Source of the DNA: Thiomicrorhabdus sp. 6S3-12 | GTDB lineage: Bacteria; Pseudomonadota; Gammaproteobacteria; Thiomicrospirales; Thiomicrospiraceae | DNA: 64,000 nucleotides | Direction: 5' to 3' | Assembly: GCF_017571475.1 (NCBI RefSeq) | Contig: NZ_JAGETW010000006.1 | Span: 124,001 to 188,000, forward strand | In this document: positions 1 to 64,000 of the stretch, one piece after another | Layout: the number at the start of each line of letters is the position of its first letter | Numbering within the stretch: the first letter of the stretch is position 1 | Position numbers and translations under genes: made by a program | Notes under the pieces: generated by a model | The model's input: the letters and a program-made list of their open reading frames with translations, nothing else | What the model was told of the DNA's origin: nothing | The model's database searches: none

Positions 1-618
1 GGACAAAATCTGTCTGCACAGATGAGCCAGCAACGAATGGATCAGGATGTCGGTGCACGTCAGCAGGCGCAGACCCGGGCGGCGGATGAAGCCTTGCAAA
101 GAGCCTCCGTTCTTATGGATGGCGGTAATAGCGCCGAAGGATTGAGTGGGGAGCGACGTGCCACTTTGCCGCCTTCTATGCAGACAATTCCGCTGCCTGT
201 GAAGCACCCTCAATGGGGACAGGCTTTCGGTCAGAGAGTGAGTTATATGCTTAATGCTCAGGTTCAGCAGGCGCAGATTACGCTGAACCCGGAAAAACTC
301 GGACCGATTCAGATTAAATTGCATTTTGATCGTGATCAGCAGGTTCAGCTGAGTGTTGTCGCGCAAAACGGAGCAACTCGCGAAGCGATCGATGCATCCA
401 TCCCGCGTTTACGCGAAATGATGGAGCAAGCCGGAGTGAACCTGGCTTCGGTGGATGTGAACAGCGGCGACTCTTTTGCCGACCAACAGGCCGATCAAGA
501 AGAGCTGACGCAATCGTCAGGAAATTTTAAACAGTCTGCAGGCGGCGTTGTATCGGAGAATGATGAGCCGCTCGCAGAGGTACTGTCTTCCGACAGTCTT
601 GTCGACTTTTATGCCTAG
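1..618 (+). CDS. fliK: Flagellar hook-length control protein FliK, C-terminal part (5' truncated by window)
   Basis: The reading frame is open from base 1, so the start lies before the window and only the last 205 residues are seen. The conserved Flg_hook domain is present: a segment reading LNPEKLGPIQIKL followed by a helix rich in R/E (RLREMMEQAGVNL), the standard FliK C-terminal core that contacts FlhB to switch export from hook to filament proteins. A Q/E/S-rich acidic tail follows the domain. It sits 9 bases ahead of a chemoreceptor gene and starts the flagellar block. The family call is firm for the domain; full length cannot be judged. Confidence 0.85.
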   Translation, partial: GQNLSAQMSQQRMDQDVGARQQAQTRAADEALQRASVLMDGGNSAEGLSGERRATLPPSMQTIPLPVKHPQWGQAFGQRVSYMLNAQVQQAQITLNPEKLGPIQIKLHFDRDQQVQLSVVAQNGATREAIDASIPRLREMMEQAGVNLASVDVNSGDSFADQQADQEELTQSSGNFKQSAGGVVSENDEPLAEVLSSDSLVDFYA

Positions 619-627
619 GAGCAGAAT

Positions 628-1635
628 ATGAAAATGCGCTTTGTGACTTTTAGTGGTTTGTTGATGCTCGCCGGTTCCGCTCAGGCTGGGTCAGAGATTG
701 CCGGTATACCGACGATCGGTTTTGTCGCTCTGGTAGCTCTGGTCAGCGCCGTGATTGTCGGCGCTTTGGTTTACCTCTTCTGGTGTAATAAGCCCGGAAG
801 CTGTGACCAGGAAGAACTGGTCGAGCAGGTTCGTAAAATCAGTCGTGGAGAAGATTTTACGGTGGAAATCAAATCCGAAAGCAGTGATCCTCGATTGGTC
901 ACTGCGTTGAATAATTTGCTGCAGTCTGCTTCGGATGCGGTTACCAAACAGATGATTGAGGCTTCGAGTGCGCAGTCCAGAGCGCAGGAGCTCGAACAGC
1001 AGATGGAAGAGTTAAATGAAACGCTCGCGGCCTGTTATGCTCAGCAACAGGAGATGAGTTCCGTTCCTGCCGTTCAGCAGCCGGAACCGTATGACCGTGC
1101 CGAACTGGCTGGATTGTCGCAGAGACTTTCCGCGCTGGTCGCTGAATTGTCCGAGGGCTCTCAGCAGGGAATGGGTTCGGCGCAGCAGGTTATTTCCGAA
1201 GTTTCCGGTTTGACGGACGAAGTCGAGCATGCTTCAACGGTAATTAAGCAGCTGGAAGAGGATTCCAGTAATATCGGTACGGTGTTGGTTCTGATCCGTG
1301 ATATCGCGGAACAGACCAATCTTCTGGCATTGAATGCGGCAATTGAAGCGGCGCGTGCCGGTGAACATGGACGCGGTTTCGCCGTGGTAGCCGATGAAGT
1401 ACGCATATTGGCCGGGAAAACGCAGCAGGCGACGACCGAAATTCAAAGTATTATCGAAGAGCTGCAACAGCGGGCCCGTAATGCGGTTCAGGTTATGGAA
1501 AGTGGCCAGGGACGCGTGGGAGCAACTCAGAACGAGGCCAGTCAGGTCAGTCGAATTCTGTCGGAAATCGACCAGAATCTTGAGCAGCTGAAAGGCGCAC
1601 AGAGTGAGTTGGCCCGAGTCTTGCAGAGTGATTGA
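628..1635 (+). CDS. Methyl-accepting chemotaxis protein lacking a periplasmic sensor domain
   Basis: 335 aa. Residues 1-20 look like a signal peptide (hydrophobic stretch ending AQA) and about 26-51 form one transmembrane helix; no ligand-binding domain follows. The cytoplasmic part has a glutamine-rich coiled coil and the MCP hairpin tip ([19 protein letters not shown] then [11 protein letters not shown]), so it should bind CheA/CheW. ATG is preceded by AGGAGC in the fliK 3' end. It is embedded between fliK and motA, an unusual place for a receptor, and has no C-terminal CheR-binding pentapeptide. It may sense membrane or internal state or act as an adaptor-like receptor; that is inference. 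Confidence 0.88.
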
Positions 1636-1670
1636 AACGAGAGAAAATAGCCGTTCAAGGTGTCAAATTC

Positions 1671-1687
1671 TGGACAGCGGTTTGCTG
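1671..1687 (+). promoter_or_regulatory. Candidate sigma-54 promoter upstream of motA
   Basis: TGGACAGCGGTTTGCT has GG and GC separated by exactly 10 bases and matches the -24/-12 consensus (TGGCAC-N5-TTGCW) except around the -22 positions. It lies about 30 bases ahead of the motA start, in the only sizeable gap between the chemoreceptor and motA. RpoN control of flagellar genes is usual in polar-flagellate gammaproteobacteria. Confidence 0.5.
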
Positions 1688-1717
1688 TAAAGAGTTAAGA
1701 GACAGGAAGAATTAATA

Positions 1718-2569
1718 ATGAAAGCAATTGCTGGTACTTTAGTGGTCGTAGGGACGCTGTTGGGGGGATATCTCCCGCACGGCAGTTTCGGCATCCTGGT
1801 ACAACCGCTGGAAGTCTTGATTATTTGTGGTGGTGCACTGGGTGCCTATATCATCGCCAACCCCGGATGGGTAATCAAAGCAGGTTTTTCCGGTGCTTTG
1901 GGGTTGGCAAAACCGTCTCCTTACAATAAGGAGCTGTTTCTTGAACTGCTTGGACTGATGTTTAAAATTTTCAATAAAGCGCGCCGCGAAGGGTTAATGG
2001 CGATTGAGGCGGATATTGAAGAGCCTCATTCCAGCGAGCTGTTCAACAGTGCGCCGAATGTGGTTAAAAATCACCATGCGGTTGATTTTATCTGTGATTA
2101 TTTACGATTGATGGTCAGTGGCGCCAGTAATCCATATCAGCTTGAAGACCTGATGATATTGGAACTGGATGCGCATCATCATGAAGCGATGATGCCCAGT
2201 GGTGCTATCGGCAAAGTCGCCGAGGCTTTGCCGGCATTCGGTATCGTTGCTGCGGTTTTGGGGATTGTGGTGACCATGACCTATCTTGATGCCGGTCCGA
2301 TGGAAATTGCCCATCATATGTCGGTTGCTCTGGTCGGGACCTTTCTGGGGATTCTGGTTGCTTACGGCTTTGTTGCTCCGATTTCTTCTGAGCTGGCAAA
2401 CCGTGCCGATGCCGAGGGGGCTTTCTTTCACGTGATCAAAACCTGTCTTATGGCGAATTTGAACGGCTATGCACCACAGGTTGCTGTCGAATTCGGGCGT
2501 AAGGCAGCACCGGGACATGATCGTCCAAGTTTCCAGGAACTGGATGAATATCTGCAGAGTCAGAAATAA
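1718..2569 (+). CDS. motA: Flagellar motor stator protein MotA
   Basis: 283 aa, the usual MotA length. Four membrane helices: two near the N terminus (1-48) and two around residues 170-190 and 200-222. Prolines at 172 and 221 match the two functionally important prolines of E. coli MotA, and the cytoplasmic loop carries the charged residues (R89/R90 and an acidic run near 97-102) that face FliG. Together with MotB it forms the ion-driven stator. The N-terminal sequence resembles the proton-type MotA rather than PomA. The gene is followed 30 bases later by motB and has a good ribosome site (GACAGGAAG). Confidence 0.93.
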   Translation: MKAIAGTLVVVGTLLGGYLPHGSFGILVQPLEVLIICGGALGAYIIANPGWVIKAGFSGALGLAKPSPYNKELFLELLGLMFKIFNKARREGLMAIEADIEEPHSSELFNSAPNVVKNHHAVDFICDYLRLMVSGASNPYQLEDLMILELDAHHHEAMMPSGAIGKVAEALPAFGIVAAVLGIVVTMTYLDAGPMEIAHHMSVALVGTFLGILVAYGFVAPISSELANRADAEGAFFHVIKTCLMANLNGYAPQVAVEFGRKAAPGHDRPSFQELDEYLQSQK

Positions 2570-2599
2570 ACTCGATCGGCAGATTGTTAGGAACAGAGC

Positions 2600-3481
2600 A
2601 TGAGTGACGAACAATCCATTATTATCAAACGCTTAAACAAATGTCCGCATGTGGCTCATGGCGGGGCATGGAAAATTGCGTTTGCCGATTTTATGACTGC
2701 CGCTATGGCATTCTTTCTGATGCTGTGGGTGCTTGGCGGAACCAATGACGAAGAGATGAAAGCGATGGCGGAATTTTTCCGTGATCCGACCGTGATCGAA
2801 GCTTCGCCTTCTACGCTGGTTGAATCCAAAGAAGCAGGACAGACGTCCGACGCCATGATCGATATGGGTGGCTTCAAGGATGCGCCTAAGGGGAAAGAGG
2901 GTGAGGAAGACGGTTCGGGTAAAGCGGAAGAGTTGGCTCAGATGGAAGCGATGAAGCTGGAACTTGAAAATAAAATCACTGAAAACGATGTGCTCAATCA
3001 GCTTAAAGAACAGCTTAAGATCGAGATCACGCCGAACGGTTTGCAAGTACAGATTCTCGATGATCGCAAACGTCCGATGTTCGGAACCGGGGTCGATCTG
3101 CCGAAAGATTATGCCGCTAAATTATTGAAAGAGGTCGGATCGGTTCTGTCGAATACCGATAAGAAAATCAGTATTGCCGGACATACCGATTCATCGGGCT
3201 ATCATTCGAGTTCGGAATATACCAACTGGGAACTTTCCGCCGACCGGGCCAATGCCGCTCGCAGATTACTGATCGAGGGTGGGGTCGACGCCGCACATAT
3301 TGCTCAGGTTGTCGGTATGTCGGATACGGTGCCTTTTGATAAGGAGAATCCGTATAATCCGCGTAATCGCCGGATCAGTATTATAGTTCTCAATAAAGAG
3401 GCGGAAGAGAAGTTGCGTAGCCTGAGTGAGGCACCGCAGGTCGAAGATCTTCAGGATCAGATGATATTTCAACAGCCTTGA
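2600..3481 (+). CDS. motB: Flagellar motor stator protein MotB
   Basis: 293 aa. A single N-terminal membrane helix (about 27-46) contains the ion-carrying aspartate D30 in AFADFMTAAMAFFLMLWVL. A long acidic linker (70-130) leads to an OmpA-like peptidoglycan-binding domain (about 150-270) with the AGHTDSSG and LSADRANAARR motifs. It pairs with the preceding motA to anchor the stator to the cell wall. Placement of the motor genes between fliK and fliL differs from enteric bacteria. The start is supported by AGGAACAG just upstream. Confidence 0.94.
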   Translation: MSDEQSIIIKRLNKCPHVAHGGAWKIAFADFMTAAMAFFLMLWVLGGTNDEEMKAMAEFFRDPTVIEASPSTLVESKEAGQTSDAMIDMGGFKDAPKGKEGEEDGSGKAEELAQMEAMKLELENKITENDVLNQLKEQLKIEITPNGLQVQILDDRKRPMFGTGVDLPKDYAAKLLKEVGSVLSNTDKKISIAGHTDSSGYHSSSEYTNWELSADRANAARRLLIEGGVDAAHIAQVVGMSDTVPFDKENPYNPRNRRISIIVLNKEAEEKLRSLSEAPQVEDLQDQMIFQQP

Positions 3482-3526
3482 TTGACCGAATTGATTGACA
3501 AAAGTTTGACTTAAAGGGGATAGAGC

Positions 3527-4102
3527 ATGGCCGAAGAGGAAGTAAAAGAAGAGAAAAAAGGCGGTGGCAAAGGATTGATTATTATCCTGCTGGTTATCGT
3601 TATCCTGTTGCTGGTCGGAATTGGCGTCATGGCTTATTTATTGCTGAATTCTCAGGGGAATACCGGTGCGAATGGTGCAACCGAAGAGATGCACGCTTCG
3701 GCGGAGCACGGGGAAGAGCCGAAAGGGCACGCAAAGACCTATTCGCCAAAGTACAAGCAGTATGATCCACCGGCTCCTGAAGCGCCGCCGGTCTATTTTG
3801 TGATGGATAAGTTCGTCGTTAATTTCAACGGTGACGGCAAGGCCAAATATCTGGCGGTCGATTTACAGTTTATGACCTATTACCCTCAGGTGGTTGAGGA
3901 TATGGAGCATCTGCGACCAATTCTGAAGAACGATATTCAACGCCTGTTGCGTAATCAGCATTATAACGATCTGATTCAAGCGGAAGGCCCGGATAAGTTA
4001 CGTGCGGAACTTCTGGACGTGGCGCGTCAGGTTCTGGAAAAGAGTAATATCTATCCGGATCTGGTTGAAGATGTCTATATGACACGTTTTGTTATGCAGT
4101 AA
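3527..4102 (+). CDS. fliL: Flagellar basal body-associated protein FliL
   Basis: 191 aa. A lysine/glutamate-rich N terminus is followed by one membrane helix (about 16-38), a low-complexity periplasmic linker with HAEHGEE and proline clusters, and the conserved FliL periplasmic domain (about 95-191) ending in the typical DVYMTRFVMQ. FliL surrounds MotB and supports the stator. It starts 45 bases after motB with AAAGGGGATAG as ribosome site, and fliM follows after 40 bases. Confidence 0.93.
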   Translation: MAEEEVKEEKKGGGKGLIIILLVIVILLLVGIGVMAYLLLNSQGNTGANGATEEMHASAEHGEEPKGHAKTYSPKYKQYDPPAPEAPPVYFVMDKFVVNFNGDGKAKYLAVDLQFMTYYPQVVEDMEHLRPILKNDIQRLLRNQHYNDLIQAEGPDKLRAELLDVARQVLEKSNIYPDLVEDVYMTRFVMQ

Positions 4103-4142
4103 CTGAATGTGTTGATGACGGCAAACACTATGGAACAGTCTC

Positions 4143-5162
4143 ATGGATGATATTTTAAGCCAAGATGAAGTCGATGCCCTGTTAAAAGGGATGGGCGGCG
4201 GCGATATCGAAACCGAAAGCGACGATGGCTCGGAAGCGGTTGGTGCCAAAGTTTACGACTTTACCAACCAGGAGCGCATTGTGCGCGGCCGTCTGCCGGC
4301 ATTGGATATTATCAATGAGCGTTTTGCGCGCGGTTTTCAGCGCCACTTCAATGAAATGATTATGGCCAGTGTCGAGGTGACGGCGTCGGAAGTGAAGATC
4401 ATTAAAATGATCGATTATCTGCGCAATCTGTTTGTCCCGACCAGCCTCAATATTTATCGCGTCAATCCTTTGAATGGCGTCTCCCTGTTTACACTCGATT
4501 CGAAACTGGTATTCACTGCTGTGGATATCTATTTCGGCGGAACCGGTCTGTTGCCTTTCAAAATCGAGGGGCGCGAATATACTCCGGTTGAGATGAGTAT
4601 GGTGCGCAGTATTCTGGATATTATCTCGGACAATCTGCGCAAGGCCTGGGGGCCGGTAATGGATATCGAAATCGAGTATATGCACTCGGAGATGAATCCG
4701 AAATTTGCCGGTATTGTCGATCCGACCGATATGATTGTCGTCAGTCCGATCAATATCCGTTTTGAAGGTGTTGAGGGACGGGTTGATATCGTGATGCCTT
4801 ATGCCATGCTGGAACCGGTTCGCGATAAACTTGAAGAAGGGATGCAGAACCTGCAGGGTGAAAGCGATAATCGCTGGTCGCGTACGCTCAAGGAAGAGGC
4901 GAAAAATATCGAAGTCGATTTGAGTGTCAACCTGTTGGATGTGGTCATGAGTTTTGACGACCTGATGAAGATGAAGACTGGCGATATTATTCCGATCGAG
5001 ATGCCGGAACAGGTTTCCATTAAAGCCGAGGATATCGCGATCATGCGTGGAAAACTTGGGCGTAGTAAAGATAAAAAAGCGGTCAAGGTGGAACAGATAT
5101 TGCATCATCCAGCTTATCAGGATCGAACTATTGAGAATGTGAAGGAGTGGTACGGTGAGTGA
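4143..5162 (+). CDS. fliM: Flagellar motor switch protein FliM
   Basis: 339 aa, normal FliM length. The extreme N terminus has the CheY-P docking helix LSQDEVDALL (residues 5-14). A central CheC-like domain (about 45-235) and a C-terminal SpoA domain (about 250-325) follow. FliM links phospho-CheY (14.2 kb) to switching of rotation through FliG and FliN. The last 8 bases overlap the start of fliN, suggesting coupled translation. Confidence 0.96.
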   Translation: MDDILSQDEVDALLKGMGGGDIETESDDGSEAVGAKVYDFTNQERIVRGRLPALDIINERFARGFQRHFNEMIMASVEVTASEVKIIKMIDYLRNLFVPTSLNIYRVNPLNGVSLFTLDSKLVFTAVDIYFGGTGLLPFKIEGREYTPVEMSMVRSILDIISDNLRKAWGPVMDIEIEYMHSEMNPKFAGIVDPTDMIVVSPINIRFEGVEGRVDIVMPYAMLEPVRDKLEEGMQNLQGESDNRWSRTLKEEAKNIEVDLSVNLLDVVMSFDDLMKMKTGDIIPIEMPEQVSIKAEDIAIMRGKLGRSKDKKAVKVEQILHHPAYQDRTIENVKEWYGE

Positions 5163-5604
5163 ACAAGATGATCTAAGCGCATGGGATGAAGCTTTATCGG
5201 AACAGGCCGAAGCGGAAGGTAGTGCCGATGGGGATTCCGCTGCCGACGATATGAGCGCTTGGGGAGATGCTCTCAACGAGCAGGCGAATGCCAGCAAAGC
5301 CGATTTTGAGGATATTGCCGATAGTTCCGCTTCAGGGAAAAATAAAGTTGATCTGGATGTTCTTCTGGATGTCCCGGTTACTTTGCAGCTGGAAATCGGT
5401 CGTGCCAAAGTGTCGATCCGCAACCTGTTGTCTTATACTCAGGGATCGGTGATCGAAATGGATCGTCTTGCCGGTGAACCGCTTGATCTGCTGGTGAACG
5501 GCACTTTGATCGCGCATGGTGAAGTCGTGGTGATCAACGATAAATTCGGGGTTCGTTTGACCGACGTTGTCAGCCCACAAGAAAGAATTCGCAAGCTCAA
5601 GTAG
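5155..5604 (+). CDS. fliN: Flagellar motor switch protein FliN
   Basis: 149 aa starting at GTG inside the fliM end, with AAGGAG just ahead. The acidic, variable first 60 residues contain two copies of a short motif (DDLSAWDEALSEQAEA and DDMSAWGDALNEQANA). The C-terminal SpoA domain (65-149) carries the conserved DVPVTLQLEIG start and GVRLTDVVSP end. FliN forms the bottom of the C-ring and binds FliH. The repeated N-terminal segment is probably an internal duplication. Confidence 0.95.
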   Translation: MSEQDDLSAWDEALSEQAEAEGSADGDSAADDMSAWGDALNEQANASKADFEDIADSSASGKNKVDLDVLLDVPVTLQLEIGRAKVSIRNLLSYTQGSVIEMDRLAGEPLDLLVNGTLIAHGEVVVINDKFGVRLTDVVSPQERIRKLK

Positions 5605-5671
5605 TCCGAAGAACGGTATGATGATATGCTTCGTACCGTAGACTTTGAAAGCTAAATACAAGGGCTTGTTC

Positions 5672-6214
5672 ATGTTTCAGGCAACAACTCATTCTGCTGC
5701 TGGGCGTTTTCTTCAGAGAGCGGCCGCTCTCTTAATGCTCTTTTCCTCTTTTGCTTTGGCTGAGAACGCCGATAAAGCATCTGCCCAAGTCACCTTAGGC
5801 GAAGCCGTTCCCCAGCCGGGTGATTATTTTTCTCAGATTCTTCTGTCGCTGATTTTTATTCTGTTGATTATTTTTGCTGCCGCCTGGCTTCTACGCCGTT
5901 ACGGGCGTTTTCCTGGCGTTGCCGAAGGGAATCTACGTGTTCTGGGCGCACTTTCCGTCGGGCCACGCGAGCGCATTCTGTTATTACAAGCCGGAAAAGA
6001 GCAGATTGTTGTCGGGGTGACCACCAGTAAAATCAGTAAGTTACATCAGCTTTCTGAGCCGGTTGAAGTCGAGCATAAGCCGTTGTCTAATTTTGCCGGC
6101 GGTGCTTTCTCGCAGCGCTTGCAGGAAGCAATGCAGCCAAAGTCGAAAACGCCGAACGCGGATGTAAATACGCCTTCGACGCCGCAGTCGGATAAGCAGG
6201 AGGGGCGTTCGTGA
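5672..6214 (+). CDS. fliO: Flagellar biosynthesis protein FliO
   Basis: 180 aa from ATG at 5672, chosen because AAGGG lies 7 bases upstream; the in-frame TTG at 5645 has no ribosome site. There is an N-terminal hydrophobic segment that may be a signal peptide, a main membrane helix (about 55-75) followed by RRYGRFPG, and a cytoplasmic FliO domain with [13 protein letters not shown]. The last part is lysine/proline-rich and disordered. FliO helps assemble the FliP ring. It overlaps fliP by 4 bases. Confidence 0.9.
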
Positions 6215-6954
6215 TTCGATTTTTACCGCTGCTGTTACTTTTTGTTCCGGCTATCAGTTGGGCCGAGCCGGGTATACCTGCATTTACCGTTGAAACCGAT
6301 GCCGCCGGCAATCAGGACTATACCCTGACGCTGCAGATTCTGTTGTTGATGACCGGTCTGACACTCTTGCCGGCGGCATTGATTGCGACCACTTCGTTTA
6401 TGCGCATAGTCATTGTTTTGGCGCTTTTGCGTCAGGCGCTTGGCACCATGCAGACGCCTTCCAATCAGGTTCTGATCGGTCTGGCGCTGTTTCTGACCCT
6501 GTTTATTATGGCGCCGGTCTTCGATAAAATTTACGACACCGCCGTGTCGCCGTATCTGGATGAGCAGATTCAGTTTAAGGAAGCGGTGGAAATCGGCTCC
6601 AAACCGATGCATGAATTTATGCTGCAGCAGACACGTGAAGACGATTTGGGAATGTTTGCCGAGATGGCCGGAGTCACATTGACCGATCCGCAGTCGGTGC
6701 CGTTTAAAGTCTTGATTCCAGCGTTTATGACTTCGGAATTGAAAACCGCTTTCCAGATCGGTTTCATGCTGTTTATCCCGTTTCTGATTATTGATCTGGT
6801 GGTTTCGAGCTTGCTGATGTCTATGGGGATGATGATGCTGTCGCCGATGATTATTTCTCTTCCCTTTAAATTGATGCTGTTTGTGCTGATTGACGGCTGG
6901 GCGCTGGTCGTCGGAACGCTGGCCAATAGCTTTGTCGTGCCGGGAGGTATTTGA
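6211..6954 (+). CDS. fliP: Flagellar type III export gate protein FliP
   Basis: 247 aa starting at GTG with AGGAGGGG directly upstream, overlapping fliO by 4 bases. A cleavable signal peptide (1-18, ending ISWA), then the FliP core: [19 protein letters not shown] and [15 protein letters not shown] motifs, and the C-terminal helices with MMMLSP and [14 protein letters not shown]. FliP, FliQ and FliR form the export gate in the inner membrane. Confidence 0.96.
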
Positions 6955-7223
6955 TGGAACAGGAATTCGTTTTGACTCTGGGCCAGCGGATGCTGGAAGT
7001 GACAGCAATGCTGGCTGCTCCGCTTCTGGTTCCGGCATTGATTATCGGTCTTCTGGTGGGGATGTTTCAGGCAGCCACTCAGATCAACGAAATGACCTTG
7101 AGTTTCATTCCGAAACTGGCGGTTGTCGCTTTGGCTTTGGTTATTATCGGGCCTTGGATGTTGACAACGATTGTCTCTTTCACCCGCGAATTGATTCTCA
7201 ATATTCCGGCCTATATCGGTTAG
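6954..7223 (+). CDS. fliQ: Flagellar type III export gate protein FliQ
   Basis: 89 aa from ATG at 6954, which overlaps the fliP stop by one base and has GGGAGG 7-8 bases ahead; a TTG three bases earlier is less likely. Two membrane helices joined by the conserved GMFQAATQINEMTLSFIPK segment, typical FliQ. It is part of the FliPQR gate. Confidence 0.95.
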   Translation: MEQEFVLTLGQRMLEVTAMLAAPLLVPALIIGLLVGMFQAATQINEMTLSFIPKLAVVALALVIIGPWMLTTIVSFTRELILNIPAYIG

Positions 7224-7251
7224 GCCGCTTGCCTATGTCGAGTCACGGCGC

Positions 7252-8031
7252 ATGAGTTTCTCTTATACCGAATTCCTGCAGTGGGTAGGGCTCTATTTCT
7301 ATCCTTTTGTGCGCATAGGGGCAATGTTGTCGCTTATTCCGCTGTACGGGAATCGTGCCGTTACCACACGCACGAAAGTGATTCTTGCACTGTTTATTAC
7401 CATTGCCGCGGCACCTTCCATTGCCGTTCCGCCGCCGGTGGATCCATTTACCTGGAAAGGGGTTCTGTTCATCCTGCAACAGGTCCTGATCGGACTGGCG
7501 ATGGGCGTGATTTTTCTGGTTATTTTTCAGGCGTTTGTTGTCGCCGGTCATTTAATTGCCATGGGGATGGGTTTAGCGTTTGCGCAGATGACGGATCCGA
7601 CCAGCGGCGTCAGCACGCCGGTGGTCTCGCAGTATTTCGTTATTATCGTCACTTTGCTGTTTCTGGCGTTAAATGGTCATATTCTGGTGTTGCACGTAGT
7701 TGTGGACAGTTTTGAATATCTGCCGATAGGTGTGGAGTTTCTCAATCAGGAAAGCCTGCGCTTGATTTTTGAGTTCGGCAGTTATATGTTTTCTGCTGGC
7801 GTATTGATTGCTTTACCTGCTATTACGGCGCTGTTGCTGGTGAATGTCGCTTTCGGCGTAGTGACTCGAGCGGCGCCGGCGTTGAATATTTTTGCAGTGG
7901 GCTTCCCAGTCACCTTGTTGGCCGGTCTAGTGATGTTGACTTTGACAACTCCGGTCATACTCCCGCACTTGCAGGAGCTGGTACACCGGGCGATCGAGAC
8001 GCTGACCCATTTGCAATTGACTTCTCCTTAG
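7252..8031 (+). CDS. fliR: Flagellar type III export gate protein FliR
   Basis: 259 aa with six predicted membrane helices and the conserved FliR features: RIGAMLSLIPLYG near the N terminus, GMGLAFAQMTDPTSG in the middle and APALNIFAVGFPVT near the C terminus. It completes the FliPQR gate and is followed 14 bases later by flhB. Length is normal. Confidence 0.95.
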   Translation: MSFSYTEFLQWVGLYFYPFVRIGAMLSLIPLYGNRAVTTRTKVILALFITIAAAPSIAVPPPVDPFTWKGVLFILQQVLIGLAMGVIFLVIFQAFVVAGHLIAMGMGLAFAQMTDPTSGVSTPVVSQYFVIIVTLLFLALNGHILVLHVVVDSFEYLPIGVEFLNQESLRLIFEFGSYMFSAGVLIALPAITALLLVNVAFGVVTRAAPALNIFAVGFPVTLLAGLVMLTLTTPVILPHLQELVHRAIETLTHLQLTSP

Positions 8032-8045
8032 GGGCGAGCTGAGAC

Positions 8046-9170
8046 ATGGCGGAAAACGAAGACGGAACGGAAAAATCTGAAGAACCCTCCGAGAAAAAAC
8101 TCCGCGAAGCGCGGGAGAAGGGGCAGATTCCGCGTTCTAAAGAGTTAACGACGCTGTTGATGACGTTGAGCGCCGCTGTCTTTCTGTATCTGTATGGCGC
8201 TCAGATGATGAACGATTTTGAAACGCTTCTCACGCGAGGTTTGAGTTTTTCGCGTGATGTCGCTTTCGATCAGAAAAAGCTGGCCGATCTGATTATCGCC
8301 ATTATGATCGAAGGCATTTTGATGATCCTGCCTTTCCTGCTGCTGATGCTGTTCATTGCTATTGTCTCTCCGATGCTGCTCGGCGGTTGGGCGTTCAGTA
8401 CCAAGGCTATGGCGCCGTCGTTTTCCAAGCTCAATCCGATCAAAGGCATTAAGCGGATATTCTCCGCACAAGCTCTGATGGAGCTTTTCAAGGCTTTGGC
8501 TAAGTTTTTGCTCGTGATCAGTATGGCGACGGCTTTTCTGTATATGATTTTTTCGGAAGTGCTGGGGCTGGGCGTCGAGCCGAAAGATTTCGCGCTGGCG
8601 CACTCCGGAAAGATCATTGTTGAGGCGTTTATTTTTGTCAGTCTCTCGCTTCTGCTGGTTGCACTGATTGATGTTCCTTTCCAGCTCTGGAATCATAATC
8701 GCCAATTGAAAATGACCAAGCAGGAAGTCAAGGAAGAGTTCAAGCAGCAGGAAGGGAATCCGGAAGTCAAAGGGCGGATTCGTCAGGTACAGAGAGAGAT
8801 GTCTCAACGGCGTATGATGCAGAAGGTGCCGGAAGCGGACGTTGTCATTACCAACCCGACGCACTTTGCCGTTGCATTGAAATATGACCCTGAAAATATG
8901 AGTGAACCAGTGGTGGTTGCCATCGGCAGTGACTTTATGGCCGCCCAGATCAGAACGATCGCTCAGGAGCATAATATTATGGTGGTAGAGGCCCAACCAC
9001 TGGCAAGGGCTTTGTACTATAATGCCGAAGTCGATCAACCGATTCCTTATGATCTCTTTAAGGCGGTTGCGGCGGTGCTGGCGTATGTATTCCAGCTGAA
9101 AGAACACGGTAGCGCACAGGATGTTGATTTTCAGAATCTGCCGATTCCGGAAAACGTGCGCACCGAATAA
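8046..9170 (+). CDS. flhB: Flagellar export substrate-specificity switch protein FlhB
   Basis: 374 aa. Hydrophilic N terminus (EKSEEPSEKKLREAREKGQIPRS), four membrane helices (about 30-210) and a cytoplasmic domain with the autocleavage site NPTH at residues 270-273. The self-cleaved C-terminal part is what FliK contacts during the switch. A free-standing copy of this C-terminal domain is encoded at 18158-18454, and a second FliK-like protein at 19923-20951. Confidence 0.96.
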   Translation: MAENEDGTEKSEEPSEKKLREAREKGQIPRSKELTTLLMTLSAAVFLYLYGAQMMNDFETLLTRGLSFSRDVAFDQKKLADLIIAIMIEGILMILPFLLLMLFIAIVSPMLLGGWAFSTKAMAPSFSKLNPIKGIKRIFSAQALMELFKALAKFLLVISMATAFLYMIFSEVLGLGVEPKDFALAHSGKIIVEAFIFVSLSLLLVALIDVPFQLWNHNRQLKMTKQEVKEEFKQQEGNPEVKGRIRQVQREMSQRRMMQKVPEADVVITNPTHFAVALKYDPENMSEPVVVAIGSDFMAAQIRTIAQEHNIMVVEAQPLARALYYNAEVDQPIPYDLFKAVAAVLAYVFQLKEHGSAQDVDFQNLPIPENVRTE

Positions 9171-9174
9171 ATAT

Positions 9175-9190
9175 TGGCGTAGAGGTTGCT
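9175..9190 (+). promoter_or_regulatory. Candidate sigma-54 promoter upstream of flhA
   Basis: TGGCGTAGAGGTTGCT matches the -24 (TGGC) and -12 (TTGCT) elements with the obligatory 10-base spacing between GG and GC. It starts 5 bases after the flhB stop and 50 bases before flhA, so it may give flhA-flhF-flhG-fliA their own transcription start. RpoN-dependent flhA promoters are known in Vibrio and Pseudomonas. Confidence 0.6.
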
Positions 9191-9224
9191 GCGCTCAAGC
9201 GACATAGGTGTTTGGATTAAATAA

Positions 9225-11321
9225 ATGGATTTCAGTCAGATATTGAACAGTATCAAGCAGGGGTGGAGCAAAAGCATCGCCGTGCCTTTTGCCGTGCTGG
9301 CTTTGCTGGGGATGGTTACGATTCCGTTGCCGCCTTTTATGCTGGATATCTTTTTCACATTCAATATCGCGCTGTCGCTGGTAGTTCTGATCGTAACCCT
9401 GTATGCAAAGCGCCCGCTGGATTTTGCCATTTTCCCGACCATCATTTTGGTCGCGACCCTTTTCCGACTTTCGTTGAATATAGCCTCTACCCGCGTCATT
9501 CTGCTGGAAGGTCATCAGGGCGGTAACGCAGCCGGTAATGTCATCGAGGCCTTCGGGGAATTCGTTATCGGTGGGAACTATGCGGTAGGTCTGGTCGTTT
9601 TTGCCATTCTGGTTGTCATTAACTTTGTGGTTATTACCAAGGGTGCCGGGCGTGTCGCCGAGGTTAGCGCACGTTTTACATTGGATTCCATGCCGGGTAA
9701 ACAGATGGCGATTGATGCGGATCTGAACGCCGGGTTGATCACTCAGGAAGAAGCGCAACTGCGCCGTGCCGAAATTGCCACCGAAGCGGAATTCTACGGC
9801 TCCATGGATGGTGCCAGTAAATTTGTGCGCGGCGACGCGGTTGCCGGTCTGGTTATTCTGTTTATCAACCTGATCGGCGGTTTTGCCATCGGGGTCGGGC
9901 AGCATCAGCTGAGCTTCGGTGAAGCGGCCGAAATCTATACTATTCTGACATTGGGTGACGGTCTGGTGGCGCAAATTCCGGCGCTGTTGTTGTCGACGGC
10001 GACCGCTATTATCGTTACCCGCGTTACCGGCGGCGATAAAAAAGATATGGGCGAACAGATGCAAATGCAGATGTTTTCCAACCCGAAAGCCTTGGGAACG
10101 ACTGCCGGTGTAATCGGTTTTATGGGCTTGATTCCGGGAATGCCGAATGCAGCCTTCCTGACCTTTGCCGGTGTTGCCGGTGCCGGAGCCTATCTGATTC
10201 ATAAGAAACAGGAGGAAGAGGCGGCCAAGCCGGTCGAAGGCGCGGCTCCGCAGAACGAAGAAACGGAAAAACCCAAAGACCTCAGTTGGGATGACGTACA
10301 GGCCGTCGATGTGCTCGGGTTGGAAGTCGGTTATCGCTTGATCCCGATGGTCGATCAGAGTCAGAACGGCCAGTTGCTGGACCGTATTAAAGGGGTGCGC
10401 CGTAAAGTCTCTCAAGAACTCGGCTTTCTGGTCCCGCCGGTACATATCCGGGATAATCTCGACCTGAAGCCGAATCAGTATCGGATTATGCTGATGGGCG
10501 TAGAATCCGGAGAGGGGGAGATTTTTCCGGACAAGGAGCTGGCGATTAATCCGGGTCAGGTTTTTGGCGAGATTGACGGTATCAAGACGAAAGATCCCGC
10601 TTTCGGACTGGACGCAGTTTGGGTTGTGCCGGAGAATCAGGATCAGGCTCAGGCATTGGGGTATACTGTCGTGGATGCCAGTACGGTAGTTGCAACCCAT
10701 GTCAGTCAGTTGATTCAGGACTATTCGTATGAGTTGCTTGGCCATGATGAAGTCCAGCAGCTTTTGGACAAGCTGAAACAGTCATCGCCGAAACTGGTGT
10801 CCGAATTGATTCCAGATAAACTTTCTCTGGCGACGCTGGTGAAAGTATTGCAGAACCTTTTGCAGGAGAAGGTTCCTATCCGCGATATGCGTACGATTCT
10901 GGAAACTTTGACCAGTAAGTCGGACATCAGTAAAGATGCTGCGGAATTAACCATGGCGGTGCGTACTGCACTCGGCAGATCGATCATTCAGCAGCTGGTG
11001 GGGAACGAAGGCGAGCTTAAAGTGATTACATTAGATCCAAGTCTGGAACAGATATTGCTGCAAGCGACTCAAGGTGCTCCTGAGGGGCAGTTAGCGGTTG
11101 AGCCGGGTCTTGCGGAACGTCTGCACGGCACCCTCAAAGAGGAATCGCAGAAAATTGAAGTGAAAGGACAGACGCCGGTTCTACTGGTTGCGCCGCAGAT
11201 TCGCGCCCAGTTGGCGCGCCTTTTCCGTTATAGCTTGCCGAGTCTGGTGATTCTGGCATATTCAGAAGTGCCGGAAAATCGACAGATCAGTGTGGTCGCG
11301 AATGTGGGACAGGGAGGATAG
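9225..11321 (+). CDS. flhA: Flagellar export gate protein FlhA
   Basis: 698 aa, the usual length. About eight membrane helices in residues 15-325, with the family signature GKQMAIDADLNAGLI in the first large loop (FHIPEP region), and a C-terminal cytosolic domain (about 360-698) that forms the nonameric ring docking chaperone-substrate complexes. An acidic, lysine-rich linker separates the halves. The stop codon directly abuts the flhF start. Confidence 0.97.
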   Translation: MDFSQILNSIKQGWSKSIAVPFAVLALLGMVTIPLPPFMLDIFFTFNIALSLVVLIVTLYAKRPLDFAIFPTIILVATLFRLSLNIASTRVILLEGHQGGNAAGNVIEAFGEFVIGGNYAVGLVVFAILVVINFVVITKGAGRVAEVSARFTLDSMPGKQMAIDADLNAGLITQEEAQLRRAEIATEAEFYGSMDGASKFVRGDAVAGLVILFINLIGGFAIGVGQHQLSFGEAAEIYTILTLGDGLVAQIPALLLSTATAIIVTRVTGGDKKDMGEQMQMQMFSNPKALGTTAGVIGFMGLIPGMPNAAFLTFAGVAGAGAYLIHKKQEEEAAKPVEGAAPQNEETEKPKDLSWDDVQAVDVLGLEVGYRLIPMVDQSQNGQLLDRIKGVRRKVSQELGFLVPPVHIRDNLDLKPNQYRIMLMGVESGEGEIFPDKELAINPGQVFGEIDGIKTKDPAFGLDAVWVVPENQDQAQALGYTVVDASTVVATHVSQLIQDYSYELLGHDEVQQLLDKLKQSSPKLVSELIPDKLSLATLVKVLQNLLQEKVPIRDMRTILETLTSKSDISKDAAELTMAVRTALGRSIIQQLVGNEGELKVITLDPSLEQILLQATQGAPEGQLAVEPGLAERLHGTLKEESQKIEVKGQTPVLLVAPQIRAQLARLFRYSLPSLVILAYSEVPENRQISVVANVGQGG

Positions 11322-12521
11322 ATGCATATAAAACGCTATTTTGCGCCTAGCATGCGTCAGGCGATGAATGCAGTCCGTGCCGCACATGGGGACGACGCTG
11401 TCATTTTGTCGACAAAAGAGACCGCTGAGGGTGTCGAAATAGTGGCAGCCCTTGATCCGGAAGCGATGGCTTATCAGCAGGCGGAAAAAGAACGCCCTGA
11501 ATCTTCCGGATACTATACGGAAAGTTCGCGTAATTCTTCGAGTGAGCGATCGCAGGTCGCCTTCGACGGACATAATCCCTCTGCGATGCAAGCGCCTGAG
11601 CTGCAGAAGATGGCAGAGGAACTCAAACAAGTTCGCAGTCTTCTGGAAAATCAGGTTTCCAGTCTGGCCTGGGGGCAGGAAGAGCTGGCCAACCCTGAAA
11701 AAATCGCCTTATTGAAGCGCCTGATGGAACTCGGCTTCGGTTGGGAGTTGAGCCAGAATCTGATTGCGAAAGCGAGTGAGCAGAATTCTTTGGAATGGTC
11801 ATCCATTCTGGGTTTACTGGAACAGAAGATCACTTCGGACGAACGGGATCTTCTGGACCGCGGCGGGATTGTCGCGCTGGTCGGACCTACCGGGGTCGGT
11901 AAAACGACCACGATTGCCAAGCTGGCGAGCCGATTTGTCATGCGCCACAGTCCGGCCGATATCGCTTTGGTGACAACCGATAGTTATAAGATCGGTGCTC
12001 AGGCGCAGTTGAAACTGTTTGCCGACCTGATTCAGGTTCCGGTGCATTTGGCGAATACTCAGGGTGAGTTATACAGCTTGCTGACTTCTCTGGCTAATAA
12101 AAAGCTGGTGCTGATCGATACCGCCGGGATGAGTCAGAAAGATCTGCAGCTTTCCCGTCAACTGACGTCCGGACATCACGGCGTCAATATGGTAAGAAAT
12201 TATTTAGTGATGTCGGCTGCGACACAGCTAAGTGTTATGCGCGACATTGTCCGCTCGTTCGGAGAGGTCGTACTCAAAGGATGTATCCTGACGAAACTCG
12301 ACGAGGCGACGCAATTGGGGAATGTGTTGACGGTATTATTGGAATCCAATCTGCCGATCGGTTATTTGAGTACCGGGCAGAGAGTCCCGGAAGACTTGGA
12401 AATGATCCGTCCGCGGGATTTGATCGATCGTGCGATCGTTCTCGGACAACAGAATAAACAGAATATTGATGAGCAAAGCTTCCGTTTGGGAATGGCTAAG
12501 GAGATCTCGAATGCTCAATGA
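11322..12521 (+). CDS. flhF: Flagellar SRP-type GTPase FlhF
   Basis: 399 aa. Short basic N terminus beginning MHIKRYFAPSMRQAM, a variable B domain, an N domain and a GTPase domain with P-loop GPTGVGKTTT (about 188-197), LIDTAGM and TKLDEAT motifs. FlhF fixes the polar position of the flagellum and works against the ATPase FlhG encoded next. It starts the base after the flhA stop, with GGGAGG in the flhA 3' end. Confidence 0.95.
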   Translation: MHIKRYFAPSMRQAMNAVRAAHGDDAVILSTKETAEGVEIVAALDPEAMAYQQAEKERPESSGYYTESSRNSSSERSQVAFDGHNPSAMQAPELQKMAEELKQVRSLLENQVSSLAWGQEELANPEKIALLKRLMELGFGWELSQNLIAKASEQNSLEWSSILGLLEQKITSDERDLLDRGGIVALVGPTGVGKTTTIAKLASRFVMRHSPADIALVTTDSYKIGAQAQLKLFADLIQVPVHLANTQGELYSLLTSLANKKLVLIDTAGMSQKDLQLSRQLTSGHHGVNMVRNYLVMSAATQLSVMRDIVRSFGEVVLKGCILTKLDEATQLGNVLTVLLESNLPIGYLSTGQRVPEDLEMIRPRDLIDRAIVLGQQNKQNIDEQSFRLGMAKEISNAQ

Positions 12522-13437
12522 TCAGGCGGCAGGTTTAAGAAATCTGCACACACAGCACAAGGCAAATCAAACGCAGGAGAAAGAGGCACAGCAGCCGAAT
12601 CAATCGACTATGCAGAGAGCAGCAGGCACACAAAAACCGATTCGAGTGATTGCCGTCGCCAGTGGAAAGGGTGGTGTCGGTAAAACGAATGTATCCGTTA
12701 ATCTGGGAATTTCTCTGAGCAAAATGGGCAACCGGGTGTTGCTGATGGATGCGGATATGGGCTTGGCGAATGTTGATATCATGCTCGGACTGCATACCGA
12801 ATATAACCTGTCGCATGTGCTTGATGGCCAGAAAACGCTGCGTGAAGTCATTCAGGAAGGTCCTGGCGGCCTTAAAATTATTCCGGCTGCTTCCGGTGTC
12901 AAACGGATGGCGCAGTTGAATGCGATGGAAAATGCCGGGATTATCAACGCTTTCAGCGAGTTGGCCGATGATTTGGATATCTTGCTGATCGATACGGCCG
13001 CCGGGATTGCCGACAGTGTTGTCAGCTTCTGCCGCGCTGCGCAAGAAGTGATTGTTGTGGTTACCGACGAACCGGCTTCGATTACCGATGCCTATGCTTT
13101 AATTAAGGTGCTTAACCGCGATTACAAGGTGTCGCGTTTCCGTCTGTTGGCGAATATGGCTCGAACACCGGAACACGGTAAGCAATTGTTTGATAAATTA
13201 ACCCGAGTGACGGAACAGTTTTTAGATGTATCGCTGGATTACTTCGGCGCGGTGCCTTTTGATTACTCGTTAAAAGATGCCGTTCAGAAGCAGATTCCGG
13301 TGACGTTATACCGTCCGAACAGTCTGGCCGCGAAATCTTTTGAATCTATGGCGCGCAGTGTTGAGCGCTGGCCGATTTCCAAAGATGCCAGCGGTTATTT
13401 ACAGTTTTTTGTCGAGAACCTATTTCAGGGAAGTTAA
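12511..13437 (+). CDS. flhG: MinD/ParA-type ATPase FlhG (FleN), flagellar number regulator
   Basis: 308 aa from ATG 12511, chosen because AAGGAG lies 7 bases ahead; longer in-frame starts would run into flhF with no ribosome site. The N-terminal 20 residues hold the activation helix (DQAAGLRNL) that stimulates FlhF GTPase. The deviant Walker A GKGGVGKT is at 52-59 and the Walker B-like segment LLIDTAAG follows. It overlaps flhF by 11 bases and is 6 bases from fliA, so the three genes are cotranscribed. Confidence 0.94.
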   Translation: MLNDQAAGLRNLHTQHKANQTQEKEAQQPNQSTMQRAAGTQKPIRVIAVASGKGGVGKTNVSVNLGISLSKMGNRVLLMDADMGLANVDIMLGLHTEYNLSHVLDGQKTLREVIQEGPGGLKIIPAASGVKRMAQLNAMENAGIINAFSELADDLDILLIDTAAGIADSVVSFCRAAQEVIVVVTDEPASITDAYALIKVLNRDYKVSRFRLLANMARTPEHGKQLFDKLTRVTEQFLDVSLDYFGAVPFDYSLKDAVQKQIPVTLYRPNSLAAKSFESMARSVERWPISKDASGYLQFFVENLFQGS

Positions 13438-13443
13438 CCGATC

Positions 13444-14169
13444 ATGACCGGGGCGCACATCTACGAACAGGTACAGAAGCAAGCTCAACCGAAGGTGAAA
13501 AACCTTGAGGATTATCTTCCTCTGGTGAAACGCATTGCTTACCATCTCAAGGGTCGTTTGCCTGACAGTGTCCAGGTCGATGACTTGATTCAGTCGGGAA
13601 TTATCGGGCTGATTGAGGCGTTGCAGAAGTTCAGCGATAATCACGGCGCCAGTTTCGAAACCTATGCCGGCATCCGTATTCGCGGTGCTATGCTCGATGA
13701 AATCCGTAAGGGGGACTGGACGCCGCGTTCGGTGCACCGTAAATCGCGTGAGATCAGCGAAGCGATTAATGTGGTTGAATCGCGTCTTGGTCGCGAAGCA
13801 CATGATCATGAAGTGGCTGAAGAGCTGGAGATGAGTCTTGAAGAGTATCACAAGGCTTTGTACGACACCAATTCGGCTCAGTTGCTGTCGATAGATCAGC
13901 CAGATCATGACGAGCTTGCGGAAGACCGCATGGTCGGCAACGGCCAGACGCCGCTTCAGGAGCTGGCTAATGACAATTTCCAGCAGGCACTGGCCGAAGA
14001 GATTGAGAATCTCCCGGAAAAAGAGAAGCTGGTAATGGCTCTGTATTACGACGAGGAGTTGAACCTCAAAGAGATCGGGCAGGTTTTGGATGTCAGCGAA
14101 TCTCGGGTCAGTCAGATTCATTCGCAGGCGATAAAACGGATCCGTGCACGTATGGATGCCTGGCTGTGA
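13444..14169 (+). CDS. fliA: Flagellar sigma factor FliA (sigma-28)
   Basis: 241 aa. Sigma region 2 includes DYLPLVKRIAYHL and the DDLIQSGIIGLIEALQKF motif; region 3 and region 4 follow with LKEIGQVLDVSESRVSQIHS, the -35 reading helix-turn-helix. It directs late flagellar and chemotaxis genes. The position after flhF-flhG is the common one in polar-flagellate gammaproteobacteria. Confidence 0.96.
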   Translation: MTGAHIYEQVQKQAQPKVKNLEDYLPLVKRIAYHLKGRLPDSVQVDDLIQSGIIGLIEALQKFSDNHGASFETYAGIRIRGAMLDEIRKGDWTPRSVHRKSREISEAINVVESRLGREAHDHEVAEELEMSLEEYHKALYDTNSAQLLSIDQPDHDELAEDRMVGNGQTPLQELANDNFQQALAEEIENLPEKEKLVMALYYDEELNLKEIGQVLDVSESRVSQIHSQAIKRIRARMDAWL

Positions 14170-14218
14170 TAGAATCAGCAAAATTTTTATGGAATATAAA
14201 CGAAAGTAAGGAAAGCAG

Positions 14219-14623
14219 ATGCAAATTAATCGAGATATGAATATTTTGGTTGTTGACGATTTTTCGACAATGCGTCGAATCGTCAAGAATTTGCTTAAAG
14301 AGCTTGGTTTTAGCAAGTTTGACGAAGCGGATGACGGCGCGACCGCATGGCCGATGATCCAGTCCGGTAAGTACGATTTTATTGTCAGTGACTGGAATAT
14401 GCCGGAGATGACTGGAATCGAGCTGCTACGCCGAGTTCGTGCCGATGCGCAGTTAAAAGATACCCCTTTTCTTCTGATTACCGCCGAAGCCAAGCGCTCA
14501 CAGATTCTGGAAGCGGCTCAGGCCGGTGTTGACGGTTATATTGTCAAGCCTTTTACGGCAGCGACTCTTAACGAAAAAATCCAGAAAATCTTCGAGCGCG
14601 TTGCTCAGCGTCAGCAAGCTTAA
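14219..14623 (+). CDS. cheY: Chemotaxis response regulator CheY
   Basis: 134 aa single receiver domain. Acidic pocket D13/D14, phospho-acceptor D58 in VSDWNMPEM, switch threonine T88 and lysine K110 in IVKPF. The WNMP around the acceptor is typical of the flagellar CheY. Phosphorylated by CheA (15.5 kb), it binds FliM and is dephosphorylated by CheZ, the next gene. AGGAAAGCAG is the ribosome site. Confidence 0.95.
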   Translation: MQINRDMNILVVDDFSTMRRIVKNLLKELGFSKFDEADDGATAWPMIQSGKYDFIVSDWNMPEMTGIELLRRVRADAQLKDTPFLLITAEAKRSQILEAAQAGVDGYIVKPFTAATLNEKIQKIFERVAQRQQA

Positions 14624-14718
14624 TAATTCTTATAATAAATATACAGATCGAGCCTGTCCTTTCCAGGCTCAATGCGGGTTGTTTGCTGTTCTTTCCATAA
14701 CCCTCAGGAATTTAATTG

Positions 14719-15372
14719 ATGACTCAAGCCTCCCAGAATAATCCCCAACTCGTTTTGGCCAAAGACCTGGTTAAAGCGCTGGAATCGGGTGATCAGGCGA
14801 CTGCCCGTGTATTGACCCAACAACTCGCCGCTCAAGATGACAAATCCATGTATGAGGAAGTTTCCTCTCTTACCCGTGACCTGCACCAGACTCTGGACGA
14901 GCTGGATCATTTACCGCTTCTGATGCAGACCAAGCACGATATTCCGGATGCCGCCGAGCGTTTGCAGTATGTTCTCGATACGGTCGAGGAGGCCAGTAAC
15001 AAGACATTGACCAGTGCCGAAAACAGTCTGGCTCTGATCGAACAGATTATGGGACAAAATCCGTCGAGCGACATTGCGGTCGCGCTGCAGAAGCTGCAAG
15101 ACGAATTGAATAACATTATGCTGGCGCAATCTTTTCAGGATCTGACCGGACAGGTTCTGAACCGGGTGATTTTGATTATCTCTTCGCTTGAACAGAGCTT
15201 GATCGCTCTGATTCAGGACGCCGGTCACGACTATAATGCGATTCCTGATAAACCGAAATCGGAGCAGGAACTTGAGAAGGGGATCGGTCCGAATGTCACA
15301 CGTGAATCCAAAAAGGACGCGCTTGCTTCACAGGACGACGTGGACGATCTACTGAGTGATCTTGGTATTTAG
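14719..15372 (+). CDS. cheZ: CheY-P phosphatase CheZ
   Basis: 217 aa from ATG 14719; CAGGA lies 9 bases ahead. A long helical hairpin carries the catalytic segment AQSFQDLTGQVLNRVI with D141 and Q145, matching D143/Q147 of E. coli CheZ. The C-terminal end DDVDDLLSDLGI is the amphipathic CheY-binding tail. It lies between cheY and cheA as in Pseudomonas. Confidence 0.94.
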   Translation: MTQASQNNPQLVLAKDLVKALESGDQATARVLTQQLAAQDDKSMYEEVSSLTRDLHQTLDELDHLPLLMQTKHDIPDAAERLQYVLDTVEEASNKTLTSAENSLALIEQIMGQNPSSDIAVALQKLQDELNNIMLAQSFQDLTGQVLNRVILIISSLEQSLIALIQDAGHDYNAIPDKPKSEQELEKGIGPNVTRESKKDALASQDDVDDLLSDLGI

Positions 15373-15388
15373 TCTTAAAAACTCTGTT

Positions 15389-15404
15389 TGGCATATTGAT
15401 TGCT
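15389..15404 (+). promoter_or_regulatory. Candidate sigma-54 promoter upstream of cheA
   Basis: TGGCATATTGATTGCT shows TGGCA and TTGCT with exactly 10 bases between GG and GC. It lies in the 136-base gap between cheZ and cheA, leaving a leader of about 90 bases that includes a weak dyad (ATTGCCGG-N6-CAGGCAAT, near 15428-15448). Confidence 0.6.
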
Positions 15405-15508
15405 GTTTCATTCCTAATAAGAAATTATTGCCGGTTTTCAGGCAATGGAAGAGCGCAGCGCGAACAGCGTAACCGGTTTGCCGCGCTTCTCAAGTTTTAA
15501 CAGAGGGT

Positions 15509-17614
15509 ATGATCGTGGATGAAGAAATTTTAAGCGACTTTTTGGTCGAAGCATCTGAGTTGGTTGACCAGTTGAACGAACAGCTGGTGGAGCTTGAACA
15601 GTCTCCGACCGATGCGGATTTGCTTAATGCCGTTTTTCGCGGTTTTCATACGGTCAAAGGCGGTGCTGGTTTCCTCGGAATTACGCCGCTGGTCGAAGTT
15701 TGCCACAGAGCGGAGAACGTCTTTGATAAGATCCGCAATGGCGATGTTTCCTACGATGCCGTTGCGGCAGATGTTATTCTACGGGCGTTTGACGTCATTT
15801 CCGATTCCATTGAAGCTTTGAATGCCGGTGAGCGTGATCTTCCGGAAAACGATCCGCAGTTATTGGCCGAGCTTGATCAGTTGACTAAAGGTACGGCTGC
15901 CGAGCCGGTACTTGAACAGCCTGTTCCGCAGGCCGCTGAGCCGGTTAAAGATGTCTCTTTGCAGCTTCCTGAAGGGGTAGATCCGGACGGCGAAATTACC
16001 GACGATGAATTTGAAGCGCTGTTAAACCAGCGTGATTTCCTGCTCAGTGATGGGGACCAGTCGAACGCGTCATCGCAATCTGCAGATGTCAGTCTTGTAT
16101 TGCCAGAAGGTGTGGATCCCGACGGCGATATTACCGATGATGAGTTTGAAGCTCTGTTAAATCAGCGTGACCAGCTCCAGCAATCCCCAGCGGCGCAAGC
16201 CGCTTCATCAACTGTCGAACTGAAATTGCCCGAAGGAGTGGATCCTGACGGAGAAATTACCGACGACGAATTTGAAGCCCTGCTGAATCAGCGCGATCTG
16301 ATGTTGCATGAAGATGATGCGTTTGAGGTTCCTCCGGTGAAAAGCGCGCAACCGGCTTCTGCTCCGGCCGCTCCCGCAGCCCGAGCAACACAAGCCGCGG
16401 CACCGAAGAGTAACAGCGCTTCGGCTCCGAAACCTCCGGCCAAGAGTAATCCCGAATCTACCGTTCGCGTCGATACTCGTCGACTGGATGAGATCATGAA
16501 TCTTGTCGGGGAACTGGTTCTGGTGCGTAATCGTCTTCTGACTTTGCGCGGCAGCAGCGGCAGTTCGGAAGAGATTTCGAACGCGGTGGGGAATCTGGAT
16601 CATGTCACTACTGACTTGCAGGCTTCGGTGATGAAAACCCGAATGCAGCCGGTTAAAAAAGTATTTGGCCGTTTTCCGCGTGTTGTTCGCGACCTGGCAC
16701 GAAAGCTCGGCAAAAAGATCGATCTCGAGCTCAAGGGTGAGGAAACCGATCTGGATAAGAATCTGGTCGAAGCTCTGGCCGATCCTTTGGTTCACTTGGT
16801 TCGTAACTCGGTGGATCATGGCGTTGAAATGCCTCAGGATCGCATTGCTGCCGGCAAGCCGGAAACCGGGCAGGTGATTCTGGCTGCGGAACAGGAAGGC
16901 GATCATATTCTGCTGTCGATTACCGACGACGGAAAGGGGATGGATCCGGATGTATTGCGCCGTAAAGCGGTCGAAAAAGGATTGATGGATGAAGTGGCAG
17001 CGAATCAGCTGGATGATAAATCTGCATTTGAACTGATTCTTTCCGCCGGTTTCTCGACGGCCGAGCAGATCAGCGATATTTCCGGCCGCGGAGTCGGTAT
17101 GGATGTGGTCAAGAATATGATCACCAAGCTCAACGGCAGTATCGATATTCACTCGGTTCTTGGTCAGGGAACGCAAATCAGTATCAGAGTACCTTTGACC
17201 TTGGCCATTCTGCCGACGCTAATGGTTGCATTCGGCGAAGACAGCTATGCCATTCCGTTAACCAGCGTGCAGGAAATTTTCGATTACGACGCTTCAAAGA
17301 CCAATAAAATCGACGGTCAGAGAATGGTGCGGTTGCGCGATAAAAGTATTCCGTTGTTTTTCTTGGATGAATGGTTGTCGCCGGGAAGCAGCAAAGAAAG
17401 TTATGACGACGATAAAGTCGTAATTGTTTCCATCGGAAATCAGAGAGCGGGACTGGTCGTCGATCAGGTAAACGGGCAGGAAGAGGTCGTGATCAAACCT
17501 TTAGGGGTTATGTTGAAGAAACTTTCCGGTTATGCCGGAGCGACCATTACCGGTAACGGTAATATTGCATTGATTCTGGATCTCCCCGGTGTGATTCAGC
17601 GCTTCCAGTATTAG
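15509..17614 (+). CDS. cheA: Chemotaxis histidine kinase CheA
   Basis: 701 aa. P1 phosphotransfer domain with H47 in FRGFHTVKGGAGFLG. Instead of a clear globular P2 domain there is a long linker with three near-identical 24-residue acidic repeats (residues 153-176, 198-221 and 240-263; core DPDGEITDDEFEALL), then an Ala/Pro-rich stretch. P3 dimerisation (about 320-385), P4 ATPase with the N box LVRNSVDHGVE and G boxes, and P5 CheW-like domain to the end. ATG 15509 or GTG 15515 may be the start; AGAGGG sits 7 bases before the GTG. It phosphorylates CheY and CheB. Confidence 0.95.
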   Translation: MIVDEEILSDFLVEASELVDQLNEQLVELEQSPTDADLLNAVFRGFHTVKGGAGFLGITPLVEVCHRAENVFDKIRNGDVSYDAVAADVILRAFDVISDSIEALNAGERDLPENDPQLLAELDQLTKGTAAEPVLEQPVPQAAEPVKDVSLQLPEGVDPDGEITDDEFEALLNQRDFLLSDGDQSNASSQSADVSLVLPEGVDPDGDITDDEFEALLNQRDQLQQSPAAQAASSTVELKLPEGVDPDGEITDDEFEALLNQRDLMLHEDDAFEVPPVKSAQPASAPAAPAARATQAAAPKSNSASAPKPPAKSNPESTVRVDTRRLDEIMNLVGELVLVRNRLLTLRGSSGSSEEISNAVGNLDHVTTDLQASVMKTRMQPVKKVFGRFPRVVRDLARKLGKKIDLELKGEETDLDKNLVEALADPLVHLVRNSVDHGVEMPQDRIAAGKPETGQVILAAEQEGDHILLSITDDGKGMDPDVLRRKAVEKGLMDEVAANQLDDKSAFELILSAGFSTAEQISDISGRGVGMDVVKNMITKLNGSIDIHSVLGQGTQISIRVPLTLAILPTLMVAFGEDSYAIPLTSVQEIFDYDASKTNKIDGQRMVRLRDKSIPLFFLDEWLSPGSSKESYDDDKVVIVSIGNQRAGLVVDQVNGQEEVVIKPLGVMLKKLSGYAGATITGNGNIALILDLPGVIQRFQY
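15965..16297 (+). repeat. Three tandem-spaced coding repeats in the cheA linker
   Basis: Three 72-base units at 15965-16036, 16100-16171 and 16226-16297 encode almost the same 24 residues, varying at one to two positions (E/D before ITDDEFEALLNQRD). The spacers between them differ in length and sequence. The conserved peptide with unconserved spacers looks like a multiplied short docking motif, probably for a response regulator; function is inference. Confidence 0.85.
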
Positions 17615-17637
17615 TCATAAATAATTTGAGGTGATTT

Positions 17638-18141
17638 ATGCAAGTTAGCGGTAGTAGAGGACTCGTTAATAATGTCTCGATCATGAACGATATGGATGAA
17701 GAAGACTTTATGGGGCCGAGCGTCCGTTGTGTGATGTTTGCTCTTGAAAATGAGACTTACGGAATACAAGTGAGCAAGATTCGTGAAGTCTTGCGCGTAG
17801 GACAGATCAGATCCGTTCCTGGGGCAAACCGTCAGGTTTTAGGCGTAATCAACGTACGCGGGGTGATTGTTACCGTAGTCGATACGCGGATTATGTTCGA
17901 TATGATGCCGAAAGAGATTGATGATCTGTCGCGGATTATTATTGTCGAACTGGATGATGAGCGGACGGTTGGGATGCTGGTGGACTTTGTGATGGAAGTC
18001 AAAGATATTCCCGAGAAGAAGTTCGAAGCGCTGTCATCGACAAAAGATAATGCTTCACGTCATATTCAAGGGATTGCCCATTATCAGGATAGTGTCATTA
18101 TTCTGGTTGATGTCGATACCATTTTTGCCAATCACGAATAA
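17638..18141 (+). CDS. cheW: Chemotaxis coupling protein CheW
   Basis: 167 aa, one CheW domain (about 28-165) with VMFALENETYGIQVSKIREVLR and INVRGVIVTVVDTR. It couples receptors to CheA, encoded 24 bases upstream. Ribosome site GAGGTG. It ends convergently to the minus-strand flhX. Confidence 0.93.
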   Translation: MQVSGSRGLVNNVSIMNDMDEEDFMGPSVRCVMFALENETYGIQVSKIREVLRVGQIRSVPGANRQVLGVINVRGVIVTVVDTRIMFDMMPKEIDDLSRIIIVELDDERTVGMLVDFVMEVKDIPEKKFEALSSTKDNASRHIQGIAHYQDSVIILVDVDTIFANHE

Positions 18142-18157
18142 ATTCGTCACGACTTCG

Positions 18158-18454
18158 CTATAAATCTTCCGGCTTATGCGGCAGTTCTTTGCCGCTGACT
18201 TCATATGCAAACAGAAGAACCTGTGCTACTGCCGCATAGAGCTTTTCCGGAATTTCCTGATCCAACTGAACCTGACCGAGCAGAGCGACCAGTTCGCTGT
18301 CCTGCTGGATCGGAATATGGTGTTCTTTTGCGGTCTGAATAATCTCTTCGGCAATATAGCCTTGGCCTTTGGCAGTCACTTTCGGCGCGCCGTCTCCGTC
18401 GTATTGCAGAGAAACCGCCTGGGTTTGCGGTGGCGTATTTTGGGAGGAGGGCAT
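18158..18454 (-). CDS. FlhX: stand-alone FlhB C-terminal domain
   Basis: 98 aa. Residues about 13-90 match the cytoplasmic FlhB C-terminal domain: AVSLQYDGDGAPKVTAKG, then IAEEIIQTAKEHHIPI and the terminal helix IPEKLYAAVAQVLLFAYE. There are no membrane helices and no NPTH. In other bacteria such FlhX/YlqH proteins can replace the cleaved FlhB fragment in the export switch. It ends a minus-strand operon that begins with a FliK-like gene, mirroring the ylqG-ylqH pair of Bacillus. Confidence 0.85.
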   Translation of the reverse strand: MPSSQNTPPQTQAVSLQYDGDGAPKVTAKGQGYIAEEIIQTAKEHHIPIQQDSELVALLGQVQLDQEIPEKLYAAVAQVLLFAYEVSGKELPHKPEDL

Positions 18455-18490
18455 TGCTGAGCCGGTACGGCTGAGGAAAAGTAGTGGTGT

Positions 18491-18772
18491 TTAGGCGTTC
18501 AAGCGCAGGATCGCACTTAAGCCTAATTTATCGGCGGAAGTAACCAGGGTTTCTGATGGCGATTCCCAGCGAATGCTTTTCCCGTTGGTTTCAGCGGTTT
18601 GAATCAGCATCAGCAAGGATTGCAGTCCGGCAGTGTCAATCGTATCGACAGCCGCAGCATCGATAATAATATCGTTTTCCGCCTCATTGAACTGGGCGTT
18701 CAGTTGCGCAAACTGTTCTTCAATCTGGTTAATGATCAGACTGTCGTTCAAAGTAATGGTAGAACTCATCAT
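18491..18772 (-). CDS. STAS-domain protein (anti-sigma antagonist-like)
   Basis: 93 aa from ATG 18772 (AAAGGA 4 bases ahead; the second ATG at 18769 is equally possible). A single STAS domain: ITLNDSLIINQIEEQFAQL, then IIIDAAAVDTIDTAGLQSLL, where T in DTAG replaces the usual phosphorylatable serine. Located in a chemotaxis operon next to a CheY-like regulator and CheW. It may act in a partner-switch controlling the motility operon; no kinase or phosphatase partner is seen nearby. Confidence 0.85.
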   Translation of the reverse strand: MMSSTITLNDSLIINQIEEQFAQLNAQFNEAENDIIIDAAAVDTIDTAGLQSLLMLIQTAETNGKSIRWESPSETLVTSADKLGLSAILRLNA

Positions 18773-18822
18773 TAAATCCTTTGTCAGGTCAATTAAATGG
18801 CAGTTTCGCAACCGGTAGGGGG

Positions 18823-19182
18823 TTAAAGGACGCGTCCGATAACCGAAAGCAGTTTTTCAGGGCTGAAAGGTTTAACGATCCAGCCGGTTGCACCCGCTTC
18901 CTTACCTTTGGTTTTCATGTCGCCGGAGGATTCCGTTGTCAGACACAGAATTGGTGTGAACTTGTAGTTCGGCATTGCGCGCAAGGCGGTGATTAATTCA
19001 ATGCCATTCATATTCGGCATATTGATATCAGTGACTACGAGATCGAATTGGTTCTGTTTGGCAATATCCAGTGCTGCTAAACCGTCTTCCGCTTCCGTGA
19101 CGTCGTGTCCGGCCGATTTCAGGGACATGCTAACCATCTGTCTCATTGATTTTGAATCATCCACTGCTAAGATTTTTGACAT
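18823..19182 (-). CDS. Single-domain response regulator (CheY-like)
   Basis: 119 aa from ATG 19182 (MSKILAVDDS). Receiver domain with DD acidic pair, acceptor D in VVTDINMPNMNG, and K in WIVKPFSPEKLL. It belongs to the class typically encoded beside a STAS protein and CheW in secondary chemotaxis operons. The primary flagellar CheY is at 14219-14623, so this one probably serves as a phosphate sink or controls the neighbouring STAS protein. Confidence 0.9.
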   Translation of the reverse strand: MSKILAVDDSKSMRQMVSMSLKSAGHDVTEAEDGLAALDIAKQNQFDLVVTDINMPNMNGIELITALRAMPNYKFTPILCLTTESSGDMKTKGKEAGATGWIVKPFSPEKLLSVIGRVL

Positions 19183-19251
19183 CCTAATCTCTCTTTTTGC
19201 TTTCAATCAAATGATTTTTATTGTCGTATGATACGGGCCTTAAAACAAGGC

Positions 19252-19785
19252 CTATTCAATATTAAGCGATTTTTTTATCGCCGATAGAATGCCGTCGTTA
19301 ATCAACTGGTCGATATGCAGGATAATGACCATCTTATCCCCCACTGTCGCCAATCCTTTGACGTATTCCGTATTGATCGTGCCTGACATCGACGGGGCCG
19401 CCTGCAGCGTCTGCTGGCTGACCGAGTGTACATCCGAGACGCCGTCAACCACCATTCCGATAATCTTGTGACTGCCGTTGGTGTCTTCGGCGCGAACAAT
19501 CACCACGACGGTCGAGTCGTTATAGGTGATGTTGTCCAGCCCGAAGCGGACTCGGAGATCGACGATCGGCACAACTGCGCCACGAAGGTTGATGACACCC
19601 ATGACATAGTCGGGTGTGTTCGGAATGTCGGTGGTTTTTTCCCAGCCTTTGATTTCCTGTACTCTCAGGATATCGACGCCATATTCTTCATTCCCCAGAA
19701 CAAAACTTAAAACCTGATCATCATCGGAATGGCTTTGATCAATCTGTTCCTGAATATCGTCCAGGTTTTTTTCCGCGTTTTCCAT
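19252..19785 (-). CDS. Second CheW coupling protein
   Basis: 177 aa from ATG 19785, with AAAGAG upstream; an in-frame TTG two codons earlier is less likely. CheW domain about 25-165: VLSFVLGNEEYGVDILRVQEI, GVINLRGAVVPIVDLR and a C-terminal VKGLATVGDKMVIILHID. The acidic N-terminal 20 residues are extra. It is more like the canonical E. coli CheW than the protein at 17638-18141, so the locus supplies two different couplers. Confidence 0.92.
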   Translation of the reverse strand: MENAEKNLDDIQEQIDQSHSDDDQVLSFVLGNEEYGVDILRVQEIKGWEKTTDIPNTPDYVMGVINLRGAVVPIVDLRVRFGLDNITYNDSTVVVIVRAEDTNGSHKIIGMVVDGVSDVHSVSQQTLQAAPSMSGTINTEYVKGLATVGDKMVIILHIDQLINDGILSAIKKSLNIE

Positions 19786-19922
19786 GCGCAAAACTCTTTT
19801 AGTAATGGGATTTAGGGTAAATTAACCGATTACCCACTAAAGGTCTAGGGGTATAACGGAACTGAATGAAAATTTATCAGACGACTTGATTTGCCACAAA
19901 TTACGCCGGAGGCTGACCGTAC

Positions 19923-20951
19923 TCAGATATGAATATCGATCAGGGCGACTCTTTGCCCCTGTTTACTTTGTTCCGGCGGTGAGGGCAGGAGTCGCAGATG
20001 GACGCTTTGCAGATCCAACGTCTTTAATAAGTCATGCAGTTGCGGGATCTTGCTTTCGATTCTCTTGCCAAGCGTATCGTTTTGGCACCAGATGCCGCAG
20101 TATAAATTTTCTTCGGCATCAAAACTGATTTTGCTTTTCAGTTCACCGTCTGCGGTCTGCAGATTGACAAAAACCTCCCAACGATTGCCTTTGTCCGTAC
20201 GCTTTTTTCTGAACTCCAGCTGATCGTCGATGGTTTGCGGGTTCGGGGGCGTGAATTCAAAACCGATCACCTCTGGGTTCTGGTACAGTTGCAGCTGATT
20301 GAGGGTTATTTTGCTGATTGCCTGATCGCTTAATTTGCTGGCCAGTTGGGTTGCTGCGTTCTGTACGCCGCTACTTTGCTGGGTCAGCTGTTTGAATTGC
20401 AGCAGTTGTGCTTTGAGGTCTTGCTTGAGGGCATTGTTGTCGGGTTTTCCCTGTAACAGTTTGGACTCCAGGAAAAGCCCGCTGTTATTGAGCTGGTTTC
20501 TGAGATCGTTGCCTGAATTCGCGCTAAGCGGTTTGCGTAGCAGTTCGAGTAAAGCGGCTAGCGGAGGCTGAAGCTGACTGGGCAGCTGGTTCAGGAGTTG
20601 TGTCAGTTGCTGGCTAATCTGGCCGAGAGGTTGCTGATTAGCTAGATGTTGACGGATTGCCGTCTGAATCACTTCCTGTGGAGAGACTGTTGATTGTGGG
20701 CGTTGGGCGATAGCCAGAACCAGAGAAGGTTGAGTTTGTTTGACGCTGAGTTGCACCTCGCCTGTCTGCAGTCCGCCTACTGTTGTGCTGGCAGTGAATA
20801 CATTCTGTCCTACGCGTAAGGTCACTTCCTGACCGCTGATTTTTTCAATCGAAGCGTTAAGTATCTGCCCGGTTTTAAGGGAGGCGAGCAGGGATTTCTG
20901 AAGGTCCGGAGCAAGTTGACTTGAGTTAAGATTGTGGGTGATTGTGAGCAT
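19923..20951 (-). CDS. FliK-like protein (Flg_hook-type C-terminal domain)
   Basis: 342 aa. N-terminal half with a beta-rich segment (IEKISGQEVTLRVGQNVF) and a glutamine/leucine-rich middle (LGQISQQLTQLLNQLP). The C-terminal 110 residues resemble the flagellar hook-length control fold (RWEVFVNLQTADGELKSKISF, then a helix and LRLLPSPPE). It heads the operon that ends with the FlhB-like FlhX, which supports a FliK-FlhB type partnership. It differs from the fliK at the window start. It is 131 bases upstream of the second cheW. Confidence 0.7.
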   Translation of the reverse strand: MLTITHNLNSSQLAPDLQKSLLASLKTGQILNASIEKISGQEVTLRVGQNVFTASTTVGGLQTGEVQLSVKQTQPSLVLAIAQRPQSTVSPQEVIQTAIRQHLANQQPLGQISQQLTQLLNQLPSQLQPPLAALLELLRKPLSANSGNDLRNQLNNSGLFLESKLLQGKPDNNALKQDLKAQLLQFKQLTQQSSGVQNAATQLASKLSDQAISKITLNQLQLYQNPEVIGFEFTPPNPQTIDDQLEFRKKRTDKGNRWEVFVNLQTADGELKSKISFDAEENLYCGIWCQNDTLGKRIESKIPQLHDLLKTLDLQSVHLRLLPSPPEQSKQGQRVALIDIHI

Positions 20952-21128
20952 TATTAACCCCGGATTTTAAGGTTTTTGTCAAAATTATCCCGTTAAGCGG
21001 CCATTTGCGGTCGGCTGGATATGTAGAGCTTGTCGAAAAGCGATCTCCAATAACCTTTCGCAAGCATACCATTCAACGTTAACGGAGCAAAATCCGTTAA
21101 TCAGGAATTGAGAGGGCGGGTAAATATC

Positions 21129-21956
21129 ATGGATGAGCGCGAGTTTGTATTTACCGATAAAGAATTCGATAAGATTAAAAAGATCGTCTACGACTTTGCG
21201 GGGATCGATCTGAATGAATCCAAAAAGAATCTGGTGTATAACCGGCTGGCGAAACGAATTCGATTTTTGGAAAAACAAAGCTTCAAAGAGTATCTGGACT
21301 TTGTTGAGAAGCAGGGTGAGGAAGAATTCGTTCATCTGATCAACGCGATTACGACCAATCTGACCTTCTTTTTCCGCGAGAACCATCATTTCGAACATTT
21401 GGCGCAATCGGTTATTCCCGAGTTGTTGGAGAAAAATGCCGACAAACGTAAGATACGGGTCTGGTCGGCGGGCTGCTCGACCGGAGAAGAGCCTTATTCC
21501 ATTGCCATTGTTCTGAAGGAAACGGTGCCGGCCGGTTGGGATGCCAAAGTGATTGCGACCGATCTGGATTCGAATGTGGTACAGACGGCGGTCAATGGTA
21601 TCTATAATGTCGATCGTTTGAAAGGGATGGATCTGGATCGTAAAAAGCGTTGGTTTATGAAGGGAACCGGTGCGCGAGAAGGGTTTGCCAAGGTGAAAAA
21701 AGAACTGCAGGACATTATCGAGTTTTCCCAGCTGAACCTGATGGCGGATTGGCCGATTCGCGACGCAATCGATGTGATCTTTTGCCGTAATGTGGTTATC
21801 TATTTCGATAAACCGACTCAGGCGCGTCTGTTCGACCGCTATGCAGATCGTCTGCCGAACGGCGGCTACTTATTTGTCGGTCATTCGGAATCACTGTATA
21901 ACGTCTGTGATCGATTTGAATTGCTGGGAAAAACGATTTATCGCAAAATCCGCTGA
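21129..21956 (+). CDS. cheR: Chemotaxis protein methyltransferase CheR
   Basis: 275 aa from ATG 21129 with GCGGG upstream. N-terminal helical domain (about 5-75), then an AdoMet-dependent methyltransferase domain with IRVWSAGCSTGEEPYSIAI, VIATDLDSNVV and VIFCRNVVIYFD. It methylates chemoreceptor glutamates; CheB (next gene) reverses this. The divergent FliK-like gene shares the upstream gap. Confidence 0.95.
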   Translation: MDEREFVFTDKEFDKIKKIVYDFAGIDLNESKKNLVYNRLAKRIRFLEKQSFKEYLDFVEKQGEEEFVHLINAITTNLTFFFRENHHFEHLAQSVIPELLEKNADKRKIRVWSAGCSTGEEPYSIAIVLKETVPAGWDAKVIATDLDSNVVQTAVNGIYNVDRLKGMDLDRKKRWFMKGTGAREGFAKVKKELQDIIEFSQLNLMADWPIRDAIDVIFCRNVVIYFDKPTQARLFDRYADRLPNGGYLFVGHSESLYNVCDRFELLGKTIYRKIR

Positions 21957-22012
21957 TAACTTACGGATTTAAGTGGTTTTTGGCGTGATAGAAAATTGAA
22001 AAGGAATTTCAT

Positions 22013-23125
22013 ATGTCGGTAAAAGTATTGATTGTCGATGACTCCGAACTGGTCAGAAAAATGCTGACCGAGATGCTCGGTTCCGACCCGGAAATCGAAG
22101 TGGTCGGAACGGCTTCCGATCCGTATGACGCGCGCGAAAAAATCAAACTGCTGCATCCGGATGTGCTGACGCTGGACGTGGAAATGCCGAAAATGGACGG
22201 TGTGACTTTTTTAAAAAACCTGATGCGTTTGCATCCCTTGCCGGTTGTCATGATTTCGACACTGACCGAAAAGGGTGCTGACGTAACTTTTGAAGCGATG
22301 GATCTCGGAGCGGTTGATTTTGTTACCAAGCCGAAAATCGATCTTCATCATACTTTCGAGGACTATGCTTTCGAGATCAGACGCAAAGTCAAGACGGCAT
22401 CTAAAGTAAGTCGTTACATGCTGGAACGCCAGTATGCGCGCTATGTCTCTAATCAACAGCGTCAGCCGGCGGTGGCAACTGTTTCCTCTCCGGAAAAATA
22501 TACCGCCGACGCCGTCTTGCCGAAAAAGACTCCGTCCGTTTCCAGAACCACGACAGGCTTTAAGTTAATCGCTTTAGGTTCTTCAACCGGTGGAACCGAG
22601 GCGATTAAGGAAATTTTATTGCGCCTGCCAGCTGATTCGCCGCCTATCGTGATTACTCAGCATATTCCGGCTGCATTCAGTGCACCTTTCGCAAATCGTA
22701 TGGACAGCATTGCGGCCATGACGGTACATCATGCCGAAGACGGAATGCCTATTGAAAAAGGCCATGTGTATATTGCGCCGGGTGATAAGCATCTTTTGGT
22801 TATGCGCGAGGGAAGTCGTCTGGTTTGCCGCTTGAATGACGGGCCGCCGGTTAACCGTCATAAGCCCTCTGTGGATGTGATGTTCCGTTCCGTTGAACAG
22901 GCGGTGGGAACCGGGACGGTCGGAGTGATTCTGACCGGAATGGGCGCGGACGGAGCTCAAGGTCTTAAAGACCTGCATGAACTAGGCGTTAAAACGGTCG
23001 CTCAGGATGAGAAAACCAGTGTCGTGTGGGGAATGCCGGGCGAATCGGTCAAAATCGGCGCGGTCGATTTTGTTTTGCCATTAGAGCAGATTGCGCAGAA
23101 AATTCTTGAGCTTGGAAGCCGTTAG
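22013..23125 (+). CDS. cheB: Chemoreceptor methylesterase/deamidase CheB
   Basis: 370 aa. N-terminal receiver domain with D10 and phospho-acceptor D55 in LTLDVEMPKMDG; a linker of about 40 residues; C-terminal methylesterase with catalytic serine in GSSTGGTEA, histidine in TQHIP and aspartate in GMGADG. AAAGGAA precedes the ATG. Forms the adaptation pair with cheR. Confidence 0.96.
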   Translation: MSVKVLIVDDSELVRKMLTEMLGSDPEIEVVGTASDPYDAREKIKLLHPDVLTLDVEMPKMDGVTFLKNLMRLHPLPVVMISTLTEKGADVTFEAMDLGAVDFVTKPKIDLHHTFEDYAFEIRRKVKTASKVSRYMLERQYARYVSNQQRQPAVATVSSPEKYTADAVLPKKTPSVSRTTTGFKLIALGSSTGGTEAIKEILLRLPADSPPIVITQHIPAAFSAPFANRMDSIAAMTVHHAEDGMPIEKGHVYIAPGDKHLLVMREGSRLVCRLNDGPPVNRHKPSVDVMFRSVEQAVGTGTVGVILTGMGADGAQGLKDLHELGVKTVAQDEKTSVVWGMPGESVKIGAVDFVLPLEQIAQKILELGSR

Positions 23126-23281
23126 CCGCTCTTTACCGGCAATGCCATACGCTAAAGCGGTACGGTTCATTGACGGTTATTTGTCTTAGGGTTGCCGCTG
23201 CATGCAAGAGTGCAAGTCTGCAATGCAGTGCTTTTTGCCGATACACAGAGATCTTATTAAGAAAAAACATTTAATTTTAAA

Positions 23282-23297
23282 TGGCATAATCCGTGCT
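23282..23297 (+). promoter_or_regulatory. Candidate sigma-54 promoter upstream of the 421-aa chemoreceptor
   Basis: TGGCATAATCCGTGCT has GG and GC 10 bases apart; the -12 half is GTGCT rather than TTGCT. It lies 60-75 bases before the receptor start in the 230-base gap after cheB. A TTGACA also lies nearby (23310-23315) but has no good -10 element. Confidence 0.4.
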
Positions 23298-23355
23298 TTA
23301 TCTTGATCGTTGACAAAAGGCGCTTATTAAAGCCGGATACAAAAGGAAAAATGTC

Positions 23356-24621
23356 ATGCTCGATTTAGCCAGAGCCTATTGGATACCCTTGACGGTAACC
23401 GTATTGGCCATTGTTTTAAGCTTGTTTGAGAACACGGTTGTCAATGTACTGATGATTGTTGCGCTCTCTGCAAGCTGGTTTTTGGTAGCGGCAAATCTTG
23501 CCAAGCAAGAGGAGCGGCAGTTAAAAACGCTACGTCGACGCCAGGCGTTGCAGGAAGCGGCAGGCACATCGGTGTCCGCTTCTTCTCAGGTTGCCGAGGC
23601 TGTGTTGAAAGCGACTACTGCGGATGAGACTCTGCAGGTGGTGATGAAAGATGTGGATGCGGTAATCGAGCGCGAAGTGGAAGTGGTGCGCGGCGAACTG
23701 GTTCAGGTGAAGGATCTGGTCGCCGAAGCGATTGAAACGCTGAACAGCAGTTTTTCCGGTTTGCATCAACAGACGCGTGCGGAATACGAACTGGTACTTT
23801 CGCTGCTGGACAATCTCGGCGGCGAGGGCAGTAATCAGATGTCGATTCAGAAGTTCTCTTCAGAAATTAAATCGGTACTGCAGTACCTGATCGACCTTCT
23901 GACCAATGCTTCCGAGCGTAGTAAAGAGACCGTCGATAAAATCGATGACATGGTTGGACAGATTGAGGCGATTTTTAACCTGCTTGAAGATGTCAAAGGG
24001 ATTGCCGATCAGACCAATCTTCTAGCGCTTAATGCGGCGATCGAAGCGGCACGCGCCGGTGAAGCAGGGCGCGGTTTTGCCGTGGTCGCCGACGAGGTTC
24101 GCAAGCTGTCGCTGAATTCCAATATCCTTAACGAGCAGATCCGCAAACAGGCGGAAAAAGCGCGAACAACGGTTGATCAGGTACGTAATATCGTCAGCGA
24201 AACCGCCAGTAAAGATATGGAACATGCCGTTTCTTCGCAACATAAAGTCAGTAGTATGCTGGGCGACCTGTCGGCGATGAACGACGGTATCTCGTCAAAA
24301 CTGGGCGATGTTTCCGGAATGATTACCGAAATCGAAACCAGTGTCTCCAATGCGGTCCGTTCCCTTCAATTTGAAGATATTGTCCGACAGTTGGTTGAGC
24401 AGACGATGAATCATCTGGAACAGTTGAATCAATTCTCTAGAGAGATCGGTGAATTCCTGGAACAGAATCAACTGCAACCGGCGCAAAGCGAAGAAGAATA
24501 CCGTGCGCGTATTGATCAGTTCCGCGAGAAAATTCATGCTAAACGTCAGATGATTGAGGAATCTCGTATGAGTCGAGTGAATACCGAGTCGATGGATGAA
24601 GGTGAGATTGAACTCTTTTAA
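23356..24621 (+). CDS. Methyl-accepting chemotaxis protein with a membrane hairpin only
   Basis: 421 aa. Two closely spaced membrane helices (about 8-24 and 29-47) with virtually no periplasmic loop, then a cytoplasmic coiled coil and the MCP signalling tip ([33 protein letters not shown]). The C-terminal part has [18 protein letters not shown], a segment seen in receptors of this sensorless class. No HAMP domain is apparent. AAAGGAAAAATGTC is the ribosome region. Signal input is unknown. Confidence 0.9.
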
Positions 24622-24660
24622 AAATAAGAAAACTTTATAGTGATTCAACTTAAGCCCCTT

Positions 24661-24686
24661 AAGCCCCGTTTATACGGGGCTTTTTG
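24661..24686 (+). terminator. Rho-independent terminator after the chemoreceptor gene
   Basis: AAGCCCCG-TTTATA-CGGGGCTT is a perfect 8-bp stem with a 6-base loop followed by TTTTTG. It closes the motility block, 40 bases after the receptor stop. Confidence 0.92.
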
Positions 24687-24697
24687 TTTTACCGGCC

Positions 24698-24985
24698 TTA
24701 ACGGACTTCCATATTCCCCATATGGGTGTTCCAGAAGCTGCCGAAAATCAGGCTGAAAAAGATGCCGGTGGCAAATACGATATACCAGTAACGACGCATT
24801 TTTTGGGCTGCATCGCTTTCATTTTCCGGCCGGTCTTTAAAGAAGATAATCATAAAACCGATCGCGGAGATAAAACCGGCGATATTGGCGAAATAGTGGT
24901 TTTGGGTCAGCAGTGAGGCGATGCCTAACATCAGAATACCGGCATAAGTCGCTAATAAGGTTCGCATAGTGTTTAATGTCTCCAT
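24698..24985 (-). CDS. Small membrane protein of unknown function
   Basis: 95 aa with three hydrophobic segments (about 8-25, 31-48 and 66-85) and a charged loop DRPENESDAAQKMRR between the second and third. I do not recognise the family. Either ATG 24985 or ATG 24967 may be used; GGAGA sits before the second. It is a single-gene unit between a terminator and a divergent gene. Confidence 0.6.
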   Translation of the reverse strand: METLNTMRTLLATYAGILMLGIASLLTQNHYFANIAGFISAIGFMIIFFKDRPENESDAAQKMRRYWYIVFATGIFFSLIFGSFWNTHMGNMEVR

Positions 24986-25061
24986 TGTCTTTTGGGTGGC
25001 ACTATTGTAGTGAATAAAGTCCGCGTTTGGGCAAATTCTGGAAAACAGGGGAGAAGATAAA

Positions 25062-25394
25062 ATGGCTTTTTACCACTTTGCTTTTTATGTTCCTGAATCG
25101 CACCTTCAGGAGGTTAAGCAGGCGATTTTTGATGCGGGCGCGGGTGTGCAGGGAGATTATCGCCACTGTGCTTGGCAGGTTCGAGGACAGGGGCAGTTTG
25201 AACCGTTGCAAGGCAGTCAGCCGTTTATCGGCAGTCAAGGACGTCTTGAAGTCGTGCCGGAATATAAGGTTGAAGTCTATGTTGTGCAGGAGAAGATTAA
25301 AGCGGTTTTGCAGGCCTTTTTTGCCAGTCACCCGTATGAAGAACCGGCCTATTATCTCATCGAAAGCATGGATGCAAGAGACTGTCTGAATTGA
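25062..25394 (+). CDS. NIF3/YqfO-related small protein
   Basis: 110 aa. Segments YHFAFYVPESHLQEVKQAIFDAGAG, GQGQFEPL.GSQPFIG and FFASHPYEEPAYYLI match the CutA-like insert domain of the NIF3/YqfO family, which exists as a free protein of about this length in many gammaproteobacteria. No catalytic residues are known for this form. GGGGAGAAG gives a strong ribosome site. Confidence 0.75.
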   Translation: MAFYHFAFYVPESHLQEVKQAIFDAGAGVQGDYRHCAWQVRGQGQFEPLQGSQPFIGSQGRLEVVPEYKVEVYVVQEKIKAVLQAFFASHPYEEPAYYLIESMDARDCLN

Positions 25395-25492
25395 TGCGAA
25401 TTGTCAGGAAATCTTGATCTATTATAAAAATAACTTATTGATGTTGTGTAGGTGGGGATAAATGTATGTAGTTAAGTATGTATAATCTGTTG

Positions 25493-25672
25493 AGTCATTA
25501 AGAATTTATTCATACTTTTTAATATTAGAGGATGTTGATATCTGGTTCGGATTCGATTACTATGACAACCGTTGTTTCATTACAACACTCCTCTAAAAGA
25601 GCTAAGATTGTTCCCTTTATATGGAACCCCCCAAATAAATTCTTGTAAGTTGTTTGGGGCTTTTTTTTCTTC
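25493..25672 (+). ncRNA. Candidate structured small RNA ending in a terminator hairpin
   Basis: A TATAAT at 25481-25486 is followed by about 180 bases with successive stems: 25525-25537 with 25583-25596 (TTAGAGGA-TGTTG against CAACACTCCTCTAA, one bulge), 25544-25547 with 25567-25570 inside it, 25610-25614 with 25623-25627 (GTTCC/GGAAC), and CCCCAAA/TTTGGGG (25629-25659) followed by eight T. No convincing plus-strand coding region exists here. A stand-alone transcript is inferred; I could not assign it to a known RNA family. Confidence 0.45.
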
Positions 25673-25751
25673 GCACGGCTCTTACTCTCAACTTTACCGA
25701 ATTGATTTCCTCTACAGATTGCCTATCGCTGTTTGTGTGTTTTTCATGCAT
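25617..25751 (-). CDS. Possible 44-aa basic peptide with strong Shine-Dalgarno
   Basis: ATG at 25751 is preceded by AAGGAGG with a 6-base gap, the best ribosome site in this region. The frame runs 44 codons and encodes a lysine/arginine-rich peptide (VRAVRRKKSPKQ) with no similarity that I recognise. It lies 66 bases behind the FKBP gene on the same strand and overlaps the plus-strand terminator, so the lysine run comes from the terminator T-tract. It could be real or a chance frame behind a genuine ribosome site. Confidence 0.3.
   Translation of the reverse strand: MHEKHTNSDRQSVEEINSVKLRVRAVRRKKSPKQLTRIYLGGSI
25629..25670 (+). terminator. Rho-independent terminator of the candidate small RNA
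   Basis: CCCCAAA (25629-25635) pairs with TTTGGGG (25653-25659); the stem is followed by C and a run of eight T. The loop is long (17 bases) but contains only weak pairing. It ends transcription from the left in an otherwise convergent gap. Confidence 0.7.
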
Positions 25752-25816
25752 AAAATACCTCCTTAAATCCTAAGACTTAAAGAGGTCTGTTGGTTTTGCC
25801 GACGGAGTGCTGGTTA

Positions 25817-26542
25817 CTATTTTCCGAAAGAGATCAGTTCGATAGTGAAAATCAGTGTTTCGTTCGGGCCGATCATGTCACCGGCGCCTTTTTCGCCGTA
25901 AGCCAGTTCCGGCGGAATAACCACTTCCCATTTATCTCCCGGTTTCATTCGCTGCAGAATTTCTCCCCAACCCTTAATCACGTCGGATGCCCGGATTCTT
26001 AATGCTCGTCCGCGCTTATAGGAGCTGTCAAAGACTTTTCCGTTGATGAATTTTCCTTCGTAGTGCGTGAAGATGTTGTCTTCAGGTGTTGGAGACTGAC
26101 CTTCTCCCTGTTGCAGAACTTTGTATAAGATACCGCTTTCGGTCACCAATACACCTTCCTGCTCCGCGTATTTCTGACGGAACTCATTTCCTGCCAAGGC
26201 ATTCTTTTCCGCCTGGATTTTTCTTTGCGCAGCCTGTTCGGCCTGCATTATTTTTTTGGCTTCCATGACCGCTGTATTCATCTCCTCCGGAGTTAAAGCA
26301 AGCGGCCGTTGCTGCAAAGCGTCATCCAGACCCATGGCCAGGGCTCGGGCGTCGATTTTAAGACCTTGTTTGGCCAGGTTTTTGGCGAGATCGACGCCGA
26401 GTGTGTAGCTCGCCTTCTGTTCTAAGGTGGTCAACTCCGCTTGAATCGCTGGTGTGGAAGTCTGAGTATGCTCGTCGGCCTGGCCCAGAGAAGGCATAGT
26501 AATGAAACTGAAAGCGGCAAAAACCGTCATCGTTAAACGCAT
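25817..26542 (-). CDS. FKBP-type peptidyl-prolyl isomerase, exported (FkpA/Mip-like)
   Basis: 241 aa from ATG 26542, chosen for AAAGGA just upstream. Signal peptide (1-21, ending GQA), an N-terminal helical dimerisation region with YTLGVDLAKNLAKQG, a long helix rich in A/E/K/Q, and a C-terminal FKBP domain with DNIFTHYEGKFINGKVFDSSY, VIKGWGEILQRMKPG and IPPELAYGEKGAG. It acts as a periplasmic folding factor. Transcribed away from trxB's terminator. Confidence 0.93.
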   Translation of the reverse strand: MRLTMTVFAAFSFITMPSLGQADEHTQTSTPAIQAELTTLEQKASYTLGVDLAKNLAKQGLKIDARALAMGLDDALQQRPLALTPEEMNTAVMEAKKIMQAEQAAQRKIQAEKNALAGNEFRQKYAEQEGVLVTESGILYKVLQQGEGQSPTPEDNIFTHYEGKFINGKVFDSSYKRGRALRIRASDVIKGWGEILQRMKPGDKWEVVIPPELAYGEKGAGDMIGPNETLIFTIELISFGK

Positions 26543-26581
26543 GTCGATTCCTTTTTTGAGTGTCGAATTTAATGAAGACAA

Positions 26582-26607
26582 TAAAAAACCACCGTTTAAG
26601 GTGGCTT
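26582..26607 (-). terminator. Rho-independent terminator after trxB
   Basis: On the minus strand GCCACC-TTAAAC-GGTGG is followed by six T. It sits 16 bases after the trxB stop and just ahead of the FKBP gene, separating the two units. Confidence 0.85.
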
Positions 26608-26622
26608 GTAACAGGTTCGAAA

Positions 26623-27991
<1,369 letters not shown>

Positions 27992-30900
27992 TTGCCATTT
28001 ATTGGTTTCACTCTGCAGGAAAACGGACAGGGCGTTATCTGCCCGAAAAATTGTTCATTTGATGAGAAAGTAAAAGTAGATACTGTGCCATTAGATCAAA
28101 CCAGTCGTACTGCGATTAAAATGTCTGCCGCACGTCGTAAGAGTGCGGCCATGAAAGCGAAAGTTAAAGACAAGCCGCTCGGGGATACGGAGGAAGGCAT
28201 GCAGGATGGTATTGCCGATCAGGATCGAATGACGGCTGAACTCAGCGATACGCTACGCGAGGCCGAGAAGTACGCCAAACCTTCGGGTGTCGGCATGTCT
28301 TACTCCTGGGTATTTAAAGATGTTGTTCTGATTTTCTGCATCCTGTTTGCAGTTTTTCTTACCATTGTTCTGGTCGGTTACCATCAGGACGATCCGGGAT
28401 TCAATTCTTCCTCAATGAGCAGTGAAATCCAGAATTACGGGGGCAAAACCGGTGCCTGGATCTCTTCTTTCCTGTTGGCGGTATTCGGTGTATTTGCTTA
28501 TCTCATCCCGGTCGGAATTCTGCTCGCTGGCTGGTTCACTCTGCGCCTACCGTTACGGGAGGATGAAGGCGAGATCGATTTTTATCGATTCTTTTTCAGT
28601 CTGCTTGGGGTTCTGCTGATGGTCAGTGCCGGAGCAGGGATGGCGAACCTTTTTCTGCATCCGGAGGTTTTTTCCAATGAACTGCCGTTCTCTCCGGGCG
28701 GCATCTGGGGCAAGGTGTTAAGTAACCAATTGGTCGAGTCTCTGGATCTTTTGGCAACGACTTTGATTTTGCTCGGAACCTTCGCCATTTCCATTAGTTT
28801 GCTATTGAGTCAGTCGTGGCTGACCATTCTTGAGGTCACGGGACGCCTGACACTGAATCTTATCGAGTGGAGCAAACAGCAGTGGCAGAACCGAGTCAAT
28901 GAATCTGAAAAATGCCAGAAATTAATTTGTCGTTTACGCGATGCGTTGTTGCCTTTTGCCCGTGAAAAAGCCGCTATGGCCGCAGATGTTTCCGGTTCTG
29001 AGGATGCTTCGTCGGTTAAGAACGTTAAAATTCTGCGAAACGAGTCGAGTGCTTCGACCTCAGCAATCTCTCAGGAAAAACCGGACTCAAGTAATGGTCG
29101 TCTGCAAAACATCAAATCGGCATTGTTTAATACCTTGAGCGGTCTGAAGAACAGAGGGAAACCGGCAGCGCATCCGATTGTCGAAGATAAGGTTATGCCG
29201 CCGATCAATCCGGATGATCCTCTACCGCAAGCGGATCGGAAGCCTGATATGCAGAACGAATTTAAGCCAAAATCCGGACCTGAACCCAGACCCGAATCCA
29301 AAGCGGCCGAAGTTTCTGCGGTTTCTTCACCGAAGGCAAGTGCCTCTGAGCAGGCCGTGCCGTCGCGGGATATGCCGGTTGTGCCTGACAGTGCCGCAGT
29401 TGCTCAAGCAGAGACGCAGTCTCCAGACGATTTTGAACTGACCCCTTATATTGAAGAGGGAGAGGGTAGCGATGCCAGCGTGCCAAATGCGGCTCATTCC
29501 GCAGCGGATACTGCACAACAGACTGCGGATGCGACCAAGCCTGGGCGTGAAGACGGTTCAGCTCCAGAAGTGAAGTCCTATAATCGCGATCCGAGCGCTT
29601 ATCATCAGCAACATAATATGCAGTTGCCTTCCTTGGAATTGCTGGATCCGTACGAACCGGATGAAGACGGTTTCAGTGAAGAAGAGTTGACCGATCTGTC
29701 TTTACTTCTGGAACAGCGCCTGGCGGAGTTCGGAGTTAAGGTAACGGTCGAGTCGGTGCAACCGGGGCCGGTTGTGACCCGTTTCGAGATACTGCCGGCT
29801 CCTGGGGTCAAAGTCTCTCAGATCAATAACCTGGCCAAGGATCTGGCGCGCGTTCTTTCCGTTAAATCGGTGCGTGTCGTCGATGTTATTCCCGGGAAAT
29901 CGGTAGTCGGGATCGAAATTCCCAACGAGAAGCGCGAGATCGTCAGTTTCCGTGATGTTCTCTCTTCGGGCGAATTCCTGAAGTCGAAGTCGCCGTTGAG
30001 TATCGCGATCGGTAAAGATATTTCCGGTAAACCGGTGGTGGCGGATATTGCCCGCATGCCGCACCTTCTGGTCGCAGGGACGACGGGTGCCGGTAAGTCG
30101 GTCGGGGTTAACAGTATGATCCTGAGTATGTTGTATAAGAGCACGCCTCAGGAAGTCCGTCTGATTATGATCGATCCGAAAATGCTTGAACTTTCGGTAT
30201 ATGACGATATTCCGCACCTGCTGACACCGGTGGTAACCGATATGAACGATGCGGCGAATGCGCTGCGTTGGTGTGTTTTTGAAATGGATCGCCGTTATCA
30301 GTTAATGGCTAAGATGGGTGTGCGTAATATTGCCGGCTTCAATATGAAAGTGCAGAAAGCGATCGATGAAGGTAATCCGATTATCGATCCGCTGCATCAG
30401 CAGGCCGCCTCTTTCGGGCATGATAAAGCGGAAGCGCCGCCGACCTTATCGCCTTTACCTTATATAGTGGTGGTGGTCGACGAATTTGCCGATATGATTA
30501 TGGTGGTCGGTAAAGAGGTCGAGCAGTTGATCGCCCGTATTGCCCAGAAAGCGCGTGCCGCCGGGATTCATTTGATTCTGGCAACACAGAGACCGTCTGT
30601 GAATGTTATTACCGGTCTGATTAAAGCGAATATTCCGACGCGTATCTCCTTTATGGTCAATACCAAAATCGATTCCCGTACCATTCTTGATCAGGGGGGC
30701 GCCGAGCAGCTTCTTGGGATGGGGGATATGCTTTATCTTGCGCCGGGATCGGGATCGCCGAAACGTGTGCACGGTGCCTTTATGAGTGACGAAGAGGTCA
30801 TCCGTGTCGCCGAGTTTGTCAAATCTCAGGGCGAGCCGCAGTATCTGCAGGCCATTACTCAGTCGGCGGAACCGGAAGAAACAGACAAAAGTGGCGGCCC

Positions 30901-31120
30901 GAAAAGCGCCGAAGACGACCCACTGTATGACCAAATCGTGAATTTTGCGATCGAAAACCGCAAAGTATCGGTATCGCTGATTCAACGCCAATTCTCGATT
31001 GGTTATAATCGCTCGGCACGAATTGTCGAGGCGATGGAGCGTTCCGGATTGATTTCAACTTCGAAAACCTCCAGTGGCCAGCGTGAAGTATTGGTCGGAG
31101 GTGACCATCTGCGCGAATAA
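27992..31120 (+). CDS. ftsK: DNA translocase FtsK
   Basis: Up to 1042 aa. The start is uncertain: TTG 27992, GTG 28085 and ATG 28121 are all in frame, and only the first has AGGAG within 13 bases. Four membrane helices lie between about residues 108 and 280. A long acidic/proline-rich linker (about 330-560) precedes the motor domain with P-loop GTTGAGKSVG and Walker B VVVVDEFADM. The C-terminal gamma domain has VSLIQRQFSIGYNRSARIVEAME, which reads the KOPS sequences. It acts at the septum in chromosome segregation; lolA follows 21 bases later. Confidence 0.95.
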   Translation: MPFIGFTLQENGQGVICPKNCSFDEKVKVDTVPLDQTSRTAIKMSAARRKSAAMKAKVKDKPLGDTEEGMQDGIADQDRMTAELSDTLREAEKYAKPSGVGMSYSWVFKDVVLIFCILFAVFLTIVLVGYHQDDPGFNSSSMSSEIQNYGGKTGAWISSFLLAVFGVFAYLIPVGILLAGWFTLRLPLREDEGEIDFYRFFFSLLGVLLMVSAGAGMANLFLHPEVFSNELPFSPGGIWGKVLSNQLVESLDLLATTLILLGTFAISISLLLSQSWLTILEVTGRLTLNLIEWSKQQWQNRVNESEKCQKLICRLRDALLPFAREKAAMAADVSGSEDASSVKNVKILRNESSASTSAISQEKPDSSNGRLQNIKSALFNTLSGLKNRGKPAAHPIVEDKVMPPINPDDPLPQADRKPDMQNEFKPKSGPEPRPESKAAEVSAVSSPKASASEQAVPSRDMPVVPDSAAVAQAETQSPDDFELTPYIEEGEGSDASVPNAAHSAADTAQQTADATKPGREDGSAPEVKSYNRDPSAYHQQHNMQLPSLELLDPYEPDEDGFSEEELTDLSLLLEQRLAEFGVKVTVESVQPGPVVTRFEILPAPGVKVSQINNLAKDLARVLSVKSVRVVDVIPGKSVVGIEIPNEKREIVSFRDVLSSGEFLKSKSPLSIAIGKDISGKPVVADIARMPHLLVAGTTGAGKSVGVNSMILSMLYKSTPQEVRLIMIDPKMLELSVYDDIPHLLTPVVTDMNDAANALRWCVFEMDRRYQLMAKMGVRNIAGFNMKVQKAIDEGNPIIDPLHQQAASFGHDKAEAPPTLSPLPYIVVVVDEFADMIMVVGKEVEQLIARIAQKARAAGIHLILATQRPSVNVITGLIKANIPTRISFMVNTKIDSRTILDQGGAEQLLGMGDMLYLAPGSGSPKRVHGAFMSDEEVIRVAEFVKSQGEPQYLQAITQSAEPEETDKSGGPKSAEDDPLYDQIVNFAIENRKVSVSLIQRQFSIGYNRSARIVEAMERSGLISTSKTSSGQREVLVGGDHLRE

Positions 31121-31141
31121 CGAGATTTCTAGGAAGATTAG

Positions 31142-31774
31142 ATGTTAAAACACTTGCTGAAAACCCTGGCATTCGGAGCGGCGTTTCTTGCCGTACCGGC
31201 GTATGCTCATCCGTTGCAGGATTTTGTCAATCAGTTGAAAACTTTTGAGGCGGATTTCTCTCAGACGCTGCAGGAAGAGGATTATCTGCAGTTCAACCAG
31301 AAAAGCGAGAAAGGGCATTTTAAGTTGTCCCGTCCGAGCAAGCTGGTTTGGGAGTATGCCCCGAAGGACGGACAGAAAATTGTCGTCGATGGGGCTAATC
31401 TTTGGGTTTGGGATAAGGATCTGATGCAGGTCACCGTACGTCCTATTGCCGAGGTGCAAGCGGATATTCCACTCAGTTGGTTGCTGTACGATGAACGAAT
31501 CGAAGAGAAATTTGAAATTATCGATGCCGGAGAGCGTCTGGGGATGAACTGGTATAACCTTGAGCCGAAAAAGGGGACCTATTTCCAGAGCATCGAGATC
31601 GGTCTGAAGGATGGCGTAATGACGGAAGCTTGGCTATATGAAGGGCCGGACAAAGTGACCAAAATCGTTTTCAGCAATATTCAGATCAATCAGCCGCTGG
31701 CCGAAGATAACTTTCGCTTTACTCTGCCGAAAGGCGCGGATCTGATCGGCGAGCCGGTTCAGAACGGACTTTGA
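31142..31774 (+). CDS. lolA: Outer-membrane lipoprotein carrier protein LolA
   Basis: 210 aa with a signal peptide (1-22, ending AYA) and a LolA beta-barrel domain: FEADFSQTLQEED, KGHFKLSRPSKLVWEY and IVVDGANLWVWDKDL. It shuttles lipoproteins across the periplasm from LolCDE to LolB. The ftsK-lolA-rarA order is common in gammaproteobacteria. It overlaps rarA by 4 bases. Confidence 0.95.
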   Translation: MLKHLLKTLAFGAAFLAVPAYAHPLQDFVNQLKTFEADFSQTLQEEDYLQFNQKSEKGHFKLSRPSKLVWEYAPKDGQKIVVDGANLWVWDKDLMQVTVRPIAEVQADIPLSWLLYDERIEEKFEIIDAGERLGMNWYNLEPKKGTYFQSIEIGLKDGVMTEAWLYEGPDKVTKIVFSNIQINQPLAEDNFRFTLPKGADLIGEPVQNGL

Positions 31775-33162
31775 AGTCAACTATCGTGACCCGCGTGAAC
31801 AGTAAATCCTTGTATCAACCCTTATCCGATCGTCTGCGACCACAGACGCTGGATGATTATATCGGTCAGAGTCATCTGCTCGGTAAAAACCGCGTGCTGA
31901 CGCGAATGCTGCAATCGGGAAAACTCTATTCGCTGATTTTCTGGGGACCACCTGGAGTCGGTAAAACTTCTTTGGCACGTCTTTTAGCTAAACAGTCCGA
32001 TCTGCAGTTTATCAATCTTTCGGCTGTTCTTGACGGCGTTAAAGAGGTTCGTGCCGCAGTTGAGCAGGCCAAGATGCAGCGTGAGCAATTCAATCAGGGA
32101 ACTCTGTTGTTCGTGGATGAAGTGCACCGTTTCAATAAAGCGCAACAGGATGCCTTTCTCCCTTTTGTCGAAGACGGAACCTTTGTGTTTATCGGCGCGA
32201 CGACGGAAAATCCTTCGTTTGAATTGAATAACGCTTTGCTCTCGCGCGCTAAGGTTTTGGTCTTGCGTTCTCTGGATGAAGAGGAGTTACAGGAAGTTCT
32301 GCAAAAGGGGCTGTACCGATTGCAGGAGGACTTTAGTGAAGAAATGTCCGCCGAAGGGGAGAGTAGAGAGGTCTCACTGAGTATCGAGCCGAAAGCGGCG
32401 GAAATGATGATTGGTGCCAGCGATGGCGATGCGCGTCGTCTGCTGAACTTTCTCGAGCAGGTAATTGATTTTGTCGACTGGCAACCGAAAGATAATGGGC
32501 TGCAGGCTAATATTCAGATGGCTCATGCCAAAGAAGTCATTCAAGGCGGCTTAAGACGTTTTGATAAAGGCGGCGAAGCTTTCTATGATCAGATTTCTGC
32601 CCTGCATAAGTCGGTGCGCGGTTCCGATCCGAATGCGGCACTTTATTGGTTGACCCGTATGTTGGACGGCGGCGTTGATCCGCGTTACCTGGCCCGCAGG
32701 TTGATTCGCATGGCCTCCGAAGAGATTGCTAATGCCGATCCGAAGGCGCTCCAGGTAGCAGTTAATGCCGCCGAAGCTTATGAGCGTCTCGGCTCACCGG
32801 AAGGCGATCTGGCATTGGCGCAAGCGGCAACCTATCTCGCGGTAGCGCCGAAGTCGAACGCTGTCTATATGGCTTATAAGGCGGCATTGAAAGACATTAA
32901 ACAGCACGGATCTTACGAGGTGCCGTTGCATTTGCGCAATGCGCCGACCAAGTTAATGGCCGAACTGGATTACGGCAAGGAATATCGTTATGCACACGAT
33001 GAACCGGAAGCCTTTGCCGCCGGCGAATGTTACTTCCCGGAAGAGATGGAAGAGCGAGGCTATTACCAGCCTGTAGAAAGAGGCTTGGAGATAAAAATTT
33101 CCGCTAAAATGAGGCATCTGCAAAACCTCAATCAGCAAGCGATTTATAAACGCCGTAAATAG
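31771..33162 (+). CDS. rarA: Replication-associated recombination ATPase RarA (MgsA)
   Basis: 463 aa from TTG 31771, overlapping the lolA stop; GTG 31786 or 31795 are alternatives. AAA+ domain with Walker [11 protein letters not shown], Walker [16 protein letters not shown] and sensor 1 [10 protein letters not shown], followed by the RarA tetramerisation region ([20 protein letters not shown]). It acts at stalled forks with the clamp-loader family. A segment near 185-205 ([16 protein letters not shown]) looks like a species-specific insertion. Confidence 0.94.
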
Positions 33163-33214
33163 AGAAGGGTAACCGGTTTCGAGACTGAACTGAATCAACG
33201 GCAAAGGGGATCTT

Positions 33215-33604
33215 ATGAGTATTTGGAGTTGGTGGGCGATTGCCGCAGGCGGTGCTCTCGGTGCAGTGGCACGCTTTGCCGTTTCGCATCAGGTGTATCT
33301 CTGGTTCGGGCGGGACTTCGCTTGGGGAACCTTGGCCGTAAATGTTGCCGGATCCTTTGCCATGGGCTTGCTGGCCGTCTTATTGATTGATAAATGGTCG
33401 CTGTCGAATGAATGGCGTTCGTTTATTCTGGTTGGTTTTTTGGGTGCCTTTACCACCTTCTCGACGTTTTCTTATGAAACGATGCAGTATATTCAGGTCG
33501 GCGAAATGACCAAGGCAGTGGCGAATATGGCGCTCAGTCTGATTTTGACCTTGAGCGCAGTCTGGCTTGGCATAATCGGCGGTAGACAGTTTTTGGCTTC
33601 CTAG
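33215..33604 (+). CDS. crcB: Fluoride exporter CrcB/FluC
   Basis: 129 aa with four membrane helices and the family motifs GGALGAVARF, NVAGSFAMG and GFLGAFTTFSTFSYE. It forms a dual-topology fluoride channel. AAAGGGGATCTT is the ribosome site. No fluoride riboswitch is evident in the 52-base gap upstream. Confidence 0.95.
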   Translation: MSIWSWWAIAAGGALGAVARFAVSHQVYLWFGRDFAWGTLAVNVAGSFAMGLLAVLLIDKWSLSNEWRSFILVGFLGAFTTFSTFSYETMQYIQVGEMTKAVANMALSLILTLSAVWLGIIGGRQFLAS

Positions 33605-33671
33605 CGGCGAAAGCTTTGGGAAGCATTCGGTTTGAAAATGATTTGTTTGAAATTTTACTTAGGATAGATAA

Positions 33672-34958
<1,287 letters not shown>

Positions 34959-34986
34959 TCCGTAGCGGTTTTTGAATGAAATGATT

Positions 34987-35016
34987 AGCCCGGCTGAGAA
35001 TCAGTCGGGCTTTTTA
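34987..35016 (+). terminator. Rho-independent terminator after serS
   Basis: AGCCCGGCTGA-GAA-TCAGTCGGGCT followed by a T-run. It overlaps the end of the convergent alkyltransferase gene and may work in both directions. Confidence 0.88.
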
Positions 35017-35346
35017 TTTGCCGAAAACAAACAGTACCTGTTCCAGATCCTGTACTTTACCCTCTTTAATATCGATTCCTTCCAGCTTAAGCAGCTTTTC
35101 TTTAGTCTTTTTACCCAAGGCATAATTGCCGATTTCTCCGTTGTTTTTGATCACTCTATGGCAGGGAATAATCAACGGCAGGCGGTTCTTAGCCATGGCG
35201 CTGCCGACAGTCCGATAGGCACGGCTATCAAGAGCACGAGCCAGAGCGGCATAGGTTGTAACCTTGCCTTTGGGAACATCCAGCAGTAATTGATAAACCT
35301 GTTCCGAAAAGCTTAAGTGGCTGTTTTTATTAAGGTCTTTTTTCAT
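35014..35346 (-). CDS. Short O6-alkylguanine alkyltransferase-family protein (active cysteine kept)
   Basis: 110 aa from ATG 35346. It comprises only the DNA-binding/active-site domain of the Ogt/MGMT family: VPKGKVTTYAALARALDS, YRTVGSAMAKN and the methyl-accepting IIPCHRV with C62. The N-terminal ribonuclease-like domain of full Ogt is absent. Atl proteins of this size usually have tryptophan in place of that cysteine; here the cysteine is retained, so repair activity is possible. Confidence 0.88.
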   Translation of the reverse strand: MKKDLNKNSHLSFSEQVYQLLLDVPKGKVTTYAALARALDSRAYRTVGSAMAKNRLPLIIPCHRVIKNNGEIGNYALGKKTKEKLLKLEGIDIKEGKVQDLEQVLFVFGK

Positions 35347-35403
35347 GGCGGACGGCACTTAAAAAAATATCCAAATATTTTAGTAAAAAATGACAAAATT
35401 GCC

Positions 35404-35431
35404 TTGCAAATCTTCGTAAGCACTCTATAAT
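35404..35431 (+). promoter_or_regulatory. Promoter of tRNA-Ser
   Basis: TTGCAA (35404-35409) and TATAAT (35426-35431) are separated by 16 bases and lie 18 bases ahead of the tRNA 5' end. Good sigma-70 match. Confidence 0.75.
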
Positions 35432-35449
35432 ACGCACCCATCAAGACAA

Positions 35450-35540
35450 GGTGGACTGGCTGAGTGGTTGAAGGCGGCGGTCTTGAAAACCGTTGTAGGT
35501 TAGTAGCCTACCTGGGGTTCGAATCCCTAGTCCACCGCCA
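35450..35540 (+). tRNA. tRNA-Ser(UGA)
   Basis: 91 bases including encoded CCA. Acceptor GGTGGAC pairs with GTCCACC; anticodon TGA lies in the loop CTTGAAA; there is a long variable arm (TAGGTTAGTAGCCTA) as in class II tRNAs. The 3' part from 35505 is the left copy of a 41-bp repeat shared with 52520-52560, so this gene is the integration target and stays intact because the element supplies an identical 3' end. Confidence 0.96.
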
Positions 35541-35545
35541 TTATT
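35505..35545 (+). repeat. attL: 41-bp direct repeat in the 3' end of tRNA-Ser
   Basis: The 41 bases from AGCCTACCTG to CCGCCATTATT are identical to 52520-52560. They cover the end of the variable arm, the T arm, acceptor 3' strand, CCA and five further bases, the classical target of tyrosine integrases. Confidence 0.95.
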
Positions 35546-35548
35546 CTA

Positions 35549-35594
35549 AGCGCCTGATTTTAAAGGGTTTTCCTTTAAGTCGGGCGTTTTTTAT
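35549..35594 (+). terminator. Imperfect terminator just inside the left end of the element
   Basis: CGCCTGATTTTAAAGG pairs imperfectly with CCTTTAAGTCGGGCG around a GTTTT loop and is followed by six T. It would now terminate the tRNA-Ser transcript, replacing the chromosomal terminator that has been moved behind the right repeat at 52565. Confidence 0.6.
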
Positions 35595-35626
35595 TTCTGC
35601 TTAGGTATTCTTCTAGGTATCCCTGA

Positions 35627-36028
35627 TTAATCATTATTATCCAAGCAAAACTTTTGAAATAATTCTTCTTTCATTAAACCATCACCTAGTCTTACGGGAT
35701 AATTAGTCATATCATTAAGTGCTTTGTCTAGCCTTTTAGGAATAGCTATTCCAGCCTTCATCAGTTCCTCCCTGAATTCTACTACCCAAATTTTTCGTGC
35801 AATAGGCAGATATACATTAAGTTGATTAATCTGCTCTTTGGTTAGAGATGGCATTCCCGCACAATATAGTAAGAAGCAAATCATCTTGGGGGTGTGTATG
35901 TGGGCGTTGTACTGGATTACCCATCCTTGTTCTTCTGAGAAGCCTCTAAGTAAAGGGTGGATGTCATATATCCCTTTTTGCATATGGGGAACTCTGATGA
36001 AGTCAGGAATTCTGATTGTTTGTGTCAT
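35627..36028 (-). CDS. Hypothetical element protein (133 aa)
   Basis: No recognised domain. Starts MTQTIRIPDFIRVP and is rich in aromatic and basic residues; a hydrophobic stretch (KMICFLLYCAGMPSLT) is short for a membrane helix. It is the leftmost gene of the element, transcribed toward attL. AAGGATAAACAACG precedes the ATG. Confidence 0.55.
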   Translation of the reverse strand: MTQTIRIPDFIRVPHMQKGIYDIHPLLRGFSEEQGWVIQYNAHIHTPKMICFLLYCAGMPSLTKEQINQLNVYLPIARKIWVVEFREELMKAGIAIPKRLDKALNDMTNYPVRLGDGLMKEELFQKFCLDNND

Positions 36029-36115
36029 CGTTGTTTATCCTTTATACATTGGTCACTGGACTCATTCGGTGGATATTAGTTAATTGCAATGTGAAGCCCG
36101 CGTAAGAGGTGGGCT

Positions 36116-36232
36116 TTAAAAAGTAAATGTGACTGTCTTGGTATTCTTATCAACTAACAGGCTGATAGCCTGATTGGATGCCTTCTGACTTAGGATGCTT
36201 CTTGCCTTGCTGATTGCTGCTGCTCTGTTCAT
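36116..36232 (-). CDS. Possible 38-aa protein
   Basis: A short frame starting MNRAAAISKARSIL, ten bases after the end of the 127-aa gene on the same strand, with AAAGAAAG as a weak ribosome site. The composition (Ala/Lys/Ser, then VDKNTKTVTFTF) is protein-like. No family recognised; it ends at a GC-rich dyad (36093-36117). Confidence 0.35.
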   Translation of the reverse strand: MNRAAAISKARSILSQKASNQAISLLVDKNTKTVTFTF

Positions 36233-36241
36233 CTTTCTTTA

Positions 36242-36625
36242 TCAACTTATTGATGGGTTTGCGGCATTCAAAGCATTTACCAATTCTTTCAGATCGGTAA
36301 TGTCAGATTCTGTTTTAAGGATGTCCATTAACCACTTGGCATCATGAAGTGATATTTTTCCACTTTTGAGTGCTTTTAATACTTCTTGTGTATTTTCTGC
36401 TTCCAGTTTTTTAAGGTCGCTGGCTGATCGGGATAAGTGCTGGATTAAATCCATTGCATTATTAATCGCGAATGCATTGCGGCATGCAAAGTCTTGCTTC
36501 TCTCCTTTAAGAACCAATATGTAATCATGAACAAAGGTAGAAAGACCTTGAATCATTACTGCACGAACTTCATCAGCAGTATTTAATGTTTTTACTTCAT
36601 TAGCTAACGTGTTTCCGGTATTCAT
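36242..36625 (-). CDS. Hypothetical element protein (127 aa), mostly helical
   Basis: Predicted to be nearly all alpha-helix, with regular leucines (LIQHLSRSASDLKKLEAEN, LKALKSGKISLHDAKWLMDIL). No domain recognised. CAAGGTAAG lies 7 bases before the ATG. It is separated from the primase gene by a 328-base AT-rich gap with a large inverted repeat. Confidence 0.55.
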   Translation of the reverse strand: MNTGNTLANEVKTLNTADEVRAVMIQGLSTFVHDYILVLKGEKQDFACRNAFAINNAMDLIQHLSRSASDLKKLEAENTQEVLKALKSGKISLHDAKWLMDILKTESDITDLKELVNALNAANPSIS

Positions 36626-36953
36626 AATACTTACCTTGAAAATAATGTAAGTTATTGATTTATAAGATAATTATACTAAATTCTATAGTATAAGTAAAAC
36701 TTTAATTTTAATAAAAGGTAATAAAATCAATAGGTTGTGTGATTATGTTGGGTTAAGAGGGGGGGGTAAATACCCGCGTTTTTTCTGGAGGGATATTGTT
36801 TTTTTAGTGTATAACTCGAGGTTTAAATTTAATCGGGGGGATAAGGTATATATAAGATAGTCTATTTTATAGATATATACTTTTTCTCTCTAAAAACCTT
36901 ATTTTAGCCCCCCGATTAAACGGGTCTATTTCTCCTACACAATCAAAACAGAA
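36626..36953. other. AT-rich gap without genes; possible origin or regulatory region
   Basis: Contains a G-run (36752-36770), the dyad GGGTA-AA-TACCC with a T-run after it (around 36770-36785), and a large inverted repeat at 36828-36920 whose inner part alternates TA. No coding frame of worth. It lies directly behind the primase/helicase gene, so it could hold the element's replication origin; that is inference. Confidence 0.4.
36828..36920. repeat. Long inverted repeat beside the primase gene
   Basis: The arms TTTAATCGGGGGG (36828-36840) and CCCCCCGATTAAA (36908-36920) are perfect 13-bp complements, with TAAGGT (36842-36847) facing ACCTTA (36896-36901) just inside. The centre holds TATATATAAGATAG and TCTATTTTATAGATATATA, which pair partly. 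No T-run follows on either strand, so it is not an ordinary terminator. Confidence 0.8.
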
Positions 36954-39338
36954 TCAATTTCTCAAATCACTATTTAGCTCAATCACCACATCACGGCGGT
37001 TAAAGTTGATAAGGAACTTTACTCCTCTACCATTCTTGGTGCTTGTGTATGTCACCCATTGATATTCAGTTAGAACGAGCATAAATTCATCTTCATGACC
37101 TCGTAACTTGCTGTTGTCCTTGAGGGTTTTCTTAAGCGCTCCTAAATTGATGCCATTTTGTTGATAATAAGAAAGTTTTTGGTCAGTTGATATTATCAAT
37201 CGTAAGAAATCTCTGGCTTTTTCTATCGCTGAATGTGATTGATATGCTTTTGTCGTCCTTGCATTCATCTCTTGTGAATATTTATCGAGTTCATAAGCTG
37301 ATTCAAGGTATTGAGGCTTTAAAGTCTTGCTATAGTTGCCATCCATTGCCTGAAGAATTACAGCTTCCTTAACTATTCTACTGGTTGCTTTATTTCTCTC
37401 TTCATTAATTGTTTTGTCTGCAAGCAGCTTTTCATTCTGGTTATATATTTCATTCCGCAGTTTTTGAGCAGAACTGTCTAATTCCATAACCATCCTTTCC
37501 TTATCACCACTCAACCAACCCAGCGGGCTAGCCTTTCCTTGAAGTCTTCTATCAAGAAGGTCATTAACAACATCGTAATAGCCAGTCATGGAAGCGACGT
37601 TGAGGCCATTACCTCGTTCAACATCAATAAATCTTTGGCCAATCATATCTGGTTCATTTGTGATGTTGAAACGTGCTAGTAATCCTTTACTCCTTACTCT
37701 TTCATCAGTATAAAAAGGTGCTAACTTTTCCGGCTGGACAAGGATTATTCCATTAGCAACAGCACTATCAATTTTAAAACTACCCCCAGCATTACCTTTG
37801 CTTCTTGTTCTGCTATATGTACCGCCTTGAGAAGCCTTGATTAGAAAACTATCACTGATGTTTGCTTGATTTGCTTCAAATCTACCTAATAAATTGCTGA
37901 ATACTTCATCCCCTTCATCCGTTGCAATCATGATGCTTCCCCCTTGCCTATGGCACTCTTCGGCCATGCCTTGGTCTGTAGATTCTTGGATATATAAGAC
38001 AGGTTCGTGCATATCCTTAGATGTCATATTTTTTAATCGAGCAATCTCTAAAGCAATTTTTTCAATAGCTTTATCATTGTGTCCTTTGCTGATTTCCTCC
38101 CCTAAGTTATTTTCAAGAGCTTTGATTTTGTTGTTAGTTGCTTTTTTCATTGATTCAGCAGCATGGACGCCATCTCTAAAGTTTTTCTTTAAGTCTCGTT
38201 CACGCTCAACTAAAGGTTTAACTAAATTATCGAAAAATGATGATTTGTAGGATCCCGTTCTTCCAGTCATTACCTCAATAGAATTAACTGGTATTATTAA
38301 TCCATGGTCTTCTTGTACCCAAACACTATTTCCATGACCGCTAGCAATGACGGGAAACATTCCTCTGACACAATAAGACATTGGCATAAAAGTAAATTTG
38401 TGTAATGCCTCTGCTGCTTTAACAATATTGGTCGGTAGGAGTGTAGTAGGGAAATTACTTGCTTGAATCTCATATCGAGGCAGTGGTAAAGGCTTCTTAA
38501 TCTTCTCAAACCCGCTTGATACTGATCGTTGAATATCATCAAACCGTTCCCGCCATGAATCCTCCCCACGTCTTGAGCTTTGGTTCATCAAGCCTTCAAT
38601 CATTGCTTGAGCCGCTGATTCACTATATCCTTCTCTTGCTAACTTCATCCCTAACTTATTAATGGAATTATGCAAATCTGAGCCTGCTAGAATTTGGTTG
38701 GCAGGGCTTAATTCTCCCTGACCACTCCTCGCGGGTTCGTTGGATGAAGTTAGGTTTGGGGCTATTGATTGCACAGCGGGATCATTGATATAGGTTGGCT
38801 CCCATATCTCACCATCATGATATTCAAATTGATATGAATCTGGTTTGTTACTACCACCAAAGTACCAAATTCTAGCCAATGTACTATTTTCATACGCCCA
38901 TTTTAAGGGAAGGTTGAGCTGTTCATATAAACCTCTAGTAGCCGATTCTAGCTGTGAATGATGAACAGGCTTGCAGTGAACTACAATTCTGAATTTATCC
39001 TTATCAGTTGTATAGGAGTTATATACAAATCCTTTAATATCATGCTTCTGTAATGCTTTATAGACTTCTAACACGCTTGGCATTTTCCCTCCGTCTTCCA
39101 GCGGGCTATCAGCATCAATGATGATCATATGGTATTGAGCATCAGGGCTTATGTATTGCTTCTGTCTGATTTTTTCAGTCCAGTCAGGGGTACACATAAA
39201 CCAAGGTTGATTATTCTTTTCAACACCTTCAATCAAGTTTTCTTTCTGGAAAGCACCTGCAAATTCTTCAAAGCTGAGATTTTGAATTTCAAAGTTTGGA
39301 TTCTTTGCACCTTTGCCAATTGGGATTTGTAATTTCAT
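36954..39338 (-). CDS. DUF3987-type primase/helicase replication protein
   Basis: 794 aa. N-terminal part (about 60-180) looks like a primase-polymerase fold: IIIDADSP acidic motif and RIVVHCK. A DUF3987-type region follows with GRTGSYKSSFFDNL in Walker A position (the usual GKT is GSYKSS), MIATDEGDEVF as a Walker B candidate, and ANGIILVQPEKL. The C-terminal 100 residues are helical with a possible winged-helix (INLGALKKTLKDNSKLRGHEDEF). Such proteins replicate P4-like and other integrative elements. Overlaps the HTH gene by 4 bases. Confidence 0.75.
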   Translation of the reverse strand: MKLQIPIGKGAKNPNFEIQNLSFEEFAGAFQKENLIEGVEKNNQPWFMCTPDWTEKIRQKQYISPDAQYHMIIIDADSPLEDGGKMPSVLEVYKALQKHDIKGFVYNSYTTDKDKFRIVVHCKPVHHSQLESATRGLYEQLNLPLKWAYENSTLARIWYFGGSNKPDSYQFEYHDGEIWEPTYINDPAVQSIAPNLTSSNEPARSGQGELSPANQILAGSDLHNSINKLGMKLAREGYSESAAQAMIEGLMNQSSRRGEDSWRERFDDIQRSVSSGFEKIKKPLPLPRYEIQASNFPTTLLPTNIVKAAEALHKFTFMPMSYCVRGMFPVIASGHGNSVWVQEDHGLIIPVNSIEVMTGRTGSYKSSFFDNLVKPLVERERDLKKNFRDGVHAAESMKKATNNKIKALENNLGEEISKGHNDKAIEKIALEIARLKNMTSKDMHEPVLYIQESTDQGMAEECHRQGGSIMIATDEGDEVFSNLLGRFEANQANISDSFLIKASQGGTYSRTRSKGNAGGSFKIDSAVANGIILVQPEKLAPFYTDERVRSKGLLARFNITNEPDMIGQRFIDVERGNGLNVASMTGYYDVVNDLLDRRLQGKASPLGWLSGDKERMVMELDSSAQKLRNEIYNQNEKLLADKTINEERNKATSRIVKEAVILQAMDGNYSKTLKPQYLESAYELDKYSQEMNARTTKAYQSHSAIEKARDFLRLIISTDQKLSYYQQNGINLGALKKTLKDNSKLRGHEDEFMLVLTEYQWVTYTSTKNGRGVKFLINFNRRDVVIELNSDLRN

Positions 39339-39655
39339 GCATCACCTCCCGTCTTTAGCTCAGAGTCAACAGGGGTTGCACCAACCATCTTTATTTCTTT
39401 TAAGTGTTCATGAGCCCAATCCATAACAGTTTCTTTTCTGTATAGGATTTTTCTTTTTCCCGCTTGGATGAATTTAGGGGCAGGGAAGCCAAAGAGCGTT
39501 CCTGTAGAGCGTGAGTTTTTAAGAGTATCTTCTGTAACACGAAGAATGGCTGAGACTTCCTTTGGTAACAGGAATTCAATCTCAGACTCAACAATGTCTG
39601 GGAGGTCGTTGTTTGTTGAGCTTGTTTTTAAATTTTGATGGGTATTTTTAGACAT
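39335..39655 (-). CDS. AlpA/excisionase-like helix-turn-helix protein
   Basis: 106 aa. The central part (about 28-80) matches the MerR/HTH_17 fold: FLLPKEVSAILRVTEDTLKNSRSTG, then FPAPKFIQAGKRKILYRKETVMDWA. Such small proteins serve as excisionases or as activators of element genes. It starts the minus-strand replication module; the stop overlaps the primase start. Confidence 0.8.
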   Translation of the reverse strand: MSKNTHQNLKTSSTNNDLPDIVESEIEFLLPKEVSAILRVTEDTLKNSRSTGTLFGFPAPKFIQAGKRKILYRKETVMDWAHEHLKEIKMVGATPVDSELKTGGDA

Positions 39656-40142
39656 AGTGATACCTGAATAATTTATTCAAGAATCACCAGCTTTGGATTG
39701 CATAACTGGGAGACAGCTTTTAATTCTATGGAAATGCTGCCCTTCTTGCTACATGGCTTTTAAGTGCCTTGAGTGTTGCCTCTGCGAGGTATGCCTATTG
39801 CTTACGTCGGCCAAACGTGTTGATTTTACTGTACTTAATTAAAAACTAAGTAAGTTATAGACTATTCTAATCTTTAAAGATCTATTAGTAAATAGCTAGA
39901 TTTATCCCGCGTTCTTAGGAAGAGGAAAGCGGTTTTAAAAACTCTTTAAAACGAAAGAATAAGGCGGTAGGGGCGGTTATTTTCGCTATAAATCTTTATA
40001 CGAAAGATAGTTAAATTATCGTCCGGACGGGGTAGAAGTAGTCAATCCAAATTCTTTTTAATTTATTTAGAATAATCATAATTGCTTATTTTTTCAATTT
40101 TAAAGTTATACTAAATGAGAAATAATGCTGATGGGGTAGGGT
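39656..40142. promoter_or_regulatory. Divergent control region of the element (487 bp)
   Basis: No gene is supported. It separates the leftward replication module from the rightward genes. A TATACT -10 element lies at 40107-40112 on the plus strand ahead of the 133-aa gene. Around 39830-39860 there is a TTAATTAA-rich stretch with short inverted repeats that could bind the HTH protein. The remainder is AT-rich without clear structure. Confidence 0.4.
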
Positions 40143-40544
40143 ATGTTTGGTTCTATTAAGTCTGCGTATAAAAAATCTCAAGCTGAAGAATTGCTTTCAA
40201 AAGTTTTAGTGGCTCATGATCCGTTTAGTCAGTTTAATGGAGAGCAAGATAAAGTTGCCAGCAATCTTATTGAAAATGTTTGGAACGCTAGACCAAACAT
40301 ATTCTCTGGAAAAGAATTCGGAGAACGCCCTAATACAATATCTATATTACTGTTTGCTTTGGCTAATGGTCTTGAACTAGAGAAAGATAGTACTTCAGCT
40401 AGGAATATTTACATTATGTGTATGAGTTCACTCTTTCAGGAAGTTGAAGAGAGAGCGGGAGCTTATAAGCTTGTAAAAGTTGATGATGTTTTGATAACCG
40501 CATCTTTAAATGTGTTTGAAAAGCATACTTTAAAAAATTGGTGA
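40143..40544 (+). CDS. Hypothetical protein (133 aa) preceding the SMC operon
   Basis: Soluble, mostly helical; begins MFGSIKSAYKKSQAEELL. No domain recognised. Ribosome site GGGGTAGGGT. It lies 120 bases ahead of the SMC gene on the same strand and might be an accessory or regulator of that operon, although the gap is large enough for a separate promoter. Confidence 0.6.
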   Translation: MFGSIKSAYKKSQAEELLSKVLVAHDPFSQFNGEQDKVASNLIENVWNARPNIFSGKEFGERPNTISILLFALANGLELEKDSTSARNIYIMCMSSLFQEVEERAGAYKLVKVDDVLITASLNVFEKHTLKNW

Positions 40545-40664
40545 AATTGTCTAATCAATATATAGGATAAAGTTTGACTTAAACTTCTGGGGAGGGGCGA
40601 GTACCTGATTTGAGCTCTAGAAAGAGTCTAAAGATGAGTGGCTATTTTTAAAGGAAGCAAATAA

Positions 40665-43600
40665 GTGAATTTCTTAAAAAAAGTAATATTGGTTAACTCT
40701 TGGCCTAATGGTAACGGTAAGATTCGCATCTTTGATGTTGACGGTGGAGCAATCCTGCAAGGCGGCAACGGCGCGGGTAAAACCAGCACATTAATTCTCC
40801 CATTACTTTTTTTTGGAGCGCGTCCTAAAGATGTTATGAAGGCTTCAAAGAAGCATAGTGATAACTTTATCGGTCGCTACCTTCCTACTGACAGTAGCTA
40901 CATTGTTTTTGAATATGTGAAAAATAATCAAAGCAAGTTGGTTGTGGCTCACTCCCCCGATGGTGAAAATCTTTATTACCTGTTTTGTGAGTCTGCATTT
41001 AGCGACAAACTTTTTCTAGATGAGCGTAACCGCTTTGTGAAAGTAGATAATCTTCGGAACCATCTGCAAATCAATAATGGCGTTTCGGTTTATAAAAAAC
41101 GATTCAGCACCGCCCAGTACCGCGAAATCATCCAGTCGGCTAAACGTTTGCCGTTAAGCCAAAATGACGCACGAACCATTAATGAAGCAAAACAACGTTT
41201 CTCATTATGTGAAAAAAATGAGTCAATTGCCGGCTCGGAAAAAGTAGCGGTATCCATTATCAGTAGTAGCCCTAGTTTTCAATCAATCAAAGAACTTATT
41301 GCACAGGAAATTGAAGTGTTTGACGGTGGTGTGCAAGAGCAATTATCTAAAGAAACTAGTGTTAAAGAACTTCAACAGCAAGCTACAATTATTCGCCAAA
41401 CAAAAGGCTTTTTGACCCATCAGGAGAAGGTCAGGGAGTTGTCCGTACTTAGTCGTGCCATTAGTAACCTCGAAAGAGATTTGGGCCAATTAAAGCATCA
41501 GGCTTTAAGTCGGTTTAATGAAGAAGAATCTTTGCTATCTCGCATCAAGGGCGAAATAGAAACTCGCATCACAGACTTCTCAAGTTACGAAAGTAAATAC
41601 AATGAGCGCAATCGCCAATATAACGAGACTCTTAGCCAGTTAAGAGGTGATGTTTTAGATGCTCAAAGTCGTGTAACCAAGTTAATAACTGATTTTCAGG
41701 CCTATCAAGAGCAAGGGATCGAAGATAAGCGTAGACAGGGTGAGAAGGTTGGTGAGCTAACTACAGAGATCCAATCCCTAAATCAGCTATTAGATAGCCT
41801 ACAAGGTGCGTTCGATAAGATAGACCGGCTGTATCAAAGCCAGATAGAAGCATTAAAAGAGTCGTTTAACGAGCGTATTAATTCGGAGAAAGAGCGATTA
41901 TCCGACGAAAAGTCCAAAGAGGAATCCGTTCGGCTGGACATTCAGTCTAAACAGCAGGGAGATCTTGAAGTTTTGGGCACCAGTTTCCAAGAGAATCAAC
42001 TGCAGAACAACAGATCCAAGGTCGATATTCAAGTGGAGATTGGGAAGCTGGAGCACCAAATTTCCTATCCATCCTCTTCTGAATTGGATCGCCTGATTAC
42101 TCATAACAAGCAAATAAGTAGCGATCTGGCTGAGAAACAAGCTGCTAAATCCGAGCGCCTAGAGTTGCTTTCAGCTATTCGGGATGAGCGCCACAGCAAT
42201 ACCGTAAAAATAGACAGAAACAAAGCTAGTCAAGAACGTCTGAAAGAACACTTGGGTACTCTTGGTACATCAATCGAAGACTGTAAGAAGTCGCTTCGTC
42301 ATGTAGATTCCATGTTGTTCTTCAAAATTGCGAATCTAAGCCCTGAAAAAGCCAGCGTCGCATCAAGAGCCTTGACGTTGGAACTTCTTAAGACTCCTGT
42401 TAAAGAAGAGCTAGTAATCAATGGTGACGATAACGGATTGCTTGGCTTTGATATTGATACCAGTCACTTACCTCCGCAACAGGTTTTAGATAGAGAAGAG
42501 TTGGAGCGTGAACAATCCAAACTAGAGCAAGACAAGCAGCAAACACATGACAAACTTACCCAGTTTGCTCAAGAACGCACCGAGTTGGATAAGGAAGCCA
42601 GTACCCTTTATCGCCAGTTCAGTGCTGCCGAGGTTGAATTGGGTCAGATTAACCTAGAAATAGAACAGCTAGAGACACGATTCAACCAATCTGAAATCGA
42701 TATTAAAACCGAAACCCGTAAGCAACAAGAACAAGCCAAACAACGCAAACGTGACCAAGAGGTGTTGTTGAAACAATGCCAAGAGAAAGAGGACACTCTA
42801 TTAAGTGATTACGAATCAGCCAAGAAAAAGGTCAAGCAGGATTCTACAAGCAAGTTAGATGAGTCATTCGAGCGAATTAGACTGAAAGAGGAATCCTTGC
42901 TCCAGTACGAATCTGAACAACGCCAAGAACTAGAACAGAGAATAGCAGAACTGGAAACAAAAAAACGTAACGACCTAACTGAACAAGGGGCACGAGTTGA
43001 AGAAATTGACGCTTGTAGAAAGTCTATAGCGGAACAATCGAACAAGTTAAAAGAAGCAACAGACGCAAAAGCAGAGTATGACCGTTATTCTGCATGGATT
43101 GATGGTGAGTATATCTATTTGTCAAAATGGGAAACAAAGCTCAATAAAGCCCAATCTGATCTGAGTAAAACAGTAGGTGAACACCAAAAACTTACAGAAG
43201 AATTTAGAAAGGCGTCTGAAGAACACAACACCAAGCTTACAGAATTGAATAAGACGCTACAACTTGCCAGCCATGAAGTGATTACACTACGCCAACTACT
43301 GGACGGGTATTTGTCTAGCATTCCTGCCAAGGAAAATAACGACACGCCCCCACCCGCGGACAGGCTTCAAAAACAGGTTAAATCTATTTTTCACGATATT
43401 GGTGAACACGATAATAACGGTAAGCATTTGTTTAGACGAGTTATGACCGGATTTAGGCAGTATCCAGAGTTATTTACTCTTTGTAAGGACTTGTTACTTC
43501 AGGAGGGGTTTGACGAACTAGATACTGATAAGAACTGGAAAGTTTTAACCATTTCTCTTAGTCACCTTATGAGCGGAACACTTGTTGAGCAGATTGACAC

Positions 43601-44354
43601 CATCAAGCAGGTGTTTAACGCCAAGTCACAAGAGTTGGTGAGTCTGGATGAAAAACTAACTGAAACAGAAAGCAGAATCACCTTAAAAGGCCGTGAAATC
43701 AGCCGACAATTCAATCAATCTGGAACCAAATTTGAAAACATTGATGAATTGGAAGTTAAAATTCACTCTAGTTTATCAAGATTGCCGTTTAGGAAGTCAT
43801 TGGCAAAAGCTGCCAGCGCCTTTAATGAAGCGAAGTTATTAGCAGAGCATGAGTCACCATCAGATGTCTATTTTGATGTGATTGCCAATGCTGTCAGGGA
43901 TATTGCCGAACAAAAATCAGGGTTGGACGTATCGCAATTTATTGAAGTATCGGTACGAGTCAAAAACTCCAATGCCGACCGTTGGCGAGAAGCGGTAAAT
44001 GACCGAGAGCTTGAGGGTATTTCAAGTGAAGGATTGAGTTTCTTAATCCTTATTTCACTTTATGTGGCGATTAAGAACGTAATCCAAAAAAATCACAGTG
44101 CTGTACTGCTTTGGTCGGTTGACGAGTTAAGCCGAATACATCCTGATAACACCCATGAATTAATGAAGATTCTTGAGAAGGAAAAAGTCCAGCTTTTCGG
44201 AGCTACTCCAAAGGCAGACCCTAAAGTGGTCGAAATTTTTAATCACTTTTATGAGATTAAAACAAAAGGTGGAATTCACAAGTTTAGCGATAAGAGCCGT
44301 ATTTCAGCCCAAGAAGCTATCTTGAGCCATATTCAATCGGTACGGGAGGGATAA
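40665..44354 (+). CDS. jetC: SMC-like ATPase, JetC/MksB-type (Wadjet-like)
   Basis: 1229 aa from GTG 40665 with AAAGGAAG upstream. N-terminal ATPase lobe with Walker A GGNGAGKT (33-40); two long coiled coils (about 230-520 and 620-1000) around a hinge-like globular piece (about 535-625); C-terminal lobe with ABC signature SSEGLS (about 1120-1125) and Walker B AVLLWSVDEL (about 1146-1155, D1153/E1154). This is the MukB/MksB/JetC layout rather than canonical Smc or SbcC (no zinc hook). It would form a DNA-loop-extruding dimer with the next three gene products. Confidence 0.82.
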   Translation: MNFLKKVILVNSWPNGNGKIRIFDVDGGAILQGGNGAGKTSTLILPLLFFGARPKDVMKASKKHSDNFIGRYLPTDSSYIVFEYVKNNQSKLVVAHSPDGENLYYLFCESAFSDKLFLDERNRFVKVDNLRNHLQINNGVSVYKKRFSTAQYREIIQSAKRLPLSQNDARTINEAKQRFSLCEKNESIAGSEKVAVSIISSSPSFQSIKELIAQEIEVFDGGVQEQLSKETSVKELQQQATIIRQTKGFLTHQEKVRELSVLSRAISNLERDLGQLKHQALSRFNEEESLLSRIKGEIETRITDFSSYESKYNERNRQYNETLSQLRGDVLDAQSRVTKLITDFQAYQEQGIEDKRRQGEKVGELTTEIQSLNQLLDSLQGAFDKIDRLYQSQIEALKESFNERINSEKERLSDEKSKEESVRLDIQSKQQGDLEVLGTSFQENQLQNNRSKVDIQVEIGKLEHQISYPSSSELDRLITHNKQISSDLAEKQAAKSERLELLSAIRDERHSNTVKIDRNKASQERLKEHLGTLGTSIEDCKKSLRHVDSMLFFKIANLSPEKASVASRALTLELLKTPVKEELVINGDDNGLLGFDIDTSHLPPQQVLDREELEREQSKLEQDKQQTHDKLTQFAQERTELDKEASTLYRQFSAAEVELGQINLEIEQLETRFNQSEIDIKTETRKQQEQAKQRKRDQEVLLKQCQEKEDTLLSDYESAKKKVKQDSTSKLDESFERIRLKEESLLQYESEQRQELEQRIAELETKKRNDLTEQGARVEEIDACRKSIAEQSNKLKEATDAKAEYDRYSAWIDGEYIYLSKWETKLNKAQSDLSKTVGEHQKLTEEFRKASEEHNTKLTELNKTLQLASHEVITLRQLLDGYLSSIPAKENNDTPPPADRLQKQVKSIFHDIGEHDNNGKHLFRRVMTGFRQYPELFTLCKDLLLQEGFDELDTDKNWKVLTISLSHLMSGTLVEQIDTIKQVFNAKSQELVSLDEKLTETESRITLKGREISRQFNQSGTKFENIDELEVKIHSSLSRLPFRKSLAKAASAFNEAKLLAEHESPSDVYFDVIANAVRDIAEQKSGLDVSQFIEVSVRVKNSNADRWREAVNDRELEGISSEGLSFLILISLYVAIKNVIQKNHSAVLLWSVDELSRIHPDNTHELMKILEKEKVQLFGATPKADPKVVEIFNHFYEIKTKGGIHKFSDKSRISAQEAILSHIQSVREG

Positions 44355-44358
44355 AACT

Positions 44359-44997
44359 ATGCGTGATGATACGTTGATGATTCGTCAGCTAACCAACGGG
44401 CAAGTATTATGTTCCGTTACAGCTCCCGATGCCGTGGCTTACTTGAAAACTGAGATAGGGCGCGAAAGTGTAGATGATGCGCTGCATTATCAAGGTATGA
44501 CTTTGGCGCATTCTGAATACCAAGACTACTGGTATGCCGTTTATAACGACCTAAACTTTAAGCCGGATGCCTCCGCTATAAGAAGGGAACTACAGCACGT
44601 TTTCAATACGACAGAACCATTTTTGTCGTTTATGAAGCTGGTTATGGAGGCTAGTGGTGAAGACCAGTATCCCGATATTGAGCATGACTTCTATTTTGGG
44701 AGTGTTTTATCGACCATCGAAAACAATGATACTCTTGCCAATGATCTTGTAAAGCTAACCAGCAAGGCTTTTTTCAAAAAGGCCAGTAACCGAAGTACGC
44801 ATAGTGAACGATTGAGAACGGTTGTTGATCTTATGGAGTCCGAGGGGATTATTATTTCTGATGATTCTGGTAGCCACTACACCTATACAGGTAAGCTTGC
44901 GTACCATATAGCTCTAGTAGAACGTGTGCTAGAGATTCAAGTGCCTGAATTGCTAGATGATGTTGAAGATGAGCAAGGTTCATTGGAGTTGGCTTAA
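44359..44997 (+). CDS. jetB: Winged-helix SMC subunit, JetB/MksE-type
   Basis: 212 aa. Helical N terminus, then segments typical of KITE-type tandem winged helices: SERLRTVVDLMESEGIIISDDSGSHYTYTGKLAYHIALVE. Starts 4 bases after the SMC stop with GGGAGG as ribosome site and shares the TAATG with the kleisin start. Primary-sequence similarity is weak; the call rests on size, winged-helix pattern and operon position. Confidence 0.65.
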   Translation: MRDDTLMIRQLTNGQVLCSVTAPDAVAYLKTEIGRESVDDALHYQGMTLAHSEYQDYWYAVYNDLNFKPDASAIRRELQHVFNTTEPFLSFMKLVMEASGEDQYPDIEHDFYFGSVLSTIENNDTLANDLVKLTSKAFFKKASNRSTHSERLRTVVDLMESEGIIISDDSGSHYTYTGKLAYHIALVERVLEIQVPELLDDVEDEQGSLELA

Positions 44998-46259
44998 TGA
45001 ATCCATCCGAAATTAAGTTGCTTGGGGAAGCGATAGCTCAAAATGCACAGTTTTTATCCGACTTAGATTATGTTGAATTAGATCCGCTAGAAAGAACCGA
45101 CTTGCCTAGAAATATTGGGTTGCTAAAAAACGCCCGCGTTGTTGATGAGGTTGAAGATGGTTATTTTTACCCGGGTGAAAACTATGAACTTCTGAAAAAA
45201 GCGATTGGTTCAAGTCGATATGAAGCCGATACAACACCCGACATTGCTGAATGGCTGGAAAGGCTTTCTTTTTACGTCGCCAATTTCTTTGATTCATTGA
45301 GTAATGATGATGATGCAGTAACGAATCATAAGCGCCAAATTTACCGCCATATCCGACAGCTAGAATCGAAACTAAATGTAGCAATCAGAGAGGCGGATTA
45401 TCAGGTAAGCAATGAATTTGGCAACGTCAAAACCATTGAAGCCAAAACACGGTTATCACAGCATTATTTATCCATTACAGAATCGATATTAGGTCGTTTA
45501 AGCCGGATTCAGTTCAGTAACCTTACCGGATTGCTGCCGTACCCTAATTCGGATATGGATGTGGTTATGGTTGAATTGGATAAAAAGCTTAATCGTTTGC
45601 GTGGGTATTTGCGAACGGTCATCCTAAAAATCCAAAAACTCAATATATCATTCAGAAAAATCGAAGCCCGAACCAAAAAGCTTAATCGCCTGTTAACAGC
45701 TATTCAGAACAAGGCAATTGAATTAGATGTGGAATTTGTCGATGTGAACAGCTTGCCACAGATTTTTCATAAGGTTGAATTGAACGGTATTATTCCAGTA
45801 GCGCACTTTAATGCCATATCCCCATCGGTATATGAAGAAAGCAGGTTCAGAGATATTGCTTCTAAGTTAAAGCTGAATAGAGAGCAGGTTAAAAATAGAG
45901 AACAGAATAAAGACTATGTTGCGTATCAAGAAGATGAACCGATAGAGCAAGCAGAGGATTTGTTTGAAGTTCAATTCGAGCAAGAAAAACAAGTTTTTGT
46001 CGCATATCTGTTTAATTGTGGAGGTTCTGAGATTTCTTTAAGAGATTACTGGGAGTCCACGAGCTCTCTTTCTACATTGGTTGATGTACGTTCATGGTTG
46101 TATGAAATGGTTAACTGGCTTGGGGAGTTGGAACAGGATATGGATAGCTATGAATTTAAGTTATTGCTAATCAAAGAACCTGTTTGTGAAAAAACCGATG
46201 TGTTTATTGTTTCAGACGTAAAGACTCAATTTTCTAATAAGCCTGTTCAACATGTTTAA
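44997..46259 (+). CDS. jetA: Kleisin-like SMC subunit, JetA/MksF-type
   Basis: 420 aa. N-terminal region (about 1-110) may be a winged helix (DLPRNIGLLKNARVVDEVEDGYFYPG), then a long helical middle with coiled-coil character (LESKLNVAIREADYQ, LDKKLNRLRGYLRTVILKIQKLNISFRKIEARTKKLNRLL) and an acidic C-terminal part. This matches MukF/MksF/JetA architecture. It overlaps jetB by 1 base and jetD by 8 bases, indicating coupled translation. Confidence 0.65.
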   Translation: MNPSEIKLLGEAIAQNAQFLSDLDYVELDPLERTDLPRNIGLLKNARVVDEVEDGYFYPGENYELLKKAIGSSRYEADTTPDIAEWLERLSFYVANFFDSLSNDDDAVTNHKRQIYRHIRQLESKLNVAIREADYQVSNEFGNVKTIEAKTRLSQHYLSITESILGRLSRIQFSNLTGLLPYPNSDMDVVMVELDKKLNRLRGYLRTVILKIQKLNISFRKIEARTKKLNRLLTAIQNKAIELDVEFVDVNSLPQIFHKVELNGIIPVAHFNAISPSVYEESRFRDIASKLKLNREQVKNREQNKDYVAYQEDEPIEQAEDLFEVQFEQEKQVFVAYLFNCGGSEISLRDYWESTSSLSTLVDVRSWLYEMVNWLGELEQDMDSYEFKLLLIKEPVCEKTDVFIVSDVKTQFSNKPVQHV

Positions 46260-47085
46260 TCAACAACAGCTAAAAACCCTTCAAAGTATTATCGCAAAAA
46301 GGATGTCCTATCAGAGTAAGGCTAAGTGGTTGATAGGCTTTTGTGAAGATACCGGAATTGGCTCAGTAAAAAGCAATATCGCCTCATTTGGCATAAAGGA
46401 TATTGAATACCTAGAGAGTTACCTTATAGCTAATGGTTTTCCAATAGAAAGTCTTTCATCCGATTTTGACGATAGGATAGAAGCATCTAAGTATGTTGGT
46501 AACGAAAAGATAACGAGTAATGCTGTCACCCATGAACATGTTTTAGCCTTATTCCCGAAACGGAATTACAGTCTAAATCATCAAAATTTGCCGCGAGGAA
46601 GAGCTTTAGATTTGACTGTGCAAGAGGCATTATCTCTCAATGTGAAAGAAGTGATTGTTGTTGAAAATTTAGCTGTATTCTTAAACGCTATTCACTATTC
46701 AAACCTGTTATCAATGCTCTCTAATCATTCCATGCTGATATTTAGGGGGATGGCAGGATGTTACTCGTTAAAAGGTTCTGTGAGCTTGATAGGGCTATTT
46801 AAAGGTGAAAGGGTTGGCTTGTTTGACTTTGACCCTGTTGGATTGAGCGCGATTGGTCACAAAGACCTTGATTCAATGTTAGTGCCGGACTTGGGGGAAT
46901 TAAGAGATAGGCTCGATAAAAAAACTCTAGTGTCTGATCCGATGAAGTATTCGAGTCAAAAGGCCTTAACTACATCGGACAGTTTGAATGCGCATGCAGA
47001 ATTTATTAATACGAATAGGCTTGCTGTATCTCAAGAGTACATGATCGCTACAAATTTAAAGCTAGAAAAAATTAATCTGCGTTAG
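46252..47085 (+). CDS. jetD: TOPRIM-domain protein, JetD/MksG-type nuclease
   Basis: 277 aa. N-terminal helical/winged part (1-110), then a TOPRIM fold: VKEVIVVENLAVFL with E138, MLIFRGMAG, and VGLFDFDPVGLSAIG with D192/D194, followed by a C-terminal helix NTNRLAVSQEYM as in DUF2220 proteins. E...DxD are the expected metal-binding residues. In Wadjet systems JetD cleaves circular DNA once the SMC complex has extruded it. This copy is shorter than many JetD proteins, probably by reduction of the N-terminal arm. Confidence 0.8.
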   Translation: MFNQQQLKTLQSIIAKRMSYQSKAKWLIGFCEDTGIGSVKSNIASFGIKDIEYLESYLIANGFPIESLSSDFDDRIEASKYVGNEKITSNAVTHEHVLALFPKRNYSLNHQNLPRGRALDLTVQEALSLNVKEVIVVENLAVFLNAIHYSNLLSMLSNHSMLIFRGMAGCYSLKGSVSLIGLFKGERVGLFDFDPVGLSAIGHKDLDSMLVPDLGELRDRLDKKTLVSDPMKYSSQKALTTSDSLNAHAEFINTNRLAVSQEYMIATNLKLEKINLR

Positions 47086-47427
47086 TGATATAGCCTTCGA
47101 ACAAATTTAAAGCAGTTGAGGTTAAACCGTTGACCTTGATGATGTGTTATTAAGTGGACGAGATAGGTATATATAGGGTTGATGGCGCTCTACCCTGAAT
47201 TTGGGGAATAGGGTCATATAGAAGCCAATTGCTTAGGCTTGAGTTTAATATAAGTGGGGGAGGGTATCCGATTGAATCACAATGGGATATCTAGATGGAT
47301 ACCTCATTCTTTCATACTCTTCAAAAGCCTTTATTCAATGGTTTTGGTTGGCGTGGATACAAACCTTATTAAGGTTCGAATTAGCTACTTTGAGAAGGCT
47401 TTGGTTAGGTCAGTTTTGCGACGGTCT
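47086..47427. other. Non-coding junction between SMC operon and cassette array
   Basis: No gene is supported. One dyad, ACCCT-N13-AGGGT (about 47191-47213), could be a weak terminator for the SMC operon. No remnant of an integron integrase was recognised on either strand. Confidence 0.4.
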
Positions 47428-47485
47428 GAATAAATTTAAGCTAACCGGCCACGCTTTAGCTCGGTCATTAAGTGTATTGTTATGT
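47428..47485 (-). other. attC-like site 5 (end of the array, degenerate)
   Basis: Read on the minus strand: ACATAAC (R'') at the right end, L'' CTTAATG, a hairpin centre, L' GGTTAG followed by CTTAAAT, and a decayed R' TTTATTC where GTTRRRY is expected. The core TTTAAGCTAACCGGCC is shared with the other sites in the array. Confidence 0.65.
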
Positions 47486-47505
47486 TAATTTTAAACATTG
47501 AGTGA

Positions 47506-47723
47506 AAATAACTTAGGGCAGAACCCTGGCGGCAGTTTGAAGAGCTATTGCTGTGGGTAAAGACTCAGGGAACAAATAAGAACTAAAAAATGCAAGCCAT
47601 CCAGTGATGACCAGGGCGGTTTCAAAACCGGCTTTTGTTAACAGTTGTTTTTCCATAGGCACCTCCCTTTTAAAGTTAGTGCCGCCCGGATTCTGCTCCG
47701 CAGTGCGTACTGCCCTAAATTAT
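47506..47723. repeat. 218-bp segment with 15-bp terminal inverted repeats around a tiny gene
   Basis: AATAACTTAGGGCAG at 47506-47520 and CTGCCCTAAATTATT at 47709-47723 are inverted copies with one mismatch. The 47-aa gene lies between them. It occupies the place where the attC of the 199-aa cassette would be expected. Confidence 0.6.
47513..47656 (-). CDS. Small membrane protein (47 aa)
   Basis: ATG 47656 has GGGAGGTG 4 bases ahead, a strong ribosome site. The peptide starts MEKQLLTKAGFETALVI, has one hydrophobic helix (about 12-31, GWLAFFSSYLF) and ends TAARVLP. It is too short for a confident family call. It is enclosed by the 15-bp inverted repeats and may be a toxin-like or cassette-borne membrane peptide. 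Confidence 0.55.
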   Translation of the reverse strand: MEKQLLTKAGFETALVITGWLAFFSSYLFPESLPTAIALQTAARVLP

Positions 47724-47765
47724 TTCCATATTTTTAATTAACAATCTGTTTTTAATGTTAGCTTT

Positions 47766-48365
47766 TTATGCCAATAGCTCACCAATAGCTCCTACAAAGG
47801 TTGGAACCTCAAGCAGGTGCCACCATTGTTCATTGTGATGTCTTCCACCAAGCCGAATATTGTTTGTAAGATGATTCCACTTAATAGGTTCTGGCTCTGG
47901 AATATCCTTGTTTCCTGATTCTTCTGTAGCATACGACCACCCTAACCAATTGTGGTGGTCTATTTCATGACCACCATTTTTCGCTTCTTGGATATGAGGC
48001 TCGACAACATCTGCATGGATAATTTTATTGCACACTTCTCTGAGTTTCATTTCATCAAACATCATGCACTGGTAGTGTTTGTTGACAGCTTTCATAGCTG
48101 ACTCATAAGAAGATCGGAGCTCAGAACCATTTGGAAGGCATTTCATTTGATCGTCAAGCACACGAATAGATATTGCCACCTCAAGTAAGAGTCTACTGAT
48201 TTCACGAAAGAAATAGTTATCTTCTAGTTTTGCGATGGCATCATCTCTTGTATCAGGATCGCAATGCCGGGCAATTTCTTTATTTGCATAAAAATGGCAA
48301 ATAAGTCGATAGGCATTTAATTTAATTGCCTCCCTGTCGAGAACGTAATTTGATGGTAACTGCAT
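47766..48365 (-). CDS. Cassette protein of unknown function (199 aa)
   Basis: Soluble helical protein; R109-EVCNKII-H117 resembles the R-x(n)-H motif of HEPN-type proteins (here seven residues between). Histidine/tryptophan-rich C-terminal part (NWLGWSYATEESG, GGRHHNEQWWHL). It starts 13 bases downstream of the cassette boundary left by attC site 4, the short leader normal for integron cassettes. No family assigned. Confidence 0.65.
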   Translation of the reverse strand: MQLPSNYVLDREAIKLNAYRLICHFYANKEIARHCDPDTRDDAIAKLEDNYFFREISRLLLEVAISIRVLDDQMKCLPNGSELRSSYESAMKAVNKHYQCMMFDEMKLREVCNKIIHADVVEPHIQEAKNGGHEIDHHNWLGWSYATEESGNKDIPEPEPIKWNHLTNNIRLGGRHHNEQWWHLLEVPTFVGAIGELLA

Positions 48366-48377
48366 ATTTTATTTGAA

Positions 48378-48438
48378 ATCTAAAGTTTAAGCTAACTGGC
48401 TGCTCGTTAGCGAGGTCAAGTTAAGCGTAATGTTAGGT
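48378..48438 (-). other. attC-like site 4
   Basis: 61 bp. Minus strand: R'' ACCTAAC right after the stop of the 298-aa gene, spacer ATTACG, L'' CTTAACT, central hairpin CTCG-CTAA-CGAG, L' AGTTAG with one base fewer than L'' (extrahelical base), and R' TTTAGAT, where the first G of GTTRRRY is replaced by T. Confidence 0.78.
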
Positions 48439-48447
48439 TGAAATTTA

Positions 48448-49344
48448 TTAACGTTCATTCATTTTATTGGTTAGTTTTATTAACAAATTTTTATCGTCAT
48501 CAGAAATCCCTGGACGTGGATTTACTCCCCATTGAGATGAGTGAACAAGAAGGTTTCTGGATTCAGAGCTAGCCATGAATGAAAATTTAATTATTGTTCC
48601 GATGATTTTTTTGTTTTTAGTTTTATAAATAGTTTCCCAAACTTCAGAGTTTTCTTGGATGAAAGAGTCCATAGTTTGATCAATGTAAGACTTTAGTTTT
48701 GAATCATTTTCGGCTACAAGAATATCGTTTGCTGGATTAATTAACTTGGTTACTTCAATAGCGACCACACCTTTATGTCTTGTTCCAATATTTCTACCAA
48801 TATGACTTATTAATTGTTTTGAAGCTTTTTTTATATTGGCCTGAAGCTTTTTCTTTGAAAAGATTCTTTTACACTCAATCCATATCTTTGTTTTTTCTAT
48901 AGAAACTCCTGTGTCGGTAAACGCATCTAATATTGCTTCGATACCTTTTTCAGGGTTATGTGATTTAGCAGCTACTAATGCTTCAAAGAGGAAGTTTCGA
49001 GCTTCTGTTGAAGTGGCTGATTCATCGTGAGAATGAATTGGGCCGTTCACACCTTTTTGGAGTTTTTCAATTATGTGATGAAGGTTATCTGTAGGTTCAT
49101 TTCCAAACGCTTTATAGATTTCAATAAAATCATAGATTTCAAATAATGAACTAAAAAAATTTGGGAACTCATTCTTGACTTCCAAATCATCAGCATCCCT
49201 ATAATTGTCTTTCCAGTATTCAATGGTTTTATGGTAGTGTTTTATTCTGCTAGCACTAAACTTGACGCCTATTTTATTTAACCAAGCTAAGGCTTCAGAA
49301 TATTGTTCAAATTTATCTGAATATGATTCTGTTGGTATATTCAT
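48448..49344 (-). CDS. Cassette protein with a HEPN-like motif (298 aa)
   Basis: Soluble and mostly helical, no recognised family. Near the C terminus SESR-NLLV-HSSQWG gives R263-x4-H268, the spacing used by HEPN ribonucleases found in many abortive-infection proteins. A basic middle segment (IFSKKKLQANIKKASKQLISHIGRNIG) could contact nucleic acid. The ATG is the fifth base after the upstream attC boundary. An abortive-infection role is possible but unproven. Confidence 0.65.
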   Translation of the reverse strand: MNIPTESYSDKFEQYSEALAWLNKIGVKFSASRIKHYHKTIEYWKDNYRDADDLEVKNEFPNFFSSLFEIYDFIEIYKAFGNEPTDNLHHIIEKLQKGVNGPIHSHDESATSTEARNFLFEALVAAKSHNPEKGIEAILDAFTDTGVSIEKTKIWIECKRIFSKKKLQANIKKASKQLISHIGRNIGTRHKGVVAIEVTKLINPANDILVAENDSKLKSYIDQTMDSFIQENSEVWETIYKTKNKKIIGTIIKFSFMASSESRNLLVHSSQWGVNPRPGISDDDKNLLIKLTNKMNER

Positions 49345-49348
49345 TTCA

Positions 49349-49409
49349 ACCTAACGTTTAAGCTAACCGGCCGCGCGTAAGCGCGGTCAGGTTGAGTGTT
49401 TTGTTAGAG
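49349..49409 (-). other. attC site 3 (best preserved)
   Basis: 61 bp. Minus strand: R'' CTCTAAC two bases after the gene stop, spacer AAAACA, L'' CTCAACC, hairpin GACCGCGC-TTAC-GCGCGGCC, L' GGTTAG (lacking one base, giving the extrahelical G of L''), CTTAAAC and R' GTTAGGT, which fits GTTRRRY exactly. Next cassette starts TTAGGTTGAAATG. Confidence 0.88.
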
Positions 49410-49411
49410 CA

Positions 49412-49870
49412 TTAATCTACTCTTATCCATTTTTCAGACCTTTCAATTCTTTCAAGAACAGTTTCATCTTCATGACTAGAATATCTAAGTCGTTCTATTT
49501 TTTCTGTAAACTCATTAATAAAGACTTCTTTGTTTTCATATGAACCATTAACGACAATGTTTTCTATATTGCCTTGATTGTCTTTCATTGAAATAACTAA
49601 AGCTGGTTTTGTTCGTTCAACTTGATTGAGTTTGGGTTCAACTTTATCGATATAAATCTGCCAGAGCAAGCTAGCAATCGCTGCTACTTCTGCACTTCTA
49701 CCAAGTACGCCTATCCAGTTAATTGAGGCATAAATGACACCTGGCTCAAAAACTTGTTTGAATAGATGAAAATCATCAATCTCTTGAGACAATACTTGTA
49801 ACACAGTATTTTTTTCTGGGCCATGCTCTATATTGGCTAATGCACCAAAGAATTCAATTGCTTTTGTCAT
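49412..49870 (-). CDS. Cassette protein of unknown function (152 aa), downstream of TIR gene
   Basis: Helical N-terminal half with a moderately hydrophobic stretch (SAEVAAIASLLWQIYI), then a small beta segment (PALVISMKDNQGNIENIVVNGSY) and a charged C-terminal helix. I do not recognise it. The gene directly follows the TIR gene with only a truncated attC between them, so the two may act together. Confidence 0.6.
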   Translation of the reverse strand: MTKAIEFFGALANIEHGPEKNTVLQVLSQEIDDFHLFKQVFEPGVIYASINWIGVLGRSAEVAAIASLLWQIYIDKVEPKLNQVERTKPALVISMKDNQGNIENIVVNGSYENKEVFINEFTEKIERLRYSSHEDETVLERIERSEKWIRVD

Positions 49871-49887
49871 AATCAGCTCGTTTCTCT

Positions 49888-49936
49888 AGTGTTCTAGCTA
49901 CGCGTTATTACGGCATGATTGAGTGAGTTGTTATGC
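49888..49936 (-). other. Truncated attC-like half-site 2
   Basis: Minus strand GCATAAC (overlapping the TIR gene stop) plus ACTCACTCAATC match R'' and L'', but no matching L' or GTTRRRY R' follows before the next gene. A half-site or decayed site. Confidence 0.55.
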
Positions 49937-50395
49937 TTTTTTTTGACTTAATAGCCAAATCAATGCAGCACCTAATACCAACCAAACAATCGGTTCCCAG
50001 CTTTTAGATTTTGCAGTACTAAAAACAGTTGTTTGAATCCAACTTAAGACTTTTTCAGGGCTTTCATGGAACGGTATATATTTAATATCACCAAGAGCGA
50101 TAGGCATTTTGGATTCACTATCAAGTTTGATTGGTACGATTGTTTTGTTTTCAGACTTAGCTAGTTCAATTTCTTGTGCGACCCATTTTGAATCTTGAGA
50201 GTTTGAAGACCACATTAATAAAAATAAGTCTGCACTTTTAATAGCAGGGTAAATTTTTCCGGTTAAAGACTCCCCTGGTTCTACTGAATTTTCAGCAAAA
50301 AAAGTTTCGATATGAGGGTTTTCAAGCATCCCTTTAATATGATTCACTGTATCTAAATCTTTGGTTGAATAGCTAATAAATACATTAAATGCCAT
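49931..50395 (-). CDS. TIR-domain protein with C-terminal membrane anchor
   Basis: 154 aa. TIR fold from residue 3: FNVFISYSTKD, ESLTGKIYPAIKSADLFLLMWSSNS, and WVAQEIELAK with E75 in the place of the catalytic glutamate of TIR NADases. Residues 133-150 (WEPIVWLVLGAALIWLL) form a membrane anchor. Small TIR proteins act in bacterial immunity as NAD-consuming or signalling enzymes. Cassette gene: ATG 13 bases after the boundary, with AGGAA. Confidence 0.88.
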   Translation of the reverse strand: MAFNVFISYSTKDLDTVNHIKGMLENPHIETFFAENSVEPGESLTGKIYPAIKSADLFLLMWSSNSQDSKWVAQEIELAKSENKTIVPIKLDSESKMPIALGDIKYIPFHESPEKVLSWIQTTVFSTAKSKSWEPIVWLVLGAALIWLLSQKKA

Positions 50396-50407
50396 ATTGT
50401 TTCCTAT

Positions 50408-50471
50408 GTATAACGTTTAAGCTAACAGGTCACGCGTTAGCGTGGTCTGGTCGGGTTGAGAGTATTTTACA
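50408..50471 (-). other. attC-like site 1
   Basis: About 64 bp. Minus strand: degenerate R'' (TGTAAAA), L'' CTCAACC, hairpin CACGC-TAAC-GCGTG, L' TGTTAG, CTTAAAC and R' GTTATAC, the variant common in Vibrio-type sites. It follows the stop of the membrane-protein cassette by about 6 bases. Confidence 0.75.
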
Positions 50472-50476
50472 AAGGT

Positions 50477-51031
50477 TCAAGGTGCTAACTTTAGCCCTAT
50501 ATTAAAAAATGCAAACATAATACCTGTAGATAAAGTGGCGCCAATAGCATATAAAACCCAGTGGTATTTAGTTAGAAATGCTAACAATCGGACAAGAGAA
50601 ATTGATGCTAAGACTAGGGCAACAAAATATAAAGAAAACATATAAATTGCAGAAATAAAACCGCCATATTCTTGAAGAGCCTGTTTTCCTGTGTAAATTA
50701 ATACAGTAGCCAAAAATGCAGCCAATGCTTGCTCACCAAGAAAATTTGAAAAAACAGGGAAAGTTAGTTTTGATTTCTTGTCAGGTAATTCCAAAAAGTC
50801 TTTGATTGTTTCATTTGAAATCGATTCAGCTTTCTTACTTATGAATGGTAGAGAAATTACTACAGCACTCAATAGGTTAATAAAAACGGCCGTAAAAATT
50901 ATTTGTTCTGATAATTTTTTACCTTCAATAAGGTCTCGCGCTAACAAATAATCTAAATATGCAATTAAAACTAAAAAAATAACTGAAATTATTGATTCCC
51001 ATATCCCATAACCGAATAATTTTTTGTTCAC
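50477..51031 (-). CDS. Cassette membrane protein (184 aa)
   Basis: Starts at GTG 51031 with GAGGA 7 bases ahead; an ATG 21 bases upstream lacks a site. Four to five hydrophobic helices (about 8-26, 38-57, 92-108, 115-138, 150-172) with a charged cytoplasmic loop NETIKDFLELPDKKSKL between the second and third. No family recognised. It is the first cassette of the array and lies next to the integrase gene. Confidence 0.65.
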   Translation of the reverse strand: MNKKLFGYGIWESIISVIFLVLIAYLDYLLARDLIEGKKLSEQIIFTAVFINLLSAVVISLPFISKKAESISNETIKDFLELPDKKSKLTFPVFSNFLGEQALAAFLATVLIYTGKQALQEYGGFISAIYMFSLYFVALVLASISLVRLLAFLTKYHWVLYAIGATLSTGIMFAFFNIGLKLAP

Positions 51032-51150
51032 GTTTTTTCCTCGTTGTGACATATATTATGAGGGCATTTTACCCCTGCATTGGGTGGGTATTGTAAACAA
51101 AAATAGGGCATAAAAATTGTGCTTATTAAGTAGAATATCTTACATTGTTC

Positions 51151-52296
51151 TTATAGCTTGTCTACAGCGCTTTTTAAGTGGTCTGGAGAAAGGTGGGCAT
51201 ATATCTTAGTCATCTCAATAGAACTGTGTCCGAGAAGCTCGCTCACTGTATAGATATCAATGCCTTTCATAACAAGTTTTGAAGCGAAGGTATGTCTAAG
51301 ATCGTATAGTCTAAAATCAATTAATTCCGCATTCCTTCTTAATTTGTACCATGCTTTATTCACACTGACAATCGGCTTGTCAGCATTCATGTTGGACGGG
51401 AATACAAGTTCATTTGAAGGGCATATTAACTTCCACTCGGTCAATCCAGAAAGTAGCTTTTCATTGATAGGAATGTGCCTTGTTTGGCCTGTTTTTGAAA
51501 ACGAAGCCTGAACTGTTAGAAGCTTGTTAGTAAAGTTAATATCATCCCATCTAAGATTGAATGCTTCTTGCGGTCTTGCCCCTGTATTAAGAAGGACTGT
51601 AAACAGAGGTTTAATATGGTCATCTATCCCGCGTGAGTGAATTGCTTGCCATAACCTTTCCTCTTCGATTTCACTTAAAAACCTCACAACACCTTTCTTA
51701 TCAGTTTTTAGGCGTTTGAATCCCTCAATGGGATTCGAATTGATTAAGTGCCATTTAACAGCTTGGTTAAGAAGTGCTTTTATTGCATTGATTGCTCTGT
51801 TGACTGTCGCTGGTTTGATGTCATTAGAAAGCTGGCCTGAAACCCATTTGTCTAGCTTTTGCGGTGTTATGTCTGTTAGAGCTAGGTGCATGAAATCTTT
51901 GAAGCGAAGCTCTATTAATCTGATAGTTGTTTCAGGACGTTTTTGATTCGTTTTTATGAAAGGGTAGTATTCATTATCGAGGTAGTTTCTGAGTATGAGC
52001 TTGGTGGTTAAAGCGGCTTGTTTTCTATCTTCTACTTTCTGTGCTTGTGGATCATTGCCAAGGGCGATTTCAGCCTTAAGTTGCTCAGCTACTTTTCTCG
52101 CTGTAGGTACAGAGATATCACCAAACTTACCAATTTGATATTTACGCAGTTTGCCAGTTTGTCTCCATTTGAAGTAGAAGGTTTTGGTGCCAGACTTTGT
52201 GACCTTTATTTTTAGACCTGTAGTCTTAGGGTCAGTGACTTCATAGTCTCTGTCCTTAGCTTCAAGTTTGCCAATTTCTGAGTTAGTGAAGTTCAT
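51151..52296 (-). CDS. Tyrosine recombinase/integrase, P4 type
   Basis: 381 aa. N-terminal arm-binding domain (DUF4102-like, KTTGLKIKVTKSGTKTFYFKWR), core-binding SAM-like domain (about 100-190) and catalytic domain with R in LNTGARPQEAFNL, LYDLRHTFAS (Y at the position often held by H), LLGHSS and the nucleophile tyrosine in MTKIYAHLS. It is the integrase expected for a tRNA 3'-end target and faces away from attR. It is not an integron integrase (no IntI-specific patch). Confidence 0.93.
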   Translation of the reverse strand: MNFTNSEIGKLEAKDRDYEVTDPKTTGLKIKVTKSGTKTFYFKWRQTGKLRKYQIGKFGDISVPTARKVAEQLKAEIALGNDPQAQKVEDRKQAALTTKLILRNYLDNEYYPFIKTNQKRPETTIRLIELRFKDFMHLALTDITPQKLDKWVSGQLSNDIKPATVNRAINAIKALLNQAVKWHLINSNPIEGFKRLKTDKKGVVRFLSEIEEERLWQAIHSRGIDDHIKPLFTVLLNTGARPQEAFNLRWDDINFTNKLLTVQASFSKTGQTRHIPINEKLLSGLTEWKLICPSNELVFPSNMNADKPIVSVNKAWYKLRRNAELIDFRLYDLRHTFASKLVMKGIDIYTVSELLGHSSIEMTKIYAHLSPDHLKSAVDKL

Positions 52297-52519
52297 CTCT
52301 AGTTACCTCAATGTCTACGGGGATATTATATTGTAAAAATATCGGGATGGATACAAAAGGTATCTGTATAGGTATCTCCAATCTGGTTACCAAAGATAAC
52401 TTTTGATTACCTTTAGTGACCAATGGTGATTGAGGTTTAATTTCTTAAATCCTTTGTATAAAAGGGTTTTTAGGGGGTAAGGTGTTATGATGAGAGGGGT
52501 GTAAAGAATTTTATGTTTA
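52297..52519. promoter_or_regulatory. Integrase promoter/attachment-site arm region
   Basis: No gene. Contains near-repeats GGTATCTGTATAGGTATCT (52359-52377) and paired TTACC/GATTACC motifs (about 52386-52418) that could be integrase or excisionase arm sites. Assignment is inference. Confidence 0.35.
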
Positions 52520-52560
52520 AGCCTACCTGGGGTTCGAATCCCTAGTCCACCGCCATTATT
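52520..52560 (+). repeat. attR: 41-bp direct repeat
   Basis: Identical to 35505-35545; consists of the tRNA-Ser 3' part only, with no tRNA 5' half before it. It marks the right end of the element. Confidence 0.95.
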
Positions 52561-52564
52561 TCAA

Positions 52565-52592
52565 AAAGCTGAACAGAAATGTTCGGCTTTTT
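52565..52592 (+). terminator. Original tRNA-Ser terminator, now beyond attR
   Basis: AAGCTGAACA-GAAA-TGTTCGGCTT followed by T-run. It directly follows the tRNA 3' repeat, so it is the chromosomal terminator displaced by the insertion. A closely related copy is at 54000-54027. Confidence 0.85.
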
Positions 52593-53046
52593 TCGTTTTT
52601 AAGCACCGTGTTTACGGGATTGCATAGATCATTACCAATTTATCTCAGTAATCCGTTTTAGAAAGGTCTACTGCTATCAGTGAGTAAGCGCATTGTGCAA
52701 AGCACAATTTGAATCAAACGTTTCAAATCCACCAGTAAACTTCTACGTCATGTTTGATGCAGATGGTCTTTACCTCGAAGCCTCTTTCTCAAAAGCTTAA
52801 AGAGCTGGCGATACCCTTACCAAAAACTTCATAAGCATTTGGACAGTAAAGTCAGGCGAGAAACGCTCTGAACAAGGTTCACATGTACTCCGATACTGCA
52901 GAAACTATTTCCTGGACTTGCAACAATTTTGAAGGTTTTAGTTATTTTCCCTATGTTCATAAAGGTCTTTAAGCGTTTGTTTTTTCTTGAAGTTTTAGTA
53001 CAACCATGCAAAATTCAAATTTTATAATTTTATTTGTGAGTACATA
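52593..53046. pseudogene. Non-coding stretch with a possible integrase remnant
   Basis: No intact gene. Around 52750-52797 the plus strand reads MFDADGLYLEASFSKA then stop, which resembles the conserved GGGLYL start region of P4-type integrases; no further conserved blocks survive. Taken with the decayed tRNA copy downstream, this may be the relic of an older element. Weak evidence. Confidence 0.25.
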
Positions 53047-53049
53047 GTG

Positions 53050-53877
53050 ATGGTAACAAGTCGGCAAGGTGTATTGAAAGGTGTAGCGGTTCTTCTTTTA
53101 ACCCTGGTTTTTGTAGTGATTAATGGGTGTGCTGTTACAAGTCAGAAAGCACTACAACCAATGGATTGGGTAGGTCAGTCTGTTGATGAATATCCTGTAA
53201 CGGGGGCAGGAGATTTTGATCGGCTGCGAAATAAACCGGTTAAAGTCGGATCTTATACTGCAAAGGTTAGAACTCAATCTCCGTGGGGATCTTTATCTAC
53301 CAGCACCATGTCTAGTACTGATGTGATAATCAATACAGGGACAGCGGAAAAAGGCCATGAGTTACGCAGTGGTTCAATGGAAACAAACAAAGACGCTGAA
53401 CTTGAAATTCATTTGGTCGGTTTAGAAGGGCTTTCAACGGATATTCGATGTAGACAAAAACTGGAAATTGAGTATGACAAGACGAGTGTTACGGATTCAA
53501 AAGGGAATAATGCTTTTTCAATGTCAGACTTAAAGAAATATTCTTCAACTCTAAATTGTCAAACAGGCAATGAACAAGATTACTGGCCCAAGTGGCAAAT
53601 GAAGCTAAGTAATAGTAAGCCTGAACCGCTTCAGGGCGTTCTGATAGTTGATGGAATCGAATATCGAGTTGTGGGTAGTCGGTCCTCCAATATCGGTCAT
53701 GCCCCAAATACGGTTAGTTACGATGTTAAGTTGAAGAATGAAACCATTGCATTGATTGATCGAAGTGGTGATGGAACGGTTAGCGTCAGGAAGTCTGTAG
53801 AGCAAAAACAGAAAGCGGCGATGATTTCAGTGGCTGTTGCATTGTTGTTGGCCAATGATCCCTTAGATCGAATTTAA
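53050..53877 (+). CDS. Predicted lipoprotein of unknown function
   Basis: 275 aa from ATG 53050 (GTG 53047 also possible). N-terminal hydrophobic helix ending VVINGC gives a lipobox with cysteine near residue 27, so it should be lipid-anchored. The mature part has repeated beta-like segments (KPVKVGSYTAKVRTQSPWGSL, VDGIEYRVVGSRSS) and a hydrophobic C-terminal end. No family recognised. It sits alone between the displaced terminator and the decayed tRNA-Ser copy. Confidence 0.65.
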   Translation: MVTSRQGVLKGVAVLLLTLVFVVINGCAVTSQKALQPMDWVGQSVDEYPVTGAGDFDRLRNKPVKVGSYTAKVRTQSPWGSLSTSTMSSTDVIINTGTAEKGHELRSGSMETNKDAELEIHLVGLEGLSTDIRCRQKLEIEYDKTSVTDSKGNNAFSMSDLKKYSSTLNCQTGNEQDYWPKWQMKLSNSKPEPLQGVLIVDGIEYRVVGSRSSNIGHAPNTVSYDVKLKNETIALIDRSGDGTVSVRKSVEQKQKAAMISVAVALLLANDPLDRI

Positions 53878-53902
53878 ACACTTCTCTGTTGTTTTTAGAC
53901 AA

Positions 53903-53990
53903 GGTGGTCTGGCTGAGTGCTTGAAGGCCGCGATCTTGAAAAGCGTTCAAGGTGAGTAGCCTACCTGGGATTCGAACCCCCTGTCGTCAT
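53903..53990 (+). pseudogene. Decayed second copy of tRNA-Ser(UGA)
   Basis: The segment matches the whole tRNA-Ser of 35450-35540 including 5-6 bases of its leader (GACAAGG), the D arm and the TGA anticodon loop, but acceptor strands GGTGGTC and TGTCGTC no longer pair, the anticodon stem has mismatches and CCA is lost. It is a tRNA pseudogene rather than an att fragment, because the 5' half is present. Confidence 0.8.
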
Positions 53991-54000
53991 TATTTCAAAG

Positions 54001-54027
54001 AGCCGAACAGGGATGTTCGGCTTTTTT
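54001..54027 (+). terminator. Terminator behind the tRNA-Ser pseudogene
   Basis: AGCCGAACA-GGGA-TGTTCGGCT with T-run; near copy of the terminator at 52565-52592. Shows that the duplication included the tRNA plus its terminator. Confidence 0.85.
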
Positions 54028-54419
54028 GGTTTCTGCGCTACAGATTTTTTGATGTGAATGGTTCTGCGTGGGTTTTGACAAATTGATTCAGTGAAGCTTT
54101 TTATACCAAACGGGCAGTTAGTGTCTTTTAGGCTCGTATCCGTGTCCAGTCTATTTTGGCTATCTGTTTTTGTGCCTTAAACTTGTCGCGGAGGTGAAAT
54201 CTAATGTTTTCAGGCGCGGCTTTCCGGCAGGATGCCAAATCGCTGTACTGACCTGTGATCCTGAAATTTTGCTGATTTCAATTTTGATCTAAGTTTCTTT
54301 TTTATCTTTTATAGATGCGTTTTCTATTCTTTATCAGCCTTAACTTGCATCGGAAATTTATCAATTTAAGGTAAAATATTTTTACCTTTGGCTGTTATTT
54401 ATGTACTATGACTACATAA
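54028..54419. other. 392-bp gap without recognised features
   Basis: AT-rich toward its right end; no coding frame with a ribosome site and no strong hairpin seen. Confidence 0.5.
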
Positions 54420-54833
54420 ATGTTTGTTTTTATTCGGTTTAAGTTTGCCGTTTGGGTGTGTGTTATGGATTCCATTTTATTTCTTATACTCCTGTTTTTA
54501 GGTTTATGGGTCGTTTTCACTAAAATAATGGGGAGGTTTGTATACTCCTCATTTTTCTCTATATATGGTGGTATGCTGGCTTCGTTAATCATGCTTTCCT
54601 GGGTTACGGATTACGGTGTTGACGGAGATAAGCTTTCATCGCATAACATTGCGCAAGCTTCTGCTGCGGATGAAGATTTAGGTATTGATTTTGATTCTTT
54701 GGAGGCAACCGGTGCTGGTTCGAGCCAGGATAAGTTGAATCATCGAGCAGACGACGAGTGTATGGCAGGATCAACGGATGTCGAATGCATGCTCAAGGAA
54801 CTGCAAGAATCCAGAGAAAGTCTGTTGAGATAA
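54420..54833 (+). CDS. Hypothetical membrane protein (137 aa)
   Basis: Two hydrophobic helices (about 17-35 and 41-62 from ATG 54420; ATG 54465, MDSILFLIL, may be the real start) followed by an acidic, serine-rich C-terminal tail with two cysteines (DDECMAGSTDVECML). Not recognised. No strong ribosome site for either start. A terminator follows at 54927. Confidence 0.5.
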   Translation: MFVFIRFKFAVWVCVMDSILFLILLFLGLWVVFTKIMGRFVYSSFFSIYGGMLASLIMLSWVTDYGVDGDKLSSHNIAQASAADEDLGIDFDSLEATGAGSSQDKLNHRADDECMAGSTDVECMLKELQESRESLLR

Positions 54834-54926
54834 AGTTCCTTTCAAGAAAATATTGTGGGAAACCACTTTAGTGGAAGCTTTTCTTACCGCTTTAATCGCA
54901 CTTCAATCAAGCCTTATTATTGAAGC

Positions 54927-54958
54927 CCGCACATGGTTATCGCAGAGTGCGGTTTTTT
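54927..54958 (+). terminator. Rho-independent terminator
   Basis: CCGCA (54927-54931) pairs with TGCGG (54948-54952), with further weak pairing inside, followed by six T. Separates the 137-aa gene from the tRNA cluster. Confidence 0.65.
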
Positions 54959-55038
54959 CTTTTTGAGGGCTTGAAAAGGGCGTTTTGACGAGCTTTGGCA
55001 TTTCTAGGAAAAAAATAAATTATTTTGTAATTTGCCAG

Positions 55039-55067
55039 TTGACACCCTAGGCTGCGCTCTATACAAT
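55039..55067 (+). promoter_or_regulatory. Promoter of the tRNA cluster
   Basis: Consensus TTGACA at 55039-55044 and TACAAT at 55062-55067 with a 17-base spacer, 18 bases before the first tRNA. A GC-rich discriminator-like stretch (CGCC) follows, as in stable-RNA promoters. Confidence 0.85.
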
Positions 55068-55084
55068 ACGCCACATCTTGATTT

Positions 55085-55161
55085 CGGAGTATAGCGCAGC
55101 CTGGTAGCGCACCTGTTTTGGGTACAGGTGGTCGGGGGTTCAAATCCCTCTACTCCGACCA
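55085..55161 (+). tRNA. tRNA-Pro(UGG), copy 1
   Basis: 77 bases. Acceptor CGGAGTA/TACTCCG, anticodon TGG in the loop TTTTGGGTA, encoded CCA. Identical to the copy at 55453-55529. Confidence 0.96.
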
Positions 55162-55199
55162 TTCAATTTGGTTCAAGGTATTATGTGGTTCGATATTAT

Positions 55200-55276
55200 G
55201 CGCCCATAGCACAACTGGATAGTGCATCGCCCTTCTAAGGCGAGGGTTTCAGGTTCGAATCCTGATGGGCGTGCCA
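55200..55276 (+). tRNA. tRNA-Arg(UCU)
   Basis: 77 bases. Acceptor GCGCCCA/TGGGCGT, anticodon TCT in CTTCTAA, encoded CCA. Confidence 0.95.
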
Positions 55277-55303
55277 TTTACGGCGTGTCAATCAACATCC
55301 TAC

Positions 55304-55380
55304 GGCGGATGTAGCTCAGTTGGTAGAGCCCAGGATTGTGATTCCTGTTGTCGCGGGTTCGATCCCCGTCATTCGCCCCA
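55304..55380 (+). tRNA. tRNA-His(GUG)
   Basis: 77 bases including the G-1 typical of tRNA-His opposite C73. Acceptor GCGGATG/CATTCGC (one G-U pair), anticodon GTG in TTGTGAT, encoded CCA. Confidence 0.95.
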
Positions 55381-55452
55381 CATTCTGAAGATTCGATTCT
55401 TTTCGGGTTTTCAACAAAAGTTAAGTTTCATCTAGGACTTAACTTTCTGTTT

Positions 55453-55529
55453 CGGAGTATAGCGCAGCCTGGTAGCGCACCTGTTTTGGGTACAGGTGGT
55501 CGGGGGTTCAAATCCCTCTACTCCGACCA
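55453..55529 (+). tRNA. tRNA-Pro(UGG), copy 2
   Basis: Identical over its 77 bases to the copy at 55085-55161, with the same immediate leader TTT; recent duplication inside the cluster. Confidence 0.96.
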
Positions 55530-55897
55530 TTTATTCTTTTCGATTTCTTTGTCTTTCTGATTAATATCGTTATTGCTTTTCTTGGCGTATTGTTTTCTCT
55601 GCGAAAATAGAATCGTTTTCCCCGTTCTTACCTGATACTGAAGCGGCTGCTTAAGTACTTCTGGGCCATTCCTAAATGGGTCTTGCCATCAGAGTGTTTT
55701 CATTTGGATTGTTATCAAAAAATTTCCTTACTAACTTCACGTTCCGAGATATGTTGCTGATTTGAAAAAATTGTTGTGTTGCTGCGTAACACAAGATAAT
55801 GTTTTCATTAGTCGGCATAAAACCGATAAAGGTGCATTTAACGATAGGATAATGCAATCGTTAGTGTGATTCTGTTTAACCAATAACTGGATAATCT
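55530..55897. other. 368-bp gap without recognised genes
   Basis: No strong terminator or coding frame. A 61-codon minus-strand frame exists at 55672-55857 but has no ribosome site and no protein-like pattern. Confidence 0.5.
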
Positions 55898-56167
55898 ATG
55901 TTTGAAAACGGTGATCTGATCTTGGCGATGGGTGCCATTTCTGTAATTTACGCTCTGATTCTTTTCTATATCTCTAATAAAACCAAATATCAAATTCTGA
56001 CGATTATTGGCGTATCGCTATTAATCTTTGGCGGTTTTGCCGCTTATGAAGGCAAGCAAAGCAGCGCATTTTTAAAGGATTATGTGCCCGCCCTTTATTC
56101 GGACGGAGAGCTTGCTTCGCATGAGATTCGCTCGGTATTCAATAAGGCGTCAGACGCCATCAACTGA
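55898..56167 (+). CDS. Small membrane protein (89 aa)
   Basis: Two membrane helices (about 7-24 and 33-50), then a soluble tail ending HEIRSVFNKASDAIN. No recognised family. It ends one base before the stop of the convergent thpR. The ribosome site is weak (ACTGGA). Confidence 0.6.
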   Translation: MFENGDLILAMGAISVIYALILFYISNKTKYQILTIIGVSLLIFGGFAAYEGKQSSAFLKDYVPALYSDGELASHEIRSVFNKASDAIN

Positions 56168-56740
56168 TTAATCGTAGCTTTCCAGCCGTATGCTTTTCAA
56201 AGGCGTATAGATAGGGGAAGTGTGCGTTAATTGGCTCTCATAGAGCGTAATTCGTTCGACTTTTAGCCAGATATCGTCGAGTCGGCTGATATCGGACGGA
56301 ATGTGGATTGCGCTCGGATCGCTGTGGGTTTTGATTCTGCCCAGACTGATATGCGGGCGGAAGGTCTGTTTTCGCGCTTCCAGACCGATCGGCTTTAGAT
56401 GTTGTTCGATTTCCCTGACAAGATATTGCATCGGAAGGGTTGCATCCAGTGATGCTATGACGGTATGCGGTTTTTTCGGTGTCGGAAACAGCTGAATCTG
56501 GCGGACTTCGGCCTCAAAGAAACTCATTCCCTCGGAAAACCACTCTTCCATCGAATCCATTACCTGCTGGATTTTTTCTTGCGGAATTTTCGATCCGAGA
56601 AACTGCAAAGTCAGATGGTAATTTTCTTCAGGAAACCAGCGAACCTGATTCGCCCAGGACAACGTTTGCAGACGTTTGCTGATTGCCGACAGCGATTCCG
56701 AGGTTTTATCATCAACAGGAAGAGCAATAAAGCTGCGCAT
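56168..56740 (-). CDS. thpR: RNA 2',3'-cyclic phosphodiesterase ThpR (LigT)
   Basis: 190 aa with the two 2H-phosphoesterase motifs: YHLTLQFLG and FRPHISLGR. It opens 2',3'-cyclic phosphates on RNA ends. Located 17 bases behind amylosucrase on the same strand, likely cotranscribed with the sucrose genes but functionally separate. Confidence 0.93.
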   Translation of the reverse strand: MRSFIALPVDDKTSESLSAISKRLQTLSWANQVRWFPEENYHLTLQFLGSKIPQEKIQQVMDSMEEWFSEGMSFFEAEVRQIQLFPTPKKPHTVIASLDATLPMQYLVREIEQHLKPIGLEARKQTFRPHISLGRIKTHSDPSAIHIPSDISRLDDIWLKVERITLYESQLTHTSPIYTPLKSIRLESYD

Positions 56741-56757
56741 AGCGGTTTTGAGTGCTC

Positions 56758-58713
56758 CTAGATCGTGCTTAGCCAGTAAAAGCCGAAACGGGGAATAACC
56801 AGAGTGTTATTAAATATCTCCGGTTTCTGGCGCGTATAAAGATCTATAAACTGGCATTCGCGTTCTTTCATGCAGCCGGCAACATCCTGCATATCCAGTT
56901 TTTGCGGCTGGTTGTTGAAGTTGGCGACGACCAGTACCTGCTCGTTATATCGCTGACTGCTGTAGCGGTTGAATACGAACAGGTTCGGGTTGCCGACGTC
57001 AATCAGTTCGCGGTTATTGAAGTCGGAAAACACTTCGATCTCTTTGCGGACGCTGATCATCTTTTTAATCGCGCTGAAAATTTCATATTCAATGGTTCCC
57101 GGCGTGTTGCGTCTTTCGGCTTTATCCCAGTCAATAAACGGGCGGTGTACCCAGCGATTATCGTCCATTTTGTTCGGATCCTCGAGATAGGAGTCGTCGT
57201 TTAAGGTGCCGATTTCATCACCGTAATAAAGCAGAGGGATTCCACCGAACGAAAGGATCATGCTGTGCAGCAGGGTAATAATCTGGACGGCATCCTGTTG
57301 TGCCTGTATATCGTTGTTCTTCAGGGCATATTCGAGTCCGACCAGTGATGCCAAAGAGCCAGAAATACGGGCGTCTCCGGTTTTTGAGTTTTCGGCGAAC
57401 GGCAGGCCATGCGAATGAGAATTTTCATATCTTCCGGTCAGAAAATCGATCAGGAATCGTCGGTGTGAGTTCGGATCGTAGCCAGCCTGAATGATGTCCT
57501 GATCGTCGAATCCCAGTCCGATATCATCATGGCAGCGAATATAATTGAGCCAGGTCGCACGTTCCAGTTTAACCGGCAAACTTTTGATTCCCTGCGTCAG
57601 AAGATTGGCATTTTTCGTCGCAACGGCGTCCCACAGCAGAGCCATAAAGGTTGCGTTATAGGCGATTTCGCACTCTTTAGCGATGACGGCGTCTTCACCG
57701 AAATATTTTGTGACTTCAACCGGCGCGACGATCGCTTCGGCAATAAATAGTACGCCCGGAGCCGTCACCTGACAGCAGTCTTTGAGTAACTGTAGAATCA
57801 GGTGCGCTTCGTGTTCGTTCTGACAGGTGCTGCCGATTTTTTTCCACAGGAACGCGACAGCGTCGAGTCGGAGAATATCGGCTCCCTGATTGGCCCAGTA
57901 GAGAATGATGTCGAGCATTTCGATAAAGACCGAAGGATTGCTGTAGTTCAGATCCCATTGGTAATCGTTGAAAACGGTCATTACCCAGCGTTGCATCTCC
58001 TCATCCCAGGTGAAGTTACCCGGCGCGGTTTCGGGGAAGACTTCGAGCATGCTCTCTTCGAACATGTCCGGGATATTGCGGGTTTTGAAGGTGTAGTAGT
58101 AATCCTGATAAGTTTCGTCACCGGCGCGGGCTTTCTGCGCCCATTCATGCTCATCGGAAGTATGGTTGAGTACCACGTCCAGGGCCAGCAAAATATCCCG
58201 AGAGTGCATCTCTTTCGAGAGCGCTTGCAAGTCTTCGAGCGTTCCGACACGGTCATCGACGGCGCGGAAGTCGCTGACGGCATAACCGCCGTCACTTCGG
58301 CCGTCCGGGCATTCCATGATCGGCATAATATGAACCATATTAATGCCCAGTTCCTGAAAATAATTCAGGTGGCTTTTCATTCCTTTGAGATCGCCGGCAA
58401 ATCCGTTGGCGTAGAGCGCCATCCCAACCCATTTTTGACTCAGAAACCAGTTGTAGTCTTTTTCCCGGTCGATATCGATCTGTTTTAGCTTCTCCGACCG
58501 TTTAATGTATTTACGGGCCATGGTCTCGACCAGTTTCAATGCCTGTTCATTGAAATCGGGCCGATCTCCGTACAGGCGTTCAAACAAACCGTGAATGGCG
58601 TAAAAGTTGGCGCCAAGGCGGGTATAGAAATGACGCAGATCCTGTTCGGATATTTCAGGTTTGATCTGGTTAAGGATGTCGTTCAGCAGCGAGTGGGAAA
58701 TTTGCTCGTACAT
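56758..58713 (-). CDS. ams: Amylosucrase (GH13 subfamily 4)
   Basis: 651 aa, matching the roughly 640-aa family. Helical N-terminal domain (1-90), then the GH13 barrel with DVVLNHTSDEHEW, nucleophile D in ADILRLDAVAF, acid/base E in LFIAEAIVAP, transition-state D in IRCHDDIGLGF, and a C-terminal beta domain. It converts sucrose to alpha-1,4-glucan and fructose or hydrolyses it. The gene sits behind SPS, SPP and fructokinase, so it uses the sucrose they make. A sucrose hydrolase role cannot be excluded. Confidence 0.88.
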   Translation of the reverse strand: MYEQISHSLLNDILNQIKPEISEQDLRHFYTRLGANFYAIHGLFERLYGDRPDFNEQALKLVETMARKYIKRSEKLKQIDIDREKDYNWFLSQKWVGMALYANGFAGDLKGMKSHLNYFQELGINMVHIMPIMECPDGRSDGGYAVSDFRAVDDRVGTLEDLQALSKEMHSRDILLALDVVLNHTSDEHEWAQKARAGDETYQDYYYTFKTRNIPDMFEESMLEVFPETAPGNFTWDEEMQRWVMTVFNDYQWDLNYSNPSVFIEMLDIILYWANQGADILRLDAVAFLWKKIGSTCQNEHEAHLILQLLKDCCQVTAPGVLFIAEAIVAPVEVTKYFGEDAVIAKECEIAYNATFMALLWDAVATKNANLLTQGIKSLPVKLERATWLNYIRCHDDIGLGFDDQDIIQAGYDPNSHRRFLIDFLTGRYENSHSHGLPFAENSKTGDARISGSLASLVGLEYALKNNDIQAQQDAVQIITLLHSMILSFGGIPLLYYGDEIGTLNDDSYLEDPNKMDDNRWVHRPFIDWDKAERRNTPGTIEYEIFSAIKKMISVRKEIEVFSDFNNRELIDVGNPNLFVFNRYSSQRYNEQVLVVANFNNQPQKLDMQDVAGCMKERECQFIDLYTRQKPEIFNNTLVIPRFGFYWLSTI

Positions 58714-58790
58714 AGGGCTCTCGTCGGGGGTTGTCAGATGTTTGTCTATTTCTCGTCTAAAAATTCGAATGAATTTTCATCTTAGCAGCT

Positions 58791-59666
58791 TTATTGCCTG
58801 AAAGCGTTGCGGTAAAAATCCGGGTCTGTGCTCAGGGCGCCGCGCAAACCGATGATTTTTGCGGCGAAAGTCTGTGCTTGTTGTAGCGTATGTTGTATCG
58901 GCCAGTTGTGAAGCAGGCCGTGAATGTAGACGGAGGTGAAAGCGTCACCAGCCCCGACAGTATCGACAAAGTGTTCGATTTTCGGTGGCGTCTGTCGGAA
59001 AAATCCCTCTTCGCACAGCACCGATGAGCCTTCGGCTCCTTGAGTCACAATCAACTGCTGGCAGGCAAACTTGGAACGAAAAGCATGCATGGCTTTTTGC
59101 AGGTCTGAGTCGTTAAATCCGAGTTCATGCAGCTCGTCGATATTGAGTTTGACCCATCTGGCGGCATGAAGCCACTTGAAAAGAGAGGTTTTGTCCCACC
59201 AGGGTGCGCGCAGGTTTACATCGAGAAAAACAGACCAGTCTCCGGCTTTTTGTAAACGCACAAACTGTTGTTTAGAATCGGCCGAACGCAGAGCCAGTGA
59301 ACCGTGATAAAGAATGCCGCCGTGATGGTTTAAATTCATTTCGTCAAAACGGATAAAGTCATAGGCACTGTGCGCTGTAATATCGTAATGCGGTTCATTG
59401 TCGATCAGCTCGATCTGTACCTGACCGGTCGGATGCTGCGGGTCCTGTTGGATAAATTGCGTTTCAATCCCCCAGTCTCTGGCATTTTTCAGAATTTGCA
59501 CACCGAGCGCATCTTGTCCGATGCGTGAAACAAAAACCGGGCTGTCGCCAAAGGCCTGCAAATGCCAGCAGATATTAAAGGGGGCGCCGCCGAGCACTTT
59601 TTCTCCGTTTGGAAAGCAATCAAACAGAACTTCGCCGAAAATCGTGACGGAGTTGAAATCAGTCAT
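58791..59666 (-). CDS. fruK: Fructokinase (PfkB/ribokinase family)
   Basis: 291 aa from ATG 59666, which overlaps the SPP stop as ATGA. PfkB family: GEVLFDCFPNG and GGAPFNICWHL near the N terminus, DTVGAGDAFTS with the catalytic D near the C terminus. In sucrose operons of halotolerant methanotrophs this position encodes the fructokinase that recycles fructose released by amylosucrase. Specificity is inferred from that context. Confidence 0.85.
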   Translation of the reverse strand: MTDFNSVTIFGEVLFDCFPNGEKVLGGAPFNICWHLQAFGDSPVFVSRIGQDALGVQILKNARDWGIETQFIQQDPQHPTGQVQIELIDNEPHYDITAHSAYDFIRFDEMNLNHHGGILYHGSLALRSADSKQQFVRLQKAGDWSVFLDVNLRAPWWDKTSLFKWLHAARWVKLNIDELHELGFNDSDLQKAMHAFRSKFACQQLIVTQGAEGSSVLCEEGFFRQTPPKIEHFVDTVGAGDAFTSVYIHGLLHNWPIQHTLQQAQTFAAKIIGLRGALSTDPDFYRNAFRQ

Positions 59667-60517
59667 ATAAGAGTATCCCAATCGTGTAATCGTTCTTTGA
59701 TATGCGGAAAGTAATGTTCGACGCCCTGCAAAATACCGGCAGCATAGTTGCCGTTGGCATGGTGGGTATTTTCCGCCTGGAAAAACTGCAGCCGATTTCC
59801 GTTTTGCTGTGCTTCGTTTTGCGCCTGAAATTTCAGCTCGTCGGTGGCATTGGCGACCAGAATCGATTGGATCGAACTGGTCAGTACCGGCAGGTCGTTG
59901 CCACTGTCGCCCGAGAACACCGTGGCCTGTTGAGGAAAGTTCAGATAATCCCGCAGAAATTCGATCGCATGCAGTTTTGTGGCGTTAGGCGGCAGTATGT
60001 CCAGCAGGCCCAGATCAATGGTTTCATCTACGCTCCAGATCAGACTGTGCGCCAGTCCGTACTGGTCAAGACATTCTTTGGTCTGTGACAGATAATCGCT
60101 TGAATCCAACCGCTGCAAGTCTGCATAGAAACTGATTTTGTGCGTATTCTGTTTGGACGGCTCCTGAAGCCTCAGTCCGGAAATTTTTCGCAGTGATATT
60201 TGAACCTGATCGAGATTTTGTTGTGACCAGCCCTGATCGATTTCGTTCTCCCATACCCGCATCGGGTGCCAGTCCTGATAATCTCGGTGATAGATTTTGG
60301 TTCCGACATCGGTAATGGCGTAGTTGGGTTGCGGCAACTGGAAGTTTTTAATAGCGCTTTGCATCAGATCCAGGTGGCGTCCGGTGACATACACCAGGGT
60401 TATCTCCGGCAGTTCGCACAGTTCCCGGAACAGGGGGCGCGCCATAGGATGTTCCGGTTGGGTTCCGTTCGGGATAAGGGTTCGATCAAGGTCGGTGCAT
60501 AATAAGATCGAGGTCAT
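59663..60517 (-). CDS. spp: Sucrose-6-phosphate phosphatase (HAD family)
   Basis: 284 aa. HAD motif I DLDRTLIPNG at residues 9-18, motif II VTGRHLDLM, and motif IV GDSGNDLPVL. Start shares TAATG with the end of sucrose-phosphate synthase. It releases sucrose from sucrose-6-phosphate. The related mannosyl-phosphoglycerate phosphatases have similar motifs, but the neighbour gene fixes the assignment. Confidence 0.92.
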   Translation of the reverse strand: MTSILLCTDLDRTLIPNGTQPEHPMARPLFRELCELPEITLVYVTGRHLDLMQSAIKNFQLPQPNYAITDVGTKIYHRDYQDWHPMRVWENEIDQGWSQQNLDQVQISLRKISGLRLQEPSKQNTHKISFYADLQRLDSSDYLSQTKECLDQYGLAHSLIWSVDETIDLGLLDILPPNATKLHAIEFLRDYLNFPQQATVFSGDSGNDLPVLTSSIQSILVANATDELKFQAQNEAQQNGNRLQFFQAENTHHANGNYAAGILQGVEHYFPHIKERLHDWDTLI

Positions 60518-62691
60518 TACGCCTCCTTAGGTGCGCTAAGCGGCGACCGGCAGGTACCGAAAAAATCGTAGTACTCAAAAGCCTCCAAGATGCCTTTCTC
60601 GTAACTGTTTTTGGCAAAGTAGATGTGCTTCATATCCGTCAGCTGCGAGAGTTCTTCGTCGTGTCGGTTGGCGACTACGACCGCCAAGGCATTACCTCGC
60701 ATCATGTCCTCATCGGCACCGGAACCGCCGGCAACGAGAATTTTTTCCAGAGGAATTTGCCAGCGGTCGGCAACATAGCGCAAAGCCATTCCTTTCGAAG
60801 CACGTATCGGCAGGATGTCGAGGTATTGTCCAAATGACAGTAGTGCATTGACGGATTGCTCTTCCTGATGCAACAGGCATTTAATCTCTTCTAGATTGGC
60901 AATCTCGGTATCAATGAAATAACTGACTTTGAAGTGAGTCTGTTCCGATTTCGGCTGCAATTTGAGACCGGGATAATCTTTTAGTATGGCGCGGACTCTG
61001 TGCGGCATCCAATGATAGTCCAGATGGTGTTCCCAGGCTTTGTCGGTAGTCAGTTTCGGGGCGTAGTTAATCTCGGTTCCGCCGCTGGTAATCAGGACAT
61101 CCGGTTCCGGAATCCGGTGTTGTTTCAAAAGCCGAAGGGCTGAATCCAGACGGCGGCCGGTCGCAATGATAAACAGCGTCGTTTTACGGTTCTCTTTCAA
61201 TTTACTCAGCATTTGCTGCAGTGCCTGCGGGTATTCCATCAGGTTCTGATCCAAAGTACTGACAAAGGCGCGATCCTTGTATAGTCCCTGACGTCGGGTA
61301 AGCGGTTTGCGTTCGAGGCGTTCGGCCTTTTTGATGATCGGGCAGATCACTTGTAGATAACTTTGTGTGTGCGCTTCCCAGGAGTAATGCGTCTGAACGC
61401 CCTGCAAACCTTTCCGGACCATTTTTTTTGTTTCGGCAGGGTGCGCCAGAATCTGTTCCAGTGCGTTGGTCACGGTTTTAGGTTCGAGCGGGTCAATCAG
61501 AATGCCGTTGTGGCAGTTAGCAAGAATATCTCGTGGCCCGCCGTCTTCGGTCGCGACAATAGGCAGTCCGGATGCCGCGGCTTCAATCAAGGTTAGACCG
61601 AAGGGTTCGGTCAAAGCCGGATTGACAAAGACTCCGCCTGAGGCGGCGGCGATACGGTAGATTTCGGGAACTTCGCTGCGGCAGTGGTGCTTGGGCAGCG
61701 CTACTTTTCCGTACAGGTCGTAGCGGTCAATAGTTGTCCACAGTTTATGGAAAACTTCCTGTGCACCGCTCTCGAGATCGTCCACATCGTCACGATTTCC
61801 GGCAACGATCACCAGATTGGCTTTTTCCTGCAGTAGTGGAGATTCTCCATAGGATTCGACCAGAGCGGAAATATTCTTGCGTTGATCGGGGCGCGACAGG
61901 GCGAGAATAATCGGTTTGTCGGGTTCGGTCAGGTGTTTGCTCAGGCGTTGGTATAGTTCGCCGGAAAGTTCATTTCCCTGCGGAGGTTTGAAGTGTTGCA
62001 GATTGGTGCCGGGAGGGATGACCCGCATCTGTTCCGGTTGGTAGAAATCATAGATTTCATACTGCTCTTCGATTTCCTGATGGGTGCTGGTAATGACCCT
62101 TTCGGCGGTTGCGAGAGTGTGTTCTTCGGCGTCGATTCGTCTCGACATGTTATAGAGTTTTTCGATCTGATCGGTATTCAGGCCGCTGGCGATCAGTCGT
62201 GCGCGTTTTACGCGTCCCAAGGAATGGCCGGTATGAATCAGCGGGATCGAAAACTGGTTAGCTAGCAGGGAGCCGACGTAGCCGGCGTCGGCGTAGTGGC
62301 TGTGCACTATATCCGGCAGCCTCGCTTTGTGGCGGAAGTAATTAGCCATATTATCGGCAAACACATCGAGATGATCCCAAAGCTGTTCTTTGGGAATATA
62401 GGCTTTAGGGCCTGCGTCAATACGCACGATCTTTAATTTGCCGTTGAGTTGTTCAATCGCCTGCGCATAGTCGTCGGACACAGCGGGATCTTCAACACGA
62501 CGGGTGAAAAGCTCAACCTCCGCTACGCCGGGGCGTCTGGCCAGTGCTTGAGCAAGTTCGAGGACATAGAGTGTCTGACCTCCGGTATCGGCATCGCGGC
62601 CTAACTCTAAGTCATGACCTCTGATTAATCCGTGAATACTGATTAAAGCAATATGCAGTGCGTCGCTGGATGCATCGCTTGTTGGTTTCAT
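60517..62691 (-). CDS. sps: Sucrose-phosphate synthase with C-terminal HAD-like domain
   Basis: 724 aa. GT4 glycosyltransferase domain (about 10-460): SIHGLIRGHDLELGRDADTG near the N terminus, HSHYADAGYVGSLL, and the E-x7-E region EPFGLTLIEAAASGLPIVATEDGG. The C-terminal third (about 480-710) resembles a sucrose-phosphatase domain with GRRLDSALRLL and AGGSGADEDMMRG, but lacks the DxDxT start and is probably not catalytic. It joins UDP-glucose and fructose-6-phosphate. First gene of a four-gene sucrose operon. Confidence 0.92.
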   Translation of the reverse strand: MKPTSDASSDALHIALISIHGLIRGHDLELGRDADTGGQTLYVLELAQALARRPGVAEVELFTRRVEDPAVSDDYAQAIEQLNGKLKIVRIDAGPKAYIPKEQLWDHLDVFADNMANYFRHKARLPDIVHSHYADAGYVGSLLANQFSIPLIHTGHSLGRVKRARLIASGLNTDQIEKLYNMSRRIDAEEHTLATAERVITSTHQEIEEQYEIYDFYQPEQMRVIPPGTNLQHFKPPQGNELSGELYQRLSKHLTEPDKPIILALSRPDQRKNISALVESYGESPLLQEKANLVIVAGNRDDVDDLESGAQEVFHKLWTTIDRYDLYGKVALPKHHCRSEVPEIYRIAAASGGVFVNPALTEPFGLTLIEAAASGLPIVATEDGGPRDILANCHNGILIDPLEPKTVTNALEQILAHPAETKKMVRKGLQGVQTHYSWEAHTQSYLQVICPIIKKAERLERKPLTRRQGLYKDRAFVSTLDQNLMEYPQALQQMLSKLKENRKTTLFIIATGRRLDSALRLLKQHRIPEPDVLITSGGTEINYAPKLTTDKAWEHHLDYHWMPHRVRAILKDYPGLKLQPKSEQTHFKVSYFIDTEIANLEEIKCLLHQEEQSVNALLSFGQYLDILPIRASKGMALRYVADRWQIPLEKILVAGGSGADEDMMRGNALAVVVANRHDEELSQLTDMKHIYFAKNSYEKGILEAFEYYDFFGTCRSPLSAPKEA

Positions 62692-62844
62692 AGTCTTCCG
62701 GTTTGTTGTTTGAATCGAAAATGTCTATGTCGGGCGCAGGTATCATCTGTTCATTGCCCGGGTCGCGTTTGTGTGCAGAGAAGATTTCCGTTATCAGAAA
62801 CGAAAAAAAGAAATATATGCAGATTTTTCTCCATAATGATTATT

Positions 62845-62874
62845 ACTATAAACCTATTGCACTTTACTTAACAA
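62845..62874 (-). promoter_or_regulatory. Candidate promoter of the sucrose operon
   Basis: On the minus strand TTGTTA (62869-62874) and TATAGT (62845-62850) with an 18-base spacer, about 150 bases ahead of the sps start. The leader between them contains GGGC/GCCC arms (about 62733-62762) that could form a hairpin. No protein-binding operator is apparent. Confidence 0.45.
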
Positions 62875-62988
62875 GTTGACCTGCTTAATGTTTTTCCCGG
62901 ATCGTCTTTTTCCTTGATCTGAAAAAAGTCTGCCTCAATTTGAAAGCCTTGTGATCCTTTTGAAACCGTCCTGACGTGTATTTGTTGA

Positions 62989-64000
62989 TTATGAAAAAAC
63001 CGCAGAGGGTTTTTCGCTCTCTTCTTTCTGGTAGCGGTTAAGCAATTTGACTGTGACTATTTTGACCGAATTATTGATTAACATCCATGCAATGGCGTAG
63101 CACCAGACCAGCAGGGCCATTTCCCAGCCGATCGCCGTTACGAACAGACCGTAGACCGCGAAAAGCGTTCCGATTATTTCGGTCGTTAAGATAGCGCCGA
63201 GCAGAAGCGGGGAGGGGTAGGGTTTTTCCCAGAACCAACCGTTGTTTCTCAATATCCACAAAGTCATATGGCCGGCGACGACCAGCTTGAGAAAGATCAT
63301 TGTTTGAATGATATCCTGCTCAAAACCTTCCGCCTCCAGAATCAGAAACAGTAGAAACGAGGAAATGACGCCGGAAATGCCGAGAACGGTGGATAGGGTT
63401 AAGAGTCTTTTCATTTGCCAGCGGACGGGTGTGCCGTTGCTTTTGACGTGATCGTACGCCAGAGCAAGTATCGGAATGTCGTTCAACAGGGCCAGAAGAA
63501 TTACCATAATCGCCGTGATGGGATAGAAGTTAAAGACGCTGATCGCGAGGGTGATAAACAGAATTAAACGAATGGTCTCGGCAATGCGGAAAGTCGCATA
63601 GGTCTGCATGCGTTGGAAGGTCTCTCTGGCTTGGATAATCGCATCGTTAATGACAGACAGTCCCGGTTGAGTCAGGATAATGTCCGCGGATGCACGTGCG
63701 ACATCGGTGGCACCCGAAACTGCAATTCCGCAGTCGGCTTTTTTCAAGGCCGGTGCATCGTTGACACCGTCTCCGGTCATGCCGACGATATGTCCGCCTT
63801 TTTGCAATGTGTCGACAATTCTGAATTTGTCTTCCGGTATGACTTCGGCAAAGATTTCGGTGCTCTCGATCAATTCGACAATGGCCGATTCGTGCTGGTA
63901 GATGAATTCACGATCCAGTAGTCGGGTGTCGTACATCTCTTTGAGCTGTTGAATAACTTTGTCGGCAAACTGTCCCGCTTCAGTATGTGTGACATCCTGC
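62989..64000 (-). CDS. P-type H+-ATPase, C-terminal part (5' truncated by window)
   Basis: Open to the end of the window; 336 codons seen. The visible part has the P/hinge-domain motif TGDGVNDAPALKKADCGIAV and SGATDVARASADIILT, followed by the C-terminal membrane helices, with FNFYPITAIMVILLALLNDIPILALAYD characteristic of the plasma-membrane proton ATPase group (type IIIA). The N-terminal helices and the phosphorylated DKTGT lie outside. Probably a pH or membrane-potential pump; cation specificity is inferred from the sequence class. Confidence 0.85.
   Translation of the reverse strand, partial: QDVTHTEAGQFADKVIQQLKEMYDTRLLDREFIYQHESAIVELIESTEIFAEVIPEDKFRIVDTLQKGGHIVGMTGDGVNDAPALKKADCGIAVSGATDVARASADIILTQPGLSVINDAIIQARETFQRMQTYATFRIAETIRLILFITLAISVFNFYPITAIMVILLALLNDIPILALAYDHVKSNGTPVRWQMKRLLTLSTVLGISGVISSFLLFLILEAEGFEQDIIQTMIFLKLVVAGHMTLWILRNNGWFWEKPYPSPLLLGAILTTEIIGTLFAVYGLFVTAIGWEMALLVWCYAIAWMLINNSVKIVTVKLLNRYQKEESEKPSAVFS

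Follow-up and report, generated by a model that had tools for sequence, protein, structure and literature searches.

A probable Wadjet-like SMC-nuclease operon with the gene order C-B-A-D in an integrative element of Thiomicrorhabdus

Introduction

Wadjet complexes extrude small circular DNA and cut it when their motors meet (PMC10586767, PMC12287153), a mechanism that has been worked out almost entirely on type I systems (PMC10586767). In the window, meaning the whole 64,000-nt stretch of Thiomicrorhabdus DNA analysed here, a mobile element carries four genes that resemble the Wadjet set, except that the SMC gene comes first. Do these genes encode such a system, and what would a mobile element gain from it? 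Based on homology, we consider it probable (roughly 70%) that they encode a Wadjet-like SMC-nuclease complex that restricts circular DNA.

The operon and its SMC ATPase

All four open reading frames were found intact on the plus strand between 40665 and 47085, where the earlier note had located them. They are listed here with the reading frame that precedes them.

40143..40544, + strand: 133-aa open reading frame upstream of C; no family; outside the conserved module
40665..44354, + strand: C, SMC/MukB-type ATPase, JetC-like; 1229 aa, GTG start (Pfam DUF3584, JetC1/2 profile, motifs)
44359..44997, + strand: B, KITE subunit, MksE/JetB-like; 212 aa (Pfam MksE)
44997..46259, + strand: A, probable kleisin, JetA/MksF-like; 420 aa (AlphaFold2 model, Foldseek)
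46252..47085, + strand: D, putative compact JetD-like TOPRIM nuclease; 277 aa (DUF7281, hhalign, AlphaFold2, alignment)

The junctions (C/B +4, B/A -1 and A/D -8 nt) confirm the tight coupling claimed for these genes, and similar short overlaps occur in most relatives. The 133-aa frame was rejected as a fifth component, since no other locus has a homologue of it within 5 kb.

C matches DUF3584 over its entire length (E 3.5e-86, Pfam) and the heads of JetC1/2 by profile (E 5.7e-18). The Walker A (GGNGAGKT), signature (SSEGLS, within ISSEGLS) and Walker B (SVDEL, ending in the VDEL reported before) motifs that had been read from the sequence are all present, and their key residues are invariant in an alignment of 11 SMC homologues. 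Judged by these matches, C is a MukB/JetC-type SMC ATPase with intact motifs. The DUF3584 score, like the family scores of B and D below, is much better than chance would give. Searches of the PDB with the single sequences of C and D returned nothing useful, and a profile of the C coiled coil retrieved mainly unrelated helical proteins.

The KITE and the probable kleisin

The match of window B to Pfam MksE (5.8e-4) lies under the curated cut-off. However, all 11 B homologues match this family, the best at 1e-12, indicating that B is a KITE of the MksE family. A, for its part, gave nothing meaningful in Pfam and a weak profile match to JetA, and the profiles of both A and B retrieved mainly unrelated helical proteins from the PDB. 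The AlphaFold2 model of A (mean pLDDT 79, pTM 0.47) consists of an N-terminal winged helix, a helical bundle, a long helix and a C-terminal beta hairpin. Foldseek ranks JetA from the E. coli JetABCD complex first (8q72_E; E 1.5e-3, low TM). Moreover, among the top VIA alignments, residues 1-251 match MukF (3rpu) at Z 11.1 over 242 residues, although unrelated helical bundles reach similar Z. A is a probable kleisin, judged by how its N-terminal half is predicted to fold, where its gene lies in the operon and which proteins accompany it. Thus, of the protein set proposed earlier, the SMC and KITE subunits are borne out by sequence and the TOPRIM protein by profile and predicted fold (see below), whereas the kleisin stands on weaker ground, namely the fold of its N-terminal half.

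A compact putative nuclease related to JetD

D comprises an N-terminal winged helix (residues ~1-85) and a TOPRIM domain (~92-277). Window D matches DUF7281 in Pfam (E 2.5e-18), as do all 11 homologues examined, four of which also match the TOP6A-Spo11 TOPRIM family; DUF7281 and TOPRIM were the only Pfam matches, with neither DUF3322 nor DUF2220. The JetD2 model is matched by 3 of the 11 homologues, at up to 5e-5. Searched against the PDB, a profile of D reached topoisomerase VI-A (E 0.0024). In an hhalign comparison with a JetD alignment, the TOPRIM half matched at E 1.7e-8, and the E-N, D-x-D and Q-E positions fell in register.

Across 39 relatives, nine residues of D never vary. They include E138, N139, D192, D194 and G197, so that the acidic residues picked out in the earlier note (E138 and D192/D194) hold in all 39. 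The predicted structure (pLDDT 89.7) shows a TOPRIM fold for this 277-aa protein, again as proposed: in the VIA structure matches, its TOPRIM half came closest to MksG (8b7f, Z 11.0), JetD (7til, Z 10.2), topoisomerase VI-A (Z 9.9) and Spo11 (Z 8.6). Residues 1-85 gave winged-helix matches, at lower Z. Because the invariant residues, the JetD and topoisomerase VI-A profile matches and the predicted fold agree, D can be described as a compact winged-helix and TOPRIM protein of the JetD kind, that is, a JetD relative and putative nuclease with the catalytic E and D-x-D. Its compactness is likewise real, with 277 aa against 363-482 aa in the JetD of types I and II. The long N-terminal part of JetD is absent, and the short D may both dock on the motor and be activated differently.

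In eight pairs of relatives, dN/dS of D ranged from 0.07 to 0.17, similar to the other operon genes; D is under purifying selection. These values bear on the idea that the genes are decayed or mere passengers without function. The 133-aa upstream frame and the large share of the element that is of unknown function would suit that idea, but the frames are open, the motifs are intact, dN/dS is well below 1 in relatives and the four genes occur together in 49 loci. We regard it as scarcely credible.

Relatives share a fixed gene order

The 49 C-B-A-D loci comprise 37 on GTDB contigs, nine on large plasmids, one in a phage record, one in a further genome (L102) and that of the window. Annotated plasmids were searched by tblastn with C and D, which gave the plasmid relatives, and phages with C, which gave the phage relative. 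The scan of GTDB contigs returned 50 loci, which profile HMMs built for the four families sorted as follows: 37 are full C-B-A-D operons (including L071, in which B is split over two frames), two have C cut short, seven are without D, and the remaining four are truncated or broken. Among the loci found, no other order was seen. The SMC-first arrangement noted in the window is thus upheld both by the coordinates of its reading frames and by 48 further loci.

Known operons had been said to run kleisin-KITE-SMC-TOPRIM, and this is what we observed: A-B-C-D is the order of a type II operon with a PADLOC JetD2 (L092), of the type I relatives L095 and L097, and of plasmid-borne Wadjets of Cohnella, Rossellomorea and Erythrobacter, and mksFEBG is the conserved gene order in the literature (PMC10123090).

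The nine carrier plasmids (107-1168 kb) belong to Rhodoferax (two), Pseudomonas (three), Vibrio, Azospira, Aromatoleum and Marinobacter. Plasmid records that carry annotation label each of the four proteins 'ATP-binding protein' or 'hypothetical protein'.

The phage record is that of Dolichospermum phage Dfl-JY45 (209 kb), with a complete C-B-A-D operon at 86907-93262. This stretch has 66% GC, and the record also encodes a DnaB-like helicase and a Cas4-like exonuclease. If the record represents a true phage, it would be a case of a Wadjet-like system carried by a phage. The viral contigs searched contained a single partial SMC.

The SMC tree and known systems

To place the lineage, a tree of SMC heads was built from 73 sequences and 458 columns, with type I-like and type II systems as references. 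The 58 SMCs of the present kind formed one clade (UFBoot 98), apart from the type I-like (99) and type II sequences; loci with this order therefore do group together, a point that had been left for checking. The nearest relatives of window C are those of another Thiomicrorhabdus (L065, support 99) and of a Thiomicrospira (L067, 100).

The sister group, united with the C-B-A-D clade at UFBoot 100, has a DUF7281-type D and SMCs of 917-956 aa, ~300 aa shorter than C, and PADLOC hardly matches its operons. Three of its four loci (L106, L107, L109 and L110) run A-B-C-D and one D-C-A-B, the final gene of the latter matching MksE at 2.3e-17. Since the sister group is mostly A-B-C-D, the simplest reading is that C-B-A-D is derived and was established at the base of the clade.

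Like types I and II of Wadjet/MksBEFG, the lineage combines an SMC, a KITE, a probable kleisin and a putative TOPRIM nuclease in one operon, shares the E-N ... G ... D-x-D ... G ... Q-E positions of D, and occurs on large plasmids. It differs from them in gene order, in the separate clade of its SMC, and in D, which measures 266-307 aa when complete and belongs to DUF7281, whereas their JetD carries DUF3322/DUF2220. As for type III, the JetC3 models also belong to DUF3584 and one relative scores 4e-4 against JetC3; however, the window proteins match none of the type III models, and this type was compared through its models, as 299 genomes yielded no type III reference. Judged against types I and II in the tree, the C-B-A-D lineage is best read as Wadjet-like and outside these two.

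None of the PADLOC Jet models matched any of the four window proteins below 0.01, the best being C against JetC2 at 0.52, whereas real Wadjets used as controls were found at E 1e-88 or better. The C-B-A-D lineage, though widespread, is unrecognised by the PADLOC catalogue. Moreover, we found no paper mentioning DUF7281 or describing the C-B-A-D order in a literature search outside which most subscription papers fell, including the original Wadjet paper.

The host element

The mobile-element location given in the earlier note was substantiated. The operon lies in a 17.0-kb integrative element at a tRNA-Ser gene, with an integrase, 41-bp att repeats and a matching empty site.

35450..35540, + strand: tRNA-Ser(tga), integration site (ARAGORN)
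35505..35545, + strand: left attachment repeat, at the 3' end of tRNA-Ser (exact 41-bp direct repeat; empty site)
36954..39338, - strand: DUF3987 protein, 794 aa, likely a replication protein judging from its family (Pfam 7.7e-32)
39335..39655, - strand: small HTH_17 protein (Pfam 2.4e-4, under cut-off)
49931..50395, - strand: TIR-domain protein, ThsB-like, a second probable defence gene (TIR_2 7.2e-22, ThsB_TIR 1.5e-8)
51151..52296, - strand: tyrosine integrase, Arm-DNA-bind_3 and Phage_integrase, beside the right repeat (Pfam 2e-33)
52520..52560, + strand: right attachment repeat (exact 41-bp direct repeat; empty site)

A genome of the same genus holds the uninterrupted site, matching at 99% over query 1-288 and spanning the junction at 246. 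The GC content of the element is 38%, against 47-49% in its flanks, which indicates a recent gain. Furthermore, D is present in only 3 of 32 same-genus genomes, that of the window included.

Loci without the nuclease

Seven GTDB loci of alteromonads (L055-L058, L062, L064 and L070) keep C-B-A without D. Six of them, from Aliiglaciecola, Catenovulum and a related alteromonad, group together (99), and their sister (100) carries D. In this clade, the Walker motifs are intact, ordinary genes occupy the position of D, and a kefC-like gene lies downstream in five of the six loci; a canonical SMC was present in all five of its genomes searched. The seventh locus, from Colwellia (L070), has an integrase downstream. 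From the tree, it appears that one alteromonad branch lost D. As C-B-A was kept without D, the motor can serve another purpose, and these operons are candidate condensins derived from a defence system.

Could the window operon itself then be a condensin-like complex that organises or partitions a chromosome or large plasmid, with D as a topoisomerase-like helper and no weapon? The likeness to MksBEF/MukBEF condensins extends to the MukB-type SMC, the MksE-type KITE and, with less certainty, the MukF-like fold predicted for A, but here the fourth gene encodes a putative TOPRIM nuclease. Consistent with such a role, neither a canonical SMC nor MukB was found in the window genome or in that of its relative L065, and the only DUF3584 protein of the window genome is C, in the mobile element. 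Yet D occurs in nearly all other intact loci, under purifying selection; the operon is sporadic within the genus and, from its GC content, recently gained; and the D-less genomes searched carry an SMC of their own. We thus judge a condensin role in the window to be quite improbable.

Proposed function

A WYL regulator lies divergent to C, within 155 bp, in six loci. Across the flanks of 22 loci, Pfam revealed WYL regulators (5 of 116 proteins), helix-turn-helix proteins, Tn7-like TniQ, phage integrases and TraH, and PADLOC revealed MADS, GajB, RmrA, methyltransferases and a reverse-transcriptase system, both surveys recording presence and not enrichment. These defence-type neighbours, and the faint resemblance that some C homologues bear to LmuB/AriA models, would fit an SMC-nuclease defence directed mainly against phage or against other kinds of replicating DNA, as in Lamassu/DdmABC. 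On the other hand, the LmuB similarity tells little, given that true JetC proteins show the same, and an MksE-type B with a D like JetD and topoisomerase VI-A is the set that defines the circular-DNA-cutting Wadjet. Lamassu identity was rejected on the partner proteins: Lamassu combines LmuB with an LmuA effector and LmuC, whereas the partners here are a KITE and a TOPRIM protein, and no window protein matched the LmuA, LmuB or LmuC models. We therefore consider a mainly anti-phage role unlikely.

For the preferred reading, restriction of circular DNA, the following sequence of events can be proposed from homology. Dimers of C, with kleisin A and KITE B, would form an ATP-driven loop-extruding motor on which D would be docked as the TOPRIM nuclease. 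Once a small closed circle had been fully extruded, the motors would stall against each other, and this would switch on D, which would cut the two strands. Neither linear DNA nor very large replicons would be attacked. Carried by a 17-kb element here and by large plasmids elsewhere, the system would then shut out rival plasmids or circular replicative forms. We infer by analogy with Wadjet that the complex assembles, extrudes loops, senses size and cleaves DNA, and that its carrier benefits through protection against plasmids. The probable role of the operon is to defend mobile elements from competing circular DNA. It should be noted that all carrier plasmids are large, which fits size sensing; we left this out of the evidence because large plasmids hold more genes and because those carrying type I relatives are of large size as well.

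More tentatively, and at slightly less than even odds, the lineage may be a separate major Wadjet-like one ('type IV'), uncatalogued, with a derived order and a stripped-down nuclease, often borne by large plasmids and integrative elements as a weapon of one mobile element against another, and in one branch turned into a nuclease-less chromosomal condensin. A distant lineage with so compact a nuclease reveals what is needed of JetD, and natural relatives with and without D open the transition between plasmid defence and condensin to direct testing. Moreover, the lineage exposes a blind spot: SMC-based anti-plasmid immunity is undercounted in surveys, especially on plasmids, because of the uninformative labels of its proteins in plasmid annotations.

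Other features of the element and its flank

Imperfect repeats of ~72 nt, ~1 kb apart, lie at 47435-47467, 48365-48436, 49336-49407 and 50395-50466, between the minus-strand reading frames of 47766-51052. They resemble integron attC sites, and one forms a strong fold on each strand (z -3.0). An integron was considered as their source; no integron integrase scored above cut-off in the genome. Beyond the right repeat, positions 53897-54032 hold the decayed end of a second tRNA-Ser gene (87% over 89 bp) and an 88% copy of the sequence downstream of the right att, perhaps the remains of an earlier integration.
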